From the NCBI GenBank assembly GCA_009784235.1, contig WRCC01000001.1, positions 1 to 64,000 on the forward strand: a DNA stretch of 64,000 bases, written 5' to 3'. Every line of letters starts with the position of its first letter. Position 1 is the first letter of the stretch. Position numbers and translations under genes: made by a program. Under the pieces are notes generated by a model, which ran no database searches, was not told where the DNA came from, and worked only from the letters and a program-made list of their open reading frames with translations. Below are positions 1-64,000 of the stretch, piece after piece. The stretch comes from Alphaproteobacteria bacterium. Lineage in GTDB: Bacteria > Pseudomonadota > Alphaproteobacteria > Rs-D84.

Positions 1-397
<397 letters not shown>

Positions 398-405
398 TTA
401 TCTTT

Positions 406-443
406 GTTTGATTTCTTGACGGTAAACCATCAAGAAATCAAAC
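406..443 (+). other. Perfect stem-loop between 23S and 5S rRNA
   Basis: Positions 406-419 and 430-443 are perfect 14-base inverted repeats with a 10-base loop. The stem lies just past the 23S end and has no T-run, so a processing stem (for example an RNase III site) is more likely than a terminator. Role inferred from position. Confidence 0.6.
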
Positions 444-506
444 GAATGCTTGAAGAGAATGTTGAAAATGGATTCTGATATTAGAGATTTACGATTGTCG
501 CGTATT

Positions 507-628
507 TGGTTCTGGTGATTATTGAGTGGGAGACACCCTCTGTTCCATCCCGAACCAGACAGGGAAACCCTACATCGCCGATGGTACTTTTGCTTAAGCA
601 ACGGAAGAGTAGGTCGTCGCCAGAACCA
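507..628 (+). rRNA. 5S rRNA
   Basis: A 5S rRNA is recognisable from its terminal helix (TTGGTTCTGG near 507-515 pairing with CCAGAACCAA near 620-629) and from the internal CATCCCGAACCAGACAGGGAAACC block. The helix extends outward: 501-515 pairs perfectly with 620-634, which probably includes precursor bases. Ends of the mature RNA are approximate. It lies about 110 bases after 23S in the same transcript. Confidence 0.93.
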
Positions 629-659
629 AATACGCAGATACAAAAACCAAACAAAATTT

Positions 660-684
660 AACCACCATTTTATGGTGGTTTTTT
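660..684 (+). terminator. Terminator of the rRNA operon
   Basis: Stem ACCACCA / TGGTGGT with a short loop followed by TTTTTT. It lies directly after 5S rRNA. Confidence 0.85.
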
Positions 685-736
685 AGTGCGGGGTACCCCA
701 AAAGATAGACGGAATTAACAAAGGATAAAAAAACAG

Positions 737-1108
737 ATGATTAAATTTTTAGGAAACATTGTGTCAAAGATGAAATTTACTGATGAAGAAAAAAAATTGC
801 GCAAACAAATCGAAGCAAAAATAAAAGATGTGAAATTTGAAAAAGGATACGAAGGTAATATCAGTATTTTTGAAAAATATACTTATTATATTACCGGCCA
901 ATCTGAAAATCCGAAAAGACCATTTTTAAAAATGGAACTAAAAGCCTTTGTTGATGATTCTGGTTTTATGAAAGAATGTGATTATTCAGGCGAAGTCATA
1001 ATTGATAAAAAGACCATAGGATTAACCCCAAGATTGGCAAGACATTTTTATAATGAAGCTGGCCGACGGGCTGTTTATATCGGTCGTCGAAATATGAATG
1101 GAAAATAA
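737..1108 (+). CDS. Hypothetical protein, 123 aa
   Basis: This soluble, Lys/Glu-rich protein matches no family I recognise. It has no signal peptide or membrane segment. The N-terminal third looks helical (KMKFTDEEKKLRKQIEAKIKD) and the rest alternates short strands. The DNA is visibly more AT-rich than its neighbours, which may reflect recent acquisition or simply low expression. An AAAGGA element lies about 11 bases before the ATG, a rather long spacing. The gene stands alone between the rRNA terminator and its own terminator at 1114. Confidence 0.7.
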   Translation: MIKFLGNIVSKMKFTDEEKKLRKQIEAKIKDVKFEKGYEGNISIFEKYTYYITGQSENPKRPFLKMELKAFVDDSGFMKECDYSGEVIIDKKTIGLTPRLARHFYNEAGRRAVYIGRRNMNGK

Positions 1109-1113
1109 TTATT

Positions 1114-1139
1114 AATCCCGCGCCTGCGGGATTTTTTTA
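1114..1139 (+). terminator. Rho-independent terminator
   Basis: AATCCCGC GCC TGCGGGATT stem followed by a T-run, six bases after the stop at 1108. Confidence 0.85.
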
Positions 1140-1188
1140 TTGACCTGTTATGGGAAATATTTTTAAAATCAAAAAAAAAGGAAAAAAT

Positions 1189-2061
1189 ATGAAAAAAATT
1201 CTGATTGCTGTGATGTTGGTTATGGCGCCGATTGCGGCGTTTGCGGAAATGGTTGATGTTGAATCCCCGGTGCCAGCTGGGTCCACTTTGGTTTTAAATA
1301 TTCGGCGCATTGGTTTGGACTGGTCGCAAACCACGGTCAGAAATGCAGCGGCATATTCCGATTCGCCGATACAACAGCTGAGCGCAGACAGCCAGGATTT
1401 TATTCGCGGCGTTGGTGACATCGCGCTGGAATACGAACATGGGCGTTTCAAATGGGAAAATGCTTTGTTCACTGAATACGGTCGCACAAGGCTGAAGCCA
1501 ACCGGCGCACCGACGGTATCCAATGAAAACGCGGATAAGATTTTGCTGTCCAGTAATGCGTCGTATGCAGTTTGGGAAGCGTACAGTTTTAAATTCGGCC
1601 CAACTGCGCGCAGCCAATATGAAACAGAATACACTCGTAATGGTGATGCGCCGCGCAGAAACCTGGCGCGCGTGAATGCCGGTCTGGCACTGTTCGACCA
1701 TGCAATTATTCGGGATTTATATCTGGTCGGCGTGTATGAATATGATTTTACTTTCCCAGTTGACGTCAGCAAATTTGCATTAGAATTCGGCTGGCGCCTT
1801 GAATACAACATAAAAGAAGGTGTTCGTATTTCAACGAACGGATATTACCGCGAATACTTGGATTATTCATATTTTCTTGGTGTTGATTTAGAGCGCGATT
1901 TAAGTGCGACGCTGCGACTGGATACAAACCTGTGGAATAATTTCAATGCAGGACCATACATTCAATATCGTCGTGCGAAATCCCGCGAAGCCGATGTGTA
2001 TGCCAGTAATATGATGGTCGGTGTGTCGTTCAACTATATAACTTCATTCGGTCTGCGGTAA
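1189..2061 (+). CDS. Outer-membrane beta-barrel protein
   Basis: A 290-residue exported protein. The chosen start is the ATG at 1189, which gives a clean signal peptide (MKKILIAVMLVMAPIAAFA, cleavage about residue 20) and follows GGAAAAA; an upstream in-frame ATG at 1150 would add 13 charged residues. After the signal peptide the sequence is a succession of 9-12 residue amphipathic strands with many Tyr/Phe and short polar turns, for example LYLVGVYEYDFTF and GVRISTNGYYREYLDYSYFLGV, the pattern of a transmembrane beta-barrel. No specific family or substrate is recognised. It is monocistronic and followed directly by a structured hairpin element (2061-2167) and a terminator. Confidence 0.75.
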   Translation: MKKILIAVMLVMAPIAAFAEMVDVESPVPAGSTLVLNIRRIGLDWSQTTVRNAAAYSDSPIQQLSADSQDFIRGVGDIALEYEHGRFKWENALFTEYGRTRLKPTGAPTVSNENADKILLSSNASYAVWEAYSFKFGPTARSQYETEYTRNGDAPRRNLARVNAGLALFDHAIIRDLYLVGVYEYDFTFPVDVSKFALEFGWRLEYNIKEGVRISTNGYYREYLDYSYFLGVDLERDLSATLRLDTNLWNNFNAGPYIQYRRAKSREADVYASNMMVGVSFNYITSFGLR

Positions 2062-2167
2062 AATTTATTTCTATGGATGCTTGCTTGTTGTTTGCTCATG
2101 TATATCTATACACTACGCTCACAAACAACGGCGCATTCATTTCGTATAAATCAGTTTTTATAAATTT
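2061..2167. repeat. Hairpin element with CATGTAT apical motif (copy 1)
   Basis: A long imperfect hairpin begins at the stop codon of the barrel gene. Outer arms are AAATTTAT (2061-2068) and ATAAATTT (2160-2167); apical arms are GTTGTTTG (2087-2094) and CAAACAAC (2122-2129). The loop carries CATGTAT ATC TATACACTAC, itself able to fold. The same loop wording recurs at 60961-60982, and CATGTAT at about 19599. Confidence 0.7.
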
Positions 2168-2170
2168 ATA

Positions 2171-2197
2171 AAATCCCGCCTATGCGGGATTTATTTT
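2171..2197 (+). terminator. Rho-independent terminator
   Basis: AAATCCCGC CTAT GCGGGATTT followed by ATTTTA, downstream of the hairpin element. Confidence 0.75.
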
Positions 2198-2209
2198 ACG
2201 CCTTATGAT

Positions 2210-2237
2210 TTGACAAATAACAAGAATAATCTATAAT
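2210..2237 (+). promoter_or_regulatory. Consensus promoter giving a 3-nt leader
   Basis: TTGACA (2210-2215), 16-base spacer, TATAAT (2232-2237). Transcription should start near 2244, three bases before the ATG at 2247, and there is no Shine-Dalgarno. Confidence 0.8.
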
Positions 2238-2246
2238 CACATAACT

Positions 2247-2897
2247 ATGATACAAAACAAAGACGATAAATTATTAGTTTTCTTTGCCGGGTACGATTCA
2301 ACCGGTGAAAACGACTGGAAACTTGTCACCGGGCTGGCCGGGCGTATCGGCGCGGTTCCAATGACAATCAGCGGGCGATATCCATTTTTGAACGACCGCA
2401 ACCGCACTCAGCGGCATTATGATATTTATGACGGCCGGCATATTCCGGGCGACAAATACGATATGGCCCGGCGCGAATATGCCGATAAAATAACGATGGC
2501 CATGTTCAGACAGAACATTCAATCAAAAAATGTTATTCTGATGGGCCGCGACCAAGGTGCATTTATGGCTGTGCAGATGGCATATCGCAACAGCGGCATA
2601 TTTCCGCGCGGCGTGATTGCATTGGACGGATATTATTTGAACGATGCGTCGTTCGGAAAAATTGGCAAAGATGATATATATTCGGCTTCGCCGCCGCTGA
2701 TATGGATTAATACCCCGGATACGCGCCGCATTATTGCACCGGGATGCGAAAGTCCGCAGCCATTAATTGATGCCGGCGTGAATGTATCGAAAATAAACCT
2801 GAAAAATACTGATTACGCGCTGGCCAAAGGTAATATGCGCCATATCCTGTGGGCGATGGGCGAGACCGGCATACGTCCACGGAAAAAAGAAAGATAA
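2247..2897 (+). CDS. Alpha/beta-hydrolase-like protein with Asp at the nucleophile elbow
   Basis: A 216-residue cytoplasmic protein with no signal peptide. The layout suggests an alpha/beta-hydrolase fold: an early strand (KLLVFFAGYDSTG), a strand-elbow-helix segment near residue 98 (VILMGRDQGAFMAVQMAYR) where the usual G-x-S-x-G reads G-R-D-Q-G, later strands (GVIALDGYY, PPLIWINTPD) and a late His (NMRHILWAMGE). Asp at the nucleophile position occurs in dehalogenase-type members of the superfamily, so activity is possible, but it may also be a degenerate enzyme. No close family was recognised. The start is fixed by the consensus promoter just upstream; the mRNA is nearly leaderless. It converges with the VIT-like gene. 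Confidence 0.5.
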   Translation: MIQNKDDKLLVFFAGYDSTGENDWKLVTGLAGRIGAVPMTISGRYPFLNDRNRTQRHYDIYDGRHIPGDKYDMARREYADKITMAMFRQNIQSKNVILMGRDQGAFMAVQMAYRNSGIFPRGVIALDGYYLNDASFGKIGKDDIYSASPPLIWINTPDTRRIIAPGCESPQPLIDAGVNVSKINLKNTDYALAKGNMRHILWAMGETGIRPRKKER

Positions 2898-2900
2898 TAA

Positions 2901-2929
2901 AAATCCCCGTCGTGTGTGGGATTTTTTAT
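2901..2929. terminator. Terminator between convergent genes
   Basis: AATCCCC GTCGTGT GTGGGATT with a T-run on the + strand. It overlaps the stop of the minus-strand gene at 2926. Confidence 0.7.
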
Positions 2930-3420
2930 ATGCTGACGCCCAGGAAATATTTTGCCAATTGGCCGATGGCGAATGCAGCGACCGATACGCCGACGCAAAT
3001 GCCCAGCATTTCCAAAAATCGCCCAATGAAAGGTCGGCCGTGCGCGCGTGCCATCCAATAATTAAATCCAAAAATTATTAATACAGAAATTACAAATGTA
3101 ATACCCAGAGCAAAAAATCTGTTGGAAATTATTGCGAACGGAATCGTTAAAAGCGCAGCGGTGACCAGGTATGCGATACCGGTATAAACCCCGGCAATGA
3201 TTGCGCGCGGGTTTGCGTCCGATTTTTGCGCAAGGTAATTTGATGCGCCCATGGACAGGCTGGCCGCGACGGCGGCAATCACGCTGGATAAAATAATCAG
3301 TCGTTCATCCGCCAGCGCGAATGCCAAGCCAACAATTATTCCAGTCTGGGACACCAACGCATCATGCAATCCCAGCACCATCGCGCCAGTGTATTGCAGT
3401 ATATTTTTATTTTTTGCCAT
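2926..3420 (-). CDS. VIT1/CCC1-family membrane transporter-like protein
   Basis: A 164-residue integral membrane protein. The opening segment GLHDALVSQTGIIVGLAFAL matches the signature first helix of the VIT/CCC1 (vacuolar iron/manganese transporter) family, with its conserved Asp after GxH. Further hydrophobic helices follow at about residues 35-55, 70-95, 100-120 and 135-160. It is shorter than typical VIT proteins (about 230 aa) and lacks the long cytoplasmic metal-binding helix domain between TM2 and TM3, so it belongs with the short bacterial forms. Fe or Mn handling is inferred from the family. ATG at 3420 is preferred over the TTG at 3426. A possible TATGTT box lies six bases upstream (3427-3432); no Shine-Dalgarno is seen. 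Confidence 0.75.
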   Translation of the reverse strand: MAKNKNILQYTGAMVLGLHDALVSQTGIIVGLAFALADERLIILSSVIAAVAASLSMGASNYLAQKSDANPRAIIAGVYTGIAYLVTAALLTIPFAIISNRFFALGITFVISVLIIFGFNYWMARAHGRPFIGRFLEMLGICVGVSVAAFAIGQLAKYFLGVSI

Positions 3421-3525
3421 AAACAAAACATATCATATTTTTGAATTGCATGCATGCGGAAAAATATCACTAGAAATTTTTATAAAATACAACCAGATAT
3501 AGAATGTGCCCCGCCGCGTTTTCGA

Positions 3526-3555
3526 TTGATTTTATAATGGGGTTTAAGTCATAAT
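3526..3555 (+). promoter_or_regulatory. Promoter of aqpZ
   Basis: TTGATT (3526-3531), 18-base spacer, CATAAT (3550-3555). The start would be near 3562, giving a leader of about 23 bases containing AAAGGAG. Confidence 0.55.
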
Positions 3556-3584
3556 ATGTGCGTTCAACAATAAAGGAGAACATA

Positions 3585-4274
3585 ATGAAGAAACTACTTG
3601 CAGAGTTCCTGGGAACTTTTGTATTGGTGTTGTTCGGATGCGGCGCGGCCGTTTTGGCCGGTGCGCATATCGGCTTTGCCGGAATCGCACTCGCGTTCGG
3701 TTTGGCCGTGTTCGTAATGGCGTACGCAGTCGGCAATATTTCCGGTGGACATTTTAACCCGGCGGTTTCCGTTGGTTTGGCATGCGCGGGTCGATTCGGC
3801 TGGCGTGATTTGCCGATGTATGTCGTGGCGCAATTGGTTGGTGCAGCAGCAGCAGCAGGCGTGCTGTACACAATCGCAACCGGCACAGTCGGCGGCGGCG
3901 TTGATGTTGGCGGATTCGCGGCGAATATTATCCAAGGCGATTACACACTGGCCGCGGCACTGACGACTGAAATCGTCCTGACGTTCGTGTTCTTGATTGT
4001 AATCATTGGTGCAACAGCGCGTGAAGCATTCCAAAAATTCGCGGGTGCGGCAATCGGTCTGGCGTTGGTCGCGATTCACTTGGTCAGCATACCGGTCACG
4101 AACACATCTGTGAACCCGGCGCGAAGCGTATCGCAAGCTTTGTTCGCAACAGACCCGGCCGCAATGTGTCAACTGTGGATATTTATCGTCGCCCCAATTG
4201 CGGGTGCGATAATCGCCGGTTTAACGTGGCGCTATTTGATGGAAGTCAAAGCGAAACCGAAAGCGAAAAAATAA
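3585..4274 (+). CDS. aqpZ: Aquaporin Z-type water channel
   Basis: A 229-residue MIP-family channel. Both half-helix signatures are present: SGGHFNPAVSVG near residue 60 and NTSVNPARSV near residue 180, each with the NPA box. The six expected hydrophobic helices are visible (4-28, 36-56, 82-105, 127-147, 153-173, 202-222). His after the fifth helix (AIHLVSIPVTNTS) and Arg after the second NPA match the narrow selectivity filter of water-selective AqpZ rather than glycerol channels. The ATG at 3585 follows AAAGGAG at good spacing. The tail ends in a Lys/Ala/Pro string (KAKPKAKK) resembling tails on two neighbouring proteins. It is monocistronic with a strong terminator. Confidence 0.95.
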   Translation: MKKLLAEFLGTFVLVLFGCGAAVLAGAHIGFAGIALAFGLAVFVMAYAVGNISGGHFNPAVSVGLACAGRFGWRDLPMYVVAQLVGAAAAAGVLYTIATGTVGGGVDVGGFAANIIQGDYTLAAALTTEIVLTFVFLIVIIGATAREAFQKFAGAAIGLALVAIHLVSIPVTNTSVNPARSVSQALFATDPAAMCQLWIFIVAPIAGAIIAGLTWRYLMEVKAKPKAKK

Positions 4275-4289
4275 TCAATCGCAAAAATA

Positions 4290-4317
4290 AAAATCCGCCA
4301 TTCGGCGGATTTTTTTG
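4290..4317 (+). terminator. Terminator after aqpZ, possibly bidirectional
   Basis: AAATCCGCC ATTC GGCGGATTTTTTT. It also lies eight bases past the stop of the minus-strand 35-aa gene. Confidence 0.9.
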
Positions 4318-4324
4318 CCGTTTA

Positions 4325-4432
4325 TTACCAGCCTTTCTTTGCGGTCGGCTTTTTTGCCGCTGGGGCCGGTTTTTTTGCTGCGGGTTTTGCGGCCGCTTTC
4401 TTTACGGTTGGTTTTTTCATCATATCACACAT
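4325..4432 (-). CDS. 35-aa Lys/Ala/Pro-rich basic peptide
   Basis: A short gene on the minus strand. ATG at 4430-4432 follows AAAGGAG with six bases of spacing, and reads 35 codons to TAA at 4325. The product is MCDMMKK followed by histone-H1-like repeats (KKAAAKP, AAKKPAPAAKKP, TAKKGW). Such low-complexity basic peptides commonly bind nucleic acid or polyanions; that role is inferred. The Shine-Dalgarno and biased composition argue that it is real. Similar tails occur on the membrane protein at 6427-6852 and on AqpZ. Confidence 0.65.
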   Translation of the reverse strand: MCDMMKKPTVKKAAAKPAAKKPAPAAKKPTAKKGW

Positions 4433-4561
4433 TTTTATCTCCTTTGTGGCTTTGTTGGCCATTCGGATTTTATCATAAATCGCAGTGGCGGACATATAGG
4501 ACAGAATGCCAGATGCTAAAATGTCGGGTGGATTGGTCAGATTTTTTAGGACAGGCGCATA

Positions 4562-4589
4562 TTGACAAACGATTGTTATGTGCTAGTAT
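4562..4589 (+). promoter_or_regulatory. Promoter that fixes the start of the Cys-protease-like gene
   Basis: TTGACA (4562-4567), 16-base spacer, extended -10 TGC TAGTAT (4584-4589). Expected start near 4596, two bases before the ATG at 4598. A TTG in the same reading frame at 4562 is the -35 box itself, so it cannot be the start codon. Confidence 0.75.
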
Positions 4590-4597
4590 CTTATTTG

Positions 4598-5509
4598 ATG
4601 GGCGCCAAAGTATATTTTAAGAATTTGTTTGCGCTGGCTTTGGCCTGTGGTGCGACGTACGCAATTACCAATCATGTTCATAAAAATAAGCCAAGTCCGA
4701 AATCGGAATGTTGCGCCGGTGTTGCCGCCGCACCAACACCACCGCCCGGGCATGAATACGACGAATTCGACTTGGAAAATTTTATGCCATCGTTGGATGA
4801 TTTCAAATGCATGCGGCCGCCGATGCCATTATTTCAAAGCTTTTCCATAATGCAGGACCGCGACGATTTTCAAAGTCGCGAACGTGCCGCGACAATGGAT
4901 AAAAAGCCGCATTATGATTCGGCCCAGACACAAGTATGCTGGACTTCGTGGTCAAACGAGGCAATTGCGCGTGCGATATGCGCGGAATTTGTACGCGTTC
5001 ATTCGAATAATCTGTATCTGATTAATTCAGGCAACGCAACGCCGCGCCAATTGTTCAAAATAGACCGGCTGTTTTGCAATCTGTCGGTATCGACTGCATA
5101 CAGGACGGCGTACAGAAATCTGGGCGTTGCGAAAAAATTCCAATTCTTGGGCGGTGAATTGCACGAAAATAATCTATATACATTAAATGAAACATGGAAA
5201 CGATATCCGGCCGTTCCGAACCGAATTGTTGCCGAACCTGCATCGGAAACATGGACAGATATAACCCAGGGCAGTCTGATTATATTAAGTAAAAATAATT
5301 ATTTCCATACGGTTGCATATTTGGGTACCGGATATGTGTCGCAGTATGACAATCGGGTTTGGGTGCCGGACCCGTATGGCAAACCGGTTGTTGCGTCTTT
5401 TTACGACACTAAATTTGAATACCTGGAATATTATCGGAAAAATTTTGATACGATGCACGTTATCAATATGTATGCAATTCTGGCGCATTTATTAAATTCA
5501 GGAAGATAA
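4598..5509 (+). CDS. Membrane-anchored or exported protein with a cysteine-peptidase-like domain
   Basis: A 303-residue protein. An N-terminal hydrophobic segment (VYFKNLFALALACGATYAI, residues 4-24) is a signal anchor or signal peptide, followed by a Pro-rich linker. The core shows features of papain-like/C39-like folds: Gln before a Cys in QVCWTSWSNEAIARA (about residue 107), a His in a strand (NYFHTVAYLGTGYVSQYDNRV, about 237), and a following VPDPYG turn. Order Q-C...H...D/N fits a Cys-His catalytic pair, but family membership is not certain. No Shine-Dalgarno; the promoter gives a 2-nt leader. Its end overlaps the convergent arginase-family gene by 12 bases. Confidence 0.5.
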   Translation: MGAKVYFKNLFALALACGATYAITNHVHKNKPSPKSECCAGVAAAPTPPPGHEYDEFDLENFMPSLDDFKCMRPPMPLFQSFSIMQDRDDFQSRERAATMDKKPHYDSAQTQVCWTSWSNEAIARAICAEFVRVHSNNLYLINSGNATPRQLFKIDRLFCNLSVSTAYRTAYRNLGVAKKFQFLGGELHENNLYTLNETWKRYPAVPNRIVAEPASETWTDITQGSLIILSKNNYFHTVAYLGTGYVSQYDNRVWVPDPYGKPVVASFYDTKFEYLEYYRKNFDTMHVINMYAILAHLLNSGR

Positions 5510-6343
5510 GAACCCAATTAATTTCCGCACGATTTCAGCGGAATTTTTATCGCCCGCCGGTGCGTATTCCACAAATTCAAACGCATGTGCATCACGGAAT
5601 TCATTTATAAAAAATTCAGCAGTCACAACATCAATACCGTTCGGTGCAGGCACCAGTACGTCGCGAAAAAGTGCCGGGTCGATTACATCAAAATCAAATG
5701 ATAATACAAATGGTCGTCCGGCAATACGTTCCCGGATTTTGCGAATGGCATCGTTGCGTCCGACGTCGGTTGAAATTTGTTCTGCGCTGCGCATAAATAT
5801 ATTGTTTTTTTGGACGAATTCTATTTCTGCAGATTCGTACGAACGCGCGCCCAAAAAGAACAGGTTTTCCGGTTTCAGGGCAGGGCGTTTGCGGCAAAGT
5901 CCCATCCATCGAGCATCGCCGTTGCCCAACAGCGCGCGAACGTTCGTGCCGTGCGGCGCGCCGGATGCTTGGGTCACCGCCGTTTCCACAGAATGAATAT
6001 CCAGATGGGAATCGATATAAACCAGACACAAATCGTCATCCGGCATCATATCGGCCATCGCGGCAAAGTGTCCAAAATTCACTGAATGGTCGCCGCCGAT
6101 TAATATATGGCGGCCGTTGGGTGTGCTGCGATAAATCTCTCGCTGGATTTCAAAATTTTCGCCAAATCGGTCGCGTACGCACGCATCTGCATCGAACGGT
6201 GCAGCGGTCACCATTGTCCAATCAGCGTCCGGAAATATTTGCCGAATCGCGGCGGGCGCATCCGCGCATCCACCATCACGCGCCACCCGCAAACATCCGC
6301 GGCCATATTCGATACCGATAAAATTATTTATTTTATTTTGCAT
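5498..6343 (-). CDS. Arginase/agmatinase-family ureohydrolase
   Basis: A 281-residue member of the manganese-dependent ureohydrolase family. The three metal-binding signatures are intact: GGDHSV (residue about 83), DSHLDIH (about 110) and SFDFDVIDP (about 215), supplying the usual His/Asp ligands of a binuclear Mn site. The GAPHGT segment fits the substrate-loop His. Family members release urea from arginine or agmatine, or act on formiminoglutamate and guanidinobutyrate; the substrate cannot be assigned from sequence alone. It lies at the 3' end of a minus-strand run of five genes. No Shine-Dalgarno is visible before the ATG at 6343. Confidence 0.85.
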   Translation of the reverse strand: MQNKINNFIGIEYGRGCLRVARDGGCADAPAAIRQIFPDADWTMVTAAPFDADACVRDRFGENFEIQREIYRSTPNGRHILIGGDHSVNFGHFAAMADMMPDDDLCLVYIDSHLDIHSVETAVTQASGAPHGTNVRALLGNGDARWMGLCRKRPALKPENLFFLGARSYESAEIEFVQKNNIFMRSAEQISTDVGRNDAIRKIRERIAGRPFVLSFDFDVIDPALFRDVLVPAPNGIDVVTAEFFINEFRDAHAFEFVEYAPAGDKNSAEIVRKLIGFLSS

Positions 6344-6383
6344 AGAGCGAAAAGGCTAGCCGATTTTCAAAAATCATTCAATA

Positions 6384-6416
6384 AAAAATACCCGCATAAA
6401 AATGCGGGCGTTTTTA
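6384..6416. terminator. Terminator between the membrane protein and the ureohydrolase gene
   Basis: CCCGCAT AAAA ATGCGGG flanked by A-run and T-run on both sides, so it could work in either direction. It suggests the ureohydrolase gene has its own promoter. Confidence 0.7.
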
Positions 6417-6426
6417 TTTTCGGTCG

Positions 6427-6852
6427 TTATTTTTTCTTTTTTGCCGCGGGCTTTTTTGCTGTGGATTTTTTGGCTTTTGGTTTTGTTGTTTTGACCGGTA
6501 CCGCATCGCAACCGCATCCACAGAATTCGGAATCTTCGCCGAAAAGTTGGGCTTTGAATGCTTCGAATTCGATTTCTTCGCGGATAATGCGTTTTTTCTC
6601 GCAATAAATTTCCAATGACAATGCGACCGTCGGTATCAGGAATGCCGCAATGCTTATCATGTGCAGAACACCGACCAGCCACATAATATAGTCATTCGCC
6701 ATTTCAATCGTGAATCCCGGCATCGCCCACATGAAATGTTCCATCAGGTTCAGCCAGACGAACCCCCAGCACACACTGACAATCGCGACGTTTATGATAA
6801 ACGCGGTCAACAGAACGCGGCGCAGGTTACGAATTATATTCAAATATTCCAT
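6427..6852 (-). CDS. Two-helix membrane protein with CGCGC motif and Lys/Ala tail
   Basis: A 141-residue protein with two clear hydrophobic helices (about 13-35 and 56-80), then a charged helical stretch (EIYCEKKRIIREEIEFEAFKAQLFGEDSEF), a compact Cys cluster (CGCGC, possible metal binding) and a basic tail (KPKAKKSTAKKPAAKKKK). The tail resembles the 35-aa peptide encoded at 4325-4432. No family recognised. ATG at 6852 follows AAAGGAGGG at ideal spacing. It lies 29 bases after miaA in the same direction. Confidence 0.7.
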   Translation of the reverse strand: MEYLNIIRNLRRVLLTAFIINVAIVSVCWGFVWLNLMEHFMWAMPGFTIEMANDYIMWLVGVLHMISIAAFLIPTVALSLEIYCEKKRIIREEIEFEAFKAQLFGEDSEFCGCGCDAVPVKTTKPKAKKSTAKKPAAKKKK

Positions 6853-6881
6853 TTATCCCTCCTTTGGGTTGGTTGAATTAA

Positions 6882-7862
6882 TTATATCATGTTTTTGGCG
6901 TTTTCCAAGTCTGCGGCGCCGGGAATATTTCCTATGATTATGTCTGCGCTGAATTGGTGTTTGAACCAAGTCCGTTGACGCTTTGCATACTGATTGGTTT
7001 TGATTGTCCAGTTTGCAATCATTGTTGGTTCATCTATTTCGCCGCGGACAAATTGCATTATTTCCGCGCCACCGATTGCGCGTGACGGGTCGGTCATTTT
7101 TCGTGCTTCATCAATTGCGCCGGCGGCAATCATTCCGGGAATTCGTGCGGGAATTCGTGCGGCCAAAATTTCACGCGGCGGGTTAATTAAAAATTTAATT
7201 GCGTCCGGCACGATGGCACCCGTGCGCGGTTCGGATTGCCATTCGGTAATTGGTCGACCGGTTTCGAATAAAATTTCCAATGCGCGTGCGGCGCGCTGTG
7301 GGTCCGATGGCGCACCGGGGCCGAGTAGTTCGCGCACAGCGTCAATATCATCACGAACCATGTCGCGTGCGCGTTTGCGGTTAACATCTGATACGGCCGG
7401 CATCGCCGAAATTCCATTCAAAATTGCGTTAATATAGAATCCTGTTCCGCCGACGAATATAACAGGCGTTCCGGAACGTATTGCCGTATTATACACATCG
7501 CGCGCCATATCCAAATATTCACCAACTGATATTTGTTGGTTCAGTGGCAACACGGAAAACAGGTGATATGGCACGTTGTTGATTTCGCAGAAGGACTTGT
7601 GCCCTCCTTTTTGAGGGGGGCTGTCGCCTGAGGCGACTGGGGGGAGCTCCCCCTCGTCACGCTTTGCGTGACACTCCCCCTCAATGAGGGGGAGACAAGA
7701 ATTATCTGCAAATGGACTTGCCGATATTATTTCAATTCCGCGGTACATTTGCACGCTGTCGCAATTAATTATTACGCCACCGATTTGTTTTGCCAACGCA
7801 TGCGCAAATCCGGATTTTCCAGATGCAGTCGGCCCAGCGATAATATAAGTTTTTGATAACAT
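6882..7862 (-). CDS. miaA: tRNA dimethylallyltransferase MiaA with an inserted repeat peptide
   Basis: MiaA transfers an isopentenyl group to A37 of tRNAs reading UNN codons. The 326-residue protein has the P-loop GPTASGKS (residues 9-16), the DSVQMYRG segment and GGTGFYINAIL. Between the second strand and the VPYHLF segment (usually VPHHL) lies an extra stretch of about 31 residues (56-87) encoded by a palindromic repeat (7601-7695); it is absent from normal MiaA and remains in frame. ATG at 7862 is preferred over the in-frame TTG at 7889: a promoter (TTGCAG-17-TATAAT) ends exactly six bases before this ATG, so the mRNA should be leaderless. Confidence 0.93.
   Translation of the reverse strand: MLSKTYIIAGPTASGKSGFAHALAKQIGGVIINCDSVQMYRGIEIISASPFADNSCLPLIEGECHAKRDEGELPPVASGDSPPQKGGHKSFCEINNVPYHLFSVLPLNQQISVGEYLDMARDVYNTAIRSGTPVIFVGGTGFYINAILNGISAMPAVSDVNRKRARDMVRDDIDAVRELLGPGAPSDPQRAARALEILFETGRPITEWQSEPRTGAIVPDAIKFLINPPREILAARIPARIPGMIAAGAIDEARKMTDPSRAIGGAEIMQFVRGEIDEPTMIANWTIKTNQYAKRQRTWFKHQFSADIIIGNIPGAADLENAKNMI
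7601..7695. repeat. Palindromic repeat, family C, in frame inside miaA
   Basis: A chain of small hairpins: CCCTC..GAGGG, GTCGCC TGA GGCGAC, GTCACG CTTT GCGTGAC and CTCCCCCTC AAT GAGGGGGAG. A homologous element occurs inside polA at 51378-51471, in the opposite orientation relative to the host gene. It encodes about 31 extra residues. Confidence 0.85.
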
Positions 7863-7868
7863 GGGTGA

Positions 7869-7897
7869 ATTATAGGATACGCAAATCAATCCTGCAA
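7869..7897 (-). promoter_or_regulatory. Leaderless promoter of miaA
   Basis: On the minus strand: TTGCAG (7892-7897), 17-base spacer, TATAAT (7869-7874), six bases, then ATG at 7862. It lies at the 3' end of xerC, so miaA can be transcribed independently. Confidence 0.8.
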
Positions 7898-8830
7898 CTT
7901 TTTCGCCCGCGGGTGCGCGGCGGCGTAAGTGCTTGCAATCATCGACATATCAACCTTGGTATATAATTGCGTTGTTGATAATGACGAATGACCCAGCAAT
8001 TCTTGTAGTGTGCGCAAATCCGCACCGTCGGAAAGTAGTGCGGTGGCAAAAGTATGCCGCAAAGCATGCGGTGTTACATATTCGGGTAATTGCAGCGCAT
8101 TGCGCAGGTTTTCAATGACTTTTTGCGCCATACGCGGCGTCATCGGCAATCCGCGGACGGAACGGAATAAATGTAGGGGCGCGTACTCGCACCCTGGGGC
8201 GCAAATATGCGCCCCTACGAATGGTCGAATTTTTACATATTTCTCTATCGCGTCCCAAACGGCGGGCAACACGGGAACAATGCGTTCTTTACCACCTTTG
8301 CCGGTAATGCGCAGGACTTCGGGTCGGCCGGCAATGTCTTTGTCGGTCAGTGCAAGTGCTTCGCTGATACGCAATCCGCATCCGAAAATCAGCAACACCA
8401 GCGCATTATCCCGCGCGGCAATCCATGGTTCGGCCGCCACGTCGCCTGCTGCGTCTGTCATATTTTCGACGTCCAGGGTTTCGATTGCCTTGGATAATTT
8501 TTTTGGAATTTTTGGTGAAGAAATCAATGCAATTGCTTCGTTTTTAATACCATGCCTTTTGTCCGCGAACCGTAAAAAACTGCGCACCGATGACAAAGCC
8601 CGCGCGGTTGCACGATGTGACAAGTCGCGCCGACCGCGGTCGGCCAACCACGCGCGAAATCCGATTGTATCAATGCGTGTCAAATCCGCCGGCAACAATT
8701 CTGCACCGCGCCAAGTTTCATAAAATTGAATAAAATCACGGATGTCTGTTTCGTATGCATCGGCCGTATGCACAGAATACTTTTTAGTATTCAGCAGGTA
8801 ATCCAAAAATTCAGCGACCAGCGTGTCCAT
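7886..8830 (-). CDS. xerC: Tyrosine recombinase XerC
   Basis: A 314-residue XerC/D recombinase that resolves chromosome dimers at dif. The N-terminal SAM-like domain is followed by catalytic residues: Arg in GCGLRISEAL (about 151), Lys in TGKGGKER (about 175), HALRHTFA (about 254), His in LGHSSLSTTQLY and the Tyr nucleophile there (about 287). The STTQLYT wording is closer to XerC than XerD. Residues 204-219 (VGAHICAPGCEYAPLH) are encoded by a palindromic repeat (8172-8219) also found between genes, an in-frame insertion. It overlaps the LOG stop by one base (TAATG) and precedes miaA by 23 bases. Confidence 0.92.
   Translation of the reverse strand: MDTLVAEFLDYLLNTKKYSVHTADAYETDIRDFIQFYETWRGAELLPADLTRIDTIGFRAWLADRGRRDLSHRATARALSSVRSFLRFADKRHGIKNEAIALISSPKIPKKLSKAIETLDVENMTDAAGDVAAEPWIAARDNALVLLIFGCGLRISEALALTDKDIAGRPEVLRITGKGGKERIVPVLPAVWDAIEKYVKIRPFVGAHICAPGCEYAPLHLFRSVRGLPMTPRMAQKVIENLRNALQLPEYVTPHALRHTFATALLSDGADLRTLQELLGHSSLSTTQLYTKVDMSMIASTYAAAHPRAKKLQD
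8172..8219. repeat. Palindromic GTAGGGGCG repeat (family A) in frame inside xerC
   Basis: Starts TGTAGGGGCGCGTA and ends GCGCCCCTACG. It is nearly identical, in reverse complement, to the intergenic copy at 46467-46513. At 48 bases it adds 16 codons without breaking the frame. Confidence 0.9.
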
Positions 8831-9387
8831 TATTTGAAGTCTTTCAAAAATTCCTTTATAACATCTTCGGGTTTGTTGAATACTTTCATATCATAATCAT
8901 TAATATCGGCAATAAATCCGTTTTCCAACATGTGCGTAATCGTGCGGCCGAAAATATCCCAATAACCGTCGGTGTTCAAGAAATACAATGGCTTGCGTGT
9001 TTCGCCGATTTGTTGGCGCACCAAGATGTCGGTCAATTCGTCCAGTGTCCCTGTGCCGCCTGGCAAAATACAAAAAGCGTCGGATAATTCATACATTCGT
9101 TGCCGCCGGTCAGAAATATTTTTTGCGATTTCGGTTTCTATGTGTTCATGCATCGGTTCTTGTTTGGCCAAAACATGCCCGGTTGTTACGCCAATTGCAT
9201 CGCCGCCATTATTAATGACTGCATTTGCAACGGTTCCCATCAGTCCAACATCGCCGCCGCCGAATACCAGACGGATGCCATTTTCTGCCATCAGTTCGCC
9301 GATGCGCGCCGCATCACGCGTGAAATGGGGGTTTGTTCCGAATTGGTGACCGCAATACACGGCCAGTGAAAGTTTTTTATTTGCCAT
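8830..9387 (-). CDS. LOG-family nucleotide phosphoribohydrolase (TIGR00730)
   Basis: A 185-residue Rossmann-like protein of the lysine decarboxylase-like/LOG family. The diagnostic PGGxGTxxE motif is present as LPGGTGTLDEL (residues 108-118), with an upstream GGGDVGLMG nucleotide-binding loop and the conserved Arg in SDRRQRMYELSD. Characterised members cleave cytokinin riboside monophosphates or other nucleoside monophosphates to the base plus ribose 5-phosphate; the bacterial substrate here is unknown. ATG at 9387 follows AAAGGAAAA. It heads the minus-strand run LOG-xerC-miaA. Confidence 0.9.
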   Translation of the reverse strand: MANKKLSLAVYCGHQFGTNPHFTRDAARIGELMAENGIRLVFGGGDVGLMGTVANAVINNGGDAIGVTTGHVLAKQEPMHEHIETEIAKNISDRRQRMYELSDAFCILPGGTGTLDELTDILVRQQIGETRKPLYFLNTDGYWDIFGRTITHMLENGFIADINDYDMKVFNKPEDVIKEFLKDFK

Positions 9388-9409
9388 CTTTTTTCCTTTA
9401 TTTCGCTAA

Positions 9410-9418
9410 ATTATAGCA
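9410..9418 (-). promoter_or_regulatory. Extended -10 promoter of the LOG-xerC operon
   Basis: TGC TATAAT on the minus strand (TATAAT at 9410-9415). Start expected near 9403, giving a leader of about 16 bases that includes the Shine-Dalgarno. No good -35 box, consistent with an extended -10. Confidence 0.6.
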
Positions 9419-9433
9419 TAAAATAGGCAGACT

Positions 9434-10399
9434 GTGAATAAAAGTTTCGTGGATTTTATGAGAAAATATACCAATCAGCGCATGGCAGTGGCGGTCAGCG
9501 GCGGTGTGGATTCTATGGTCTTGATGAATTTGTGCGCGTCGGCTGGACTGGGTGCAGTCGTTCTGCACGTCGACCACGGATTGCGAGCGACATCGGGTGC
9601 GGATTCTGAATTTGTGGCTGCGGCTGCGGCGAAACTGGGCTTGCCATGCACAATTTTAAACTGGACGGGTGATAAACCAAAAACAGGAATCGAAGCCGCG
9701 GCGCGCGATGCGCGCTATAAATTATTAACCGATTATTGTCGCGACAATGATATCGACGTTTTATTGGTCGCGCACCAGGCGGATGATCAGATTGAAACTT
9801 TCTTGATGAATCTGGGTCGGGGCAGTGGGGTTTATGGACTGGCCGCGATGCGCGCCGAACAAATTCGCGATGGGGTTGTCATTGCGCGGCCGCTGTTGTC
9901 AATCGCGCGCGCAGAATTGGAAGAATATGCGCGTGCGCGTAATATCAAATCCGTTAATGATGAAATGAATATTGATGGAAAATTCACGCGTGTGAAAACT
10001 CGGAAAAACCGTCATGTTTTGGCAGATAGCCTGGATATTTCCGATTCGCGAATTTTAACGGCCATTGATGCGCTGGGGCGCGTACGCGATATGTTGGAAT
10101 CGGATGTTAATCATTTGATTGATTTGGTTTATGTGGCGTCCGGACGTGCCTTGTTTTCTGCGAAATTTTTATTTGATATGCCCGAAGAGATTAGATTAAA
10201 GTTCATTGCAGAATTAGTTCGGCGAATCGGACAATTAACCTATGCGCCGCGGCTTGAAAAAATTCGCCGTGCGATTATAATGTTGCATGGCGATGCTAAA
10301 TTCACAGTCGGTCATTGCACAGTGCGACGATTGGATAATAAAATTTTGATTGTGCCCGAAGGGGTCAGCACCAGTTTCAGAAAGGAAAAAAATGTTTAA
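9434..10399 (+). CDS. tilS: tRNA(Ile)-lysidine synthetase TilS
   Basis: TilS converts C34 of tRNA-Ile(CAU) to lysidine using ATP. The 321-residue protein has the N-type ATP pyrophosphatase P-loop AVSGGVDSM (residues 19-27), HVDHGLR (about 46) and the HQADDQIET segment (about 112). It lacks the C-terminal substrate-binding domains of the longer enterobacterial enzyme, like many short forms. The start used is GTG at 9434, because upstream conserved residues precede the next ATG only slightly; the ATG at 9461 is the alternative. Its end overlaps the ftsH start by 8 bases, the classic tilS-ftsH arrangement. Confidence 0.93.
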   Translation: MNKSFVDFMRKYTNQRMAVAVSGGVDSMVLMNLCASAGLGAVVLHVDHGLRATSGADSEFVAAAAAKLGLPCTILNWTGDKPKTGIEAAARDARYKLLTDYCRDNDIDVLLVAHQADDQIETFLMNLGRGSGVYGLAAMRAEQIRDGVVIARPLLSIARAELEEYARARNIKSVNDEMNIDGKFTRVKTRKNRHVLADSLDISDSRILTAIDALGRVRDMLESDVNHLIDLVYVASGRALFSAKFLFDMPEEIRLKFIAELVRRIGQLTYAPRLEKIRRAIIMLHGDAKFTVGHCTVRRLDNKILIVPEGVSTSFRKEKNV

Positions 10400-12251
10400 T
10401 AATAAAGACAAATCATTTAACTATCTGTGGATATTTGGAATTATGTTTGTGATTCTGATTGGTCGTGCAATGTTCTTTGATAACAATTCTGCAATTAATG
10501 TTCGTGGTTCGGAAACCATCGAATCAATTGTTGGCGAAAATGTGTCTGCGAAACCAGTACAGTTAAATTTTTCCGAAATCTTGGCTGCATCGGACACGGG
10601 CAAAATTCAATCGGTTGAAATCCGTGGCGTGGATGCATCCGGCGTTATGGTGGACGGAACACGGTTTCGTGGCGTAATTGATAATGATGCGCGCGTTCTG
10701 GAACGTATTGCCGCATCCGGCGCATCGTTGACCATCGATAAATCGCGTGGATGGGTTGAACATTTGGGTACTTGGGTGCCGATTTTAATGGGTATTATTT
10801 TCATATATTGGATTTACCGTGGACTGAAGGGCGGTGGTATGGGCGGCATGGGTCGTATGGCGTCCGCGATGAACCCGACGAAAATTACAGTCGGCGCAAA
10901 GACAAAAGTCACGTTTGCGGATGTTGTTGGAATTAATCATGCAAAACAAGAAGTTCAAGAAATTGTTGATTTTTTGAAAAACAAAGAAAAATTTCAAAAA
11001 CTGGGTGCACGAATTCCGCGTGGTGTATTGCTGTCGGGCGAACCCGGCACCGGAAAAACATTATTGGCGCGTGCAATTGCAGGCGAAGCAAATGTACCGT
11101 TTTTCGCCGCATCTGGTTCGGATTTTGCCGGTATTATCGTCGGCCTGGGCGTTGCGAAAATCAAAGAAATTTTCGAAATGGCCAAGAAAAACGCACCATG
11201 TATTTTGTTCATTGATGAAATCGACGCAATCGGAATGCACCGCGGTCGGTCATCTTTTAACGACCAAGACCGCGAACAAACATTGAACCAATTATTAATC
11301 GAAATGGACGGATTTGCGGGTGATTCTGGGATTATCGTTATTGGCGCGACCAATCGTCCGGACATGCTGGATGTGGCGTTGTTGCGTCCCGGACGCTTTG
11401 ACCGCCAGGTTTATATTGAATTGCCGGACCAAACCGGACGACGTGAAATTTTGGAATTATATGCAAAGAAAGTGAAAATTTCACCGGATGTAAATCTGCA
11501 AAATGTTGCGCGTGGCACGACGGGATTTTCGGGCGCGGATTTGGAAAATTTGCTGAACGAATCGGCATTGCTGGCTGCCCGGAATAATCGCAAACAAATC
11601 ACACCGGCGGATGTCGAAGAAGCGCGTGATAAAATATTGATGGGCCCCAAAAAAGACCGCAAGATTTCGGCCAAGGATTTGAAATTGACCGCATATCACG
11701 AAGCAGGGCACGCGTTTGTCAGTCTGCACTATAAAGATATAACCGACCCAATTCACAAGGCGACGATTATCCCGCGTGGTCGCGCGCTGGGCATGGTACA
11801 GCGTTTGCCGATTGATGACAAAGTTTCGGTGTCGCGTGCAGAGATTAAGGCAGATATCGCAATTTCAATGGCGGGTCGGTCGGCCGAAGAAATATTCTTT
11901 GGCCCCGGTGCAGTATCAACCGGCGCCGAAGCAGACATTGCAAATGCGACGTATTTGGCGCGTCGTTCGATTACGATGGCTGGGCTGTCTGACAAAATTG
12001 GGCCGGTTGCAATTAACCAAGTTGATACATTTGGTCGACGCAGTGCGTTGGAAAATGCATCGGAAAAAACTGCTGAAATGGTGGATGTGGAAATTCGTGC
12101 TTGGATTGATGCCGCGCACAAAGATGCCCGCGCAATTATTTTCAAGAACAAAGCAATGGTTAAAACATTGGCCGAAGAATTGCTGAAACGTGAAACGTTG
12201 TCACACGAAGAAATCGAAAAAATTGTTTTCGTGAAAAAGAAGAAAAAATGA
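10392..12251 (+). CDS. ftsH: ATP-dependent zinc metalloprotease FtsH with altered pore motif
   Basis: A 619-residue membrane AAA+ protease that degrades misfolded membrane proteins and regulatory substrates. Two membrane helices (about 10-27 and 131-150) bracket a short periplasmic domain. The AAA module has Walker A GEPGTGKT, Walker B CILFIDEID and the second region of homology ending RPGRFDR. The protease has HEAGH and the Asp in STGAEADIANAT as zinc ligands. The pore loop, normally FVGVG, reads IVGLG (Ile about residue 249), removing the aromatic side chain that grips substrate. ATG at 10392 follows AAAGGAAAA. It overlaps tilS and the following MBL gene. Confidence 0.96.
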   Translation: MFNNKDKSFNYLWIFGIMFVILIGRAMFFDNNSAINVRGSETIESIVGENVSAKPVQLNFSEILAASDTGKIQSVEIRGVDASGVMVDGTRFRGVIDNDARVLERIAASGASLTIDKSRGWVEHLGTWVPILMGIIFIYWIYRGLKGGGMGGMGRMASAMNPTKITVGAKTKVTFADVVGINHAKQEVQEIVDFLKNKEKFQKLGARIPRGVLLSGEPGTGKTLLARAIAGEANVPFFAASGSDFAGIIVGLGVAKIKEIFEMAKKNAPCILFIDEIDAIGMHRGRSSFNDQDREQTLNQLLIEMDGFAGDSGIIVIGATNRPDMLDVALLRPGRFDRQVYIELPDQTGRREILELYAKKVKISPDVNLQNVARGTTGFSGADLENLLNESALLAARNNRKQITPADVEEARDKILMGPKKDRKISAKDLKLTAYHEAGHAFVSLHYKDITDPIHKATIIPRGRALGMVQRLPIDDKVSVSRAEIKADIAISMAGRSAEEIFFGPGAVSTGAEADIANATYLARRSITMAGLSDKIGPVAINQVDTFGRRSALENASEKTAEMVDVEIRAWIDAAHKDARAIIFKNKAMVKTLAEELLKRETLSHEEIEKIVFVKKKKK

Positions 12252-12895
12252 TACCGGAATTTCGCATCCTTCGAATGAAGCCAAGTAATACCAATTCTGT
12301 ACTGATTGAATTGGACGGTCGGGCTGTGATAATTGACCCGTGGGGGTCGGCGCACGATTGGTTGAAATTATTGGATGAATACAACCTGGCGTTGCATGGT
12401 GTATATTGTACCCATGGACATTATGACCATATTTCCGCGATTCCAAAACTGTTCGGCGGGCAAGGTCGCGCCGTAGCCAGCGGCGAAGGCGGATGGCATT
12501 TGCATCCAGATGATTTGCCAATAATTAAATGGTCTAATCCAATATTGTTTATGCAAGGGTACGGCCAGATTAATCTGGATAAAAATCCGCCGAAACCGAT
12601 TGTGGCCGGTATGCACGAAATTTTTCCAGGCGTAAATTGTGAAATTATTCATGCCCCTGGGCACAGTGCGGGCAGTGTGGTTTTTAATTTCGGCACGCAT
12701 TTAATCGTTGGCGATACAGTGTTCCAAGAATCTTATGGCCGGACGGATTTGCCAACCGGCTGCGATGCGACAATGCGTAAAACCTTGGCCGATTTAGCCG
12801 CACGGAATTTTCCGGATGACACAGTTGTAATTCATGGTCACGGTCCGGATACGACGATAAAATACTTGCGGGAAAACAATCCTTTCTTTAAGTAA
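12248..12895 (+). CDS. MBL-fold metallo-hydrolase, glyoxalase II-like
   Basis: A 215-residue metallo-beta-lactamase-fold protein. The metal-binding motifs are all visible: THGHYDH (about residues 57-63), the His of HAPGHSAGSVVF (about 137), VGDTVFQESYGRTDLP (Asp about 156) and the terminal HGHGPDTT (about 198). The GRTDLP wording is typical of the glyoxalase II-like subgroup that hydrolyses thioesters or acts as sulfur dioxygenase-like enzymes; the substrate is unassigned. The start overlaps the ftsH stop (ATGA), so translation is probably coupled in the tilS-ftsH-MBL operon. Confidence 0.88.
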   Translation: MIPEFRILRMKPSNTNSVLIELDGRAVIIDPWGSAHDWLKLLDEYNLALHGVYCTHGHYDHISAIPKLFGGQGRAVASGEGGWHLHPDDLPIIKWSNPILFMQGYGQINLDKNPPKPIVAGMHEIFPGVNCEIIHAPGHSAGSVVFNFGTHLIVGDTVFQESYGRTDLPTGCDATMRKTLADLAARNFPDDTVVIHGHGPDTTIKYLRENNPFFK

Positions 12896-12923
12896 TTGCA
12901 AAGCCGCGGAAAACTGGTATAAT
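12896..12923 (+). promoter_or_regulatory. Promoter of the secreted Lys/Ala-rich protein
   Basis: TTGCAA (12896-12901), 16-base spacer, extended -10 TGG TATAAT (12918-12923). Leader of about 21 bases with AAAGGAG. Confidence 0.7.
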
Positions 12924-12950
12924 TTGCAAGTATCAACAAAGGAGTATACA

Positions 12951-13400
12951 ATGAAGAAACTTATGATTATTGCCGCTGCGTTCGGTGTTATGTTTGCAAC
13001 TGCATCAATGGCGGAAATGGCAAAAAAAGATTTTAAAAATATGACGGCCGAACAGAAAGCCGAATGGAAAGAAAAGAAAGAAGCCAGAATGACCGAATGT
13101 GTCAATGGCGGTAAAACCGAAGCGGTGTGCGAAGCCGAAATGCGTGCACGCAAAGGCGGTGACAAAGCGAAAATGAAGGGTGAAGCGGGTCGCGAACGTG
13201 CAGCAAAAAAATCTGCCGAAGGTAAATCAAAAGCAAAAATGCACGGCGACAAAGGTAAAGAGCGTGCAGCAATGGCGCACGAATCTGCATCTGCACATCA
13301 TGAAGCAGTCAAAGCTGAAACAGCAGAACGTCACGAATCCGCCAAAGAAGCCGCACCGGAACGCAAAGGATTCTGGCAGCGTACATTTGGCCGCAACTAG
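12951..13400 (+). CDS. Secreted Lys/Ala/Glu-rich low-complexity protein
   Basis: A 149-residue exported protein. A signal peptide (MKKLMIIAAAFGVMFATASMA) is followed by a helical, highly charged region rich in Lys, Ala and Glu, with a Cys pair (MTECVNGGKTEAVCEAEMRARKGG, about residues 50-65) that may form a disulfide. The C-terminal half has repeats of the form KxKMxGExGRERAAKKSAEGK / KAKMHGDKGKERAAMAHES. It ends WQRTFGRN. No family is assigned; the Cys-containing part recalls short PsiF-type periplasmic proteins only loosely. ATG at 12951 follows AAAGGAG. It is followed at once by palindromic repeat material. Confidence 0.7.
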   Translation: MKKLMIIAAAFGVMFATASMAEMAKKDFKNMTAEQKAEWKEKKEARMTECVNGGKTEAVCEAEMRARKGGDKAKMKGEAGRERAAKKSAEGKSKAKMHGDKGKERAAMAHESASAHHEAVKAETAERHESAKEAAPERKGFWQRTFGRN

Positions 13401-13402
13401 CC

Positions 13403-13529
13403 TGTCATTGCGAGAAGCGTAAGCTTTGATGCAATCCAGTTGAATAAATAATTATACAAAATTGTAGGGGCGCATATTTGCGCTCCTTTATCTATTAACT
13501 GGATTGCTTCACTGCGTTCGCAATGACAA
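13403..13529. repeat. Composite palindrome: family B arms around a family A copy
   Basis: The left arm begins TGTCATTGCGAGAAGCG and runs to GCAATCCAGTT (13403-13441). The right arm, AACTGGATTGCTTC to CGCAATGACA (13498-13528), is its inverted copy. Inside, 13463-13488 is a GTAGGGGCGCATATTTGCGC copy of family A. It looks like one repeat family inserted in another, between convergent genes. Confidence 0.8.
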
Positions 13530-13572
13530 CCAGTCTCTCCAAAAACAATTCATAATATTATTTTATAATTAA

Positions 13573-14079
13573 TCATCTTGAATATGTTTTGCGGTCGGCC
13601 AGCAATGATTGGCGGATATCTGAATCATACGCCGTGTAATATGTTAAATCGTTGGCCGCATATCGATTGGCACGTGCAGGGCATATGTGAGCAAATGATA
13701 TACATCCCCAATTTTTTGATATTTCCAATCGTTTTTTATTTTTCTTTGCAACGACTGCCTTGCCCAATATAAATTGGCCGCGTTCGTCCAGTTGGTGGCC
13801 TTCGATATTCGATTCAGTGCGACCCCACAGTTCATGCAAGACCAGATTTTCTTTGGCGATTTTTTCAAACGCCATCTTGATATTGCATTCTTCGATGTAT
13901 AATGGCTGATCTGCGTATGCAGATTGCCCATTAATCATTTGCGACGAATATATGTAATATCCTGCGTATGCACCGGACGCGCTGGTCTTGTAAATAATTT
14001 TAAATATCGGGGTGCCATCGGCATCGGTCAAATTAATATATTGTTTTGGTTTAAATATACTTTTGAAGATATTCTTCAT
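13573..14079 (-). CDS. Hypothetical protein, 168 aa
   Basis: A soluble 168-residue protein with no signal peptide or membrane helix. It starts MKNIFKSIFKPKQYINLTDADG and includes strands such as FKIIYKTSASGAYAGYYIYSS; the C-terminal part is Tyr/Ala-rich (RANRYAANDLTYYTAYDSD). Nothing familiar was recognised. ATG at 14079 (not the longer reading from 14184, which would run into trpS) lies 20 bases after the trpS stop, so it is probably cotranscribed with trpS. A weak AAAGAAA precedes it. Confidence 0.65.
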   Translation of the reverse strand: MKNIFKSIFKPKQYINLTDADGTPIFKIIYKTSASGAYAGYYIYSSQMINGQSAYADQPLYIEECNIKMAFEKIAKENLVLHELWGRTESNIEGHQLDERGQFILGKAVVAKKNKKRLEISKNWGCISFAHICPARANRYAANDLTYYTAYDSDIRQSLLADRKTYSR

Positions 14080-14098
14080 GGCATTTTCTTTTTGGTTT

Positions 14099-15103
14099 TT
14101 ACCCCAGCATCGCGGATTTAACGCGGGCCAGCATGGGGCCGGCGACCGTATGCGCGCGCAGCGCGCCGTCGGATAATATCGCATTTATTTTATCCGGGTC
14201 GGCCATTAATTTTTTATATTTTTCACGTGGTCCGGACAGATGATTATTAACGGCTTCGAATAATATTTTTTTCAAGTCGCCATATCCAGTGCCACCGTTG
14301 GTAAATTTTTGTCGGAATTGCGAAACTTCAACAGCGTCTGCGAAATGCTGGTACAATTGGAATATCGTGGATTCGTCCGGATTTTTTGGTTCCGTGGGTA
14401 ATTTGCTGTCCGTGACGATTTTCATAATATTTTTGCGCAAGTCATTTTCATCATCGAAAATTGGAATTTGATTGCCATACGATTTAGACATCTTGCGACC
14501 ATCAAATCCAGGAATCAGGCCGGTTTCTTTTTTGATAAACGGTTCTGGTATTTTGAAAATAGGACCATATATATTATTGAAATATCCCGCGATATCGCGC
14601 GCGAATTCAACATGCTGTTTTTGGTCGGCACCGACTGGAACGATATCCGAATTATAAAGCAAAATATCTGCGGTCATCAGAATCGGATAAGTATAAAGCC
14701 CCATATTAATGCCTGCATCTGGGTCTGTGCCGGCGGCGATGTTTTTATCAACCGCAGCTTTATACGAATGCGCGCGATTCATCAGGCCTTTTGGCGTGAC
14801 ATTCAGCAGCAATGTTGTTAATTCCGAAATTTCCGGAACGTCAGATTGGCGAAAGAAAACAGTGCGGTCGGTATTCAACCCAAGCGCCAACATTATTGCG
14901 GCAATTTCGCGCGAATGTTTGGCAATTTCTGTCCGGTCACTGGTCGAATTCAGCGCGTGCAAATCTGCGATAAACATAAAAGATTGCCCGGCCGCTGGGT
15001 CATTCGCCATTTTTATTGCAGGCAACAGTGCGCCCACCAAATTGCCCAGGTGCGGTGTTCCAGTTGGTTTTATTCCTGTTAAAATTATTTTATTCTTGGT
15101 CAT
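14099..15103 (-). CDS. trpS: Tryptophanyl-tRNA synthetase
   Basis: A 334-residue class I aminoacyl-tRNA synthetase of typical bacterial TrpRS length. The HIGH-type motif is TGTPHLGNLVGA (residues 13-24) and the KMSKS motif is intact as GRKMSKSYGN (about 202-211). The GADQKQHVEFARDIA segment contributes to tryptophan and ATP binding. It charges tRNA-Trp. ATG at 15103 follows AAAGG. A hypothetical gene follows closely. Confidence 0.97.
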   Translation of the reverse strand: MTKNKIILTGIKPTGTPHLGNLVGALLPAIKMANDPAAGQSFMFIADLHALNSTSDRTEIAKHSREIAAIMLALGLNTDRTVFFRQSDVPEISELTTLLLNVTPKGLMNRAHSYKAAVDKNIAAGTDPDAGINMGLYTYPILMTADILLYNSDIVPVGADQKQHVEFARDIAGYFNNIYGPIFKIPEPFIKKETGLIPGFDGRKMSKSYGNQIPIFDDENDLRKNIMKIVTDSKLPTEPKNPDESTIFQLYQHFADAVEVSQFRQKFTNGGTGYGDLKKILFEAVNNHLSGPREKYKKLMADPDKINAILSDGALRAHTVAGPMLARVKSAMLG

Positions 15104-15142
15104 AATATTTACCTTTGTGTTTGTATATTAGACTTAAAACTT

Positions 15143-15171
15143 CAAAAAAACAAGGGGCTTTCGCCCCTTTT
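15143..15171 (-). terminator. Terminator of gap
   Basis: On the minus strand AAGGGGC GAAA GCCCCTT followed by GTTTTTTT, 18 bases after the gap stop. Confidence 0.85.
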
Positions 15172-15188
15172 GATTTTGGTTGATTGCT

Positions 15189-16205
15189 TTACAACAATTT
15201 TCCCATCTCGGCGGCGACGTCGCACATGCGGTTTGAAAATCCCCATTCGTTATCGTACCAAGCCGTAATATGGACCATTTTGTCCCCAACCATTTTGGTC
15301 AGTTCGGCGTCAACGATGGATGAACGTGAATCGTGTGTGAAATCAACGGATACCAATTTTCGTTCGGTAACGCCCAATATACCGGCCAGCGGGCCGGCCG
15401 CAGCCGCGGATTTCAGTGCATCATTGACTTGTTCTGCGGTCGCGGCGGTGTTCAAATTAGCAACGAATTCTACAACCGAAACGTCTGGTGTCGGCACACG
15501 GATTGCAATACCGTTCAATTTCCCGGCCAGGTTCGGCAGAACCAGTCCGATGGCCTTGGCCGCGCCGGTTGATGTTGGAATCATTGACATCGCGGCGGCG
15601 CGCGCACGACGGATGTCTTTGTGATTGCGGTCCAGCAATGATTGGTCGCCCGTATAAGCGTGCACGGTTGTCATCCATCCATTTGTGATACCGAATTTTT
15701 CATCGATTATGGCGGCAACAGGCGCCAAGCAGTTTGTTGTGCAAGACCCGCAAGATACGATTTTTGCGTCCGCGGTAATCGCAGAATCATTTACACCGAA
15801 AACAATTGTTGCGTCTGCATCATCCGACGGTGCGGAAACCAGGACGCGTTTTGCGCCGGCATCCAGGTGGATTTTTGCGGCGGCTGCGCTGGAATAAATC
15901 CCGGTACATTCCATAACAATGTCGATTTCCAATTCTTCCCACGGCATGCATTCAGGTTCGCGTTCAGATAATACGGCGATTTTATGCCCATCAACATGAA
16001 TGATATTTCCATCGAAACCCACAGGCATCGGCAACCGCCCGTGAACAGAATCAAATTCCAGCAGATGTGCCGATTGGTCAATCGGCATAATGTCGTTTAT
16101 CGCAACGAATTCCAGGTCGTCGCGCTTTGATTCCAGTGCAGCGCGTAAAATCAGTCGTCCAATGCGTCCAAATCCATTAATTGCTATACGTGTTTTTTTG
16201 CTCAT
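15189..16205 (-). CDS. gap: Glyceraldehyde-3-phosphate dehydrogenase
   Basis: A 338-residue type I GAPDH that oxidises glyceraldehyde 3-phosphate to 1,3-bisphosphoglycerate in glycolysis. The Rossmann start NGFGRIGR (residues 9-16) binds NAD(P); the catalytic Cys is in SCGSCTTNC (about 151-159), where the usual SNASC reads SCGSC, leaving the catalytic Cys and TTNC intact. The catalytic His lies in TTVHAYTGDQ. The C-terminus WYDNEWGFSNRM is canonical. ATG at 16205 follows AAAGGAG. It is monocistronic with its own terminator. Confidence 0.97.
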   Translation of the reverse strand: MSKKTRIAINGFGRIGRLILRAALESKRDDLEFVAINDIMPIDQSAHLLEFDSVHGRLPMPVGFDGNIIHVDGHKIAVLSEREPECMPWEELEIDIVMECTGIYSSAAAAKIHLDAGAKRVLVSAPSDDADATIVFGVNDSAITADAKIVSCGSCTTNCLAPVAAIIDEKFGITNGWMTTVHAYTGDQSLLDRNHKDIRRARAAAMSMIPTSTGAAKAIGLVLPNLAGKLNGIAIRVPTPDVSVVEFVANLNTAATAEQVNDALKSAAAAGPLAGILGVTERKLVSVDFTHDSRSSIVDAELTKMVGDKMVHITAWYDNEWGFSNRMCDVAAEMGKLL

Positions 16206-16284
16206 TTTTGCTCCTTTTTCCTGGGGCGATTGTACAAGGAATAGAAATGCAAATCCATTGGAAAATTTTCGTTGGTTCGTTCTG

Positions 16285-16311
16285 TGTAGGGGCGCGTATT
16301 CGCGCCCCTAC
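16285..16311. repeat. Palindromic repeat family A
   Basis: GTAGGGGCGCGTATT CGCGCCCCTAC, a perfect-looking palindrome between gap and the bactofilin-like gene. Confidence 0.85.
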
Positions 16312-16338
16312 GGTTAATTAAATTTTTGACAAAAATAT

Positions 16339-16366
16339 TTGACAAATCTATTTTCTGCACTATAAT
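16339..16366 (+). promoter_or_regulatory. Consensus promoter of the bactofilin-like gene
   Basis: TTGACA (16339-16344), 16-base spacer, TATAAT (16361-16366). Leader of about 27 bases with AAAGGAG. Confidence 0.8.
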
Positions 16367-16399
16367 TAAGGCATAGATACCTAATAAAAGGAGTCGATT

Positions 16400-17179
16400 A
16401 TGCAGAAAAAGACAAAAATTGTAAAGGCGACCGGCCGCGTTGCCGCCGCAAAATCAACCGCGAAACCCACATTCTGGGCGCGCGTTTGCTCGTGCATCAA
16501 AGCGTGCGCGAAATTTATTTTCATCACAGTTCCGGTTGCAATCTGGAATTGGCTTCGCCGTCAAAGCTGGGTCACATTGATTAATTTGGCATTATTGCTG
16601 GTTGTCATTATCTTGGTTTCGATGATGATTTGTCGCACCGTCGGCAACTCGTGCAGCAAAGTTCGTACTAATACCATTTCGGCGGCGGTTGGTGTTTCGA
16701 AAACTGCCGATGCGCCCGCACCAACAGTTGTTGATGTTCCGGCCCGTGTCACAATCGACCCGACCAAAGACCAATTGACCATTTCTGTGCCGCTGACCCA
16801 AATTGGAAAACCGGTTGCCGAAGCCATGGCTGCAAAACAAAATGTTGCGACACGCCCGGCGCCCACGCCGGTTCGCGAAAAGCGCCCATTGGTTGCGAAT
16901 GTCGAACGTCATGGCGATACGATTGTTGATGGTACGCGTGGTGCGGATTCCCGTCCGGTTGCCGGCGCGAATATCCGCGGTAATTTGTACTTGCAGAATA
17001 TGCGTCAATATACGCTGCCGTGCAATGTGCGTGTCGAAGGCGATTTATATTTGCGCAACGTTAACATGATGCGTTTCTGTGGTCCGTTCACGGTTACCGG
17101 AAATATTTATGTCAGCGCGAATTCGTCTTTCGGTCCAATCCCGGCCAACGGCCGACTGGGCGGACAGGTTATATTTTAA
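16400..17179 (+). CDS. Inner-membrane protein with a bactofilin-like beta-repeat tail
   Basis: A 259-residue protein with a basic N-terminus (KKTKIVKATGRVAAAKSTAKPT), one long hydrophobic segment (about 55-78, VTLINLALLLVVIILVSMMIC), a Pro/Ala-rich linker, and a C-terminal domain of repeating short strands: GNLYLQNMRQYTLPCN, VRVEGDLYLRNVNMMRFCG, VTGNIYVSANSSFGPIP. The G-[ND]-[LI]-Y-[LV] spacing resembles one-turn-per-repeat right-handed beta-helices such as bactofilins, but the Cys-containing repeats are atypical. The topology suggests the repeats face the periplasm. Function unknown; a scaffold role is inferred. The Shine-Dalgarno is good. A small gene follows in the same direction. Confidence 0.6.
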   Translation: MQKKTKIVKATGRVAAAKSTAKPTFWARVCSCIKACAKFIFITVPVAIWNWLRRQSWVTLINLALLLVVIILVSMMICRTVGNSCSKVRTNTISAAVGVSKTADAPAPTVVDVPARVTIDPTKDQLTISVPLTQIGKPVAEAMAAKQNVATRPAPTPVREKRPLVANVERHGDTIVDGTRGADSRPVAGANIRGNLYLQNMRQYTLPCNVRVEGDLYLRNVNMMRFCGPFTVTGNIYVSANSSFGPIPANGRLGGQVIF

Positions 17180-17184
17180 TTATC

Positions 17185-17210
17185 ATAGGGGCGCGTGAAA
17201 ACGCGCCCAA
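17185..17210. repeat. Palindromic repeat family A (short copy)
   Basis: TAGGGGCGCGT GAAA ACGCGCCC between two genes that read in the same direction. Confidence 0.75.
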
Positions 17211-17228
17211 TTCACAAGGGAGATAGTT

Positions 17229-17561
17229 ATGAAACGCATTACAAAATACACAATCAAAAATGAATGGGAAAATTTCATGGACGAAGACGGCATTGCCAAC
17301 AAAGTGTTTTATTATTTGGCGGGTGTGGCGAAATATACCGGCGTGGCCCATGGCGTATATGTCTTTACAGGCGGCGCATCCGCGATTGATTATGCCATGC
17401 CGGCGCTGTTGTTTGTCGGTGGCCGCATATCCCAAAAGGTGCTGAAAAAACAAATCGACACGGCCAAGATGGCGCGCAAGCAATCTTTCAAGCCGGGCGC
17501 GGAATTGGGATTTGACCGCGATGGTCAGATTATTAAGGACCATGTTCAAAAGAAAAAATAA
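17229..17561 (+). CDS. Hypothetical protein, 110 aa
   Basis: A 110-residue protein with a charged N-terminus, a weakly hydrophobic central part (YYLAGVAKYTGVAHGVYVFTGGASAIDYAMPALLFVGG, about 28-66) that could be one or two membrane segments, and a basic C-terminus ending KKK. No family recognised. ATG follows AAGGGAG at good spacing. It follows the bactofilin-like gene with only a repeat between them and shares its terminator, so the two may act together at the membrane. Confidence 0.65.
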   Translation: MKRITKYTIKNEWENFMDEDGIANKVFYYLAGVAKYTGVAHGVYVFTGGASAIDYAMPALLFVGGRISQKVLKKQIDTAKMARKQSFKPGAELGFDRDGQIIKDHVQKKK

Positions 17562-17572
17562 AACAAAAGATA

Positions 17573-17601
17573 AAAAATCCGCCGTTCGGCGGATTTTTAT
17601 T
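17573..17601. terminator. Bidirectional terminator between convergent genes
   Basis: AAAAATCCGCC GTTC GGCGGATTTTTAT. Confidence 0.88.
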
Positions 17602-17878
17602 TCGTGTCATAATCTTTTGTTGATTTGTACAGTGCGATTATGCCAATGGCGATGTTGATTATCAGGGACAATATTGCAGCTGCAAAGAAAATGCCTGCCA
17701 CAACCATGAAGTTTTTTTCCGGGACAGCTTTGCCAATTGTGATAAACAGCGCACCGACAGCGGCCAGCGCAATATACAGCAGTAATCCCATCCAAATTTT
17801 CCATGCATATCTATTGCGACTTTTAAGCTTCTGATTTATATTCCGCAGATAATATTCTGATTTATTTTCGGCTTTCAT
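17597..17878 (-). CDS. Two-helix membrane protein, 93 aa
   Basis: A 93-residue protein with a basic N-terminus (MKAENKSEYYLRNINQKLKSRNRY), two hydrophobic helices (about 26-47 and 55-82) and a short polar tail. No family recognised. ATG at 17878 follows AAAAAGGAAA; an upstream reading from 17926 would run through a palindromic repeat and is rejected. The gene converges with the bactofilin-like pair. Confidence 0.68.
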   Translation of the reverse strand: MKAENKSEYYLRNINQKLKSRNRYAWKIWMGLLLYIALAAVGALFITIGKAVPEKNFMVVAGIFFAAAILSLIINIAIGIIALYKSTKDYDTK

Positions 17879-17900
17879 ATTGTTTCCTTTTTTTTTATTT

Positions 17901-17954
17901 GTAGGGGCGCAATATTTTGCACCCAATTTAGGTCGAAAATATTCGACCCCTACA
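17901..17954. repeat. Palindromic repeat family A (double-hairpin copy)
   Basis: GTAGGGGCGCAATATTTTGCACCC followed by GGTCGAAAATATTCGACCCCTAC. It lies two bases from the stop codon of the VirB11-like gene. Confidence 0.8.
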
Positions 17955-17955
17955 A

Positions 17956-18921
17956 TTAAACCACTTCCGTAACTGCGCGCAGTGACCCGTCACGGGATAA
18001 TTGCACAACGTGCAGTTTCTTTTTCATTTCCGTGATTAAATCTTGGCGGTCGTATGCCGGTTGCGTGTGCAGGATTCGGTCAACGAATGCGCTGTATGCG
18101 GCTTCGGCCGATTCCGCGTGGATTGTTGTATAAAAATGGTCATGACCAGTACCCATCATTTCCCATAATACCGACGCATTGTCTGTTGAAATTTCGCCGC
18201 CAATTATAACATCCGGCGTCATACGCACGACCAAATCCAGCAGGCGTTTGTAATTCATCTGGTTATTTTGTTCTGTACGGCTCATCACAAAATGTACGCG
18301 GTTTTTTTGTGGCACGCGAACTTCGCGGGCGTCTTCGACCGTTATTACACGGGCATTCTGGTCGATAAGCGTCAAGATATGATTAAGAAAGGTTGTTTTA
18401 CCGGTTGATGTTGCACCCGAAATCAAAATCGGACTGCCGTCATTTATCGCCGACATCAATCTTTCAAATGGGTCGTCGGGACGTTTTTTCCCACTGCGCG
18501 GTTTTACTTTTAATAATTTTTCACCGCTGCGCAGATGATAATTTTCAAACGCGTTGATGTCTTTGCTGAAATGACCGCGAATATTCAGCGCGACGCCGCC
18601 GGCAACGTCCGCGTCGTCGTACATAACGTTCGGCCCGGCGATACCAGTAAATCGATGCTGGCCGGGCAGGGTGGCATATACGACGGGCATTCCACGGATT
18701 GGCTCAAACGGTCGTTCATACACATTCGCAACAGTGTGAATTAAGTCAACCAGGTATTGTTTTGATAACTGTGGCGCTTCGTATGCGGCCCATGGAACAC
18801 GCGCGCCATGCAGTCGCATCCAGACTTCACCGGCGCGGTTAATCGCAATTTCTTCGACGAATTCCGGCATAAAGAATTCTTCAAGTGGCTTTATTAAAGT
18901 GTTCAATACTTTGTCAGACAT
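17956..18921 (-). CDS. VirB11-type secretion ATPase, orphan
   Basis: A 321-residue hexameric traffic ATPase of the VirB11/PulE family. The N-terminal domain (EEIAINRAGEVWMRL) leads to Walker A GATSTGKTT (about 177-185), an Asp box around RVITVEDAREV, Walker B DVIIGGEI and the His box GHDHFYTTIHAESAEAA. The P-loop replaces the usual GxTGSGKT Ser with GATSTGKT. Such ATPases power type IV secretion and pilus machines, but no other vir gene is in the window; partners may be elsewhere. ATG at 18921 is chosen because the longer reading would overlap the divergent lipoprotein gene. No Shine-Dalgarno; a TAAAAT box gives a leader of about one base. Confidence 0.88.
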   Translation of the reverse strand: MSDKVLNTLIKPLEEFFMPEFVEEIAINRAGEVWMRLHGARVPWAAYEAPQLSKQYLVDLIHTVANVYERPFEPIRGMPVVYATLPGQHRFTGIAGPNVMYDDADVAGGVALNIRGHFSKDINAFENYHLRSGEKLLKVKPRSGKKRPDDPFERLMSAINDGSPILISGATSTGKTTFLNHILTLIDQNARVITVEDAREVRVPQKNRVHFVMSRTEQNNQMNYKRLLDLVVRMTPDVIIGGEISTDNASVLWEMMGTGHDHFYTTIHAESAEAAYSAFVDRILHTQPAYDRQDLITEMKKKLHVVQLSRDGSLRAVTEVV

Positions 18922-18928
18922 ATCATTT

Positions 18929-18957
18929 ATTTTACCACAATTTACCCCTTGCAACAA
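18929..18957 (-). promoter_or_regulatory. Probable near-leaderless promoter of the VirB11-like gene
   Basis: TTGTTG (18952-18957), 17-base spacer, TAAAAT (18929-18934), then seven bases to the ATG. It overlaps the divergent lipoprotein promoter, so the two may compete. Confidence 0.5.
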
Positions 18958-18978
18958 TATGCAAAAATGTTTTAAAAT
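18949..18978 (+). promoter_or_regulatory. Promoter of the 184-aa lipoprotein
   Basis: TTGCAA (18949-18954), 18-base spacer, TAAAAT (18973-18978). Confidence 0.5.
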
Positions 18979-19006
18979 AAACGCGATATATAGAAAGAGA
19001 GATAAT

Positions 19007-19561
19007 ATGAAAAAATACTTTCTGATTTTTGGCGTCTGTTTTGCGCTGGCCGCATGCGCGTCCAAGGATGTGCCGTATAACGAAGACGATTTCGCGCGCG
19101 GCGGGCCGGATGCGCCTTTGCTGAACGAACGCACTATGCAATTTATGGAACCGGATAACGAATTTTATGACGCCGACACATTTCGTCCGAAAACACCGCA
19201 ACAAAAAACGGAAATGAATGACAGATGGGAAACGTCGCGCAAAGAAACCCGGTGGCAAGAATACAAAGGCACAATGGTTCGGGTTGAAATACTGTTGGGT
19301 TCGACTGATGTACGTGAAATGCGGTTAAAATTGGTTCAAAATGCACATGGTGCGGATATTGACACAGATAACAGCGGGGTTTTGGGCATTGTCGCTGATT
19401 TCGAAGCAAAACGCGTATGTGGCCGTAATGCGGAAACCTTTGTTGTGATTTATGACCGCCCATCGTTCGAAGTTGTGCGTCCAACACCTTACTTTGATTA
19501 TATCGCGAAATCCGAAGGCACGACAATGCGCGAATTTGGATTCAGGTGTGTTTATAGATAA
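19007..19561 (+). CDS. Lipoprotein of unknown function, 184 aa
   Basis: The signal peptide MKKYFLIFGVCFALAAC ends in a lipobox (LAAC, acylated Cys 17), with Ala at +2, so sorting to the outer membrane is expected. The mature part is hydrophilic and begins with an acidic, disordered region; it has two further Cys (KRVCGRN and FRCVYR) that may pair. No family recognised. ATG at 19007 follows AGAGAGA. It is divergent from the VirB11-like gene and its stop codon lies in the base of a long hairpin (19556-19648). Confidence 0.75.
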   Translation: MKKYFLIFGVCFALAACASKDVPYNEDDFARGGPDAPLLNERTMQFMEPDNEFYDADTFRPKTPQQKTEMNDRWETSRKETRWQEYKGTMVRVEILLGSTDVREMRLKLVQNAHGADIDTDNSGVLGIVADFEAKRVCGRNAETFVVIYDRPSFEVVRPTPYFDYIAKSEGTTMREFGFRCVYR

Positions 19562-19648
19562 ATTTTAATAACGCATCTGCTTGCGATTTGCTATGGTCAT
19601 GTATTTTTGCCGCAAATCGCGGTGCATCTGCATCATTAAAATTTATCT
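19556..19648. repeat. Hairpin element with CATGTAT apical motif (copy 2)
   Basis: Perfect outer arms AGATAAATTTTAAT (19556-19569) and ATTAAAATTTATCT (19635-19648); apical arms GCGATTTGC (19583-19591) and GCAAATCGC (19612-19620). The loop contains GGTCATGTATTTTTG. It starts at a stop codon, as does the copy at 2061. Confidence 0.75.
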
Positions 19649-19676
19649 ACATGTAAAATAACTAAAAGGATTGACT

Positions 19677-20000
19677 GTGAAAAAAATAATCGGAACAATA
19701 ATGATTGGTGCGGCGGTAATGCTGGGCGGATGCGGCGAACAGAGAGCAAAAGAAGGCGACACAGTTGTTATTAATTTCGCTGGATACTTGGATGGCGTTC
19801 AATTCCCAGGCGGCACCGCAGATAATTTCCCATTAAAATTGGGCAGCGGCCAATTCGTTCCCGGATTCGAAGACCAATTGGTCGGCGCACGCCGCGGTGA
19901 AACACGTGATGTTAATATTCAGTTCCCAGACCAATATGTACCCGAATTGGCCGGCAAGGAAGTAGTGTTCAAGGTCAAGGTCGTGGACATAAAGAAATAG
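19677..20000 (+). CDS. Lipoprotein FKBP-type peptidyl-prolyl isomerase
   Basis: A 107-residue lipoprotein isomerase. The leader MKKIIGTIMIGAAVMLGGC has a lipobox (LGGC). The mature part is a compact FKBP domain: DTVVINFAGYLDGVQFPGGTADNFPLKLGSGQFVPGFEDQLVGARRGETRDVNIQFPDQYVPELAGKEVVFKVKV, with the VPGFE and FPDQY segments that line the proline pocket, shortened as in FkpA/SlyD-like bacterial forms with an FPxxY loop. It should assist folding of envelope proteins. The start is GTG at 19677: AAAGGA lies six bases before it, whereas the TTG at 19671 abuts the Shine-Dalgarno. Confidence 0.9.
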   Translation: MKKIIGTIMIGAAVMLGGCGEQRAKEGDTVVINFAGYLDGVQFPGGTADNFPLKLGSGQFVPGFEDQLVGARRGETRDVNIQFPDQYVPELAGKEVVFKVKVVDIKK

Positions 20001-20131
20001 TGCAATTTTAAACACAGATTTATGTAGGGGCGCATATTTGCGCCCTTTTTCTTTGGTTGAATATTTTGATTAAAAATTTCACCTATTCACGTCAATACAT
20101 TATGTATTGTCAATACATGATTGTGAAAATA
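20001..20131. repeat. Intergenic stretch with family A repeat and small palindrome
   Basis: 20023-20047 is a GTAGGGGCGCATATTTGCGCCC copy of family A. At about 20091-20116 lies CAATACA TTA TGTATTG followed by a second GTCAATACAT, an inverted plus direct repeat that could be a protein-binding site. No gene seen. Confidence 0.6.
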
Positions 20132-20159
20132 AGAAAGCCCCATTCGGGGCTTTTTTTTA
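20132..20159. terminator. Terminator of the two-partner secretion operon
   Basis: AAAGCCCC ATTC GGGGCTTTTTTTT, usable on both strands, overlapping the tpsB stop. Confidence 0.88.
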
Positions 20160-22025
20160 ATAGGTTGCGCTGATACGCCAATAGATGGACTGTTCTTCTT
20201 TTTTGACACCGTCGCGGGTTTGCAGGTATTCCGGCGCGTTCAAAGTCTGCGCGTACATCAGTGACCAGTTAAAGTGTTTGCCGCTGTAATGTAATCCTAC
20301 GCCAGCACCGGTCATAGAACCGCTGTTGGAATTATACGGGTCGGGCAGAATGGTGTGCGCGTTCCGCACCCAACCATAATCCCCGAATACAGCGATTTGC
20401 GTGCGCCCCAACGCATTGTTCGCCGACCAGCTGCCGCCTTTGCTCATAAATTCCAAATTCGTCAGAGAGTCGGGCAAAATGCTCCAAATCGGCACACGGA
20501 AGTCGTTCCGTGCGTAAAATCCTTGGTCGCCGCTGATTGTGCTGCTGCGGAATCCGCGGACGGTATACTCGCCGCCCAGCGACAGCTGGTCGGTGCCGTA
20601 TAGGTTTTGAAAGCTGTACTGGCTGTCCATCGTAACATTCCAGGTCAGCGGCACACCGATATCGAATTTCGCGCTGGAATACAGATAGAATTTCAGCATA
20701 TCGTATTGCAAGTGTGGCTCGGTATCGTAAATATCGTCCGGATCCTTTCGGCTGCCAAACAGGGTCAGCCCGCGCTGGTACGACGGCTTTGCGATAATTG
20801 TGCCATATTTATGAAAAATCGTATTGTTCCAAAAAATGTTCACATTGCTGGCGCGGCGGCTACCCGTGATACTTTTCATATCGCGGATCCAGTTTTCGGT
20901 GTCTTTGAGCATAAATGTTGCACCCAAATTCGTGCGATATGTTGCGCTACGGTATACTACTCGGTCCAGGCCATAAGTCTGCGTCAATGTATCGCCGTGG
21001 GTCTTAAAACTGATATTCATGCCTTCAACAGTTGTTAAATAATCCGCCCATGATACGCTACTGTTAAAAGTCCAATATCCGAATGGAATGGACAACGCGG
21101 TGTATATAGATTGGCTGTAATGATGGCTGCGCTGAAAATCCGTGTCGGTGGTGTATTTAATGTAAATGTTGTCATTTAGCCCCAGCAGGTTGTCCTGATT
21201 TATATTAAAATTTAGGTTATGCTCGCCAACATTTTTGTTGCCCGCGTTATCCAACCCCGCACCGAAAAAGGTCGTCCGCCGCGTGCGGTTATTTACAATC
21301 GTAATATCAGAATGCCCCGCAGCATCCAGGCCAGGCGTTGGCCGAATATCCATAGTCGCATTGTTGGATTGCAAACGATTGATTTGGTCAAGGCCTTGTT
21401 CAAAATCTTTCAGATTAAAAACCCGACCCGTTACCCACGGCACGGCGGTTGCAGTCTTGGTACGCAGACGAAATTTTTGCCAATTGGATAATTCGCCCGG
21501 TTCTTCGCCATCGATTATTTCTTTCATATCGACGCTGTTAACAATGCCTTCTTCGACGATAAATACGATATCGCAATCCGTCGGGGTCAATTTCGATCGA
21601 TGCTGGTCGAAATACACCCGTGCCAATGTATATTTGCGGTCGATATACATCGCTGTTAAATCATTCTGCAATGCGGTCATCCGATCGCGGGTAACGCAAT
21701 GCCCGATGTAAGGTTGGGTAACTCTTTGAATGCGTTTGTCGGAATATATTTTATTGCCAATAACTTCGATTGTTGTAAAACGCGGACATTCTGCATTGGC
21801 ATCATCCGCGCGCCCAGCGGTACCATCATCAAACACACCAGCATCAACGCGAGATTGGCGGATAAGCTCCGCTTCACGTACTCGTCGTGCATCGGATTCT
21901 GCACGGCGGGCTTGTTCCTGCTGTTGTTGGATAATCATTTGTTGCTGCGCGATCTGGTCGGGCGTTAAAGCCAGCGCAGGCGTTGCGAACAATATAACTG
22001 CAAAAATTAAAAGTATTCTTTTCAT
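20157..22025 (-). CDS. TpsB-family outer-membrane transporter (ShlB/FhaC type)
   Basis: A 622-residue Omp85-superfamily transporter that exports the large TpsA protein across the outer membrane. It has a signal peptide (residues 1-19), a Gln/Arg-rich N-terminal helix typical of FhaC (QIAQQQMIIQQQQEQARRAESDARR), two POTRA domains (about 80-230) and a 16-strand barrel. The signature L6 loop tip is VRGF within GGEYTVRGFRSS (about residue 488). The protein ends in a strand with terminal Tyr (SIYWRISATY), the C-terminal aromatic needed for barrel assembly. It is the last gene of the tpsA-barrel-barrel-tpsB operon, separated from the preceding gene by a hairpin at 22064-22091. Confidence 0.93.
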   Translation of the reverse strand: MKRILLIFAVILFATPALALTPDQIAQQQMIIQQQQEQARRAESDARRVREAELIRQSRVDAGVFDDGTAGRADDANAECPRFTTIEVIGNKIYSDKRIQRVTQPYIGHCVTRDRMTALQNDLTAMYIDRKYTLARVYFDQHRSKLTPTDCDIVFIVEEGIVNSVDMKEIIDGEEPGELSNWQKFRLRTKTATAVPWVTGRVFNLKDFEQGLDQINRLQSNNATMDIRPTPGLDAAGHSDITIVNNRTRRTTFFGAGLDNAGNKNVGEHNLNFNINQDNLLGLNDNIYIKYTTDTDFQRSHHYSQSIYTALSIPFGYWTFNSSVSWADYLTTVEGMNISFKTHGDTLTQTYGLDRVVYRSATYRTNLGATFMLKDTENWIRDMKSITGSRRASNVNIFWNNTIFHKYGTIIAKPSYQRGLTLFGSRKDPDDIYDTEPHLQYDMLKFYLYSSAKFDIGVPLTWNVTMDSQYSFQNLYGTDQLSLGGEYTVRGFRSSTISGDQGFYARNDFRVPIWSILPDSLTNLEFMSKGGSWSANNALGRTQIAVFGDYGWVRNAHTILPDPYNSNSGSMTGAGVGLHYSGKHFNWSLMYAQTLNAPEYLQTRDGVKKEEQSIYWRISATY

Positions 22026-22063
22026 AATTCTGACTATATTCCTATGCGTGGTTTAAAAAAATA

Positions 22064-22091
22064 GGTTCAAGGCAATTTAATGCCAAGAACC
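22064..22091 (-). promoter_or_regulatory. Intercistronic hairpin before tpsB
   Basis: GGTTC..GGCA and TGCC..GAACC form an imperfect stem between the second barrel gene and tpsB. Without a T-run it is more likely an mRNA stability or processing element that adjusts transporter levels. Role inferred. Confidence 0.4.
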
Positions 22092-22096
22092 ACAAA

Positions 22097-22711
22097 TTAG
22101 AACGTGTAACGAATCCCGGCTGTTGGTGACAATATGGTGACGGGCGATGTAATCATATAGCGTACGCCGATATCACCTTTCAGATTGTCTAAGATATCAA
22201 AAGCAAATCCTGCGCCAAAGGCGAAAGCGAATGCGTTCCCTTTATCATTGTTTTCTGTATAGGTCGTAGTGTCTGTCAGAAAAACATAAGTGCTTTTGGT
22301 TATGGTTTCTTTGAAATTCGCCATTCCAAGCCCAACCATTCCATAAGGTTTTAACTTCCAACCACGATCTCTCTCTATGTAAAAATTTGCCAAAACGGTT
22401 GTCTGTTTATAATCATAAGAATCTTTGATATAGAGATGTGGGGAATCATCAAATTTTTTGTCCGAACTAAAGCTGTGCAACGAAAGCTCTAATTCGCCGC
22501 GCAATGCGAAGTTCGCCGTTAATTGGTATTGCATACCAACCGCGCCGCCAAATCCCACATTAAATGGCTCTTCAAGAATATTGTTTGATGCGTATAGTTT
22601 GCTTGCATCAACTTTCGCAGAAACATAGGGCGACCAATCAGAACCGGCAAACGCCCGTTCTGAGCCAAATACTACGAGAGTAGATAGTATAAATAATGTA
22701 ATTTTTCTCAT
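22097..22711 (-). CDS. Small outer-membrane beta-barrel protein, TPS operon (2)
   Basis: A 204-residue protein with signal peptide (MRKITLFILSTLVVFGSERAFA) and an OmpA/porin-like eight-strand barrel: GAVGMQYQLTANFALRGELELSLHSF, TTVLANFYIERDRGWKLKPYGMVGLGMANF, FAFAFGAGFAFDILDNLKGDIGVRYMI, closing strand AGIRYTF with terminal Phe. It is paralogous to its upstream neighbour (same order of SPYVSAK / SPYASAK start, GMGIANFKE / GLGMANFKE strand, TS closing). It lies 10 bases after that gene, inside the TPS operon. No Shine-Dalgarno stronger than AGAGAA. Role in TpsA surface retention or assembly is inferred from position only. Confidence 0.82.
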   Translation of the reverse strand: MRKITLFILSTLVVFGSERAFAGSDWSPYVSAKVDASKLYASNNILEEPFNVGFGGAVGMQYQLTANFALRGELELSLHSFSSDKKFDDSPHLYIKDSYDYKQTTVLANFYIERDRGWKLKPYGMVGLGMANFKETITKSTYVFLTDTTTYTENNDKGNAFAFAFGAGFAFDILDNLKGDIGVRYMITSPVTILSPTAGIRYTF

Positions 22712-22721
22712 GTTTTATTCT

Positions 22722-23327
22722 CTAAAAGTTATACCTTAAACCTAGCATTGCATCGCAAATAATGATTTTATTATTAACCACAACATGAGTGCATCTTAAT
22801 CCCGTGTCGCCAACTAAACTTTTTGTAATATCAAAATATAATCCCACTCCGATTCCATATGCAAACGTCGATTTTTCCCGATGAAATTCGCTTGGAATAT
22901 TTATGTCCGTTCCATAAAAGTATTCATTGTCAGAAAAGCGTTCCTTAAAATTTGCGATTCCCATTCCTGTTCCGATATATAACCCCAATCTATCTTTTTT
23001 GAATAAATCCGCATATAAATTTAACATATATAAGTTTGTGCGAAGATCATACGAAGAGTTATATTTATCAAATGGCTTATTATCTTCGCTTTCGGTCTTA
23101 CTGTGCCATAGCGCAGAAAATTCAAACTCGGTACGCATATCGGTATCTTTTATTTTAAAATTCAACCCCAAAGCACCAGATGCACCGTAACCTATCGGCG
23201 TAGGATAGTACATGTCCGAACTTCCGAAGCCCAAAATCCCCTTTGCCGAAGCATATGGCGATAAGTTGGCCGCCATTAAGTTGCTTGAAAATACAAACAT
23301 CGTTATAGCGACAATAATTTTTTTCAT
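22722..23327 (-). CDS. Small outer-membrane beta-barrel protein, TPS operon (1)
   Basis: A 201-residue barrel with signal peptide (MKKIIVAITMFVFSSNLMAA) and alternating strands ending in GLRYNF with terminal Phe. ALGLNFKIKDTDMRTEFEFSALW, LNLYADLFKKDRLGLYIGTGMGIANFKE and FAYGIGVGLYFDITKSLVGDTGLRCTHV align with the next gene, so the two arose by duplication, though they have diverged widely. ATG at 23327 follows GGAGAA; the longer reading from 23375 would overlap tpsA. It sits 37 bases after the tpsA stop. Confidence 0.82.
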   Translation of the reverse strand: MKKIIVAITMFVFSSNLMAANLSPYASAKGILGFGSSDMYYPTPIGYGASGALGLNFKIKDTDMRTEFEFSALWHSKTESEDNKPFDKYNSSYDLRTNLYMLNLYADLFKKDRLGLYIGTGMGIANFKERFSDNEYFYGTDINIPSEFHREKSTFAYGIGVGLYFDITKSLVGDTGLRCTHVVVNNKIIICDAMLGLRYNF

Positions 23328-23364
23328 TTTTGTTCTCCACTGTTTATTAAAGTTAAATCGTTTT

Positions 23365-26300
23365 TTATTCACCAAATTTTATATTTGACTCTACTGTTTT
23401 TTCGTTTGTTTGTACGCCCGTTGAATTTATCCTACAACCATCCTTATCACAATATTCTTGTAATCTTGTTGGCTCTGGAGTCTCTGGCGGCAAATTAGGG
23501 TCAAATTCAGGATTTGTGTTGTCGGCAACCCATTGTTTTGGGTATTTCATTATTAGATCTTCTATTTTTTGTCCGGATGTGTTTTTTATTATTTGATTTC
23601 CAACCCAACCACCAACGTTATTGCCGGCTTTTTCCCCAAGACCGCTAATTGCCCCTGTTATATGGTCGATAAATTCATCCACTGGGGTCGGTGTTCGGTT
23701 TACTACATCATCAACAACATAACCATTTTCCGGAGTCCACCGTCCGGGCGGAGTAGAACCAATCTTAAATCCGACTACTGCGGCGGGCGAATACTGTGCA
23801 TGTGATTTTGAGTATCTAGTTATATCTGATAAATCTGCTACAACAATATCTCCGTCTTCACCTGTTTCCATTTTGCTATCTGGATTTTTTGCCGTAATAT
23901 TACTGGACACTATGGTAGTGTTATTCTCAGAATAACTTTCAAATTTATTTTCAAAATTCAAGTCAGATTGTACCTGGGTAATTCTCTCCGCTTCATACTC
24001 TTTACCATCACGTTTATGATCTCTTACCACAAGATCGCCCATTCTTGCGGCGCTTGCACCAGCAGATACAAGTGCCGGCGGATAAAATATCCCAGCAACA
24101 CCAGTGGCCGCAGTCACCAAAGTTTGCAATCCAAGCGCGCCTAAATCGATACCTGTTTTTTCCGAATATGAATAATCATAATCGTAATCTTGAACACTAA
24201 ACAAATTGAATCTATTCCCAGCGTTTATATTTCCATCATAAGCATTTACGTCACCGCCGATAATATTCACGTCATTTCCACTGGTTGCGTTAAAATTTCC
24301 ACCGGCATTGATTTCGCTTTTTTGATTTTTCAGCTTCATACTTATATTTTCTTTCAGTGAAGTTTCTAGAAAGCCCCATCCTTTTTTACCTGTGGATACA
24401 CTAGTTGCGTAAGATTCATCTACTGCACTCAATATATTTACATTGTGACCTGCAGTTAAATTGACATCACCATCCGCATCAACCTTTGTTCCTATAAGAT
24501 TCACATCGTTGCCCGCCGTCAATGATACGTCTCCGCCGGAAGAAATTTCGGATGTCTTGTTAGTCAGTGTTTCCGTTGTGCTTTTGCTGGAACCTGAATT
24601 TGCCCCCAAGAATCCACGTCTGCTTGAGCTAGTGGTTGTACGGTTATAATATTGGGCAGCAAGCATGTTTACATTCCCTCCCGCGTCGATTGAAACATCG
24701 CCACCACTTTCAATTTTCGTTCCTTCAAACGTTGCGTCACCACCAACATTGACTTTCATATCGCCGCCGGTAGATATTTCGCTTACAATATTGTTTATAC
24801 TTTCTTGTTCTGTACTATTTGTTTTCTTGGATAGGAATCCACTTCTAGTCGTTTTCTGATATTCATAGCTATAATCTTCTACGGACAGGGCGTTAAGATT
24901 GCCACCGACATTGATTTCCGCATCATCGGCCGCGGCAATCTTGCTGCCTGCCATGTTCAGATCACCCGATGTCGTAATGGACAGATCGCCAGCGGATTGG
25001 ATTGTCGCGGTTTCGTCGACATGGGTTTCAACATTCCTATAATTGCCGCGATTTTGGCTTTCCTGCTGAGTGGTTGTTATATTGTTCAATTCACCCGTGT
25101 TGATTATCAACTGGCTGCCCGAATTCGTCGTTTCAATTGTTCCGCCGATATTATTGATTGTGCCATCCGTGCCACCGCTTCGTCCACCACGAGAAGATGG
25201 CGCACGGGTATTTAATACAAGCAAATCACCACCGCGCAAGACAGGTTTTTGATAACTGGCTCTGGCCGCGTTGTTGATTTCATCCGTTGAAATAACCAAA
25301 GAACGATTTCCGACAATTACACCCATGTTTGTCAGAACGCCGTGCGCTTCTTCTTCCAGTTTTGAAATGGATACATTGTCGCCACGGATGCTGGTTTTTA
25401 CGTCTTCACGGCCCAGCGCAGCGCTATAAAGTTCATCAAGCGTGCTTTGCGCCAGATATACCTGTGGCACAAGAACTTCCATTTTTTCGCCATTCGGGAG
25501 AGTGATTTCCTGCTTTACATACCAAACAATATCCGTGTCCAATTGCGATATCTGCGATGCGGTCAGCGGTTTGCCAAATACCAATCCTAAGTCTGCTACC
25601 TTTTCTGCCGTCAATGCGTTATAAAGATTGTTTATATAGTCGTCCAGCTGTGCATCGGTCATCGATGTATTGCGGAAATCATTTATCTGTTCCAGCGACC
25701 GCTTTATCATTTCGTGTTCTACGAACGCGTCGCCTATGAATTTCGATTCAACATCGTGTGGATCTATGCCAATGCGATTCATAAAATACTGACTGCCCAG
25801 ATAATGCCACAAATCCACCAACAGCGGGTCAGATTCGTACAGATACTGTCCGTTCAAAATATCGCCCAAACGGATTATTCCGTATTGACCGTTCGGAAGC
25901 TTGAAATTGGCCAACGGGTCGATTGTGCCGGTGCGGACGATTTCTTGCAGATTTGTTTCCGGTAATGTATCTGGTGTATAGGGCAGACGGCCAGTGCCTA
26001 TATCGCCAAGCGATGCTGTGCCATTGCCAATTCTGTTCGCGGTTATATTCAAATTGTTCTTGGCGACTATTTTCGACGGGGAAGTGCCTTCGACCATTTG
26101 CACCCGGCGCGTTGTCCAGGATTCGTTTACGTGATGATAATCTACGCAGACACCCAATACTTTGGTTTTACATTTACGAACGCGCTGTACCCAATAATCC
26201 CTTGTGTTCACATTCAATGCCAGATGAGTGTTCAACAAATTCTGTGCCGTGATGTTGACATCCACACCCATTATTTCGCTGTTATAGTTAGTAATATTAT

Positions 26301-29300
26301 CGGCCAAAATTGTCAGCGTGCCGTTATTACTGCGCAGACTGGATTTTTCTGATTCTGCAGTCATTGTCGGAATATCTGTGTGGGTTCTAACGGTCTTGCC
26401 CAGTTCTGGCATCGGGTTGATTTGAACCCGTTCCACATCATACGCAGCAGACAATTCTGGGGAATCTTTTACATAATAATACAGGAATGTATCGGTAACT
26501 TTGCGTCCTTGGGCTTTATATGTGTCATACTGAGCTTTGGTTATTACCTGGCTTTGCTCTCTGTATATCTGACACCTACGGACTCCCGTAGTTGAATACA
26601 TCATACATACCTGCGTATAGAGCCGATATTCGTGCATCTCATAAATATTATTATCTATCGATGAAAAATCAACGCTGTCGCTTCCATAATTTATAACTTC
26701 GTTGGCCTTGATGGACATATTGCCGTTTGATTCAATCGTACCGTAATAATTTATTAACTGGCTCAACCAGCCACCATTCGTGCCTTGGATGGTCATTGCG
26801 CCGTTTGCAAATATACCTTGGCCAACCGCATTTTCGTTGTTGAACAGAATATCGCGGACATTAAATTCTGCGTTCCCGCCAGAATAGATTAACGCGCCTT
26901 TGTTATTATGCAGGACGCTGTTGCTGGTCAATGACATGTTACCGCCGCTGTAGATCCGTCCATCATTATGAACGCCGGTCTTTTCGACTTTTGCACGGTC
27001 AATATTATTTATGCGCAAGGAATTCAAATAGGCGGTGGTTAATGCCGCATCTTTGCTCTGATACGGCTGTATCATCCAGTCGCTTGGATTATGGGCTGTG
27101 CCTAATAATTCGCCCAGTTTGTCGTTGATATCGTTTTCATCCATCAAAGACCAATCCAACAACTGATAGTCGCGTGCCAAATTTATCTGTTCCATAAAAG
27201 CATCGAATATCAAATCGGCGCGGTCTGTTTCGGCGACAAGCTGCGCCGCGGAAAACATAGTAGAATAAACCAAAACATCTTCGGCCATCAATGCCGCATA
27301 ATCTTCCAACGTCAGCGTCGTGCTGTTGTCTATATTATATTGATTCCATCTGTCTTGCTGGTCTGTAATCTGTTGGTTTATATTCGCAATCTGCGCGGTT
27401 AAATCAATTGTCCATTCAGAAGGCTCGTAATCTTCGCCCAACAAAGCCTGCAAAGATTCTTGAATTTCTGATTCCGTCATAGCCAAAAAGTTCGCAACGC
27501 TAATGTCATTGGCATCGGCGGTGTACGCATCAAGCAATTCCTGAATTTTTACCAAGCGCAGACGATTTTGTACGGCATAATATTGCTCTGCCGTCTTGGT
27601 GTTATTTGATAGTTCGGACAAAACCGTAATATCTGTCAGATTGTCCAAATCGTCATATAGCAATTGATATTCTGGTTCAAGGGTGGTGTCCGCATCGGTC
27701 GGCAAGTTTTGCGCATTAGCGTTCAATTCATAATCGCCGTTAATCGCGGAAAGCGTTTCCATTGTCAGATTGCCAATCGCTTGTAGAAATCCTTTGTTTA
27801 GAATGCTTGTCGCGGCGATCATAACAATATTGCGACCTGCGTGAATCAACGCATCTGAACCGTTTGCAATACCATTATAAATACTGCCGCCACTGGTGAT
27901 GTTCGCATCGCGGCCAGCGATTATTTGGCCATGGTTGGTGATGTCGCCGGTGACATTCAATATCAAATCATTGGTTGCACGCAAGATATTTTCATAAGTG
28001 CTTGTGCCATTTATAAAATCACCGTCAACATTCAAGACCAGGTTATGGCCGCTGATATCGCCAGTCGCGTTTGTTAGATTTTTGACCGAAAGGGTTAATG
28101 TTCCGCCGGATTGCAATAAACCATTGACCGTCCAATCATTATTTCCAAGGTCTATATTAAGATCGTTCAGAGCGATTAGTTTGCCACCAGCGTTGTCCAA
28201 TTCATTCGTCGTGATATTGAGGTCTTTTTTCGCCTTGATTTCGTCAGTGTTTTTTACCTTGTCAGCTACAATTTCAATATTGCGCCCAGCGGTGATTTCG
28301 GAAGATGCGGTCACATTCTTTGGAGTGTTGATTTTGATATCGCGCATAGCGGCGGTTTCGCCCTGTATAACTATGTTGCCCAGCGCATCAAACTTTATAT
28401 CGTCTATGTTCGCAATCACGTCGCCACGGGTACGCACGCCAACGCCGTCTTCGGTTGCGATAAGGCTGACGCGGCCAGCATATATTCCGCCCAATGCCGT
28501 ACTGTCAATCGCAAATTCTGGCTTGTTTGCTTTGTCAGTGCTGGTGACAGTCCATTCGCCGTCAGCATTCTTGACTGCGCGGTCATTTCCTGTCCGTATA
28601 TTAACCGCGCCACCCGACAGAATATTGCCGTTGATTTCAACAATACGCGACAGCAAATCGACATAACTGCCGCCCGCCATATCAATGCCCAAATTATACG
28701 CAACCGGACGACCGTCCTGGTCAACTACATCGCGCCCGACAACTGTAATTATTGTATTCGGATTCTCCGAAAGTATGAACGGGTTCAAATTGCCGCCCGC
28801 ATCCAAGCCACCGGATGCGCCAGTTACCAGCGACAGTCGGCTGGTATTGATAAATCCCGCGCCGCCGACCATGATTCCATTCGGGTTTGCAATAATTACT
28901 TCAGCGGTCTTGCCAAAGACTTCTAGATACCCATCCAAATTTGTGACGCGCGAACTGGTCACTTCGTTCAAAATAATATCTGCTGCGCGCGTGCCGGGTA
29001 CATTCAAATTCGAATTGCCGTGCAACGCGCCGCCCAGGTTGCTGACACCCGCTTCGCCCTGTAAATTATTTAAAATCAGATTTTCCCGATTGACATTAAA
29101 ATCGCGGTAATAATTAGCAGAAACGCCGCCAGCACTGGCAGCGTTTATATTGATTACAGGCGTTCCGTTTTGGGCGCGATCCAGATGAGTATTGCCCGCA
29201 CGGTCAGAGTCTACGACGATATGATGAATTGGATTATCTTGGATATTCTGCGGCGGAACGATATCATTAAAAGCAAATGCGGTATGCGTAAAAAGCATTG

Positions 29301-29343
29301 AAAACGCTAGAAAATTCGCGATAATCTTTTTGCAAAACCGCAT
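23365..29343 (-). CDS. Filamentous-haemagglutinin-like TpsA exoprotein
   Basis: A 1992-residue secreted adhesin-type protein. The signal peptide (MRFCKKIIANFLAFSMLFTHTAFA) precedes the TPS recognition domain, with the characteristic NPNGI motif (about residue 110) and beta-helix repeats. The middle is helical and acidic (about 560-780), then two Cys pairs follow (CMMYSTTGVRRC and CKTKVLGVC). From about 1370 come haemagglutinin repeats of the form AGGDVSLTAGNDVNLIGTKVDADGDV. The last 250 residues hold a hydrophobic Gly/Ala segment (LVTAATGVAGIFYPPALVSAGASAA) and a Pro-rich tail. No VENN motif or recognisable toxin domain is seen. It is the first gene of the operon, with a promoter overlapped by an inverted repeat. 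Confidence 0.93.
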   Translation of the reverse strand: MRFCKKIIANFLAFSMLFTHTAFAFNDIVPPQNIQDNPIHHIVVDSDRAGNTHLDRAQNGTPVININAASAGGVSANYYRDFNVNRENLILNNLQGEAGVSNLGGALHGNSNLNVPGTRAADIILNEVTSSRVTNLDGYLEVFGKTAEVIIANPNGIMVGGAGFINTSRLSLVTGASGGLDAGGNLNPFILSENPNTIITVVGRDVVDQDGRPVAYNLGIDMAGGSYVDLLSRIVEINGNILSGGAVNIRTGNDRAVKNADGEWTVTSTDKANKPEFAIDSTALGGIYAGRVSLIATEDGVGVRTRGDVIANIDDIKFDALGNIVIQGETAAMRDIKINTPKNVTASSEITAGRNIEIVADKVKNTDEIKAKKDLNITTNELDNAGGKLIALNDLNIDLGNNDWTVNGLLQSGGTLTLSVKNLTNATGDISGHNLVLNVDGDFINGTSTYENILRATNDLILNVTGDITNHGQIIAGRDANITSGGSIYNGIANGSDALIHAGRNIVMIAATSILNKGFLQAIGNLTMETLSAINGDYELNANAQNLPTDADTTLEPEYQLLYDDLDNLTDITVLSELSNNTKTAEQYYAVQNRLRLVKIQELLDAYTADANDISVANFLAMTESEIQESLQALLGEDYEPSEWTIDLTAQIANINQQITDQQDRWNQYNIDNSTTLTLEDYAALMAEDVLVYSTMFSAAQLVAETDRADLIFDAFMEQINLARDYQLLDWSLMDENDINDKLGELLGTAHNPSDWMIQPYQSKDAALTTAYLNSLRINNIDRAKVEKTGVHNDGRIYSGGNMSLTSNSVLHNNKGALIYSGGNAEFNVRDILFNNENAVGQGIFANGAMTIQGTNGGWLSQLINYYGTIESNGNMSIKANEVINYGSDSVDFSSIDNNIYEMHEYRLYTQVCMMYSTTGVRRCQIYREQSQVITKAQYDTYKAQGRKVTDTFLYYYVKDSPELSAAYDVERVQINPMPELGKTVRTHTDIPTMTAESEKSSLRSNNGTLTILADNITNYNSEIMGVDVNITAQNLLNTHLALNVNTRDYWVQRVRKCKTKVLGVCVDYHHVNESWTTRRVQMVEGTSPSKIVAKNNLNITANRIGNGTASLGDIGTGRLPYTPDTLPETNLQEIVRTGTIDPLANFKLPNGQYGIIRLGDILNGQYLYESDPLLVDLWHYLGSQYFMNRIGIDPHDVESKFIGDAFVEHEMIKRSLEQINDFRNTSMTDAQLDDYINNLYNALTAEKVADLGLVFGKPLTASQISQLDTDIVWYVKQEITLPNGEKMEVLVPQVYLAQSTLDELYSAALGREDVKTSIRGDNVSISKLEEEAHGVLTNMGVIVGNRSLVISTDEINNAARASYQKPVLRGGDLLVLNTRAPSSRGGRSGGTDGTINNIGGTIETTNSGSQLIINTGELNNITTTQQESQNRGNYRNVETHVDETATIQSAGDLSITTSGDLNMAGSKIAAADDAEINVGGNLNALSVEDYSYEYQKTTRSGFLSKKTNSTEQESINNIVSEISTGGDMKVNVGGDATFEGTKIESGGDVSIDAGGNVNMLAAQYYNRTTTSSSRRGFLGANSGSSKSTTETLTNKTSEISSGGDVSLTAGNDVNLIGTKVDADGDVNLTAGHNVNILSAVDESYATSVSTGKKGWGFLETSLKENISMKLKNQKSEINAGGNFNATSGNDVNIIGGDVNAYDGNINAGNRFNLFSVQDYDYDYSYSEKTGIDLGALGLQTLVTAATGVAGIFYPPALVSAGASAARMGDLVVRDHKRDGKEYEAERITQVQSDLNFENKFESYSENNTTIVSSNITAKNPDSKMETGEDGDIVVADLSDITRYSKSHAQYSPAAVVGFKIGSTPPGRWTPENGYVVDDVVNRTPTPVDEFIDHITGAISGLGEKAGNNVGGWVGNQIIKNTSGQKIEDLIMKYPKQWVADNTNPEFDPNLPPETPEPTRLQEYCDKDGCRINSTGVQTNEKTVESNIKFGE

Positions 29344-29381
29344 ATTATCCCTGCTTAGTTCGGCCATTGGCTGGTCGGACA

Positions 29382-29426
29382 ATTATCCTAATTTGGGATA
29401 ATATAGGCTTGAATTCCGAATCACAA
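29382..29426 (-). promoter_or_regulatory. tpsA promoter with overlapping inverted repeat
   Basis: TTGTGA (29421-29426), 17-base spacer, TATTAT (29398-29403). An inverted repeat ATTATCC (29382-29388) / GGATAAT (29396-29402) covers the -10 and the expected start near 29391, the usual position of a repressor operator. Leader of about 48 bases. Confidence 0.5.
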
Positions 29427-29603
29427 GGACTTTTTTCATATTTCGGCGGATTCCATGTGTTATTTGGCCTTGCTGTCGCTCCTTGTTGTCATTTTGGTGA
29501 ACAACCTAAATATAAAAAATAGTAAAATCAAAATCGCTGAAATATCAGTAAAAAAGTTGAAAGGGGATAAAACATTTGGTGAAATTGTCAAGGAAATTTG
29601 CGC
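29427..29603. other. Intergenic region between tpsA and tRNA-Gln
   Basis: AT-rich sequence without a convincing gene. A 96-codon reading frame on the + strand runs straight through tRNA-Gln and has no Shine-Dalgarno, so it is not accepted. Confidence 0.5.
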
Positions 29604-29631
29604 TTGCAAAACACCGTTCGTCAGATATAAT
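29604..29631 (+). promoter_or_regulatory. Promoter of tRNA-Gln
   Basis: TTGCAA (29604-29609), 16-base spacer, TATAAT (29626-29631); start near 29638, five bases before the tRNA. Confidence 0.75.
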
Positions 29632-29642
29632 GGCCGACGCAT

Positions 29643-29716
29643 TGGGGCATCGTCTAATGGTAGGACTGCAGATTCTGATTCTGCCTATATTGGTTCGAAT
29701 CCAGTTGCCCCAACCA
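29643..29716 (+). tRNA. tRNA-Gln (anticodon CTG)
   Basis: A 74-base tRNA with encoded CCA. Acceptor TGGGGCA pairs with TGCCCCA; the anticodon arm is GCAGA TTCTGAT TCTGC, placing CTG at 34-36 (reads CAG, Gln); the T arm contains GGTTCGAATCC. A terminator follows at 29722. The last 21 bases are repeated exactly at 29858-29878. Confidence 0.95.
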
Positions 29717-29721
29717 AATTC

Positions 29722-29745
29722 AAGCCCGCCATCGGCGGGTTTTAA
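29722..29745 (+). terminator. Terminator of tRNA-Gln
   Basis: AAGCCCGCC ATC GGCGGGTTTT. Confidence 0.85.
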
Positions 29746-29857
29746 TTTGGTTGCATGGGCGCATGAGATGAGAACCAATGGTTCGAATTCGAGTATATGA
29801 GAACAAGCAAAGTGCAGTTCGAATAAATACGAGAATACGCGCAGTCCAAAGGGCGAG

Positions 29858-29878
29858 CGAATCCAGTTGCCCCAACCA
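29858..29878. other. Duplicated tRNA-Gln 3' end (att-site-like remnant)
   Basis: These 21 bases equal the tRNA 3' end including CCA (29696-29716). Duplication of a tRNA 3' end is the hallmark of site-specific integration by tyrosine integrases. The 141 bases between the copies hold no gene, so this is a scar or the outer boundary of a nearly erased element. Confidence 0.75.
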
Positions 29879-30014
29879 TTTCGTGCAAAGCCCCTTATTT
29901 TCGCGCGCAAGTCAAGGCAGGCCAGCCTTTCGCTAGTACGTAGATAGGACTATACCAACCTTTTTTGAGCCTTTTGGTCAGTTCAAGTCCAGTAGGCCTG
30001 TTGAACACCATCCA
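29879..30014. other. Gene-free stretch after the att-like repeat
   Basis: No gene supported. A T-loop-like GTTCAAGTCCAG near 29981 is not backed by a full tRNA fold. Confidence 0.5.
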
Positions 30015-30042
30015 ACAAAAAAGGACTCATTCACGAGCCCAG
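30015..30042 (-). terminator. Terminator of the macro-domain gene
   Basis: On the minus strand GGGCTC GTGAAT GAGTCC followed by TTTTTTG, with one mismatch in the stem. Confidence 0.7.
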
Positions 30043-30067
30043 TTTTTTATTATATAATATCAAAATA

Positions 30068-30709
30068 TTAACCGAAAACCCGGCCCTGTACAAACTCTGA
30101 CAACCATCTTGCTTGGCTAAATCCTGCTTTACCAACCATATGTTTTATTGTTTCAGAGATTTTTAACACATCCTTTTCTGACTTTGCTATTTTCACAAAT
30201 TCATTATAGGCATATTCATCACCATATATGATAAACCGGATATCTTTCAATGTCTGCAAAGCATTGTGCGATGCGCCTAGCATAACCAAGGCCGATTGTT
30301 CTGGTGTCAAGTCGCCAATGATTCCAGTGCCAAGGGCTGGGAAAGCAACAGATATCAATTTGTTTGCCTCGGCTACTTTAATCGCATTAGATGTGGCTTC
30401 ATAAACTGTACGTGGTTCTTTGTCTTCGCCGGATGCGACCGTAGTGGCATTTAGCAGATATTTAGAATTTCCACCATATGAATTGGTCAGGATAACATCT
30501 CCGAATTTTAAATTGCCATTGCAGTATTTTTCTTCGTATTCTTCCATTCCTTTGGCCGCGCCGGCACGAGAAACGGAAGCCCCGACCCCGCCCCAAGACA
30601 CTTCGTTATCAAAATGAGGCACGACATATGCATCAACAATTTGTTTGGTTATGTTGCCCAAAACAATACTAGCATCAGCAGATTTAATTTTAAATTTGTA
30701 TATAGACAT
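30068..30709 (-). CDS. Macro-domain protein (ADP-ribose binding)
   Basis: A 213-residue protein whose first 150 residues match the macro fold: IVLGNITKQIVDAYVVP (strand 1, where NAAN is usually found), the Gly-rich GVGASVSRAGAAKGM loop, FGDVILTNSYGGNSKYLLNATTV, and the phosphate-binding SVAFPALGTGIIGDLTPEQSA. Macro domains bind or hydrolyse ADP-ribose, its acetyl ester, or ADP-ribosylated targets. The usual NAAN motif reads DAYVVP, so the catalytic Asn is absent and the enzyme may belong to a non-MacroD subgroup. The C-terminal 60 residues are an extra helical domain. DNA is AT-richer than the surroundings. The start lacks a strong Shine-Dalgarno (AAGGATGTTAA). Confidence 0.85.
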   Translation of the reverse strand: MSIYKFKIKSADASIVLGNITKQIVDAYVVPHFDNEVSWGGVGASVSRAGAAKGMEEYEEKYCNGNLKFGDVILTNSYGGNSKYLLNATTVASGEDKEPRTVYEATSNAIKVAEANKLISVAFPALGTGIIGDLTPEQSALVMLGASHNALQTLKDIRFIIYGDEYAYNEFVKIAKSEKDVLKISETIKHMVGKAGFSQARWLSEFVQGRVFG

Positions 30710-30913
30710 TTAACATCCTTTACTTTATAAGATAACGTTATTCATAGCATAAAAATTAACATTTGTCAAGATGTGGTCACAAGGTTGTTATTGTATTGAA
30801 AGTGATAATTTTCTTTGCTATCCTGATAAAGTCATTGGTTTGGGTAGTTCGTAAATTGCAAAGCAACCCCAACCAATGCTTGACAATGTGTTAATAGCAA
30901 CAAGGAGTGGAAT

Positions 30914-31150
30914 ATGAATAACAATAAACCAAATTTTAGAGGTATGATTGGAAGAGCCGCATGTTGTGGAAGTTGTCATTACTACACCAATGAACATTGC
31001 AATAACTCAACCAACACTCTTAACATTATAAACTATATTAAGGCGGCTAAGAAATTCGAAGAGATTGAATTTTATTCTATGAAAAAAACAAGGGCAAAAT
31101 TTATGAAGTGTCTACCTACAGATGCTTGCAGAGAATACAAGTCAAGATAA
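30914..31150 (+). CDS. Small Cys-rich protein, 78 aa
   Basis: A 78-residue protein with seven Cys: AACCGSCHYYTNEHC (residues 16-30), then KCLPTDAC near the end. Two C-x2-C like pairs plus later Cys suggest a structural zinc or iron-sulfur site. There is no signal peptide. Family unknown. ATG follows AAGGAG at nine bases. It lies beside the macro-domain gene in the AT-rich tract next to the tRNA-Gln att-like repeat, so it may be cargo of the same integrated element. Confidence 0.7.
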   Translation: MNNNKPNFRGMIGRAACCGSCHYYTNEHCNNSTNTLNIINYIKAAKKFEEIEFYSMKKTRAKFMKCLPTDACREYKSR

Positions 31151-31267
31151 CGCTACTAGTTCTGAAAATGTATTAAAATATTCCCGCATTTCTGGCAAAT
31201 GAGTTCTATAATCGTCCAGGAACGTCAACCAAACGGAAAATCTAAAAATGTCGTAATGTGGCATTTT

Positions 31268-32236
31268 TTATACGCCTGACAAATAAACAATCATATACGC
31301 GACGCCAATTGACACCAGCAGTCCCAAAGATATTTTCAAGAAATCACGAATGATATCGCGCCACATTTGGGGCTTGTTATCTATATCCAAGCGGTATCGT
31401 AATGCGATTTCACGACCGGCCAGCAGCCCAATGAACACCCATGTTGTCGACATTGGAACAGTGCTGTATTTCAGAAATAAAAATAAAATAATTCCGTAAA
31501 TAAAATTGATAATTGTTGCCGACCGCACATCTGTCACGCTGGTTTTACGCATTACAATTTTTTGAATGCGGCCCCCGCGTTTTGTGATGATAAGCCACAT
31601 AAATCCAGACATTGCGACGATTACCAGCAACAGTTTCCAAATTGATACATCGCGCGGGAAATACACCACCAGGTTTGCCGAATTCTGCATCAGCCAACTG
31701 GACCACAGAAAAGCCGTCGATATCCATTGCGCGATAATCCATCTGCGGGGCGGCGCCAGATGTGCGGTCAAAATCCATTTCTTTTCGATTTTTCTGGAAA
31801 TCACGGTGTATGCAAACATCGCGCTGGCGAATGCGATAATATATCCCGCCAATGATTTCATGACCATGGCACCGATAACTGCGGTGCTTGAAAATACGGA
31901 CAATAACAAGAAGGTTGTCGATACAGGAATTCCGAACCGCGTCAGTGTCAACAAAACAATCGGCGGAATCAAATGCCACCAATAAAGTTTCGCGGCCATC
32001 GGAATCTGGTCCAATCGCCCGAACGCCATATCACCGGCGTTAAAAAAATATCCGATTGTTATGGTCGCTATAAAAATCGTTATGGTGAACGCCCATATTG
32101 TAAAGCGCGGACGCTTCATATTAGAGCTGAGGAAAGTGCCCAGCGTCTGTGGCACGTCGTTCGCAACGCAAGAATACATGGCCAGCGAAAACCCAGCGAG
32201 CATAAAGAATGTTTGAAAAAAATCGAAATTGGGCAT
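31268..32236 (-). CDS. PiT-family inorganic phosphate permease-like protein
   Basis: A 322-residue protein with about nine hydrophobic helices. The PiT (PHO4) duplicated signature is visible: ANDVPQTLGTFLSS near residue 26 (compare GANDVANSFGT) and, in the first and second repeats, GIPVSTTFLLLSVFS and TVPMSTTWVFIGLLAGREIAL. Such proteins import phosphate (or sulfate) with a cation. It is shorter than E. coli PitA (499 aa) because the cytoplasmic loop is missing. Substrate is inferred. ATG at 32236 follows AAAGGA; a longer reading from 32263 overlaps the promoter -10 box. No partner (PhoU-like) gene adjoins. Confidence 0.8.
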   Translation of the reverse strand: MPNFDFFQTFFMLAGFSLAMYSCVANDVPQTLGTFLSSNMKRPRFTIWAFTITIFIATITIGYFFNAGDMAFGRLDQIPMAAKLYWWHLIPPIVLLTLTRFGIPVSTTFLLLSVFSSTAVIGAMVMKSLAGYIIAFASAMFAYTVISRKIEKKWILTAHLAPPRRWIIAQWISTAFLWSSWLMQNSANLVVYFPRDVSIWKLLLVIVAMSGFMWLIITKRGGRIQKIVMRKTSVTDVRSATIINFIYGIILFLFLKYSTVPMSTTWVFIGLLAGREIALRYRLDIDNKPQMWRDIIRDFLKISLGLLVSIGVAYMIVYLSGV

Positions 32237-32262
32237 GAAAATCCTTTGCGAAACAGATGCCA

Positions 32263-32292
32263 ATTATAATGTAAAGCCATGACCGAAATCAA
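32263..32292 (-). promoter_or_regulatory. Promoter of the PiT-like gene
   Basis: TTGATT (32287-32292), 18-base spacer, TATAAT (32263-32268). Confidence 0.6.
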
Positions 32293-32328
32293 ACCAGAAA
32301 TATGCTTTTATGCGCTATTGATTTATGA

Positions 32329-32334
32329 TATAAT
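32329..32334 (+). promoter_or_regulatory. Leaderless -10 box
   Basis: TATAAT followed by GCGGCT and ATG at 32341: start predicted on the A of the ATG. No -35 of good quality. Confidence 0.7.
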
Positions 32335-32340
32335 GCGGCT

Positions 32341-33306
32341 ATGAAATCAAAAATTGCATTATGTTCAATGTTGCTTGCGCTGGGTGCATCGGCAGCGTCC
32401 GCCAATTGGGAACGGCGACCGGTTTATGTTGATGATGGCATGCGATTTACTTTGTCTTTGCGCGGCGGTTTCGCGTACGGATTTGGCAGTGTGCACAACG
32501 AACTGGGCGCAATGATTCCGGAATCTTTTTGGTTTGATGCGTCATCTGGATTATTGGTCGGCGAAAGTTTTTGCGGCGGGCCGGTCGGCTGTGCAAATGC
32601 CGGATTTACCCATATTGGCGAAGTTAATATTGGTAATTTACCCGCATCCAAAGATTTTTCTGCATTCACTTGGACTGGGTCGGTTGCAATCGGATTCACT
32701 GTGCCAAAGGCAGCACAATGGAGAATAGAGGGTAACTGGGACCATATCGCCGAATCGCATTATCGTGCAGCACCAATGTTTTCGGGCAGTCTGCCCACAA
32801 CCGGCGGCTATATCATTGATGGTCTGCAATCCGGCGGTGTACACAGTACTTTGAACAGCGATATTTTAACCGCGATGGTTTATTACGATTGGTTTGATGG
32901 ATGCGTGAAACCAGTAAAAACTTTCGTGCCTTATGTCGGGTTGGGTATTGGATATGCGATGTCGCGTACGGTGTTGGAATTGACCGATTTGTACGGCGAT
33001 TTGTCTGACCAGTGGTCGATGCAGCCATTTGGCGAACCAACAAATATCGCACTGGAATTTTATACCAGCAAAAACACTTCGCGGAATTTTGCTGCGGCGG
33101 GTGCGCTGGGCTTTTCATACGGAATTACTGATGGTGTGTTTTTGGATGCTGGTGTGCGTGTGACTTATATCCCAAGAATTACGTATTCTTTGAATAATGC
33201 ATTATCGCCGGATGTTGCGATTATCGGCACAAAGCACAAAGAAGTGTTCAGCATCCGCGACGTAATTTATACCAGCGCATTGGTTGGGGTTCGGTTTGAA
33301 TTTTAG
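32341..33306 (+). CDS. Outer-membrane beta-barrel protein, 321 aa
   Basis: Signal peptide MKSKIALCSMLLALGASAASA, then an OmpA/OmpW-like barrel: RFTLSLRGGFAYGFGSV, AFTWTGSVAIGFTVPKAAQWRIEGNWDHI, DILTAMVYYDWFDGCVKPVKTFVPYVGLGIGYAMSRT, FAAAGALGFSYGITDGVFLDAGVRVTYIP, and the closing TSALVGVRFEF with terminal Phe. Two Cys (FCGGPVGC) sit in an extracellular-loop position and may pair. No specific function. It has no Shine-Dalgarno; a -10 box six bases before the ATG predicts a leaderless mRNA. Followed by repeats of families B and A. Confidence 0.82.
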   Translation: MKSKIALCSMLLALGASAASANWERRPVYVDDGMRFTLSLRGGFAYGFGSVHNELGAMIPESFWFDASSGLLVGESFCGGPVGCANAGFTHIGEVNIGNLPASKDFSAFTWTGSVAIGFTVPKAAQWRIEGNWDHIAESHYRAAPMFSGSLPTTGGYIIDGLQSGGVHSTLNSDILTAMVYYDWFDGCVKPVKTFVPYVGLGIGYAMSRTVLELTDLYGDLSDQWSMQPFGEPTNIALEFYTSKNTSRNFAAAGALGFSYGITDGVFLDAGVRVTYIPRITYSLNNALSPDVAIIGTKHKEVFSIRDVIYTSALVGVRFEF

Positions 33307-33314
33307 TGAAGGCT

Positions 33315-33381
33315 TGTCATTGCGAGCAAAGCGAAGCAATCCAGTTAATAAAAATAGGGGCAAATAATTATTTGCCCCTAT
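33315..33381. repeat. Family B half-copy plus family A-like palindrome
   Basis: TGTCATTGCGAGCAAAGCGAAGCAATCCAG (33315-33344) followed by TAGGGGCAAATAATTATTTGCCCCTA (33355-33381). Same nesting of B next to A as at 13403 and 39118. Confidence 0.8.
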
Positions 33382-33432
33382 AATTTTTTTATGCTATTTT
33401 ACACACGTCCAATAATCAAAAGGAAAACAGAA

Positions 33433-36352
<2,920 letters not shown>

Positions 36353-36371
36353 AATCACGATTTTTTTATGC

Positions 36372-36377
36372 TATAAT
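36372..36377 (+). promoter_or_regulatory. Leaderless extended -10 box
   Basis: TGC TATAAT, then ACGTCC and ATG at 36384. Start predicted on the ATG. The -35 region falls in the end of the repeat. Confidence 0.75.
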
Positions 36378-36383
36378 ACGTCC

Positions 36384-38171
36384 ATGAAGCAGCCATCAAA
36401 AAAAGCAACCGAAGAAAAAAAGCCAATATCATGGAAATGGCGGGCATTTGGTGCGGCTTTGGCGATTATGTTGGCGGTTGCGTCGGCGATTGCACTTTAT
36501 GTGTTGTTCGTATTTTTGCAAATGCCGTCACTGGATTCCATGTTGCGTGAAACGCGCAGTCCATCAATTACTTTTGTCGATAAAGACGGCTATGAAATTC
36601 GCAGCTATAACAAAATTATGGGCTCGCCCGTGTCGGTCGAAAATTTGCCGCCGCACGTGTGGCAGGCGATTATTGCCATCGAAGACAAACGGTTTTTCAA
36701 CCATGGCGCGGTTGATATGCGTGGATTTATTCGTTCTGTGATTTCCAATATGCGCGCGGGTTCGGTTGTCGCAGGCGGCAGCACGATAACCCAGCAAACC
36801 GCAAAGAATATATTCTTGTCGCACCAACGTACAATGTCGCGAAAAATCCAAGAATTAATTTTGGCGTATTGGTTGGAAAATCGTTTTTCCAAAGAACAAA
36901 TTTTGGATTTATATATGAACCGTGTATCGCTTGTGCGGGGCCTTCGCGGGATTGATGCCGCCGCGCGTGATTTGTTTTTAAAACCGGCGACAGAATTAAC
37001 ATTGGCTGAATCCGCACAGATTGCCGCGATGTTAAAAGCACCAACCACGTACAGCCCAGTTCGTGCACCGGAAAAAAATATTGCGCGCACACGTGTTATC
37101 TTGGTCGAAATGGTGCGCCAAAAATATATTACGATTGATGAAGCACGCGCAGCCGCGCTGATGCTGTATCCGGTCACGCCGCCGCCGGACACCAATGTTT
37201 TCCGATATTGGACGGATTATATAACGGATGAAATCGCATCGCGCGTTGGCAACAATGTTGCCGAAGATTTGATTGTTTATACGACGCTGGACGGTGATTT
37301 GCAAGAATCTATGTCCGCGGTTGTTCGTCGAAATGTCGCAAATGCGGCCGGTCGTCATGTGGGCCAGGGTGCTGCGGTTGCGATGGAACGCGGCGGCGCA
37401 ATTCGCGCGATGGTCGGCGGGACAAATTATCAAGAAAGCCAATTTAATCGCGTGCTGGCACATCGGCAACCAGGTTCGACATTTAAATTGGTCGTATTTC
37501 TGGTGGCACTGGAAGTCGGAATGAATCCATCCACAATCGTAAATGATTCGCGGTTTTCCATCGGTGATTACAATCCGCGAAACCTGAACGAACGGTATCA
37601 TGGTGATATGACTTTGTCGGCCGCATTTGCGAAATCTGTAAATTCTGTTCCTTTGAAACTGGCGGAAAAATTCGGTGTTGGTAATGTGTTACGTATGGCT
37701 GCACGTTTGGGTGTCGGCGGAAAATTACGCCGCGAATATTCGACCATATTAGGCGCGTCCGAGATGACATTATTAAACCTGAGCCAGATGTACGATGTCG
37801 TGTGGAACGACGGATACGAAGTTTATCCGTATGGAATTGAAAAAATAATGACACCGTCGGGCCGCACTGTTTTCGAACGCGTGGCGCCTGAACGTATGCG
37901 AATATTGGCACCGCATGTTACGCACGATATGCAAATCATGCTGGCCGATGTTTTGGCAATCGGCGGCACAGGCCGACGCGCAGCGTCCGAATATGCAATT
38001 GGCGGCAAGACGGGAACTTCATCCGATTATCGTGATGCTTGGTTTGTTGGTGCCACCGAAGAATTAACAATCGGTGTCTGGGTCGGCAACGATGATTTCA
38101 GTCCGATGGATAATATTACCGGTGGAACAGTCCCGGCAGAAATATTCCGCGAAGTTGTAGATGCATATTAA
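36384..38171 (+). CDS. Class A penicillin-binding protein (PBP1-type)
   Basis: A 595-residue bifunctional peptidoglycan synthase. A basic N-terminus and one membrane helix (about 21-47) precede the GT51 transglycosylase with IIAIEDKRFFNHGAVD, GGSTITQQTAKN and the RKIQELILA segment. The transpeptidase has the catalytic SxxK as GSTFK (about residue 368), SVN as SxN (about 418) and KTGTS (about 538). It is compact compared with E. coli PBP1a (850 aa), lacking the outer-domain insertions. Start ATG at 36384 follows a -10 box by six bases with no Shine-Dalgarno. It precedes rlpA, another cell-wall gene. Confidence 0.93.
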   Translation: MKQPSKKATEEKKPISWKWRAFGAALAIMLAVASAIALYVLFVFLQMPSLDSMLRETRSPSITFVDKDGYEIRSYNKIMGSPVSVENLPPHVWQAIIAIEDKRFFNHGAVDMRGFIRSVISNMRAGSVVAGGSTITQQTAKNIFLSHQRTMSRKIQELILAYWLENRFSKEQILDLYMNRVSLVRGLRGIDAAARDLFLKPATELTLAESAQIAAMLKAPTTYSPVRAPEKNIARTRVILVEMVRQKYITIDEARAAALMLYPVTPPPDTNVFRYWTDYITDEIASRVGNNVAEDLIVYTTLDGDLQESMSAVVRRNVANAAGRHVGQGAAVAMERGGAIRAMVGGTNYQESQFNRVLAHRQPGSTFKLVVFLVALEVGMNPSTIVNDSRFSIGDYNPRNLNERYHGDMTLSAAFAKSVNSVPLKLAEKFGVGNVLRMAARLGVGGKLRREYSTILGASEMTLLNLSQMYDVVWNDGYEVYPYGIEKIMTPSGRTVFERVAPERMRILAPHVTHDMQIMLADVLAIGGTGRRAASEYAIGGKTGTSSDYRDAWFVGATEELTIGVWVGNDDFSPMDNITGGTVPAEIFREVVDAY

Positions 38172-38175
38172 TAAT

Positions 38176-38204
38176 TTGCAACCAAGTCCAAAATATGATA
38201 AAAT
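38176..38204 (+). promoter_or_regulatory. Promoter of the RlpA-like gene
   Basis: TTGCAA (38176-38181), 17-base spacer, TAAAAT (38199-38204). Leader with AAGGAG. Confidence 0.7.
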
Positions 38205-38231
38205 CAAGCTATAAACACTAAGGAGAGTGGA

Positions 38232-39071
38232 ATGAAAAAATTACTATTGCTTGGTTTGTTGCCATTTGTTCTGGCCGCTTGTAACGGCGGGCCCAGCACT
38301 TCGGATTACGGCGCATTCAGTGGCGAAGAAAGCTTGGGCGGTTCGTTGAGCACGGATGCTTTTTTATTGGCACCTGGCCCAAAATGGCATGTCGGTGCAC
38401 CGTATAAAATCGAAGATACACTTTATACACCGGCCGAAGATATGAATTTCAATCAGACCGGGATTGCGGGAATTATCCCGACCGATCTGAACGGCGTTAT
38501 GACGACGAATGGTGAAATATTCGATTCTAATCAGATGTTGGGTACCAGCAAGACGCTCCCATTGCCGTCCATTGTTCGCGTTACCAATTTGGAAAACGGA
38601 CGTACGGCGATTGTGCGTGTTAATAACCGCGGACCATTTGTGAACAATCGTATGATGGACGTTTCGACCACAGCTGCGCGTCAATTGGGCATGACGGGTA
38701 ACACACGCGTCCAAGTTCAAATAATGGCGGAACAAAGTTTGGCTGTGAAAAATGCAACGCTTGGCACGACATCGCAATTGGGCATAGTACGCGATGAACC
38801 AGCACAGACACCGGTACCTGTTGCCGCAACTGGGCCATATACTGTCCAAGTCGGTGCATTCTATTCCGAAGACAGTGCACAGCAATTGGCCAGCCGTATT
38901 CGCCACCTGGGCAATGTCCAAATTGATAACGAATCCGGATTGCACAAAGTCCGCGTAGTTGGATTAGATGCACCCGGCGCACGTTCGACAATCGACAGCT
39001 TGCGTTCATCCGAAGGATTAGCACCAGGACTGTTGATGAATGGTCGATGGATAAATGCAGATTCAATTTAA
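38232..39071 (+). CDS. rlpA: RlpA-family lipoprotein with DPBB and SPOR domains; active site altered
   Basis: A 279-residue outer-membrane lipoprotein (lipobox LAAC, Cys 17). The double-psi beta-barrel (about 80-165) and the C-terminal SPOR domain (YTVQVGAFYSEDSAQQLASRI, about 195-275), which binds denuded glycans at the septum, are both present. In active RlpA lytic transglycosylases the segment after GE reads TAAHKTLP and the later one NDRGPF; here they read LGTSKTLP and NNRGPF, so the catalytic His and conserved Asp are replaced by Ser and Asn. The protein is probably a non-enzymatic septal glycan binder. ATG follows AAGGAGAG; own promoter and terminator. Confidence 0.88.
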   Translation: MKKLLLLGLLPFVLAACNGGPSTSDYGAFSGEESLGGSLSTDAFLLAPGPKWHVGAPYKIEDTLYTPAEDMNFNQTGIAGIIPTDLNGVMTTNGEIFDSNQMLGTSKTLPLPSIVRVTNLENGRTAIVRVNNRGPFVNNRMMDVSTTAARQLGMTGNTRVQVQIMAEQSLAVKNATLGTTSQLGIVRDEPAQTPVPVAATGPYTVQVGAFYSEDSAQQLASRIRHLGNVQIDNESGLHKVRVVGLDAPGARSTIDSLRSSEGLAPGLLMNGRWINADSI

Positions 39072-39097
39072 AAATGCCGCGAAAGCGGCATTTTTTA
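39071..39097 (+). terminator. Terminator after rlpA
   Basis: AAAATGCCGC GAAA GCGGCATTTTTT. Confidence 0.9.
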
Positions 39098-39117
39098 GTG
39101 AAGAGTGATAAGTTATT

Positions 39118-39243
39118 GTGTCGCTGCGCGACAATCTAATAAACTGGATTGCATCGTCACTACGTGACAACTCTGTGCTGTCATTGCGAGCGTATGCGAA
39201 GCAATTCAGTGATTCAAAAAGGGGCGCAAATATGCGCCCTACT
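39118..39243. repeat. Composite repeat, families B and A
   Basis: GTCGCTGCGCGACAATC, AACTGGATTGCATC..., then TGTCATTGCGAGCG...GAAGCAATTCAG (about 39180-39209) and a family A copy GGGGCGCAAATATGCGCCC (39221-39240). Lies between convergent genes. Confidence 0.75.
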
Positions 39244-39253
39244 CAATTTAAAA

Positions 39254-39925
39254 TTATTGTCTGTTTTTGGCCGGCTGTTTGGCGGCCGACAATTGAGCAT
39301 CTAATTCTTTGCGGCGCTTTTTGAATTGTCGCAATGCTGCTTTGGCACCGCGCACGTTTCTACGCTGGTTACGATGCGTTGTTACTTTTTTGCCTGCACC
39401 TAATGGCCCATGTGAAAGCATAAAAGACACAAAAATAAAGCATATGGCACCGACACCACTAAGGTAAGGCACATGCTTACCATTGTTAATATTCATATTT
39501 CCGCCAAGTGCTTTTAGCTTGGTATCATTCTGGAAGTTTTCGATAGATTTGAATTCTCTGATACAAAATTCTTCGAATAAATACAGCGTCTGGGCAGATT
39601 TATCTTTTGGAAAATCTTTGGATAATATGAATGTGTTTTGGGGAAACCCAGCATCGTCCACCGTTATTACTTTTTTATATTTGACTTGGTCCAATAGTGG
39701 CCGGTTTTGCAGCCATTCGCTATTGAGTGAATGAGCCAACCAAAGCCCAGCAGGAATCATAATCATTTGTGGAGTAAATCGTACCAGCATACGACGAAAA
39801 CTTGCGCGTGCATCGGCACGAGCATTTTTCAATTTGATTTTTTCGCTTGCAAAATCATTGTTGTTTTCTCTTATTTCAGCTTGCAAGTCCAGGATTTCGT
39901 CAAAGTGTGTGGCTTCATTATTCAT
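39254..39925 (-). CDS. Membrane protein with coiled coils, 223 aa
   Basis: A 223-residue protein: acidic helical N-terminus (EILDLQAEIRENNNDFASEKIKLKNARADARASFRRM, likely coiled coil), a hydrophobic helix (about 50-68), an extracytoplasmic domain of some 90 residues, a second helix (about 158-178) and a basic C-terminal helix (RNQRRNVRGAKAALRQFKKRRKELDAQL). Both ends should be cytoplasmic. No family recognised. ATG at 39925 follows AAGGAG; the longer reading from 40006 is rejected because it lacks a Shine-Dalgarno. Confidence 0.7.
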   Translation of the reverse strand: MNNEATHFDEILDLQAEIRENNNDFASEKIKLKNARADARASFRRMLVRFTPQMIMIPAGLWLAHSLNSEWLQNRPLLDQVKYKKVITVDDAGFPQNTFILSKDFPKDKSAQTLYLFEEFCIREFKSIENFQNDTKLKALGGNMNINNGKHVPYLSGVGAICFIFVSFMLSHGPLGAGKKVTTHRNQRRNVRGAKAALRQFKKRRKELDAQLSAAKQPAKNRQ

Positions 39926-40038
39926 GTTATGGCTCCTTGTTTTGTTAACAACATATATGCGAATTGTGATTTTGTCAATTGAAAAAAGCCCCTGCAATAA
40001 CAGCAAAGGCCTAGGTGTTGTTAATACAGAATTATTTT

Positions 40039-40383
40039 TTATAGTCCGTCGGTTTTGAATTTATCGTCATTCAAAATATGAATATGGAAATGCATAACTG
40101 ATTGATATCCGCCGGAATTGGCAGAAATACGGAATTCATGACCGATGCCCATTGCGGTGGCGGTCGCATGCACTGCATCCCAAAATCCGCGGGTTTGTTC
40201 CGCGGTTGCATGTTCGGTAAAATCGGCCAGGTTTATAAATTCACCCTTTGGAATTACCAGTACGTGCGTTTCGGCCTTTGGTGCGATATTATGAAATGCC
40301 AACGCATATTCGTTCTCATAAATTTTCCGTGCCGGAATTTCACCCCGTAAAATTTTTGCAAATACGTTGTTTGTGTCATACAT
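40039..40383 (-). CDS. HIT-family (HinT-like) nucleotide hydrolase
   Basis: A 114-residue histidine-triad protein. The HIT signature H-x-H-x-H is HFHIHIL (about residues 99-105), preceded by SGGYQSVMH; the N-terminal FAKILRGEIPARKIYENEYALAFHNIAPKAETHVLVIPK matches HinT. Family members hydrolyse purine nucleoside phosphoramidates and adenylated amino acids. The usual Gly-Gly after the triad is replaced by NDDKF. It starts close to and divergent from groES. Confidence 0.9.
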   Translation of the reverse strand: MYDTNNVFAKILRGEIPARKIYENEYALAFHNIAPKAETHVLVIPKGEFINLADFTEHATAEQTRGFWDAVHATATAMGIGHEFRISANSGGYQSVMHFHIHILNDDKFKTDGL

Positions 40384-40393
40384 ATCAAATACC

Positions 40394-40421
40394 TTGAAAT
40401 TTCATTTATTTATATTATATT
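40394..40421 (+). promoter_or_regulatory. Promoter of groES-groEL
   Basis: TTGAAA (40394-40399), 16-base spacer, TATATT (40416-40421). The CTTGAA wording also fits a heat-shock sigma -35 element; no CIRCE inverted repeat is present. Confidence 0.5.
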
Positions 40422-40447
40422 TTAGCCATTACAGAAAGGAGAAGTCA

Positions 40448-40732
40448 ATGCTTAAACCATTGCACAATTATGTTTTATTAGAACGGTTGGAAGAACAAAA
40501 TACAACCCCCGGTGGAATTATTATCCCAGATAACGCCAAAGAAAAACCGGTGCGCGGCAAAGTCATTGCCGCTGGCCCGGGATTTTATGATAATGGAATT
40601 TTGGTTCCTTTGTCAGTTCGAAATGGCGATACTGTCCTGTTCGCAAAATGGGCACCGTCTGCATCCGAAATCAAATTGGACGGCAGAGATTACGTTATTA
40701 TTAAAGAATCGGATATATTGGGAATATTATAA
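40448..40732 (+). CDS. groES: Co-chaperonin GroES
   Basis: A 94-residue GroES, the heptameric lid of GroEL. Typical landmarks: PLHNYVLLERLEEQNTTPGGIIIPDNAKEKPVRGKVIAAGPG (with the mobile-loop TTPGGIIIPD), and the closing DGRDYVIIKESDILGIL. The VLVERLEEE usual acidic roof loop is retained in shortened form. ATG at 40448 follows AAAGGAGA. A family A palindrome separates it from groEL. Confidence 0.97.
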   Translation: MLKPLHNYVLLERLEEQNTTPGGIIIPDNAKEKPVRGKVIAAGPGFYDNGILVPLSVRNGDTVLFAKWAPSASEIKLDGRDYVIIKESDILGIL

Positions 40733-40736
40733 AAAT

Positions 40737-40782
40737 GTAGGGGCGGGGTTGCCCCGCCCGGGCGCGGAAACCGCGCCCCTAC
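40737..40782. repeat. Palindromic repeat family A between groES and groEL
   Basis: GTAGGGGCGGGGTTGCCCCGCCC followed by GGGCGCGGAAACCGCGCCCCTAC: two strong GC-rich stems inside the operon, 18 bases before groEL. They may shape relative expression. Confidence 0.85.
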
Positions 40783-40800
40783 AAATATGGAGCAAATTAA

Positions 40801-42417
40801 ATGGCAAAGAAAATTGTTTTTGATACTGAATCAATGAAACGTGGCGTGGATATTTTGACCAACGCCGTGAAAATCACCATGGGGCCAAAAGGCCGCACGG
40901 TTGTAATCGAAAAATCATACGGCGCGCCGGTTGTTACCAAAGACGGCGTGTCTGTGGCACGCGAAGTTTCGCTGGCCGACCCATCTGAAAATATCGGTGC
41001 CAAATTGGTCCAGGAAGTCGCGAAAAAAGCCGGCGATAACGCGGGTGATGGAACGACAACGGCAACCGTCTTGGCGCAAAGAATTTTTGCAGAGGGTTAT
41101 AAAATGACCGCCGCCGGAATGAATCCGATGGATATCAAGCGTGGTATCGACGCCGCGGTTGCGGCCGTTGTCGCGGATATTGAAAAGCATGCGACGCCCG
41201 TTAAAAATTCAACTGAAATCGCCCAGGTTGCGACAATTTCTGCGAACGGCGATGCCGATATTGGCGCAAAAATCGCCGACGCGATGGAACGCGTTGGCAA
41301 AGAGGGCGTGATTACCGTCGAAGAGGCCAAAGGATTGGACACTGAAATCGACATTGCCCGCGGCATGCAGTTTGACCACGGATTTATGTCGCCTTACTTT
41401 GTGACCAACAGCGAAAAAATGCTGTGCGAATTGGACGGCGCGCACGTGTTCGTATCGGAAAAAAAGGTCGCGGGATTGCAGGCTCTGTTGCCCATTCTGG
41501 AACCGGTTGCGCAATCAGGCAAGCCATTATTGATAATCGCAGACGATGTGGAATCCGAAGCAATTACGACTTTGGTATTAAATAAATTGCGCGGCGGATT
41601 GAAAGTTTGTGCGGTCAAGGCGCCTGGATTCGGCGACCGCCGCAAAGAAATGCTGAAAGACATCGCCGTTCTGACCGGTGCGACTGTTATCAGCGATGAA
41701 CTGGGTATGACTTTTGAAAATTTGACACCTGCGGTTTTGGGTTCGGCGAAAAAAATCGTGGTGTCCAAAGATACTACGTTACTGGTTGATGGGGCAGGGG
41801 ACAAGAAAGCCATAAACGCACGCGCAGATGAAATTCGCGTTGCACTGGATAAAACCACGTCCGATTATGACCGTGAAAAATTATCTGAACGTTTGGCGCG
41901 ACTGGTTGGCGGCGTTGCCGTTATCCGTGTTGGTGGTATGACCGAAGTCGAAGTCAAAGAAAAGAAAGACCGCGTCGATGATGCGTTGTCGGCCACACGT
42001 GCTGCGGTGTCGGACGGCATCGTTGCCGGCGGCGGTGTTGCGTTGGTCCGTGCGATTGATGCATTGGCAAAATTAAAAGGCGCAAATTCTGATTTCGATA
42101 CGGGCGTTGATATCGTTCGTCGCGCACTGGTCGCGCCGATGTCCCAGATTGCAGAAAATGCAGGCGTCGAAGGCGCGATTGTCGTCGGAAAAGTCCGTGA
42201 ATCCAAAGACTATAATTTTGGATATGACGCGCAGACGGGCGAATACGTCGATATGATAAAGTCTGGAATTATCGACCCGGCGAAAGTTGTAAAGACTGCA
42301 TTGCTGGCCGCTGCATCAACCGCTGGTGTGATGATTACGACCGGATGTGTAATGTCGGAAATACCCGAAGAAAAATCCGTAACGCCCGCGATGGGCGGTA
42401 TGCCGGGAATGATGTAA
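40801..42417 (+). CDS. groL: Chaperonin GroEL
   Basis: A 538-residue 60-kDa chaperonin. The ATP site [11 protein letters not shown] (about residues 85-95), apical segments and the [23 protein letters not shown] signature (about 395-420) are all standard, and the C-terminus ends GGMPGMM as in typical GroEL. It folds newly made proteins in the cytoplasm with GroES. The Shine-Dalgarno is weak (TATGGAGC). It closes with a terminator shared with convergent tsaC. Confidence 0.98.
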
Positions 42418-42418
42418 A

Positions 42419-42452
42419 ATAATAAATGCCGCAATCGCGGCATTTATTTATA
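42419..42452. terminator. Bidirectional terminator groEL / tsaC
   Basis: AATAAATGCCGC AATC GCGGCATTTATT. Confidence 0.82.
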
Positions 42453-43068
42453 AAACAATCTTTCCTTGTCTTAATATTTCAACTGTATCGCCGGTGACGC
42501 GAATAACGGTGGATGCCAATCCGGCGGGCGGGATATCGCCATCTTCGATTACAATTACGTCCGGAAAAGTATTGCGGATTTCATCGGCGGATTTCAGTGT
42601 TGGCCAACCGGAAACATTTGCGGATGTCGTGGCCAGACAGTGCCCGGGAATTTTTTCGCACAATTCCAAAAATATTGGATGATTTGGAATTCTGACACTG
42701 CCGAATATTGGATGTGTATCTTTGTATTCGCTGGGCTCTGTTTGTCTTGGTAATAACCGTTGGCTGTCGAAAATCGGATTTGGGTTGCCGCTGACTGTCA
42801 ATGCGCCGGGCCAATATTTCCGGCCCAATTCGATGGCTTTGTCAGAATATCCGCACATAAAAGGCGCCAAATGTTCAACTGCGTTTGACATTACGATAAA
42901 GCGTTTGTCTGATGGGCGATTTTTGGTTTCATACAATGCGGCCGCACCATCAGCGGTGGGCAATGCGCCCAACCCCCACACTGTATCAGTCGGAAAAGCA
43001 ATTACGCCGCCCGCCGCCAGGTGGGCATTTAATTTTTCAATAAATTTTGGGTCCGATAGTTGTGACAT
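42448..43068 (-). CDS. tsaC: Threonylcarbamoyl-AMP synthase (Sua5/YrdC/TsaC family)
   Basis: A 206-residue YrdC-domain enzyme that makes threonylcarbamoyl-AMP from Thr, bicarbonate and ATP for t6A37 of tRNA. Family segments: GVIAFPTDTVWGLGALP (about 21-37), YETKNRPSDKRFIVM where the usual K-x-R-x-x-x-P-L is loosened, LATTSANVSGWPT (about 145) and STVIRV near the end. It lacks the Sua5 C-terminal domain. There is no Shine-Dalgarno; a -10 box TACATT six bases before the ATG predicts a leaderless mRNA. Confidence 0.9.
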   Translation of the reverse strand: MSQLSDPKFIEKLNAHLAAGGVIAFPTDTVWGLGALPTADGAAALYETKNRPSDKRFIVMSNAVEHLAPFMCGYSDKAIELGRKYWPGALTVSGNPNPIFDSQRLLPRQTEPSEYKDTHPIFGSVRIPNHPIFLELCEKIPGHCLATTSANVSGWPTLKSADEIRNTFPDVIVIEDGDIPPAGLASTVIRVTGDTVEILRQGKIVL

Positions 43069-43074
43069 GCTCGG

Positions 43075-43102
43075 AATGTATCATGTTGTTATCCGAAATC
43101 AA
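43075..43102 (-). promoter_or_regulatory. Leaderless promoter of tsaC
   Basis: TTGATT (43097-43102), 16-base spacer, extended -10 TGA TACATT (43075-43080), six bases to ATG at 43068. Confidence 0.6.
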
Positions 43103-43114
43103 TATATTTGTCAT

Positions 43115-43143
43115 TTGACAAAATAATATAGCGTGCTTATAAT
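43115..43143 (+). promoter_or_regulatory. Perfect consensus promoter
   Basis: TTGACA (43115-43120), 17-base spacer, TATAAT (43138-43143). It should drive strong expression of the hypothetical protein at 43173. Confidence 0.85.
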
Positions 43144-43172
43144 GTGTTCATACTAGTCAAAGGATGACGGAT

Positions 43173-43679
43173 ATGAATAAAAAAATTAATAACAATGGTC
43201 TGAGGATAGACGCTGGATTTGAAGTAAAAAGAATAGATAGTATCAGTCCATATACAGGGCTTAAAAAAGATGCATTAAAACGCGGTGTGGTTATATCATG
43301 GTTGGACACGCCGGTTGCATGTCTGGTCGGCAATATTCATTCGGTATATCGGATGACCAATTATGGCAAATACAACGCTATTGGGTACAATGTTATCGAA
43401 CCGTACGAAGACGGCTTGGAAATTGACTATAAACTGAGTTCAAGATTGTCGGTATATCAAGACAATGGCCAAATAATTATTCCAAAAGTTGATGATTGCC
43501 AAAGCGTGGAATTCCGTGATGGAAATTTGAATATCGTTGATAATATGGGACGTCATACACAATTTGCCGTACAGCGCCCAAGCGAAGAAGAAATCGAGAA
43601 AACAATCCAGCTGGCAAAAATGCTGGTCAACAGGGTTCATAAAGTTTTGGATTTTTACAAAGGCAAATTAACAAAATAA
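43173..43679 (+). CDS. Hypothetical protein, 168 aa
   Basis: A 168-residue soluble protein, no signal peptide. It is rich in beta-strand-like segments (ISWLDTPVACLVGNIHSVYRM, IIIPKVDDCQSVEFRDGNLNIVDNMG) with a helical C-terminus (SEEEIEKTIQLAKMLVNRVHKVLDFYKGKL). Family not recognised. The ATG at 43173 is preferred over 43164, which directly abuts the AAAGGA Shine-Dalgarno. A textbook promoter upstream implies high transcription, odd for an unknown protein. Confidence 0.7.
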   Translation: MNKKINNNGLRIDAGFEVKRIDSISPYTGLKKDALKRGVVISWLDTPVACLVGNIHSVYRMTNYGKYNAIGYNVIEPYEDGLEIDYKLSSRLSVYQDNGQIIIPKVDDCQSVEFRDGNLNIVDNMGRHTQFAVQRPSEEEIEKTIQLAKMLVNRVHKVLDFYKGKLTK

Positions 43680-43705
43680 AAACGCCCGACGGGCGTTTTT
43701 ATTTT
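43678..43705. terminator. Bidirectional terminator
   Basis: AAAAACGCCC GAC GGGCGTTTTTATTTT between convergent genes. Confidence 0.88.
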
Positions 43706-44906
43706 ATGGATTGGTCAGGCGTAATTCAATACGTCTATTTTTTTGCAATGATGCGGCATCGTTGCCCAGTTCTACTGGGAACAATTCGCCGAATCCGGTG
43801 GGCACCAATCGGCGGCGCGATACGCCTTCACGTACCAATTCATTAACGACGGCCTGGGCGCGCAGCAATGACAATTCGGTATTATTCCGGAATTGGCGCG
43901 TGCCGGCGATTACGGGTTTGCGGTCTGTGTGACCGTCAACACGAATTATCCATGCGACATCGGATGGAATTTTTTCTTCCAGTTCCAGCATCACATGCGC
44001 GATGATGCGTAATTGATTTTTACCTTCGGGCGACAGATTAAACGCGCCGGACGGGAATAATATATCGCTGGAAATTACGAATCGGTCGCCAGACATTTCC
44101 ACGCCGCGCGTGTTCGCCAATGCCATGCGGACCTGTGAAAAGAATTGCGATTGGTATTCGGACAATTGGTCGCGTTTTGCTTCCAATGCGGCCATTTCCG
44201 CAACTTTGTCGGCCAGTGCTTTGTTCAATCGTTCCGACAATGCGGCGTACGCGGTTTCTTGTTCCAGCGAACGCGCTTCGCTTGCGGTCAGCAATTCGTT
44301 CATGCGCGTAATTTCCGCCATCAGCGCATCGCGTTGTAATGCCAATTCTGATTCCGCAATATCGCTGATTTTTTCGTTCAGTTCCAAGCGTGATTCCATA
44401 TTCGCCAAATGGTCTTCTTGTTCCACCAAGATGGATTCTAATTCGGCCAGCTGCGCTTCCTGTTCCAGGAATAATGCAGTTTTGCGCACGCTGTCGGCCA
44501 TTGCATCGGCCAGTGCGCTTTCATAATCCGAAACCAATTTTTCCAGCATGGAATTTTTGGATGCAATCTGATCGCCCAGCAAGTCATTCTGGTCGCGCAA
44601 GGATGCCAAGTCGGTTTGCAGTGCCTGCTTGCCCGCGTCCAATTCTTCCAATGCGCCGCGTGCGGCCAACAGCAAGCTGCGCGCTTCGTTTTCGTCCGCA
44701 GACAATTGTGCCAATTGTTCCGTTTGCATTGCGTTAACGCGGCGCATTTCCGCAAACTTTTTTGACCCACCGGCAGAATTAAATACCGTTGTTGTTGTCC
44801 ACAAGAATACAAACACAATCAACAGAAATATAAGTATGATGACCAGGTTCGAAAATAAATCGACAAACCCAGGCCATGAATTTGTTCTCTCTCTTATCCT
44901 TAACAT
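43704..44906 (-). CDS. MotB/OmpA-like protein with long coiled coil
   Basis: A 400-residue protein: one membrane helix (about 15-40, FVDLFSNLVIILIFLLIVFVFLW), with Asp 16 as the possible proton-carrying residue in MotB/ZorB/ExbD-like stators, a long Ala/Glu/Leu coiled coil (about 55-245), and a C-terminal OmpA-type peptidoglycan-binding domain (about 265-400: FPSGAFNLSPEGKNQLRIIAH, VDGHTDRKPV, LSLLRAQAVVNELVREGVSRRRLVPTGFGELFPV, NRRIELRL). With the MotA-like gene 21 bases upstream it should form a proton-driven stator anchored in the wall. No flagellar or chemotaxis gene is nearby. Confidence 0.85.
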   Translation of the reverse strand: MLRIRERTNSWPGFVDLFSNLVIILIFLLIVFVFLWTTTTVFNSAGGSKKFAEMRRVNAMQTEQLAQLSADENEARSLLLAARGALEELDAGKQALQTDLASLRDQNDLLGDQIASKNSMLEKLVSDYESALADAMADSVRKTALFLEQEAQLAELESILVEQEDHLANMESRLELNEKISDIAESELALQRDALMAEITRMNELLTASEARSLEQETAYAALSERLNKALADKVAEMAALEAKRDQLSEYQSQFFSQVRMALANTRGVEMSGDRFVISSDILFPSGAFNLSPEGKNQLRIIAHVMLELEEKIPSDVAWIIRVDGHTDRKPVIAGTRQFRNNTELSLLRAQAVVNELVREGVSRRRLVPTGFGELFPVELGNDAASLQKNRRIELRLTNP

Positions 44907-44927
44907 CTCTCTCCCTCTCGGTTTTTT

Positions 44928-45752
44928 TTATCCGACAATCTTTTTTACTATTTTTTCCAGCGTTGTTGTTGCCCGCGCCAAATCTTTGGCCGCATCGCGA
45001 ACGTACGGTAATGCAACGTCAGAGCCGCGTTCACCGGCCAAATATCCGAACAATCGCGCGCGGTCAGACAGATTTTCTTCCAATTCGCGGAATACAGAAT
45101 TTTGCGCCAATGTCGTTTGCAATCCCAAAAATCCAACAATCAGCGAACCGCCCAGACCCAAAATACTGGATGCAAACGCAATCGACATTCCGGACATTGG
45201 CACGGCGATTCCGGTTTGCAGCGCGCCCATAACATCCGGGTCATCAAAATTCATAGTACCGATTAATTCAGAAAATCCACCAACGGTTTTAATCAGTCCC
45301 CAGAAAGTCCCCAGCAGCCCCAAAAATATCAAAGTATTCGTTATATAACGAATCGATTCCCGACTGTCTTCAAACCGTCCCATTATTATGTTTAAAAAAT
45401 TATCCAGTGTTTGCGCAGAAATATAATTGTTGCGCGATGCTTTTGCACGATTCAACATAATCGCAACGGGGCGAAACACGCGCGGGGGCAATCCGTCTTC
45501 GTCCTTTGGACTACGGCGCGACTTTGGGTCGTTGAAATATCTTCTCATCCAGCGATATTCTGGAATAAGGCGGAACATATCCATAAAACATAATCCAATG
45601 CCGAACAATGCGGTACCGATAATTACGCCGTTCAGCCATATATTCGCGGTCGCAATCGCCAAGAATTCCCGGTGCCAAAAGATAAGGCCAACCAGGACCA
45701 ATGCGGTGAACAACGCCATGCGGTTCAAGATATTGTGGAATTTATTATTCAT
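44928..45752 (-). CDS. MotA/TolQ/ExbB-family proton-channel protein
   Basis: A 274-residue inner-membrane protein. Helices at about 11-27 and 34-57 precede a cytoplasmic region (RLIPEYRWMRRYFNDPKSRRSPKDEDGLP...), then the two conserved channel helices (NTLIFLGLLGTFWGLIKTVGGF about 133-155 and GALQTGIAVPMSGMSIAFASSILGLGGSLIVGFLGL about 175-210), where LGLLGTFWGL and TG-A matches the MotA/ExbB signature. ATG at 45752 is used because a promoter (TTGACG-18-TATCAT) occupies the region of the TTG at 45791. Operon with the MotB-like gene. Confidence 0.87.
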   Translation of the reverse strand: MNNKFHNILNRMALFTALVLVGLIFWHREFLAIATANIWLNGVIIGTALFGIGLCFMDMFRLIPEYRWMRRYFNDPKSRRSPKDEDGLPPRVFRPVAIMLNRAKASRNNYISAQTLDNFLNIIMGRFEDSRESIRYITNTLIFLGLLGTFWGLIKTVGGFSELIGTMNFDDPDVMGALQTGIAVPMSGMSIAFASSILGLGGSLIVGFLGLQTTLAQNSVFRELEENLSDRARLFGYLAGERGSDVALPYVRDAAKDLARATTTLEKIVKKIVG

Positions 45753-45761
45753 CTCAGGAAG

Positions 45762-45791
45762 ATGATACAAGAAATCGGAATCCTGCGTCAA
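45762..45791 (-). promoter_or_regulatory. Promoter of the MotA/MotB-like operon
   Basis: TTGACG (45786-45791), 18-base spacer, TATCAT (45762-45767). Start expected about three bases before the ATG at 45752; no Shine-Dalgarno. Divergent from the rpsF promoter. Confidence 0.55.
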
Positions 45792-45805
45792 TCGGATTTT
45801 TTAGC

Positions 45806-45833
45806 TTGATTTTTAATAATTTTTGGGCATAAT
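45806..45833 (+). promoter_or_regulatory. Promoter of rpsF-rpsR-rplI
   Basis: TTGATT (45806-45811), 16-base spacer, CATAAT (45828-45833); start near 45840. Confidence 0.55.
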
Positions 45834-45847
45834 GTGGGCACTTTCCT

Positions 45848-45870
45848 GGTCATTGCATGGTGCAATGGCC
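45848..45870 (+). promoter_or_regulatory. Leader hairpin before rpsF
   Basis: GGTCATTGCA TGG TGCAATGGCC folds into a 10-pair stem (one G-T pair) with a 3-base loop in the rpsF leader. Leaders of this operon are bound by S6-S18 in other bacteria; that role here is inferred only from position. Confidence 0.45.
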
Positions 45871-45891
45871 CATAGTCCACAGGAGTAGAAT

Positions 45892-46227
45892 ATGGCATTT
45901 TATGAAAGTGTCTTGGTGTTTCGCCAAGATTTGACCGATGCGCAGGTCAAAGAACGCGCAAAAAAATTCACCGATATTATCGTTGAACTGGGCGGCAAAG
46001 TTGTATCCACAGAATTCTGGGGATTGAAAAGCCTTGCCTATATTATTCGTAAAAATAAAAAAGCACATTATGTGATGTTCAACGCCTCCTTGCCGGGCGA
46101 AAACTTGTCCGAATTCGAACGTCGTGAACGCATTGACGAAGATTTGATTCGTTTCTTGAACGTCCGCGTTGACGAACTGGCCAAGGGCCCGTCAATAATG
46201 ATGAAAAAGACAGAAGAGGTGGAATAA
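45892..46227 (+). CDS. rpsF: 30S ribosomal protein S6
   Basis: A 111-residue S6. [38 protein letters not shown] and [22 protein letters not shown] are typical, and the C-terminal tail is short, without the Glu repeat modified by RimK in enterobacteria. S6 pairs with S18 on the platform of the small subunit. ATG follows AGGAGTAGA. Its stop overlaps the rpsR start (TAATG), so translation is coupled. Confidence 0.97.
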
Positions 46228-46454
46228 TGGCCGTACGTGCAGCTGTATATCGCAGAAAATCCGACCCATTAAAGGGAAAAGATATAGATTATAAAAACAA
46301 AAAAATGCTGGAAGGTTTTATTACCGAACGCGGTAAAATAATTCCATCGCGCATTTCGGGCGTGTCCCAGAAAAACCAACGCACATTGGCCACCGCCATC
46401 AAGCGTGCCCGGCACATCGGCTTGTTGCCGTTTGTTCGGAATAATTTGGGTTAA
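46227..46454 (+). CDS. rpsR: 30S ribosomal protein S18
   Basis: A 75-residue S18 with [50 protein letters not shown], the family core that contacts S6 and rRNA. It has no Cys, so it is a zinc-independent form. It begins one base inside the rpsF stop codon. A family A palindrome separates it from rplI. Confidence 0.97.
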
Positions 46455-46466
46455 TCCCTAACTTAA

Positions 46467-46513
46467 TGTAGGGGCGCATACTTGCGCCCCAGGGTGCGAA
46501 TACGCGCCCCTAC
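46467..46513. repeat. Palindromic repeat family A between rpsR and rplI
   Basis: GTAGGGGCGCATACTTGCGCCCC then GGGTGCGAATACGCGCCCCTAC. Near-identical in reverse complement to the copy inside xerC. Confidence 0.9.
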
Positions 46514-46530
46514 ACAAAAGGACAGATAAA

Positions 46531-47124
46531 ATGAAGATTATATTAACTGAAAAAGTTGCAAAATTGGGCAACATCGGCGATGTCGTTGATGTTAAAATGG
46601 GATTTGCGCGTAATTACTTGCTGCCAAATGGCAAGGCGATGCGTTATTCCAAAGAAAATTTGGCTGTGTTTGAAACGAAAAAAGCTGAATTGACTGCGAA
46701 ACAAGAAGGCGCAAAAAAATCCGCCGAATCTTTGGTCGATAAAGTTGCCAACGCGAAATTCCACATGATTCGTTCCGCAGGGGACACCGGCCATCTGTAT
46801 GGTTCCGTGTCCAGCCGCGATATCGCGCGCATGTTGGCCGAACTGACCGGTGTTAAAATTGAATCAGCCCAAGTCTTGCTGGGCAATCCGATTAAAACCA
46901 TTGGCGCGTTCAATACGAAAATCGCGCTGCATGCCGATGTTATCGTTCCGGTAAAAATCTATGTCGCACAGACCCAAGACGAAATTGATGCATTGGTCGC
47001 TGGCAAAGTCTTGACGTTTGGAACAAAGAAAATCGAAGACGAAGTCGCGCCGGAGCCAGAGGCGAAGGCGGAAGAAGTCGTAGAACCAGTTGCAGAAGAA
47101 AAAACAGAAGAATCCGCAGAATAA
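46531..47124 (+). CDS. rplI: 50S ribosomal protein L9
   Basis: A 197-residue L9. The N-terminal domain MKIILTEKVAKLGNIGDVVDVKMGFARNYLLPNGKA is diagnostic, followed by the long connecting helix and the C-terminal rRNA-contacting domain (LYGSVSSRDIARML, IKTIGAFNTKIALHADV). It carries an extra acidic Glu/Ala/Pro/Val tail of about 35 residues. ATG follows AAAGGACAG. Confidence 0.96.
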   Translation: MKIILTEKVAKLGNIGDVVDVKMGFARNYLLPNGKAMRYSKENLAVFETKKAELTAKQEGAKKSAESLVDKVANAKFHMIRSAGDTGHLYGSVSSRDIARMLAELTGVKIESAQVLLGNPIKTIGAFNTKIALHADVIVPVKIYVAQTQDEIDALVAGKVLTFGTKKIEDEVAPEPEAKAEEVVEPVAEEKTEESAE

Positions 47125-47153
47125 AAAATCCGCCAAACGGCGGATTTTTATTT
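47124..47153. terminator. Bidirectional terminator after rplI
   Basis: AAAAATCCGCC AAAC GGCGGATTTTTAT. Confidence 0.88.
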
Positions 47154-47439
47154 ACTGGTATTGTTTTAATTGGTTGGCTGGGATAAAAATATTCCTTCCG
47201 CGAATTTGCAACTTTGGTAATTTAGATGCTTTGTTATACAAAGATAATGTAACGGCTTCATTAATTTCCAGGTTATATTTTTTGAATTCAGAAAAATTCA
47301 TTCTGAAATAAAAATTGTCTTCAAGCAAAATATCAACTTTTTTGCCCAGTCGTAAAAAATAAGATGTGTTCGATACTATACGTGCACCGATTATTTTTGA
47401 ATGCATAATGCGACTTGGTTGTGCATAAACGATTGACAT
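47152..47439 (-). CDS. Small beta-rich protein, paralogue 1
   Basis: A 95-residue protein without signal peptide. Segments IIGARIVSNTSYFLRLGKKVDILLEDNFYFRMNFSEFKKYNLEINEAVTLSLYNKASKLPKLQIRGRNIFIP align with the next gene (IVGMRMLPKPPLFLTIGNKATIALENGYFIEANLSKFKEHDLKLNSTVHLYLW...TNTFIP), so the two are tandem duplicates. The pattern of short strands suggests a small barrel or SH3-like fold. Unknown function; divergent genes with conserved promoter segment. ATG follows AAAAGGA. Promoter TTAACA-16-TATAAT at 47469-47496 on the minus strand. Confidence 0.72.
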   Translation of the reverse strand: MSIVYAQPSRIMHSKIIGARIVSNTSYFLRLGKKVDILLEDNFYFRMNFSEFKKYNLEINEAVTLSLYNKASKLPKLQIRGRNIFIPANQLKQYQ

Positions 47440-47468
47440 ATCAAGAATCCTTTTGTGTTGGGATGCGG

Positions 47469-47496
47469 ATTATATTATGTAAATATCTTTTGTTAA
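47469..47496 (-). promoter_or_regulatory. Promoter of paralogue 1
   Basis: TTAACA (47491-47496), 16-base spacer, TATAAT (47469-47474). Confidence 0.65.
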
Positions 47497-47535
47497 ATTG
47501 TTTATTCGTTCCAGTTTTTTGTTTTTTTATAGTGG
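47471..47535. repeat. Duplicated recO promoter segment (copy 1)
   Basis: This stretch (ATTCGTTCCAG, T-rich run, TATAGTGGTTAT) matches 47835-47899, where TATAGT plus GGTTAT immediately precedes recO. Here the same box is followed by no start codon; the stop of paralogue 2 lies in it. Confidence 0.8.
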
Positions 47536-47796
47536 TTATCGTGAGTTGCTTATTTTGCCCGGGATAAAAGTGTTTGTACCATCTATCAAAATATCTGCGG
47601 ACCCATTGTTCCATAAATATAGATGAACAGTGCTATTAAGTTTCAAATCGTGTTCTTTGAATTTTGAAAGATTAGCTTCGATGAAATAGCCGTTCTCCAA
47701 CGCTATTGTTGCTTTATTGCCAATGGTCAAGAATAGCGGCGGCTTTGGCAGCATACGCATACCAACTATTTTTGTAGTTATAACTTGTTCTAACAT
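47536..47796 (-). CDS. Small beta-rich protein, paralogue 2
   Basis: An 86-residue duplicate of the gene at 47152-47439, with shared residues along most of its length (I-G-R, ALENGYF / LLEDNFYF, SKFKEHDLKLN / SEFKKYNLEIN, FIPG / FIPA). Divergence between the copies is large, so the duplication is old or selection relaxed. Its own promoter is TTGACA-16-TAAAAT (47825-47852). ATG follows AAAAAGGA. Its stop is embedded in the first copy of the recO-type promoter segment. No family recognised. Confidence 0.72.
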   Translation of the reverse strand: MLEQVITTKIVGMRMLPKPPLFLTIGNKATIALENGYFIEANLSKFKEHDLKLNSTVHLYLWNNGSADILIDGTNTFIPGKISNSR

Positions 47797-47824
47797 ATAA
47801 GAGTCCTTTTTAGTTTGCTGTGTT

Positions 47825-47852
47825 ATTTTATGATATAAATATGTTTTGTCAA
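47825..47852 (-). promoter_or_regulatory. Promoter of paralogue 2
   Basis: TTGACA (47847-47852), 16-base spacer, TAAAAT (47825-47830); divergent from recO. Confidence 0.65.
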
Positions 47853-47887
47853 ATTATTTATTCGTTCCAGTTTTTGTTTTTTTCTTT

Positions 47888-47893
47888 TATAGT
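47888..47893 (+). promoter_or_regulatory. Leaderless -10 box of recO
   Basis: TATAGT, then GGTTAT and ATG at 47900. Confidence 0.65.
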
Positions 47894-47899
47894 GGTTAT

Positions 47900-48523
47900 A
47901 TGAAACTTGAATCTATTGGAATCATCATAGCATTGCGACCGTTTGGCGAACGGGATATGGTCGCGCATATTTTTACGCGTGATTATGGCGTAATGGTCGG
48001 GATGATGCGTGGCGCCGCGGTCGCGCGTAAAAACCGACCGTTGGTTGGCCAGATGGGCGTGGTATCTTGGAATGCGCGGCTGGATTCTGCGCTGGGCGTT
48101 TTTCATTTTGAATCTTCGCGCAATTTGTCTGCGCCGCTGATGTCGAATGCGTCGGCACTGGCATATATGAATTCTGCATTTGCATTGTTGCATGCAATGC
48201 TGCCCGAACGGGAAAGATATGAATGCCTGTATAATTCTACATTGGAATTTTTGACGACTGGCGATTATTTGCCGTGGGAAATATTTTTATTACGCGAACT
48301 GGGCTATGCGTTGGATTTAAGTCGGTGTTCCAATTGTGGCACCGCGGAAAATTTAACACATCTATCGCGGCGCACTGGTCGTGCAGTGTGCACGGAATGT
48401 GCAACGCCGTGGGTTGATAAATGTTTCGCATTGCCCATTGATTTGAATGTGACAAAATTTTTTGTCGAACGCGCTGCCGCTGATATGGGCACAGAAATTC
48501 CAATGATGCGAAAAATGATATAA
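47900..48523 (+). CDS. recO: DNA repair protein RecO
   Basis: A 207-residue RecO, which loads RecA with RecF and RecR. The N-terminal OB fold (SIGIIIALRPFGERDMVAHIFTRDYGVMVGMMRGA), the helical middle (FLLRELGYALDLSRC) and the zinc-binding Cys cluster (CSNCGT...CTEC, about 139-165) are visible. It is slightly shorter than usual (about 230-250 aa) at the C-terminus. ATG at 47900 has no Shine-Dalgarno but follows a -10 box by six bases, fixing the start. Confidence 0.92.
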   Translation: MKLESIGIIIALRPFGERDMVAHIFTRDYGVMVGMMRGAAVARKNRPLVGQMGVVSWNARLDSALGVFHFESSRNLSAPLMSNASALAYMNSAFALLHAMLPERERYECLYNSTLEFLTTGDYLPWEIFLLRELGYALDLSRCSNCGTAENLTHLSRRTGRAVCTECATPWVDKCFALPIDLNVTKFFVERAAADMGTEIPMMRKMI

Positions 48524-48530
48524 AAATCAC

Positions 48531-48558
48531 TTGCTTTTTACCAGCGACGCGATAAAAT
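48531..48558 (+). promoter_or_regulatory. Promoter of the DsbA-like gene
   Basis: TTGCTT (48531-48536), 16-base spacer, TAAAAT (48553-48558), leader with AAAGGAG. Confidence 0.6.
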
Positions 48559-48586
48559 ACGCACGTTCAACAAAAAGGAGAAACTT

Positions 48587-49420
48587 ATGATTTGGACAAT
48601 ACTTATGATTGTCGTCGCGGTTGCACTTTATCTGTTCGTTGGAAAAATATTTCCAAAGGACCCGAAAAAGGGACGCACGATGGTCGCGCACTATGCGAAA
48701 AAATCACTGAAAATCGTTGCTATCATTCTGTTGGTTATCGGCGTGAATCGTACTGGTATTGGTACTAACTATTACCTGACCCAGGCGAATCCAATGATTC
48801 TGCAAGAAATGGCACAAAACATGCAGGGCAAGCGTTCGGAAACGAACAACCGCGAAGTTCGTCGCTTTATCCGCAAACACGGCGCGGACATGGCGAAACA
48901 TGCGCCGATATTGGGTAATGCTGATGCGAAAAATACAATCTTCGTGTTCACGGATTATACATGTCCGTATTGCCGCCGCGCTCATAATGAATTGAACCGC
49001 GTGTTGGCTGAACGTGATGACGTTCGCGTTGTTATTAAAAACTTCTCTATCCACGGTGTTTTGAATGACGATGCTGCGCGTGCGACAATCGCCGCCACAT
49101 TGCAGGGCCAGGACAAAGCTGCAAAATTGGTCGACATGCTGTTCGAAAAAGATTTCTGGCCATCTGATTTGCAAGGCAAATCCCAAGATGAAGTTGCACG
49201 TTTGGTTCACCGCAGCGTGATGGATATCGCCCAGAAAGCTGGATTGTCAGTCGTGCAATTGCAAGAAGATATGCAAGGTCCGATTGTCCAAGCAGAACTG
49301 GACAGCGTCCGCAAAGCGGTCCAAGAATTGCAAATCGGCGGAACACCGTACTTGATTGTCGGGGAACAAGCATTCCCGGGCGCAGTACCGTTCCAGCAGA
49401 TAATGCAGGCACTGCGTTAA
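48587..49420 (+). CDS. DsbA-family thiol-disulfide oxidoreductase, membrane-anchored
   Basis: A 277-residue protein with one N-terminal hydrophobic segment (IWTILMIVVAVALYLFVGKIF, 2-22) and a second (SLKIVAIILLVIGVN, 42-58), then a periplasmic thioredoxin-fold domain with the active-site motif CPYC in TDYTCPYCRRAHNELN (about residue 124) and cis-Pro loop GGTPYLIV (about 258). The long helical insertion and the IVGEQAFPG ending fit the DsbA/Com1-like group. It probably introduces or shuffles disulfides in exported Cys-rich proteins, of which this window has several. ATG follows AAAGGAG. Confidence 0.9.
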   Translation: MIWTILMIVVAVALYLFVGKIFPKDPKKGRTMVAHYAKKSLKIVAIILLVIGVNRTGIGTNYYLTQANPMILQEMAQNMQGKRSETNNREVRRFIRKHGADMAKHAPILGNADAKNTIFVFTDYTCPYCRRAHNELNRVLAERDDVRVVIKNFSIHGVLNDDAARATIAATLQGQDKAAKLVDMLFEKDFWPSDLQGKSQDEVARLVHRSVMDIAQKAGLSVVQLQEDMQGPIVQAELDSVRKAVQELQIGGTPYLIVGEQAFPGAVPFQQIMQALR

Positions 49421-49456
49421 GAAAATAAAACCGGCAAAAGCCGGTTTTATTTTCTT
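49421..49456 (+). terminator. Terminator after the DsbA-like gene
   Basis: AATAAAACCGGC AAAA GCCGGTTTTATTTT, symmetrical, so it can act for both strands. Confidence 0.88.
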
Positions 49457-49463
49457 AACAGTT

Positions 49464-49550
49464 GGCTCGTGCTGGTGATTGGTGGTCTGATTGCCGATAA
49501 AATGTTGTCCAATATATTGGACAACCAATTATAAGCCACCAGCACGAGCC
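49464..49550. repeat. Long hairpin with a nested 22-bp palindrome
   Basis: Outer arms GGCTCGTGCTGGTG (49464-49477) and CACCAGCACGAGCC (49537-49550) are perfect. At the centre GTTGTCCAATA / TATTGGACAAC (49504-49525) is a perfect palindrome, with ATTGG / CCAAT pairing outside it. A cruciform-like structure between convergent dsbA-like and polA genes. Confidence 0.85.
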
Positions 49551-49557
49551 ACCAAGT

Positions 49558-52344
49558 TTATTTCTTCCAATCTTTGCTTATCGAATAATCTGCAACAATC
49601 GGTACAGATAATTTTGTGACGGATTCCATTACGTGTTCGATTTTTTGGGCCCAATCTTCGGCGGAATCTTCGTCGCATTCAAATACGATTTCATCGTGGA
49701 CTTGCAGAATCATTTTTATCTGTTCGCCTCGAATCATTTCATCAATTTTCACCATCGCAAATCGCATCAGGTCGGCTTCGAATCCTTGTATCGGCGCATT
49801 GATTGCGGCGCGCAGCGCGTACGACCGACTGCGCGGATTTTTTACATCTGGCAATTCGATGCGGCGGCCCCATGGCGTCATAACATATCCATGTGCCGCC
49901 CCGAATTCTTTGGTGTTTTTCATATAGGTTTCGATTTCCGGAAAACCCGCCATATACGAATCGATTAATTGTTTGGCGTCGCCGACCGGAATATCCAATT
50001 GCGCTGCCAATCCGAACGGCGACACGCCGTATATGATTGAAAAATTTGTTGTCTTGGCAACCGCACGTTGTGCATGGGTCACATGTCCGCCGGGTGCTAT
50101 ACCATAGATTTTTCGCGCGGTGTCTTCGTGAATGTCACGACCATGTGCGAAAGATTCTTTTAATTCTTTTACATCTGCAAAGTGCGCCAGCAATCGCAAT
50201 TGAATCTGTGAATAATCCAGAGCGATAAGCGTGCGGCCGCGCGGCGCAACAAAGCATTTGCGAATTTCCATGCCCAGTTCGGACTTGATCGGAATATTTT
50301 GCAGGTTCGGATCGCGCGATGACAATCGTCCGGTGTTGGTACTGGTCTGCAAATACGTTGTATGAATCCGACCGTCGCTGGCAATCTGTCGCGGCAATGC
50401 GTCCGCGTATGTTCCGGCCAACTTTGCAACTGAACGCCATTCCAATACTTTCGCCACCACCGGATGTTCGGACGAAATTTCGGCCAATGTTGCGGCATCG
50501 GTCGATTTGCTTTTCCCACCGCCCGGCAATTTCAATTCGTCATATAATAATTCGCCCAATTGTTTCGGACTGGCGATATTAAATTCGCGGCCGGCCAAGT
50601 GCCAGATTTCTTTTTGCAATGTCGCCAATTGTTTGTGAAATATTTCGGACAGCGATGCCAATCGCGATTGGTCGGCCATAACGCCGATGCGTTCCATGTG
50701 CAGCAAAACGCGCATCAGCGGTCGGTCACAATTTTCATATAATTTATGCAGCGTTTCATTGTGTTCCAATTTTTCACGGAATTTTTTATACAAAGCAAAT
50801 GTAATCCAAGCGTCTTCGGCGGCATATTCTGCAGCTGTTTGCAAATCGATATGTGCAAAATTTTTATCGGCGTCTTTCATTTTCGGCGGGAACAGCGCGC
50901 CAAATTTTATGGTATCATGCGCCAAATAAATTTCCGCCAATTCATCCAAGCCATGCCCGTGCGATGTACCGAACAAAACATACGACAATAACATAGTATC
51001 ATCGTACGGTGCGATTTCATCGGTGGCCCAGCCTTCGTTTTCCAATACATGAAAATCATATTTCAGGTTATGTCCGACTTTGATTATGTTTTTGTTTTTT
51101 AATATCGGCCACAATTTTTCGCGAACGATATTTATATCCAATTGCACGTGCGATGCACTATCGTCATCAAATAAACTTTCCGACTTTTTTGTATGACGTA
51201 ACGGTATATAAACGCCATGATGCGGTGATGTTGCCAGTGAAATCCCAACGGCGCGCGCGGTCATCTGGTCCAGACCGGTCGTTTCTGTATCAATGGCCAG
51301 AACATCGCCGATGCCGGCAATAAATTCATCCAGTTCCGGTTCGGTAGTGATGAGTTTGTAGGGGAGGTGTTTTGTTTCTCCCTCTTTGAGGGGGAGTGTC
51401 GGCAAAGCCGACGAGGGAGAGCTCCGCCCAGTCGCGCTTTGCGCGACAGCCCCCCTCAGTGATGGGGGCACAAATCCGGTATCTCCAAACAGCTTATTAA
51501 CTTTTGCTTCCAAGGACGGGCTTTCCAGGCGGTCGCGGATGAATTCGATGGCACGTGCGGTATCCATACGATACGGCTCGCGCGAAATATGCGGTAATTT
51601 TACATCCGATTTCAACGATACTAATTTTTGTGAAATATATGCTTTGTCTTTATTATCGACCAGCAGGTTGCGAATTCTGTCGCGTTCGACTTCATTCACG
51701 CGCCGATACAATCCATCCAATGAACCAAATTTTTGAATCAGTTCGGATGCAGTTTTCGGACCGATTCCCGGCACGCCCGGAACATTATCCGTCGCATCGC
51801 CCATCAGTGATTGTACATCGACAACGCGGTTTGGTTTTACGCCGAATTTTTCCATCACCTCTGGCTCGCGTATTTCGACTTCTTTCATCGTGTCGTATAA
51901 AAAACAGCAATGCGATACCAATTGCATTAAATCTTTATCACCGGAAATTATGCGTGTTTGTTTGTCCACGGCACATTCATGTTTGGTCAGTGTTGCGATT
52001 ACATCGTCTGCTTCGACATTATCGATTACCAAGACTGTCATACCCATGGCAGCGGCCGCTTCGCGTGTTGGTTCGACCTGGGCCAATAAATCCGCGGGTG
52101 TGTCACTGCGATTTGCTTTGTAATCGGGGTAAATATCATTGCGCCAATTACGGCGGTGTGCGTCGAATACGCATATAAATACATCGTCCGGACCGGATTT
52201 GGCAAGCAGCGGCAACATCATATTACAAAACCCAAATACCGCGTTCACAGGTTTGCCATCGCGCTTGGTCAGACGCGAATGCACACCGTAATAAGCACGG
52301 AATAGCAAATTGTTTCCATCGATAAGTGTCAATTGTCCAGACAT
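49558..52344 (-). CDS. polA: DNA polymerase I with in-frame repeat in the exonuclease linker
   Basis: A 928-residue PolA with all three activities. The 5' nuclease domain (1-290; DGNNLLFRAYYG, GDKDLMQLV, GVPGIGPKTASELI) is followed by a linker; the 3'-5' exonuclease keeps its DxE (IDTETTGL, about residue 352) and YxxxD (AAEYAAEDAW), so proofreading should be active; the polymerase has DYSQIQLRLLAH, RAVAKTTNFSIIYGVSPFGLA and the VHDEIVFE motif. Residues about 291-322 (RGAVAQSATGRSSPSSALPTL) come from a palindromic repeat at 51378-51471. ATG at 52344 lies six bases after TATAAT with no Shine-Dalgarno. Confidence 0.96.
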   Translation of the reverse strand: MSGQLTLIDGNNLLFRAYYGVHSRLTKRDGKPVNAVFGFCNMMLPLLAKSGPDDVFICVFDAHRRNWRNDIYPDYKANRSDTPADLLAQVEPTREAAAAMGMTVLVIDNVEADDVIATLTKHECAVDKQTRIISGDKDLMQLVSHCCFLYDTMKEVEIREPEVMEKFGVKPNRVVDVQSLMGDATDNVPGVPGIGPKTASELIQKFGSLDGLYRRVNEVERDRIRNLLVDNKDKAYISQKLVSLKSDVKLPHISREPYRMDTARAIEFIRDRLESPSLEAKVNKLFGDTGFVPPSLRGAVAQSATGRSSPSSALPTLPLKEGETKHLPYKLITTEPELDEFIAGIGDVLAIDTETTGLDQMTARAVGISLATSPHHGVYIPLRHTKKSESLFDDDSASHVQLDINIVREKLWPILKNKNIIKVGHNLKYDFHVLENEGWATDEIAPYDDTMLLSYVLFGTSHGHGLDELAEIYLAHDTIKFGALFPPKMKDADKNFAHIDLQTAAEYAAEDAWITFALYKKFREKLEHNETLHKLYENCDRPLMRVLLHMERIGVMADQSRLASLSEIFHKQLATLQKEIWHLAGREFNIASPKQLGELLYDELKLPGGGKSKSTDAATLAEISSEHPVVAKVLEWRSVAKLAGTYADALPRQIASDGRIHTTYLQTSTNTGRLSSRDPNLQNIPIKSELGMEIRKCFVAPRGRTLIALDYSQIQLRLLAHFADVKELKESFAHGRDIHEDTARKIYGIAPGGHVTHAQRAVAKTTNFSIIYGVSPFGLAAQLDIPVGDAKQLIDSYMAGFPEIETYMKNTKEFGAAHGYVMTPWGRRIELPDVKNPRSRSYALRAAINAPIQGFEADLMRFAMVKIDEMIRGEQIKMILQVHDEIVFECDEDSAEDWAQKIEHVMESVTKLSVPIVADYSISKDWKK
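51378..51471. repeat. Palindromic repeat family C in frame inside polA
   Basis: Chain of hairpins (CTCCCTC TTT GAGGGGGAG, GTCGGC AAA GCCGAC, GTCGCGC TTT GCGCGAC) homologous to the miaA copy at 7601-7695. It encodes about 31 residues in the linker between the two exonuclease domains. Confidence 0.85.
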
Positions 52345-52350
52345 GGATGG

Positions 52351-52379
52351 ATTATAAACTTATGCATTATTTTTATCAA
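52351..52379 (-). promoter_or_regulatory. Leaderless promoter of polA
   Basis: TTGATA (52374-52379), 17-base spacer, TATAAT (52351-52356), six bases to ATG at 52344. Confidence 0.8.
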
Positions 52380-52388
52380 TAGGTATGT

Positions 52389-52394
52389 TATAAT
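52389..52394 (+). promoter_or_regulatory. Leaderless -10 box of pth
   Basis: TATAAT, then GTATGC and ATG at 52401. It is divergent from and interleaved with the polA promoter; 56 bases hold both. Confidence 0.75.
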
Positions 52395-52400
52395 GTATGC

Positions 52401-52928
52401 ATGAACAACACAAAACCATTATTAATCGTCGGGCTGGGGAATCCGGGTGCGGCATATACGCGCACGCGGCACAATGTTGGATTTATGGCGGTGGATTATA
52501 TGGCCGGACCGGGTGCAGTATGGAAAAAAGAAAAAGATGCGTTGGTCGCCAAAACATCCGGCGCGATATTTGTAAAGCCACAGACATTTATGAATTTGTC
52601 CGGTCGCGCGGTTCAACAATTAATGACGTTTTATAAAATCCCGCTGGAAAACCTGGCCGTGATTCATGATGAATTGGATTTGCCCGTTGGTGCGGTACGC
52701 GAAAAAACCGGCGGCGGTTCGGCCGGGCATAATGGTATTCGCAGCATTGATGCCGCGGTCGGCAAAGAATACGCACGCATTCGAATCGGTATCGGTCATC
52801 CGCGTGATGTGTCCGCACAATGTTGCGGCAAGTGTTCGCAAATCGACCCGGCGGATTGGGTCTTGGGCAAATTTGCGGACGCGGAATTGAAATTGATTAA
52901 TGCGGCGATTGAAAAATTGACGGGGTGA
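52401..52928 (+). CDS. pth: Peptidyl-tRNA hydrolase
   Basis: A 175-residue Pth that recycles peptidyl-tRNAs dropped by the ribosome. Catalytic landmarks: GLGNPG (Asn about 13), the His in TRTRHNVGF (about 23), KPQTFMNLSG (Asn about 66), HDELDLP (Asp about 92) and KTGGGSAGHNGIRSID. It is slightly shorter than E. coli Pth (194 aa). An insert with three Cys (SAQCCGKC, about 140-147) lies in a C-terminal loop and is unusual. Leaderless start. Confidence 0.95.
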   Translation: MNNTKPLLIVGLGNPGAAYTRTRHNVGFMAVDYMAGPGAVWKKEKDALVAKTSGAIFVKPQTFMNLSGRAVQQLMTFYKIPLENLAVIHDELDLPVGAVREKTGGGSAGHNGIRSIDAAVGKEYARIRIGIGHPRDVSAQCCGKCSQIDPADWVLGKFADAELKLINAAIEKLTG

Positions 52929-52994
52929 TTAAAATAAAAAAACAAATTTACAAAAAAATTATTTTAATATAAAATTTATTTCATAGGAGAGAGG

Positions 52995-53030
52995 GAAAAA
53001 CGGACGAGGGATACTTCGTCCGTTTTTTTA
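52995..53030 (+). terminator. Strong terminator downstream of pth
   Basis: AAAAACGGACGA GGGATAC TTCGTCCGTTTTTTT. The preceding 65 bases hold an AT inverted repeat (ATTAAAATAA / TTATTTTAAT) and no gene. Confidence 0.85.
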
Positions 53031-53044
53031 TAATCAGGTCGCAA

Positions 53045-53794
53045 TTAAAAACACATATCTGCGGGCAGGGCCAATGTCCCGACGCTGTCGGTCACCACAG
53101 GTCCACAGCAATCTGATTTGCTTGTGGCGCTGCCGCTTGGTTTTCGTAATGTTGTCGTTGCGCCCATCGGGCATTTTTTTTGTGTGCCGTTGCCATCACA
53201 GTAATAATCTTTCGTGCATGGCGCACATCCGCTGCCGTATGCATAAGTGCCGGGCAAACACGCAACCCATCGCGCGCACATTGTGATGGTGGTGTTGTGC
53301 GCGGGCGGCGGGGTCGGGTCAAAAATATCGTCCGTGTGATACTCCACACCGGATGCGGGACATGTTGCGCCGGTGCGGATTATCCACCCGCCGAACGTGT
53401 ATCCGGTGCGTGTCATGGTCGGAAACATACATGGTTCTTCGAAAGTACAGCTGATGTTGCCCGGCGGCGTGCCGCCGCCATTAGAATCGAAAGCCAGGGT
53501 ATAAACATTTTGCTTGCAGATATTGTTATCCGCATGACGTCCGGCGATACACTTGCATTGGTCAGTATCGAAAACGGCATTAGCGACACAGGCTTGCAAA
53601 CAACATGGGTTTGGATTCGCACCGGAACCGGAGTATTCTGCGTATGTGGCCAGAGTCAAACTGGTAGCTGAAAATGTTGGAGTCGCGCATTGGTGTAGCG
53701 CAAATCCTGTGGGGCTACAATCGATTGCTGAATAAGATAGGTTGCTTGATAAAGCAAATATTGATAAACAAAGAAACTTTATTAATCTTTTCAT
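53045..53794 (-). CDS. Secreted Cys-rich protein with InlB-type B-repeat
   Basis: A 249-residue exported protein. Signal peptide MKRLIKFLCLSIFALSSNLSYS, then a Cys-rich region (CCLQACVANAVFDTDQCKC), a single InlB B-repeat/Listeria-Bacteroides-repeat-like module (YTLAFDSNGGGTPPGNISC...FPTMTRTGYTFGGWI), and a second Cys-rich region (CLPGTYAYGSGCAPCTKDYYCDGNGTQKKCPMGATT) resembling EGF- or TNF-receptor-like small disulfide domains. About 20 Cys suggest extracellular stabilisation by disulfides. B-repeat modules occur in bacterial surface proteins; here adhesion is inferred. The ATG at 53794 follows GAAGGGGGG; the upstream in-frame GTG at 53803 is rejected. Confidence 0.75.
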   Translation of the reverse strand: MKRLIKFLCLSIFALSSNLSYSAIDCSPTGFALHQCATPTFSATSLTLATYAEYSGSGANPNPCCLQACVANAVFDTDQCKCIAGRHADNNICKQNVYTLAFDSNGGGTPPGNISCTFEEPCMFPTMTRTGYTFGGWIIRTGATCPASGVEYHTDDIFDPTPPPAHNTTITMCARWVACLPGTYAYGSGCAPCTKDYYCDGNGTQKKCPMGATTTLRKPSGSATSKSDCCGPVVTDSVGTLALPADMCF

Positions 53795-53849
53795 TGCAAA
53801 CACCCCCCCTTCAAAGGGAGTTTAAAATAAAAAGCACCCATAAGTCAAA

Positions 53850-53878
53850 CAAAAACCCGCAATATTATTGCGGGTTAA
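53850..53878 (-). terminator. Terminator of the 121-aa lipoprotein gene
   Basis: AACCCGCAATA / TATTGCGGGTT followed by a T-run on the minus strand. Confidence 0.8.
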
Positions 53879-53888
53879 ATCAAATTTA

Positions 53889-54254
53889 TTATTTGCTTTT
53901 CATCTTTATTAATTGCGTAGCATCAGTTTTTAGTGTGTTCAGTGCTGCTGTATTAGCTGCCGGCAGAACTGGTGCTTCCAGCTGTATCTGGTTGTGTGCT
54001 TTTAGAAATACATGGCAAGAATCTGTAATATTTTTAGGCAGATTGCCAATGCCCAGGACATCGCCAGCGGCCTGGTTAAACTTATTGTTAAAATAGACTT
54101 CAATTCCCGCTTTTGACGCGTTAAATCCAGCGCGTACTTTGGTTTCTTGTTCTTTAATCAGGGCTTGGTTAGAGTCAACTTTATCGCCACATGCGGCAAA
54201 TGCAACCGCAGTTGTTGGAATAATGACCTGTATAATTCTTTTAAGCGCTTTCAT
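53889..54254 (-). CDS. Small lipoprotein, 121 aa
   Basis: A lipoprotein with leader MKALKRIIQVIIPTTAVAFAAC (lipobox FAAC) and a mature part of about 100 residues, mostly helical and polar, containing one more Cys (DSCHVFLKAHN). No family recognised. ATG follows AAGGAGG. Its promoter is a perfect consensus (54312-54340), so it is likely abundant. Confidence 0.75.
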   Translation of the reverse strand: MKALKRIIQVIIPTTAVAFAACGDKVDSNQALIKEQETKVRAGFNASKAGIEVYFNNKFNQAAGDVLGIGNLPKNITDSCHVFLKAHNQIQLEAPVLPAANTAALNTLKTDATQLIKMKSK

Positions 54255-54311
54255 ATCAACCCTCCTTGGTTTTTATGAAAAAATCGGTCTGGCTGTGCCA
54301 GGGTTATTTTA

Positions 54312-54340
54312 ATTATAGGATAGTAAAATCTATTTGTCAA
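54312..54340 (-). promoter_or_regulatory. Perfect consensus promoter of the lipoprotein
   Basis: TTGACA (54335-54340), 17-base spacer, TATAAT (54312-54317) on the minus strand. Confidence 0.85.
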
Positions 54341-54383
54341 GTGCGAATCGATTCGGGGGCGAAAATAATTTTTTGCCCAGTGG

Positions 54384-54500
54384 GTTGTCATTGCGCGGAG
54401 CAAATGCATACGCCCAGCGTGGCGTTTGTGACAAAGCAACCCAGATAATAAAGTGCGCCCGCTTTTGCGGGCGTGGTCTTATTTACTGGATTCGCTCGCC
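54384..54500. repeat. Degenerate family B repeat with GC hairpin
   Basis: GGGTTGTCATTGCGCGGAGC ... GTGACAAAGCAACCCAG forms an imperfect inverted repeat, followed by CGCCCGC TTTT GCGGGCG (about 54455-54472) and TTTACTGGATT. No gene here. It resembles the family B elements at 13403 and 33315 but is diverged. Confidence 0.5.
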
Positions 54501-54520
54501 AATATTCTTTTTTCTTCTAA

Positions 54521-57500
54521 TCAAAAATTATTACTGATATAGCCGCGGGTGACACGGGCGTTATTGACATCAATGGTTGTTCCATTGACTTTTCTGCATG
54601 CTGCGGTTGGGGCGTTCCAATTGCTGCGCCAATCGGTGCATCCCGGGCCCGTGCATCCACCGGGGACAGATGTTGTTACAAGTTTCCATGGTGGTTCATT
54701 TTCCATGCAATAAAACATTGGACACCAATTATCCAGGCAATTGTTACAATCATTGATATATATTGGTGCGCCGTTGTTGCATTCAACCCGACATAAATTA
54801 AAACAAAACGTGGAATTACGATGGCATGCGCCAGACGGACAACCTGCAATGCATGACCAATAGTTGTCTATATTATCGACCCATTCGCTGATGGTTGTCT
54901 GGTTTTTTTCCGATGTAATTTGTGGTCTGCAAGCAGTACCTGGGGTGCTGTTACATTCGCCTTCACCAATAAAGTACATCGGGCATATTCCATTTTGACA
55001 TGGATTCCAGGAAGTAATGGCACCAGAAGTCGGCCCATACCCAGCCATCGGCGGCGAATATTGACCATTGCTGTTCACCACGAACAGTCTGCCGCTGCAA
55101 TGTGCAGTATCTGGATTCCATGTCCCAAGGCAAAACAGATTTTCCGTGCCGATTGTGTTATTCACTTGGTATTTTGCGACAAATTTTGGTGTGCTGGATT
55201 TGGAGAGATTGCAAATTCTGGATTTGCCGCCGGTCGCCGGTTCCATGGTTATGCTGGCCGTTGCAATGGTTGTTTCCAGATTAATTAGCATATCTGTTGG
55301 TTCGCCGTCGTCACAGCAATTTCCAAACGAATCGAATTTTTTGCCACCAGTGCAACAATTTGTAAATGCGCCCATACCGAAAACATTAAATCTGTCCCCA
55401 GCGCTGCAAATATGTCCATCGGTTGAAAGCTGGTTCCTTTCAACGCATTCCGAAGAATTGCACGCAGATACATGGCCAGCTTGGCATCCATATCCAATAC
55501 ATGACCAATCATTGTTGATATTATTGGTGTTTCTGCCAAGCCAAGCCAACAATGTTTCAGAGAATTCGCCATCGTTTATGATTTTTCCGTCGTTACTGTC
55601 GCGCATTGGTTGTTCGGTACAGTTGCCCCAAATGCTTTCCGCAATGCGGCATGTGTCCATGCCAATTCGTGCGGGATTGGTTGCGCTGGGCGTGCCGACG
55701 CTGTTGTTTCGGCAATTCAACCAAATTCCGATATCCTTTGCATGTTCGGCAACAGACATGCCAGCACTGGCGCCCGGATATGCCAATGTTTTGCCCATAT
55801 CTGACCCCGACAGGATTCTGTAATAGATTGGTGTTGCATCGAAATTTTTAACCAAAGTATCGACGGGATACGGGGCGGCGGCGGTTGCACCCGCGGTTGC
55901 AAAAGATTCGATTGTTGTAATAATCCGTTCCCGGGTTTGTTCGTTTGCGGCGGATACACAATTTACGACATCTTGCCAGCACAGGTTGCCAGATAATATC
56001 TGTCCGCGAATCGGTGAATCTTTGTTCATGCACAATCCAAATTTACCATTGATGTTTGTACAATTTTGAACGATACAATTGCGGCCAATTTCACCGCATG
56101 CCAATAACATCGATTCGTATGATTTGCGTACGGCGATATCAGTCATTGCTTCGCCCCACATGGTTTCGCCGGCGGTGGATTCCAGCAATGCCACACAAGA
56201 ATTTTTTATTTCCGCGCAAATTTCATTCGCAGCGCGGTCAGCAGATAATCCAAACACAGACAAAGCGCGCGCATCAAAATTCACCAGCGATTCCATCGTC
56301 GCGGTTAAACAATCAGTGGTCAGCGTTGTACAGCTTTGCCGCATGGATTCCAGTTTGCGACCCTGGGCCAGCATGATTTGCGCCAAAGCATCTTCGATAA
56401 ACATATCCCAAATCACAGGTCCAATCTGTTCGCAATTTTTCATCGCGGGTTCGATGTATGCACGCTTTGAATTCAAGAATTGAACGAATCGCTCGTTGCC
56501 CGGTGTGCGCGCCCAAGTATTATCACCCGTCGGCCGATGCAACATTTCCGCCAAGCGATATAAATCCGGCGTCAAGATTGCTTCGCCTGTGCCTGGATTA
56601 ATATATTTACCCGACCAATCCAAACATTTGCCCAAATCAGGTCCGCACACAGCATTGTCGGCCAGCATGTCTAGCATCTTTTTCTTGCATGCTAAAATAT
56701 CGTCTGCGTTGCGCGTCTGGAAATTAGCCAATCGCGACATGTCCAATAATGCCCCGGCTTCCAATGTGCGTTCGCGTGCGGTTTCGGTCAGGCCGGCGTA
56801 TGTTTTTGCAACCGCATTGCAATCTTGTTCAATGGCCATTTGATATGCGCTTTGCACTGTTGGGATATCGGCTGGGTCGCATACTTCCAGTGCCATTTCA
56901 CGGCAAACAGGTAATGCAGCGCGGTACAATGCTTCGCCTTCTTTGGTTGTCATTTCGGCGCCCATCATAAAATCAATCGTGTCGAACGCATTAAAATCCA
57001 TCGATAAATTTATCGCCGCCAAAGACCGCCCCATTGATTCATCTTCGGTCGTTGTACGCAGACGGTTCATTATTGTGTCCAAGATGCCTTGGGATGCGGT
57101 TTTATCAGTTGTGCCGTGGAATGCCTGTTCCCCTTCGGTTGCGCGCAGTATCGCCGCGGCGTCTTCGCGGTCCATCGCAACGGTCAGCAGTCGTGCGTTG
57201 AAATCAGTCATCTGGTCAGATACACGATCCAATTGCGCGCGTTGTGCATCGAATTCGCGAACGCGACTGGAACAGGCGCATCGCCGTAATTGAGCATTTT
57301 TATTCGCGCAGAATTCATCCATGCAATCAAAGAATACAGTGCGGCAATTTCGATAACGCGCTGGGTCAATGCCTGGGACGCCAACACCGCCGACTGCATT
57401 ACGGGCCATGGCGGCGCGTGCGGGTGCGGCACTGCGCGCATTATTCATTGTTGGAATGGTTGCCGCTGCGCGCATTGATGTTGCCGCGCGGCTTGGTGTT

Positions 57501-57868
57501 GTGGTTGCCTGCGCTGGTGCAATTGCAGTTCGGGCGCCGCCCGGTGCAACAGGTTGTCGTGCGATGGTTGCTGCGCGCTGTTGGGTTGTTGGCGTACGAA
57601 CAATTGGTATTGCCGCACGTTCGCCTGTGGTCACGGGCGGTGTTTCACGTGGTGCGGTTGTCGCGCCGGTTCCGCGCGCGGGCGCGGGACTGGGTTGTGT
57701 TCGTTGAACAGGTGTCGCAGCCGGTTGGCCGCGTTGCTGCGCGGTCGCGCTTGGCGTTGCAGCCGCGCCCGGACGGGCCGCCGCACGTGCCGTATCAAAT
57801 GCATCATCAGCATGCGCAAAAATACACGCAAAGCATAAAGCGATTAAAATCGGAAATATCTTTCTCAT
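54521..57868 (-). CDS. Large secreted Cys-rich protein, 1115 aa
   Basis: Signal peptide MRKIFPILIALCFACIFAHA, then an Ala/Thr/Pro-rich low-complexity segment (about 25-180) likely extended or glycosylated, a Cys-containing motif CRTVFFDCMDEFCANKNAQLRRCACSSRVREF (about 172-205), a long helical region (205-720) with repeated Cys-x-Glu pairs such as CREMALEVCDP and CEQIGPVIWDMFIED, and a C-terminal Cys-rich region (about 780-1100) with CSNSSEC-, CCTGG-, CDDGE-like spacing and many Trp/Asn/Gly. The domain order suggests an adhesin-like or scaffolding surface protein; no family is recognised. ATG at 57868; the TTG-start extension is rejected. No Shine-Dalgarno beyond CAGGTA. Confidence 0.7.
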   Translation of the reverse strand: MRKIFPILIALCFACIFAHADDAFDTARAAARPGAAATPSATAQQRGQPAATPVQRTQPSPAPARGTGATTAPRETPPVTTGERAAIPIVRTPTTQQRAATIARQPVAPGGARTAIAPAQATTTPSRAATSMRAAATIPTMNNARSAAPARAAMARNAVGGVGVPGIDPARYRNCRTVFFDCMDEFCANKNAQLRRCACSSRVREFDAQRAQLDRVSDQMTDFNARLLTVAMDREDAAAILRATEGEQAFHGTTDKTASQGILDTIMNRLRTTTEDESMGRSLAAINLSMDFNAFDTIDFMMGAEMTTKEGEALYRAALPVCREMALEVCDPADIPTVQSAYQMAIEQDCNAVAKTYAGLTETARERTLEAGALLDMSRLANFQTRNADDILACKKKMLDMLADNAVCGPDLGKCLDWSGKYINPGTGEAILTPDLYRLAEMLHRPTGDNTWARTPGNERFVQFLNSKRAYIEPAMKNCEQIGPVIWDMFIEDALAQIMLAQGRKLESMRQSCTTLTTDCLTATMESLVNFDARALSVFGLSADRAANEICAEIKNSCVALLESTAGETMWGEAMTDIAVRKSYESMLLACGEIGRNCIVQNCTNINGKFGLCMNKDSPIRGQILSGNLCWQDVVNCVSAANEQTRERIITTIESFATAGATAAAPYPVDTLVKNFDATPIYYRILSGSDMGKTLAYPGASAGMSVAEHAKDIGIWLNCRNNSVGTPSATNPARIGMDTCRIAESIWGNCTEQPMRDSNDGKIINDGEFSETLLAWLGRNTNNINNDWSCIGYGCQAGHVSACNSSECVERNQLSTDGHICSAGDRFNVFGMGAFTNCCTGGKKFDSFGNCCDDGEPTDMLINLETTIATASITMEPATGGKSRICNLSKSSTPKFVAKYQVNNTIGTENLFCLGTWNPDTAHCSGRLFVVNSNGQYSPPMAGYGPTSGAITSWNPCQNGICPMYFIGEGECNSTPGTACRPQITSEKNQTTISEWVDNIDNYWSCIAGCPSGACHRNSTFCFNLCRVECNNGAPIYINDCNNCLDNWCPMFYCMENEPPWKLVTTSVPGGCTGPGCTDWRSNWNAPTAACRKVNGTTIDVNNARVTRGYISNNF

Positions 57869-57923
57869 TACCTGGTGCAATTAAAGCAAAATTAGAGCAA
57901 GCAGGGCAAGGGGAAAATATGAA

Positions 57924-58037
57924 TTAATATACAGGATAATTACGCGGGAAACTTTTCCCAGATGGGTGTTCCAGGTCAGATTTCACGCCGCATGCCGAGA
58001 CGACAAGAAGACAAAGAATAATAAATATTTTTTTCAT
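57924..58037 (-). CDS. lptM: LptM/YifL-like small lipoprotein
   Basis: A 37-residue lipoprotein: MKKIFIILCLLVVSAC with lipobox SAC, followed by GVKSDLEHP. The CGxKxxLxxP pattern is the hallmark of LptM (YifL), which in E. coli associates with the LPS translocon LptD-LptE and helps its assembly. Length and motif fit well. The start is the ATG at 58037; the longer reading overlaps tRNA-Leu. It lies 28 bases after tRNA-Leu with no terminator between, so it may be cotranscribed with the tRNA. Confidence 0.8.
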   Translation of the reverse strand: MKKIFIILCLLVVSACGVKSDLEHPSGKSFPRNYPVY

Positions 58038-58065
58038 GTGTTTTATACTCGGATTTGCCATAACC

Positions 58066-58150
58066 TGGTGCGGATAAGAAGACTCGAACTTCCATGGATT
58101 GCTCCACAACGACCTCAACGTTGCGCGTCTACCAATTTCGCCATATCCGC
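58066..58150 (-). tRNA. tRNA-Leu (anticodon GAG)
   Basis: An 85-base class II tRNA with encoded CCA. Acceptor GCGGATA pairs with TATCCGC; the anticodon arm is CAACG TTGAGGT CGTTG, placing GAG at 34-36; a long variable arm (GGAGCAATCC) and the T arm AGTTCGAGTCTT follow. Promoter at 58161. Confidence 0.95.
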
Positions 58151-58160
58151 AATGGTTGGC

Positions 58161-58189
58161 AGGATACCGTAAGACTTTCGCAATTTCAA
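58161..58189 (-). promoter_or_regulatory. Promoter of tRNA-Leu (and probably lptM)
   Basis: TTGAAA (58184-58189), 17-base spacer, TATCCT (58161-58166); start near 58154. Confidence 0.65.
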
Positions 58190-58214
58190 CCTTTTTTCAC
58201 GGTGCATTTTATGA

Positions 58215-58220
58215 TATAAT
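58215..58220 (+). promoter_or_regulatory. -10 box of the barrel operon
   Basis: TATAAT within TATGATATAAT; start near 58227, leader of about 19 bases with AAAGGAA. Confidence 0.6.
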
Positions 58221-58245
58221 CCTTAGCAAAGGAATAGGGGAAGCT

Positions 58246-59754
58246 ATGAGAAAATACATTTTGTCTGCGGCGCTGTGCGCGTGTACTGTGCCAGGTATGG
58301 CGGCGACTTATTACCAAGGCGGTACATTTCAATCGCCCCAGACGGCTTATTCTGCGACCGGCCCATCGCCCATGTCGGCGCAGCGTCCGATGACACCCGT
58401 GCAAAGCAATCGGGTCGCGCAAAACCAATTCCAGCAACAACAACAGCAACGCGTATTCCAAACCCAAGTCCCACGGCAACAACCGGCGCCCGCCCCAGCA
58501 ACAAAATCTGATACCGGATTTGAACTGTTCGGCAGTTTGACGCACGAAATCGCCAGATGGCAATTTGATATGAAAACCGCGGGTTCTAAATTGCATTATG
58601 ACAATATTGCATGGAACGTTTTGGATGTTGGCGGTCGATATAAATTTAATACTGGCAACATGGGACTGAGTATCGAAGGTGGCGTAAAATATGGTATGCA
58701 ATTCGGCGAATCAACAATGGTTGACGACGATATTTCGAACGGTGGATATTTATCAAATTTCTTTTATGAAGAGGTCAACGGAATACCTGGATTTCAACCG
58801 GGCGAAGACCAATTCATCGGAAATATTTACAGCAAAGCTTTGTCGATTGGTAAATCCAGCGGTGGCACGATGTTCGGTTATAATCTGGGCATTGGTATGA
58901 CTGATACTTTTAAAATCGGTTCGGCACGGTTGACGCCCAGCATCGGTTGGCGGTCTTTTTCATATAAATTAAAGACCAATAAAAACAATGGAATTTCCAT
59001 CGAAACCGGAAAATGTATTACGGTGCCGGGCAGTAACGAAACCCAATGCAATCCGCTCATCATTGTTATTACCGACGGCGGTATGGAAGTTCTGTGGGAC
59101 ACAAATGAAACCACCGGGGGATTTGTTGATACTGGAAATACTTATTTCTATTCACAACCAGGTACCAGTCATAAATACGAAGTCGATTGGTCCGGTCCGT
59201 ATTTGGCGCTTGATTTGGATTACGATATCAATGTGAATAATTCTGTTAATGCGCGCGTTGAACTTGGTCTGCCTGCTTATACTGCGACTGGTGACCAACC
59301 GTATCGTCCAGATTGGAATCATCCGAAATCGGTGGAAGACAAGGCTGGAATTGGTTCTGCATACCGCCTTGGGTTCTTGGCCAATTGGCAGACTGCGATT
59401 ACAGACAGCGTTGCATTGACACTTGGTTTAACGTATGATTATTATACTGTGTCGGGTGCGGATGCGAAAACGTTCTTGAATGGAAATTATTTTACGAATA
59501 TGTTCTTTGATATTGTAAATTCTCAATACCAAGACGGAACATTCGTATTCCCAGGCGCATCCCAAGCCGAACGTCAACAATTTGCATTGGGCAACAATAC
59601 GTTTGATGCGGTACAATCTGCGATGGTCAATGAATTGCACAGCATATTGGATTTGGAAGATGCATGTCCCGGATGGGTTTGCCGGGCCAAGGGCGAAATC
59701 GATTCGTTCTATCGCTCTATGGGAATACGCGTTGGATTTTCAGCCAGATTTTAA
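58246..59754 (+). CDS. Outer-membrane beta-barrel, omptin-like
   Basis: A 502-residue exported barrel. Signal peptide MRKYILSAALCACTVPGMAA is followed by a Gln/Pro-rich linker (about 40-85: NQFQQQQQQRVFQTQ) and a ten-strand-like barrel. Features recalling the omptin outer-membrane proteases: the GFELFGSLTHEIARWQF opening strands, TPSIGWRSFSYKL, a loop VDDDISN where omptins hold an Asp pair, and PDWNHP where they hold the Asp-x-His pair. It ends SMGIRVGFSARF with terminal Phe. The match is partial, so protease activity is a hypothesis. First gene of a three-gene run. ATG at 58246 after GGAATAGGGG. Confidence 0.6.
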   Translation: MRKYILSAALCACTVPGMAATYYQGGTFQSPQTAYSATGPSPMSAQRPMTPVQSNRVAQNQFQQQQQQRVFQTQVPRQQPAPAPATKSDTGFELFGSLTHEIARWQFDMKTAGSKLHYDNIAWNVLDVGGRYKFNTGNMGLSIEGGVKYGMQFGESTMVDDDISNGGYLSNFFYEEVNGIPGFQPGEDQFIGNIYSKALSIGKSSGGTMFGYNLGIGMTDTFKIGSARLTPSIGWRSFSYKLKTNKNNGISIETGKCITVPGSNETQCNPLIIVITDGGMEVLWDTNETTGGFVDTGNTYFYSQPGTSHKYEVDWSGPYLALDLDYDINVNNSVNARVELGLPAYTATGDQPYRPDWNHPKSVEDKAGIGSAYRLGFLANWQTAITDSVALTLGLTYDYYTVSGADAKTFLNGNYFTNMFFDIVNSQYQDGTFVFPGASQAERQQFALGNNTFDAVQSAMVNELHSILDLEDACPGWVCRAKGEIDSFYRSMGIRVGFSARF

Positions 59755-59760
59755 AATGAT

Positions 59761-60384
59761 ATGAAAAAATTGTTATTGATTATTTCTTGTATGTTTATTT
59801 TCGGTGCAGCATCCGCTGCGCCGAATTTGACCGATACAATTGCAATCGAACGTAATGCCGAAACCGCGTTTGCGGCGAAACAATATGCGATGGTAACCGC
59901 ACGGCGCAGCGCATTTATTAATGTCGCATCGCGGTATTCAGACGGGCGGACTGTGGTTGGGCTGGCTGAACAAATGTCTGATGCGGATTTTCTGAATATG
60001 GTTGCGCGGACTTCGATTGCGGACGAACGAACATCTGCGACGAATTATTCTGCGAATATAACGGTGACATTGGACCGCGCCGCGCTGGAAAAATGGTTTG
60101 CCGATAATGGTGTGCATAATTATATGGCGATGGCGGGTGGCGGTGGCGCGCGCACGAACGCAATAATAATATTGTCTGGCGGATTATTGCAATGGACGGC
60201 AATGCACGCCGGATTGCGCGAAGTGGGCATTTACGACGGACTTGATTTACGCGTTGTTCAAATTTTGGGTCGGAATGTTAACGTAACGTTTGCAGCCGGA
60301 CGCCGCGGTGCATTTATTGCCGCACTGCGCGACGCCGGATGGAATGTGTCCGATCAAGATGGAATCCTAAGGATATCAAGATGA
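59761..60384 (+). CDS. Exported protein of unknown family, 207 aa
   Basis: Signal peptide MKKLLLIISCMFIFGAASAAP, then an alpha/beta-looking domain: AKQYAMVTARRSAFINVASRYSDG, YSANITVTLDRAALEKWFADNGVHNY, NAIIILSGGLLQWTAMHAGLREVGIYDGLDLRVVQILGRNVNVTFAAG. The ADP-like alternation and the second half vaguely resemble DUF2066-type periplasmic proteins, but this is not a firm match. The ATG lies six bases after the barrel gene stop and overlaps the next gene by ATGA, so the three genes are one translationally linked unit. Confidence 0.7.
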   Translation: MKKLLLIISCMFIFGAASAAPNLTDTIAIERNAETAFAAKQYAMVTARRSAFINVASRYSDGRTVVGLAEQMSDADFLNMVARTSIADERTSATNYSANITVTLDRAALEKWFADNGVHNYMAMAGGGGARTNAIIILSGGLLQWTAMHAGLREVGIYDGLDLRVVQILGRNVNVTFAAGRRGAFIAALRDAGWNVSDQDGILRISR

Positions 60385-60917
60385 AGAAATTATTATTAAT
60401 TTGTTTCGCTGTTTTATTATTCACGCCGGCATACGCGAATGATAAATTTACATCATGCGGCGAAGGATTCGTATTGGTAAATACAGCCAAGGTCGATGGT
60501 ATCGAGCGCGCAGAATGCCAAAAATTATGGTGCCGTGATTTGGAATTGGGACGTCCGATGGGCACCGGCGACCGTGCGGCGGCTGGATATATTGCGACCA
60601 ATCGGCCAATGGAATTGTGCGATGCAACCGGGAAATGTATTGAATGCTTTGGTGATCGCCGGTGGTGCGCGGGTGAAGTTGGCGGCGTCTGGAATCCGGA
60701 ATTCGGCGCTTTTACCAAAAAAGGCGATGATTCTAATGCGTTCTTGGCAACCCAGCGTGGCGATTGCTTTATATGGCAAATGCAGAAAGCATCATGTCCG
60801 GCCGGCGAAGCCGCGGTTTTGATTAACGACAAATGGGTTTGTGCGGTTGCGGGCGGACAAACAGGTGAAACACTGCGCCAATCGACCATACGCCGAGCCG
60901 GAACAATTCGAAGATAA
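60381..60917 (+). CDS. Exported Cys-rich protein, 178 aa
   Basis: Signal peptide MKKLLLICFAVLLFTPAYA, then ten Cys in a mature part of about 155 residues (SCGEGFVLV, ECQKLWCRDLELG, LCDATGKCIECFGDRRWCAG, GDCFIWQ, SCPAGEA, WVCAVAGG), indicating several disulfides. Tail is polar (STIRRAGTIRR). No family recognised. It starts inside the stop codon of the previous gene. The substrate-rich barrel, an exported protein and this Cys-rich protein form one operon, so joint action at the surface is plausible. Confidence 0.72.
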   Translation: MKKLLLICFAVLLFTPAYANDKFTSCGEGFVLVNTAKVDGIERAECQKLWCRDLELGRPMGTGDRAAAGYIATNRPMELCDATGKCIECFGDRRWCAGEVGGVWNPEFGAFTKKGDDSNAFLATQRGDCFIWQMQKASCPAGEAAVLINDKWVCAVAGGQTGETLRQSTIRRAGTIRR

Positions 60918-60940
60918 TTAATTACCCCATCTGAATCACA

Positions 60941-61002
60941 TTGCCAGGGATTTGGGTCGTTCATGTATCATTTATACACTACACGACCCAAATCCCTGGC
61001 AA
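60941..61002. repeat. Perfect 20-bp hairpin with CATGTAT loop (copy 3)
   Basis: Arms 60941-60960 and 60983-61002 are perfect inverted repeats (TTGCCAGGGATTTGG and its complement at the core), loop TCATGTATCATTTATACACTAC. The loop shares CATGTAT and TATACACTAC with copy 1 at 2095-2121. It lies 24 bases after the Cys-rich gene. Confidence 0.85.
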
Positions 61003-61035
61003 GCTGACCTAATGGATGAAAATCATTTGATTTTT

Positions 61036-61063
61036 TTGAATTTTCTAAATTTTGTGTTATAAT
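61036..61063 (+). promoter_or_regulatory. Promoter of carD
   Basis: TTGAAT (61036-61041), 16-base spacer, TATAAT (61058-61063); leader of about 43 bases. Confidence 0.7.
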
Positions 61064-61112
61064 ACAAAGAATTACGAGGGATTTAGAGAGAGAAAACGCA
61101 AAGGTTATCGCA

Positions 61113-61667
61113 ATGGCGGCCAAAAAACTTGAATTCAAAAATGGACAACATGTCGTATATCCGACCCAGGGTGTCGGCAAGATTGTTCGTATCGAAGAAC
61201 AGACCATTGGCGGTATGAAAATAAAGCTGTTGGTTATTGACTTTGAACAAAATAAAATGACGCTGCGCGTGCCATTGGATCGCGCGGAAATATCCGGATT
61301 GCGGCCATTGGTATCTTCGCGCAAAATGAACGAAGCAATTGAAAATGCAAAGGGTAAAGCCGGCGCAAAACGCATGATTTGGTCGCGTCGCGCCGCCGCG
61401 TACGAAGAAAATATTAATTCCGGCGACCCGATGAAATTGGCCGAAGTCGTCCGCGATTTGCAACGTCGTTCATCCGAAGATTCGATGACTTTTTCTGCGC
61501 GCGGTCTGTACATGCGCGCATTGGAACGCATGGCCCAAGAATACGCGGTCTTGCATAATTTGGATTTGGATTCGGCGTCCGAAAAAATCGAAGAAATTAT
61601 TGGCGTACCAAAAGAGATTGATTTGGGTGCTGTAGAAGAAGACCTGGAAGAACCACCAGAGAAATAA
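61113..61667 (+). CDS. carD: CarD/CdnL-family transcription regulator
   Basis: A 184-residue protein of the CarD/CdnL/TRCF family. The Tudor-like N-terminal domain (FKNGQHVVYPTQGVGKIVRIEEQTIGGMKIKLLVIDFEQNKMTLRVPL, residues 8-55) binds the beta subunit of RNA polymerase, and the helical C-terminal domain (MIWSRRAAAYEENINSGDPMKLAEVVRDLQRRSSEDSMTFSARGLYMRALERMAQEYAV) contacts promoter DNA near -10 to stabilise open complexes. That is of interest here because so many promoters place the -10 right against the start codon. ATG at 61113 follows AAAGG. Confidence 0.94.
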   Translation: MAAKKLEFKNGQHVVYPTQGVGKIVRIEEQTIGGMKIKLLVIDFEQNKMTLRVPLDRAEISGLRPLVSSRKMNEAIENAKGKAGAKRMIWSRRAAAYEENINSGDPMKLAEVVRDLQRRSSEDSMTFSARGLYMRALERMAQEYAVLHNLDLDSASEKIEEIIGVPKEIDLGAVEEDLEEPPEK

Positions 61668-61695
61668 AAACCGCCTTTCGGCGGTTTTGTTTTTT
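61668..61695. terminator. Bidirectional terminator carD / ssb
   Basis: AAAAACCGCC TTTC GGCGGTTTTGTTTTT; it overlaps the ssb stop. Confidence 0.87.
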
Positions 61696-62146
61696 AAAAC
61701 GGAATATCATCCCCGATTTGTTCAACGGATATTTCTTCGCGTGGTGCGGATTGCATCGGTGCGCCGCCGCCGTATGAACCGCCTTCGCCGGCTTGCTTTG
61801 CATTGCCCAATATAATCATCGTTGCGCCCATGTTCAAGACGACTTCGGTTGTCCAGACATCAACGCCTTGCTGGTTTTGCCATTTGCGTGTGCGCAAAGT
61901 TCCTTCGACATACAGTTTCGTACCCTTTTGCAACATGCGTTCCACAACTTCGACCAAGTTCGGTTGAAAAACAACAACGCGGTGCCATTCGGTTTGTTCT
62001 TTTTTTTCACCCGTCATTTTGTCTTTCCATTGTTCGCTGGTTGCCAATGACAACGACGCGACTTTCTGTCCGGACGACATAGTGCGGATTTGCGGGTCTT
62101 GACCCAGATTCCCCAGCAATGTTACTTTGTTAATACTGCCTGCCAT
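61694..62146 (-). CDS. ssb: Single-stranded DNA-binding protein
   Basis: A 150-residue SSB. The OB fold starts MAGSINKVTLLGNLGQDPQIR and includes WHRVVVFQPNLVEVVERMLQKGTKLYVEGTLRTRKWQNQQG; the Gly-rich linker is short (GEGGSYGGGAP) and the conserved acidic tip DDIPF, which recruits repair and replication partners, ends the protein. ATG at 62146 follows AAAGGATATG. Convergent with carD. Confidence 0.97.
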   Translation of the reverse strand: MAGSINKVTLLGNLGQDPQIRTMSSGQKVASLSLATSEQWKDKMTGEKKEQTEWHRVVVFQPNLVEVVERMLQKGTKLYVEGTLRTRKWQNQQGVDVWTTEVVLNMGATMIILGNAKQAGEGGSYGGGAPMQSAPREEISVEQIGDDIPF

Positions 62147-62208
62147 TTCATATCCTTTCGGTTTGTATAAAGGGAATTTAAGCGGAAAAAAGTCGGCGAC
62201 GCAAGGGG

Positions 62209-63730
<1,522 letters not shown>

Positions 63731-63771
63731 TCAAGCCCAAAATTTCATTAAAAACGCAACTCGATTTATGA

Positions 63772-63777
63772 TATAAT
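63772..63777 (+). promoter_or_regulatory. Leaderless -10 box
   Basis: TATAAT followed by GCCCGT and ATG at 63784. Confidence 0.7.
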
Positions 63778-63783
63778 GCCCGT

Positions 63784-64000
63784 ATGTTAAAAAGATATTT
63801 TCCAGTTTTACTAGGATTCTATGCCTTTGGCGCGCATGCATCGACAAACCCACCATCGGGCGTTTGGGATAATGTGAATAATACAGGCGCGGAAATTACA
63901 TCCGGATTCTATAATTATACATCGTCTGGCGATATGATTGTTAACGGCGCATTTATTGTGGATTCTTCGGCCGACGCATCAAATCCAACGACTGCGACCG
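63784..64000 (+). CDS. Exported surface protein, 5' part (truncated by window)
   Basis: Seventy-two codons are visible before the window ends. MLKRYFPVLLGFYAFGAHA is a signal peptide; the mature start STNPPSGVWDNVNNTGAEITSG is Asn/Thr/Gly-rich like passenger regions of autotransporters and other repetitive surface proteins. No Shine-Dalgarno; a leaderless -10 box precedes the ATG. The rest of the gene is outside the window. Confidence 0.65.
   Translation, partial: MLKRYFPVLLGFYAFGAHASTNPPSGVWDNVNNTGAEITSGFYNYTSSGDMIVNGAFIVDSSADASNPTTAT

Follow-up and report, generated by a model that had tools for sequence, protein, structure and literature searches.

Protein-coding palindromes in miaA and other genes of a small alphaproteobacterial genome, and their association with DUF559 nucleases

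The miaA Locus and the Family-A Element

The window analyzed here is a stretch of 64,000 nucleotides from an alphaproteobacterial genome of 874,588 bp. Its minus strand carries, at 6882..7889, an open reading frame for miaA (tRNA dimethylallyltransferase), with a likely start at 7862, which is identified by Pfam (IPPT, 1.5e-46) and by a Foldseek match to E. coli MiaA (3foz, E 1.7e-17). Within this frame, at 7598..7698 of the same strand, lies a hairpin-rich repeat, a member of a family of ~100-bp multi-hairpin palindromes (family A) that is recognized by blastn, nhmmer and CM matches. A preliminary description had placed such a repeat in frame within miaA and had noted the same repeat in polA, and both observations hold: the polA copy lies at 51372..51472 on the plus strand (blastn, nhmmer) and is in frame in the minus-strand gene for DNA polymerase I (928 aa; 49558..52344; ORF listing and Pfam DNA_pol_A, 5_3_exonuc and exo1). 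The repeat in miaA folds at -64.9 kcal/mol (z -6.4 vs. shuffles), the architecture of the family is a chain of hairpins in two inverted units, and compensatory changes among copies are seen in the two variable hairpins.

A tabulation of all copies by frame and position, which had been suggested as a check, found 12 family-A elements in the genome (blastn and nhmmer), that is, 11 whole copies and an element in QueA with two half copies. The hosts, named by Pfam except for NifJ (from sequence), are MiaA, PolA, Nth, RuvB, Tgt, GatB, TatD, RsmE, MnmG, NifJ (two) and QueA. Every element lies inside a long ORF, with no intergenic copy among the 12, and every one is open across the insert and read in the frame of its host gene, as had been claimed for the miaA repeat. 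All 12 net lengths are divisible by three, an outcome with a chance of 2e-6 without selection. Genic location by itself was rejected as proof of a preference for genes: because ~93% of the genome is coding, 12 genic copies out of 12 would be expected with a probability of 0.40, so it is the preservation of frame that is surprising. The copies are read in two of the three forward frames; in the third, the first loop usually contains a stop. In 11 of the 12 copies, the orientation is the same with respect to the host gene (p 0.006), the polA copy being the sole exception, even though most copies are stop-free in both orientations.

In the RsmE copy (C2:194438-194577), another palindrome is nested in the last hairpin with the frame kept. 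No inverted flank copy of significance was detected. A search of plasmids for the element found none, and a search of phages gave two short partial matches only.

Empty Sites and the Predicted Position of the Insert

An alignment of MiaA with relatives lacking the element had also been proposed, with the understanding that the insertion would be in doubt if all relatives had the same residues and no similar repeat occurred elsewhere; neither is the case. Sixteen of 19 relatives have an empty site between the conserved ISASPFA and VPYxLFS; of the other three, G006 and G011 have an unrelated insertion in this loop, and the third sequence does not extend over the site. The net insert amounts to ~37 codons, so that the repeat-encoded stretch described earlier stands, while its size had been put slightly too low at ~31 residues. 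Empty sites between well-conserved residues are also found in relatives for Nth, NifJ, RuvB, Tgt, GatB and MnmG. The PolA site is less clear, as its linker is variable in all relatives and was aligned without similarity there, and the TatD and RsmE alignments were too short for judging. In G006, this MiaA loop is occupied by a different repeat, and the Nth loop has a family-A-like copy in the position of the one found here; therefore, tolerated loops have been struck repeatedly.

An AlphaFold model of MiaA built from 18 aligned sequences has a mean pLDDT of 82 and a TM score of 0.78-0.83 against E. coli MiaA, and only residues 52-88, which are the insert, fall below a pLDDT of 50. Where about 42 residues are present in this protein, the closest PDB sequence has three. 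The model thus predicts that the MiaA fold is intact and that the insert forms a disordered loop in it, in agreement with the earlier suggestion that the insert sits in a loop.

DUF559 Nucleases as In-Frame Guests

The QueA element consists of a left half copy of family A, a DUF559 domain (PF04480, 1.3e-31) and an inverted half copy, all within a single open 518-aa frame, and the family-A left unit is 98% identical to its left arm. DUF559 is a Vsr-like nuclease of the PD-(D/E)XK type, as judged from the PF04480 profile match and a solved relative (PDB 3hrl, E 1.6e-17). This nuclease is absent from the preliminary description, which was right about the repeat but understated it, and we think the link to DUF559 the more important finding.

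Several of the 80 relatives searched also have DUF559 in long frames. In QueA, the guest follows RLLESAA in this genome and G028, and it follows SRMLVV, a second site, in G006, G041 and G045. RecO carries a guest at the same place in G001 and G012, QueH carries one in G026 and G037, and TsaB carries one in G012 (a Pfam TsaD-family match); the identity of the host in the RecO, QueH, QueA and TsaB fusions was checked by Pfam. HsdM of a distant proteobacterium is interrupted by DUF559 likewise. Nearly all aligned guests retain the catalytic motifs FR[KR]Q, DF and E[LI]DG, with a change in the guest of G045. Between species, amino acid identity is higher in guest than in host (79 vs. 67, 73 vs. 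58 and 99 vs. 83%), and in the QueA pair the amino acid identity of the guest exceeds its nucleotide identity, as expected for a protein under purifying selection. A model of the QueA–DUF559 fusion was poor (pLDDT 43) and was set aside.

In QueH, G026 and G037 differ at ~28% of nucleotides (~72% identity) until roughly 20-30 nt before the insert, and are then 99% identical through the insert and for ~190 nt beyond it, to the end of the G037 contig. As read from these two sequences, such a jump would be expected from copying of the insert into an empty site together with adjacent sequence (co-conversion). Because the high identity runs to the contig end, however, transfer of a longer segment or a chimeric contig could have produced the same pattern.

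Hairpin Arms and Their Match to the Palindromes

Inverted repeats flank 28 of 29 DUF559 domains from relatives and the class, above the 95% level of same-locus controls in a local alignment of 250-nt flanks. By the same measure, an independent phylum-wide sample has inverted arms at 21 of 29 DUF559 loci and eight loci without clear arms. The arms are themselves hairpins, and the same kind of nuclease with palindromic arms also sits outside genes. In four of six genomes (G000, G028, G001 and G006), the DUF559 arms of the same genome are the best match for its palindromes (scores of 83, 87, 66 and 50, respectively), and in the other two (G012 and G016) nuclease arms of other genomes match better. 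DUF559 and palindromes also co-occur (Fisher p 0.0003; 0.016 within the family), an association that is confounded by relatedness.

With respect to miniature elements of the MITE type, the terminal repeats are common to the short and the full-length element, as seen in the 98% left-arm identity and the genome-matched arms, and DUF559 would be the mover. Target-site duplication was not detected, direct flanks being no more similar to each other than shuffled pairs (p 0.77), and no conserved target was found. The short element has arm L followed by a different arm R, and the QueA composite has L followed by inverted L. Because arm R differs from inverted L, deletion alone does not turn the long form into the short one.

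Proposed Mechanism and Alternatives

We consider it somewhat probable that DUF559 nucleases mobilize the elements described here, the short palindromes being MITE-like derivatives that lack the gene. The full element would comprise a hairpin-bearing arm, the PD-(D/E)XK nuclease and an inverted arm, and the miaA insert would be a short copy without the gene. Most likely, DNA cleavage by the nuclease enables copying of the arms into new sites, and the nuclease may act both on its own element and in trans on gene-less palindromes. In a tiny, gene-dense genome, copies would survive where they are open in frame and in surface loops, the survivors being translated as a disordered peptide or, in QueA, RecO, QueH and TsaB, as an entire nuclease domain carried as a guest, and the host proteins would remain active. 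The structural association of nuclease and palindromes is plain in the arms and in the QueA element; a causal role for the nuclease is what the association suggests.

This proposal has to be weighed against the idea that the palindromes are selfish repeats like the Rickettsia palindromic elements (RPEs) with some other mover, the DUF559 in QueA being a chance passenger or the repeats simply gathering around DUF559 genes. We regard that explanation as unlikely but not negligible: this genome has one DUF559 copy vs. 11 palindromes, its genome-wide list gives no DUF559 partner for an unrelated palindrome family (family C, below), and the available portion of a review on the Rickettsia elements names no mover for them (PMC10969869). 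A chance passenger, however, would yield neither the arms found at most DUF559 loci in both samples nor the same-genome arm matches. IS200/RAYT elements make no target duplication, and the lack of one here would fit a REPIN-like element that depends on a RAYT (Y1 tyrosine) transposase acting in trans. The paired inverted hairpin units resemble REPINs as well, as these are described in PMC3116915. Yet a search for Y1_Tnp (PF01797), which gave the expected matches in control genomes, found none in this genome or in four of the five relatives that bear the elements, and in G012 gave one weak and partial match; movement by such a transposase is very improbable.

An intein, a group I/II intron or translational bypass, through which the insert would be removed from protein or RNA and leave a normal host protein, is also quite improbable. 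A nuclease in an in-frame insert of a conserved gene does resemble inteins and introns with homing endonucleases, and Vsr-like homing nucleases are known. Nevertheless, Pfam finds no intein (Hint) domain in the QueA, RecO, QueH and TsaB fusions, which contain host domains and the DUF559/MTES_1575 nuclease only, and Rfam gives no family for six guest loci or for the miaA insert, apart from one sub-threshold chance match beside the latter. Moreover, the inserts contain no stops and keep the frame, neither of which would be needed if they were removed, and they lie in variable loops rather than in conserved motifs. The RAYT, intron and intein explanations are therefore not supported. Co-option, in which the inserted peptides were kept as beneficial to the host proteins, might account for the absence of intergenic copies and the shared orientation of 11 of 12, a bias greater than simple survival predicts, but the copies are read in two different frames, the peptide in MiaA is predicted to be disordered and close relatives lack the insert, so that we hold it the least probable of all.

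Extending mobilization by DUF559 to other bacteria, one may tentatively propose, with reservations that outweigh our confidence, that DUF559 nucleases are a widespread class of bacterial mobile elements with hairpin arms, retained as in-frame protein guests, and that their gene-less derivatives are the protein-coding palindromes, perhaps including those of Rickettsia.

Comparison With Known Systems

Ever since protein-coding palindromes were discovered in Rickettsia there has been, to our knowledge, no settled account of how they spread, and we know of no RPE reported with a mover. RPEs are in-frame palindromic repeats in Rickettsia genes (Ogata et al., 2000, 2002; summarized in the accessible part of PMC10969869), and a similar process in other prokaryotes was considered only conceivable in that 2024 review. 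The present elements work like RPEs, as had been suggested: they are dispersed, strong-hairpin palindromes of ~100 bp (the likeness extends to hairpin repeats of ~100-150 bp), inserted open and in frame with empty sites in relatives, in unrelated housekeeping genes of a small alphaproteobacterial genome, and they encode, as read from sequence, a peptide that is predicted, by the MiaA model only, to be compatible with the host fold. The differences are another lineage, a wholly genic set of copies and a matching copy that carries an in-frame nuclease, and the likeness is one of description rather than of sequence comparison. The nuclease link is the new claim.

REPIN–RAYT systems are similar in that hairpin units are paired in inverted orientation, the repeats form a non-autonomous population and they also flank an enzyme gene, but REPINs are typically extragenic and depend on a Y1 tyrosine transposase instead of a DUF559 PD-(D/E)XK nuclease (PMC3116915). 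Inteins and introns with homing endonucleases, including Vsr-like EDxHD families, likewise place an in-frame nuclease repeatedly at the same sites of conserved genes, and the conversion-like identity jump in QueH recalls them; here, however, no splicing domain or intron was found, the guest seems to be retained in the protein, and the nuclease with its palindromic arms also occurs outside genes. VsrA of Caulobacter, a DUF559 protein, and PDB 3hrl belong to the same nuclease family (PF04480); VsrA has been proposed to be a mismatch-repair nuclease, and the available portion of that paper does not describe a mobile-element role or flanking palindromes for it (PMC12907096). Long palindromes within protein-coding genes are also known from mitochondria of Nematomorpha, as perfect inverted repeats in animal mitochondrial genes in contrast to a dispersed, nuclease-bearing family (accessible part of PMC6649704). 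In the open-access literature, we found nothing that ties DUF559 or Vsr to palindromes or homing in such a setting.

This is a second case of protein-coding palindromes, in another alphaproteobacterial lineage, and here the sequence itself also offers a candidate mover; the QueA copy with a nuclease between its arms suggests how protein-invading repeats could spread. If true, the proposal would give a role to many DUF559 genes and a route for disordered segments and whole domains into conserved proteins.

Distribution and Other Palindromes

A strict DNA-pattern scan of 84,980 species gave matches chiefly in two MAGs, JAISSM and WQUT (Cu122P5bin52), both of which we take from the style of their isolate names to be from termite guts; no member of the genus Rickettsia was among the matches listed. 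The remaining single matches, in Streptomyces, Cellulomonas and others, may be chance in GC-rich DNA. The nearest named relatives are MAGs, and one of them, JAISSM, was deposited as 'Rickettsiales bacterium isolate Mcx344_bin51'. In the earlier remark that such repeats are rare outside Rickettsiales, 'outside Rickettsiales' therefore depends on the taxonomy adopted. All seven elements inspected in G012 are in frame in genes, including PolA, RbfA, TilS and enolase, and most elements of G006, G016 and G028 are intergenic. Intergenic copies in G006 and G016 (L117-L126, L152-L156) share an extra end motif, e.g., TAGANNNNGAGCTTA or TAGACCGAGTTTA, which may mark the actual end of the element or a target that it prefers.

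Next to miaA, a XerC-type recombinase ORF (7886-8830, named from sequence) hosts a coding palindrome of family C at 8166..8225 on the minus strand (GTAGGGGCG...GCGCCCCTAC), which was found by a repeat search and the genome-wide list and is unrelated to family A. Copies of family C (~45 bp, peptide VGAHTCAPGREYAPL) lie in frame within some twelve ORFs, among them XerC, MnmE, RuvA and MnmG (named from sequence), and at many intergenic sites. A further palindrome, family B (CCCCTCC...GGAGGGG; C2:125149-125201, C2:21054-21114, C3:5313 and C3:9569), occurs in frame within MnmG and within an MnmE-like ORF, its other copies being intergenic, and MnmG carries families A, B and C at three sites. The family-B palindromes of this genome match DUF559 arms in G008 and G045. 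Three near-identical AAATCCGCC..GGCGGATTTTT hairpins of the window, at 4285-4315, 17572-17602 and 47123-47153, look like ordinary intrinsic terminators.
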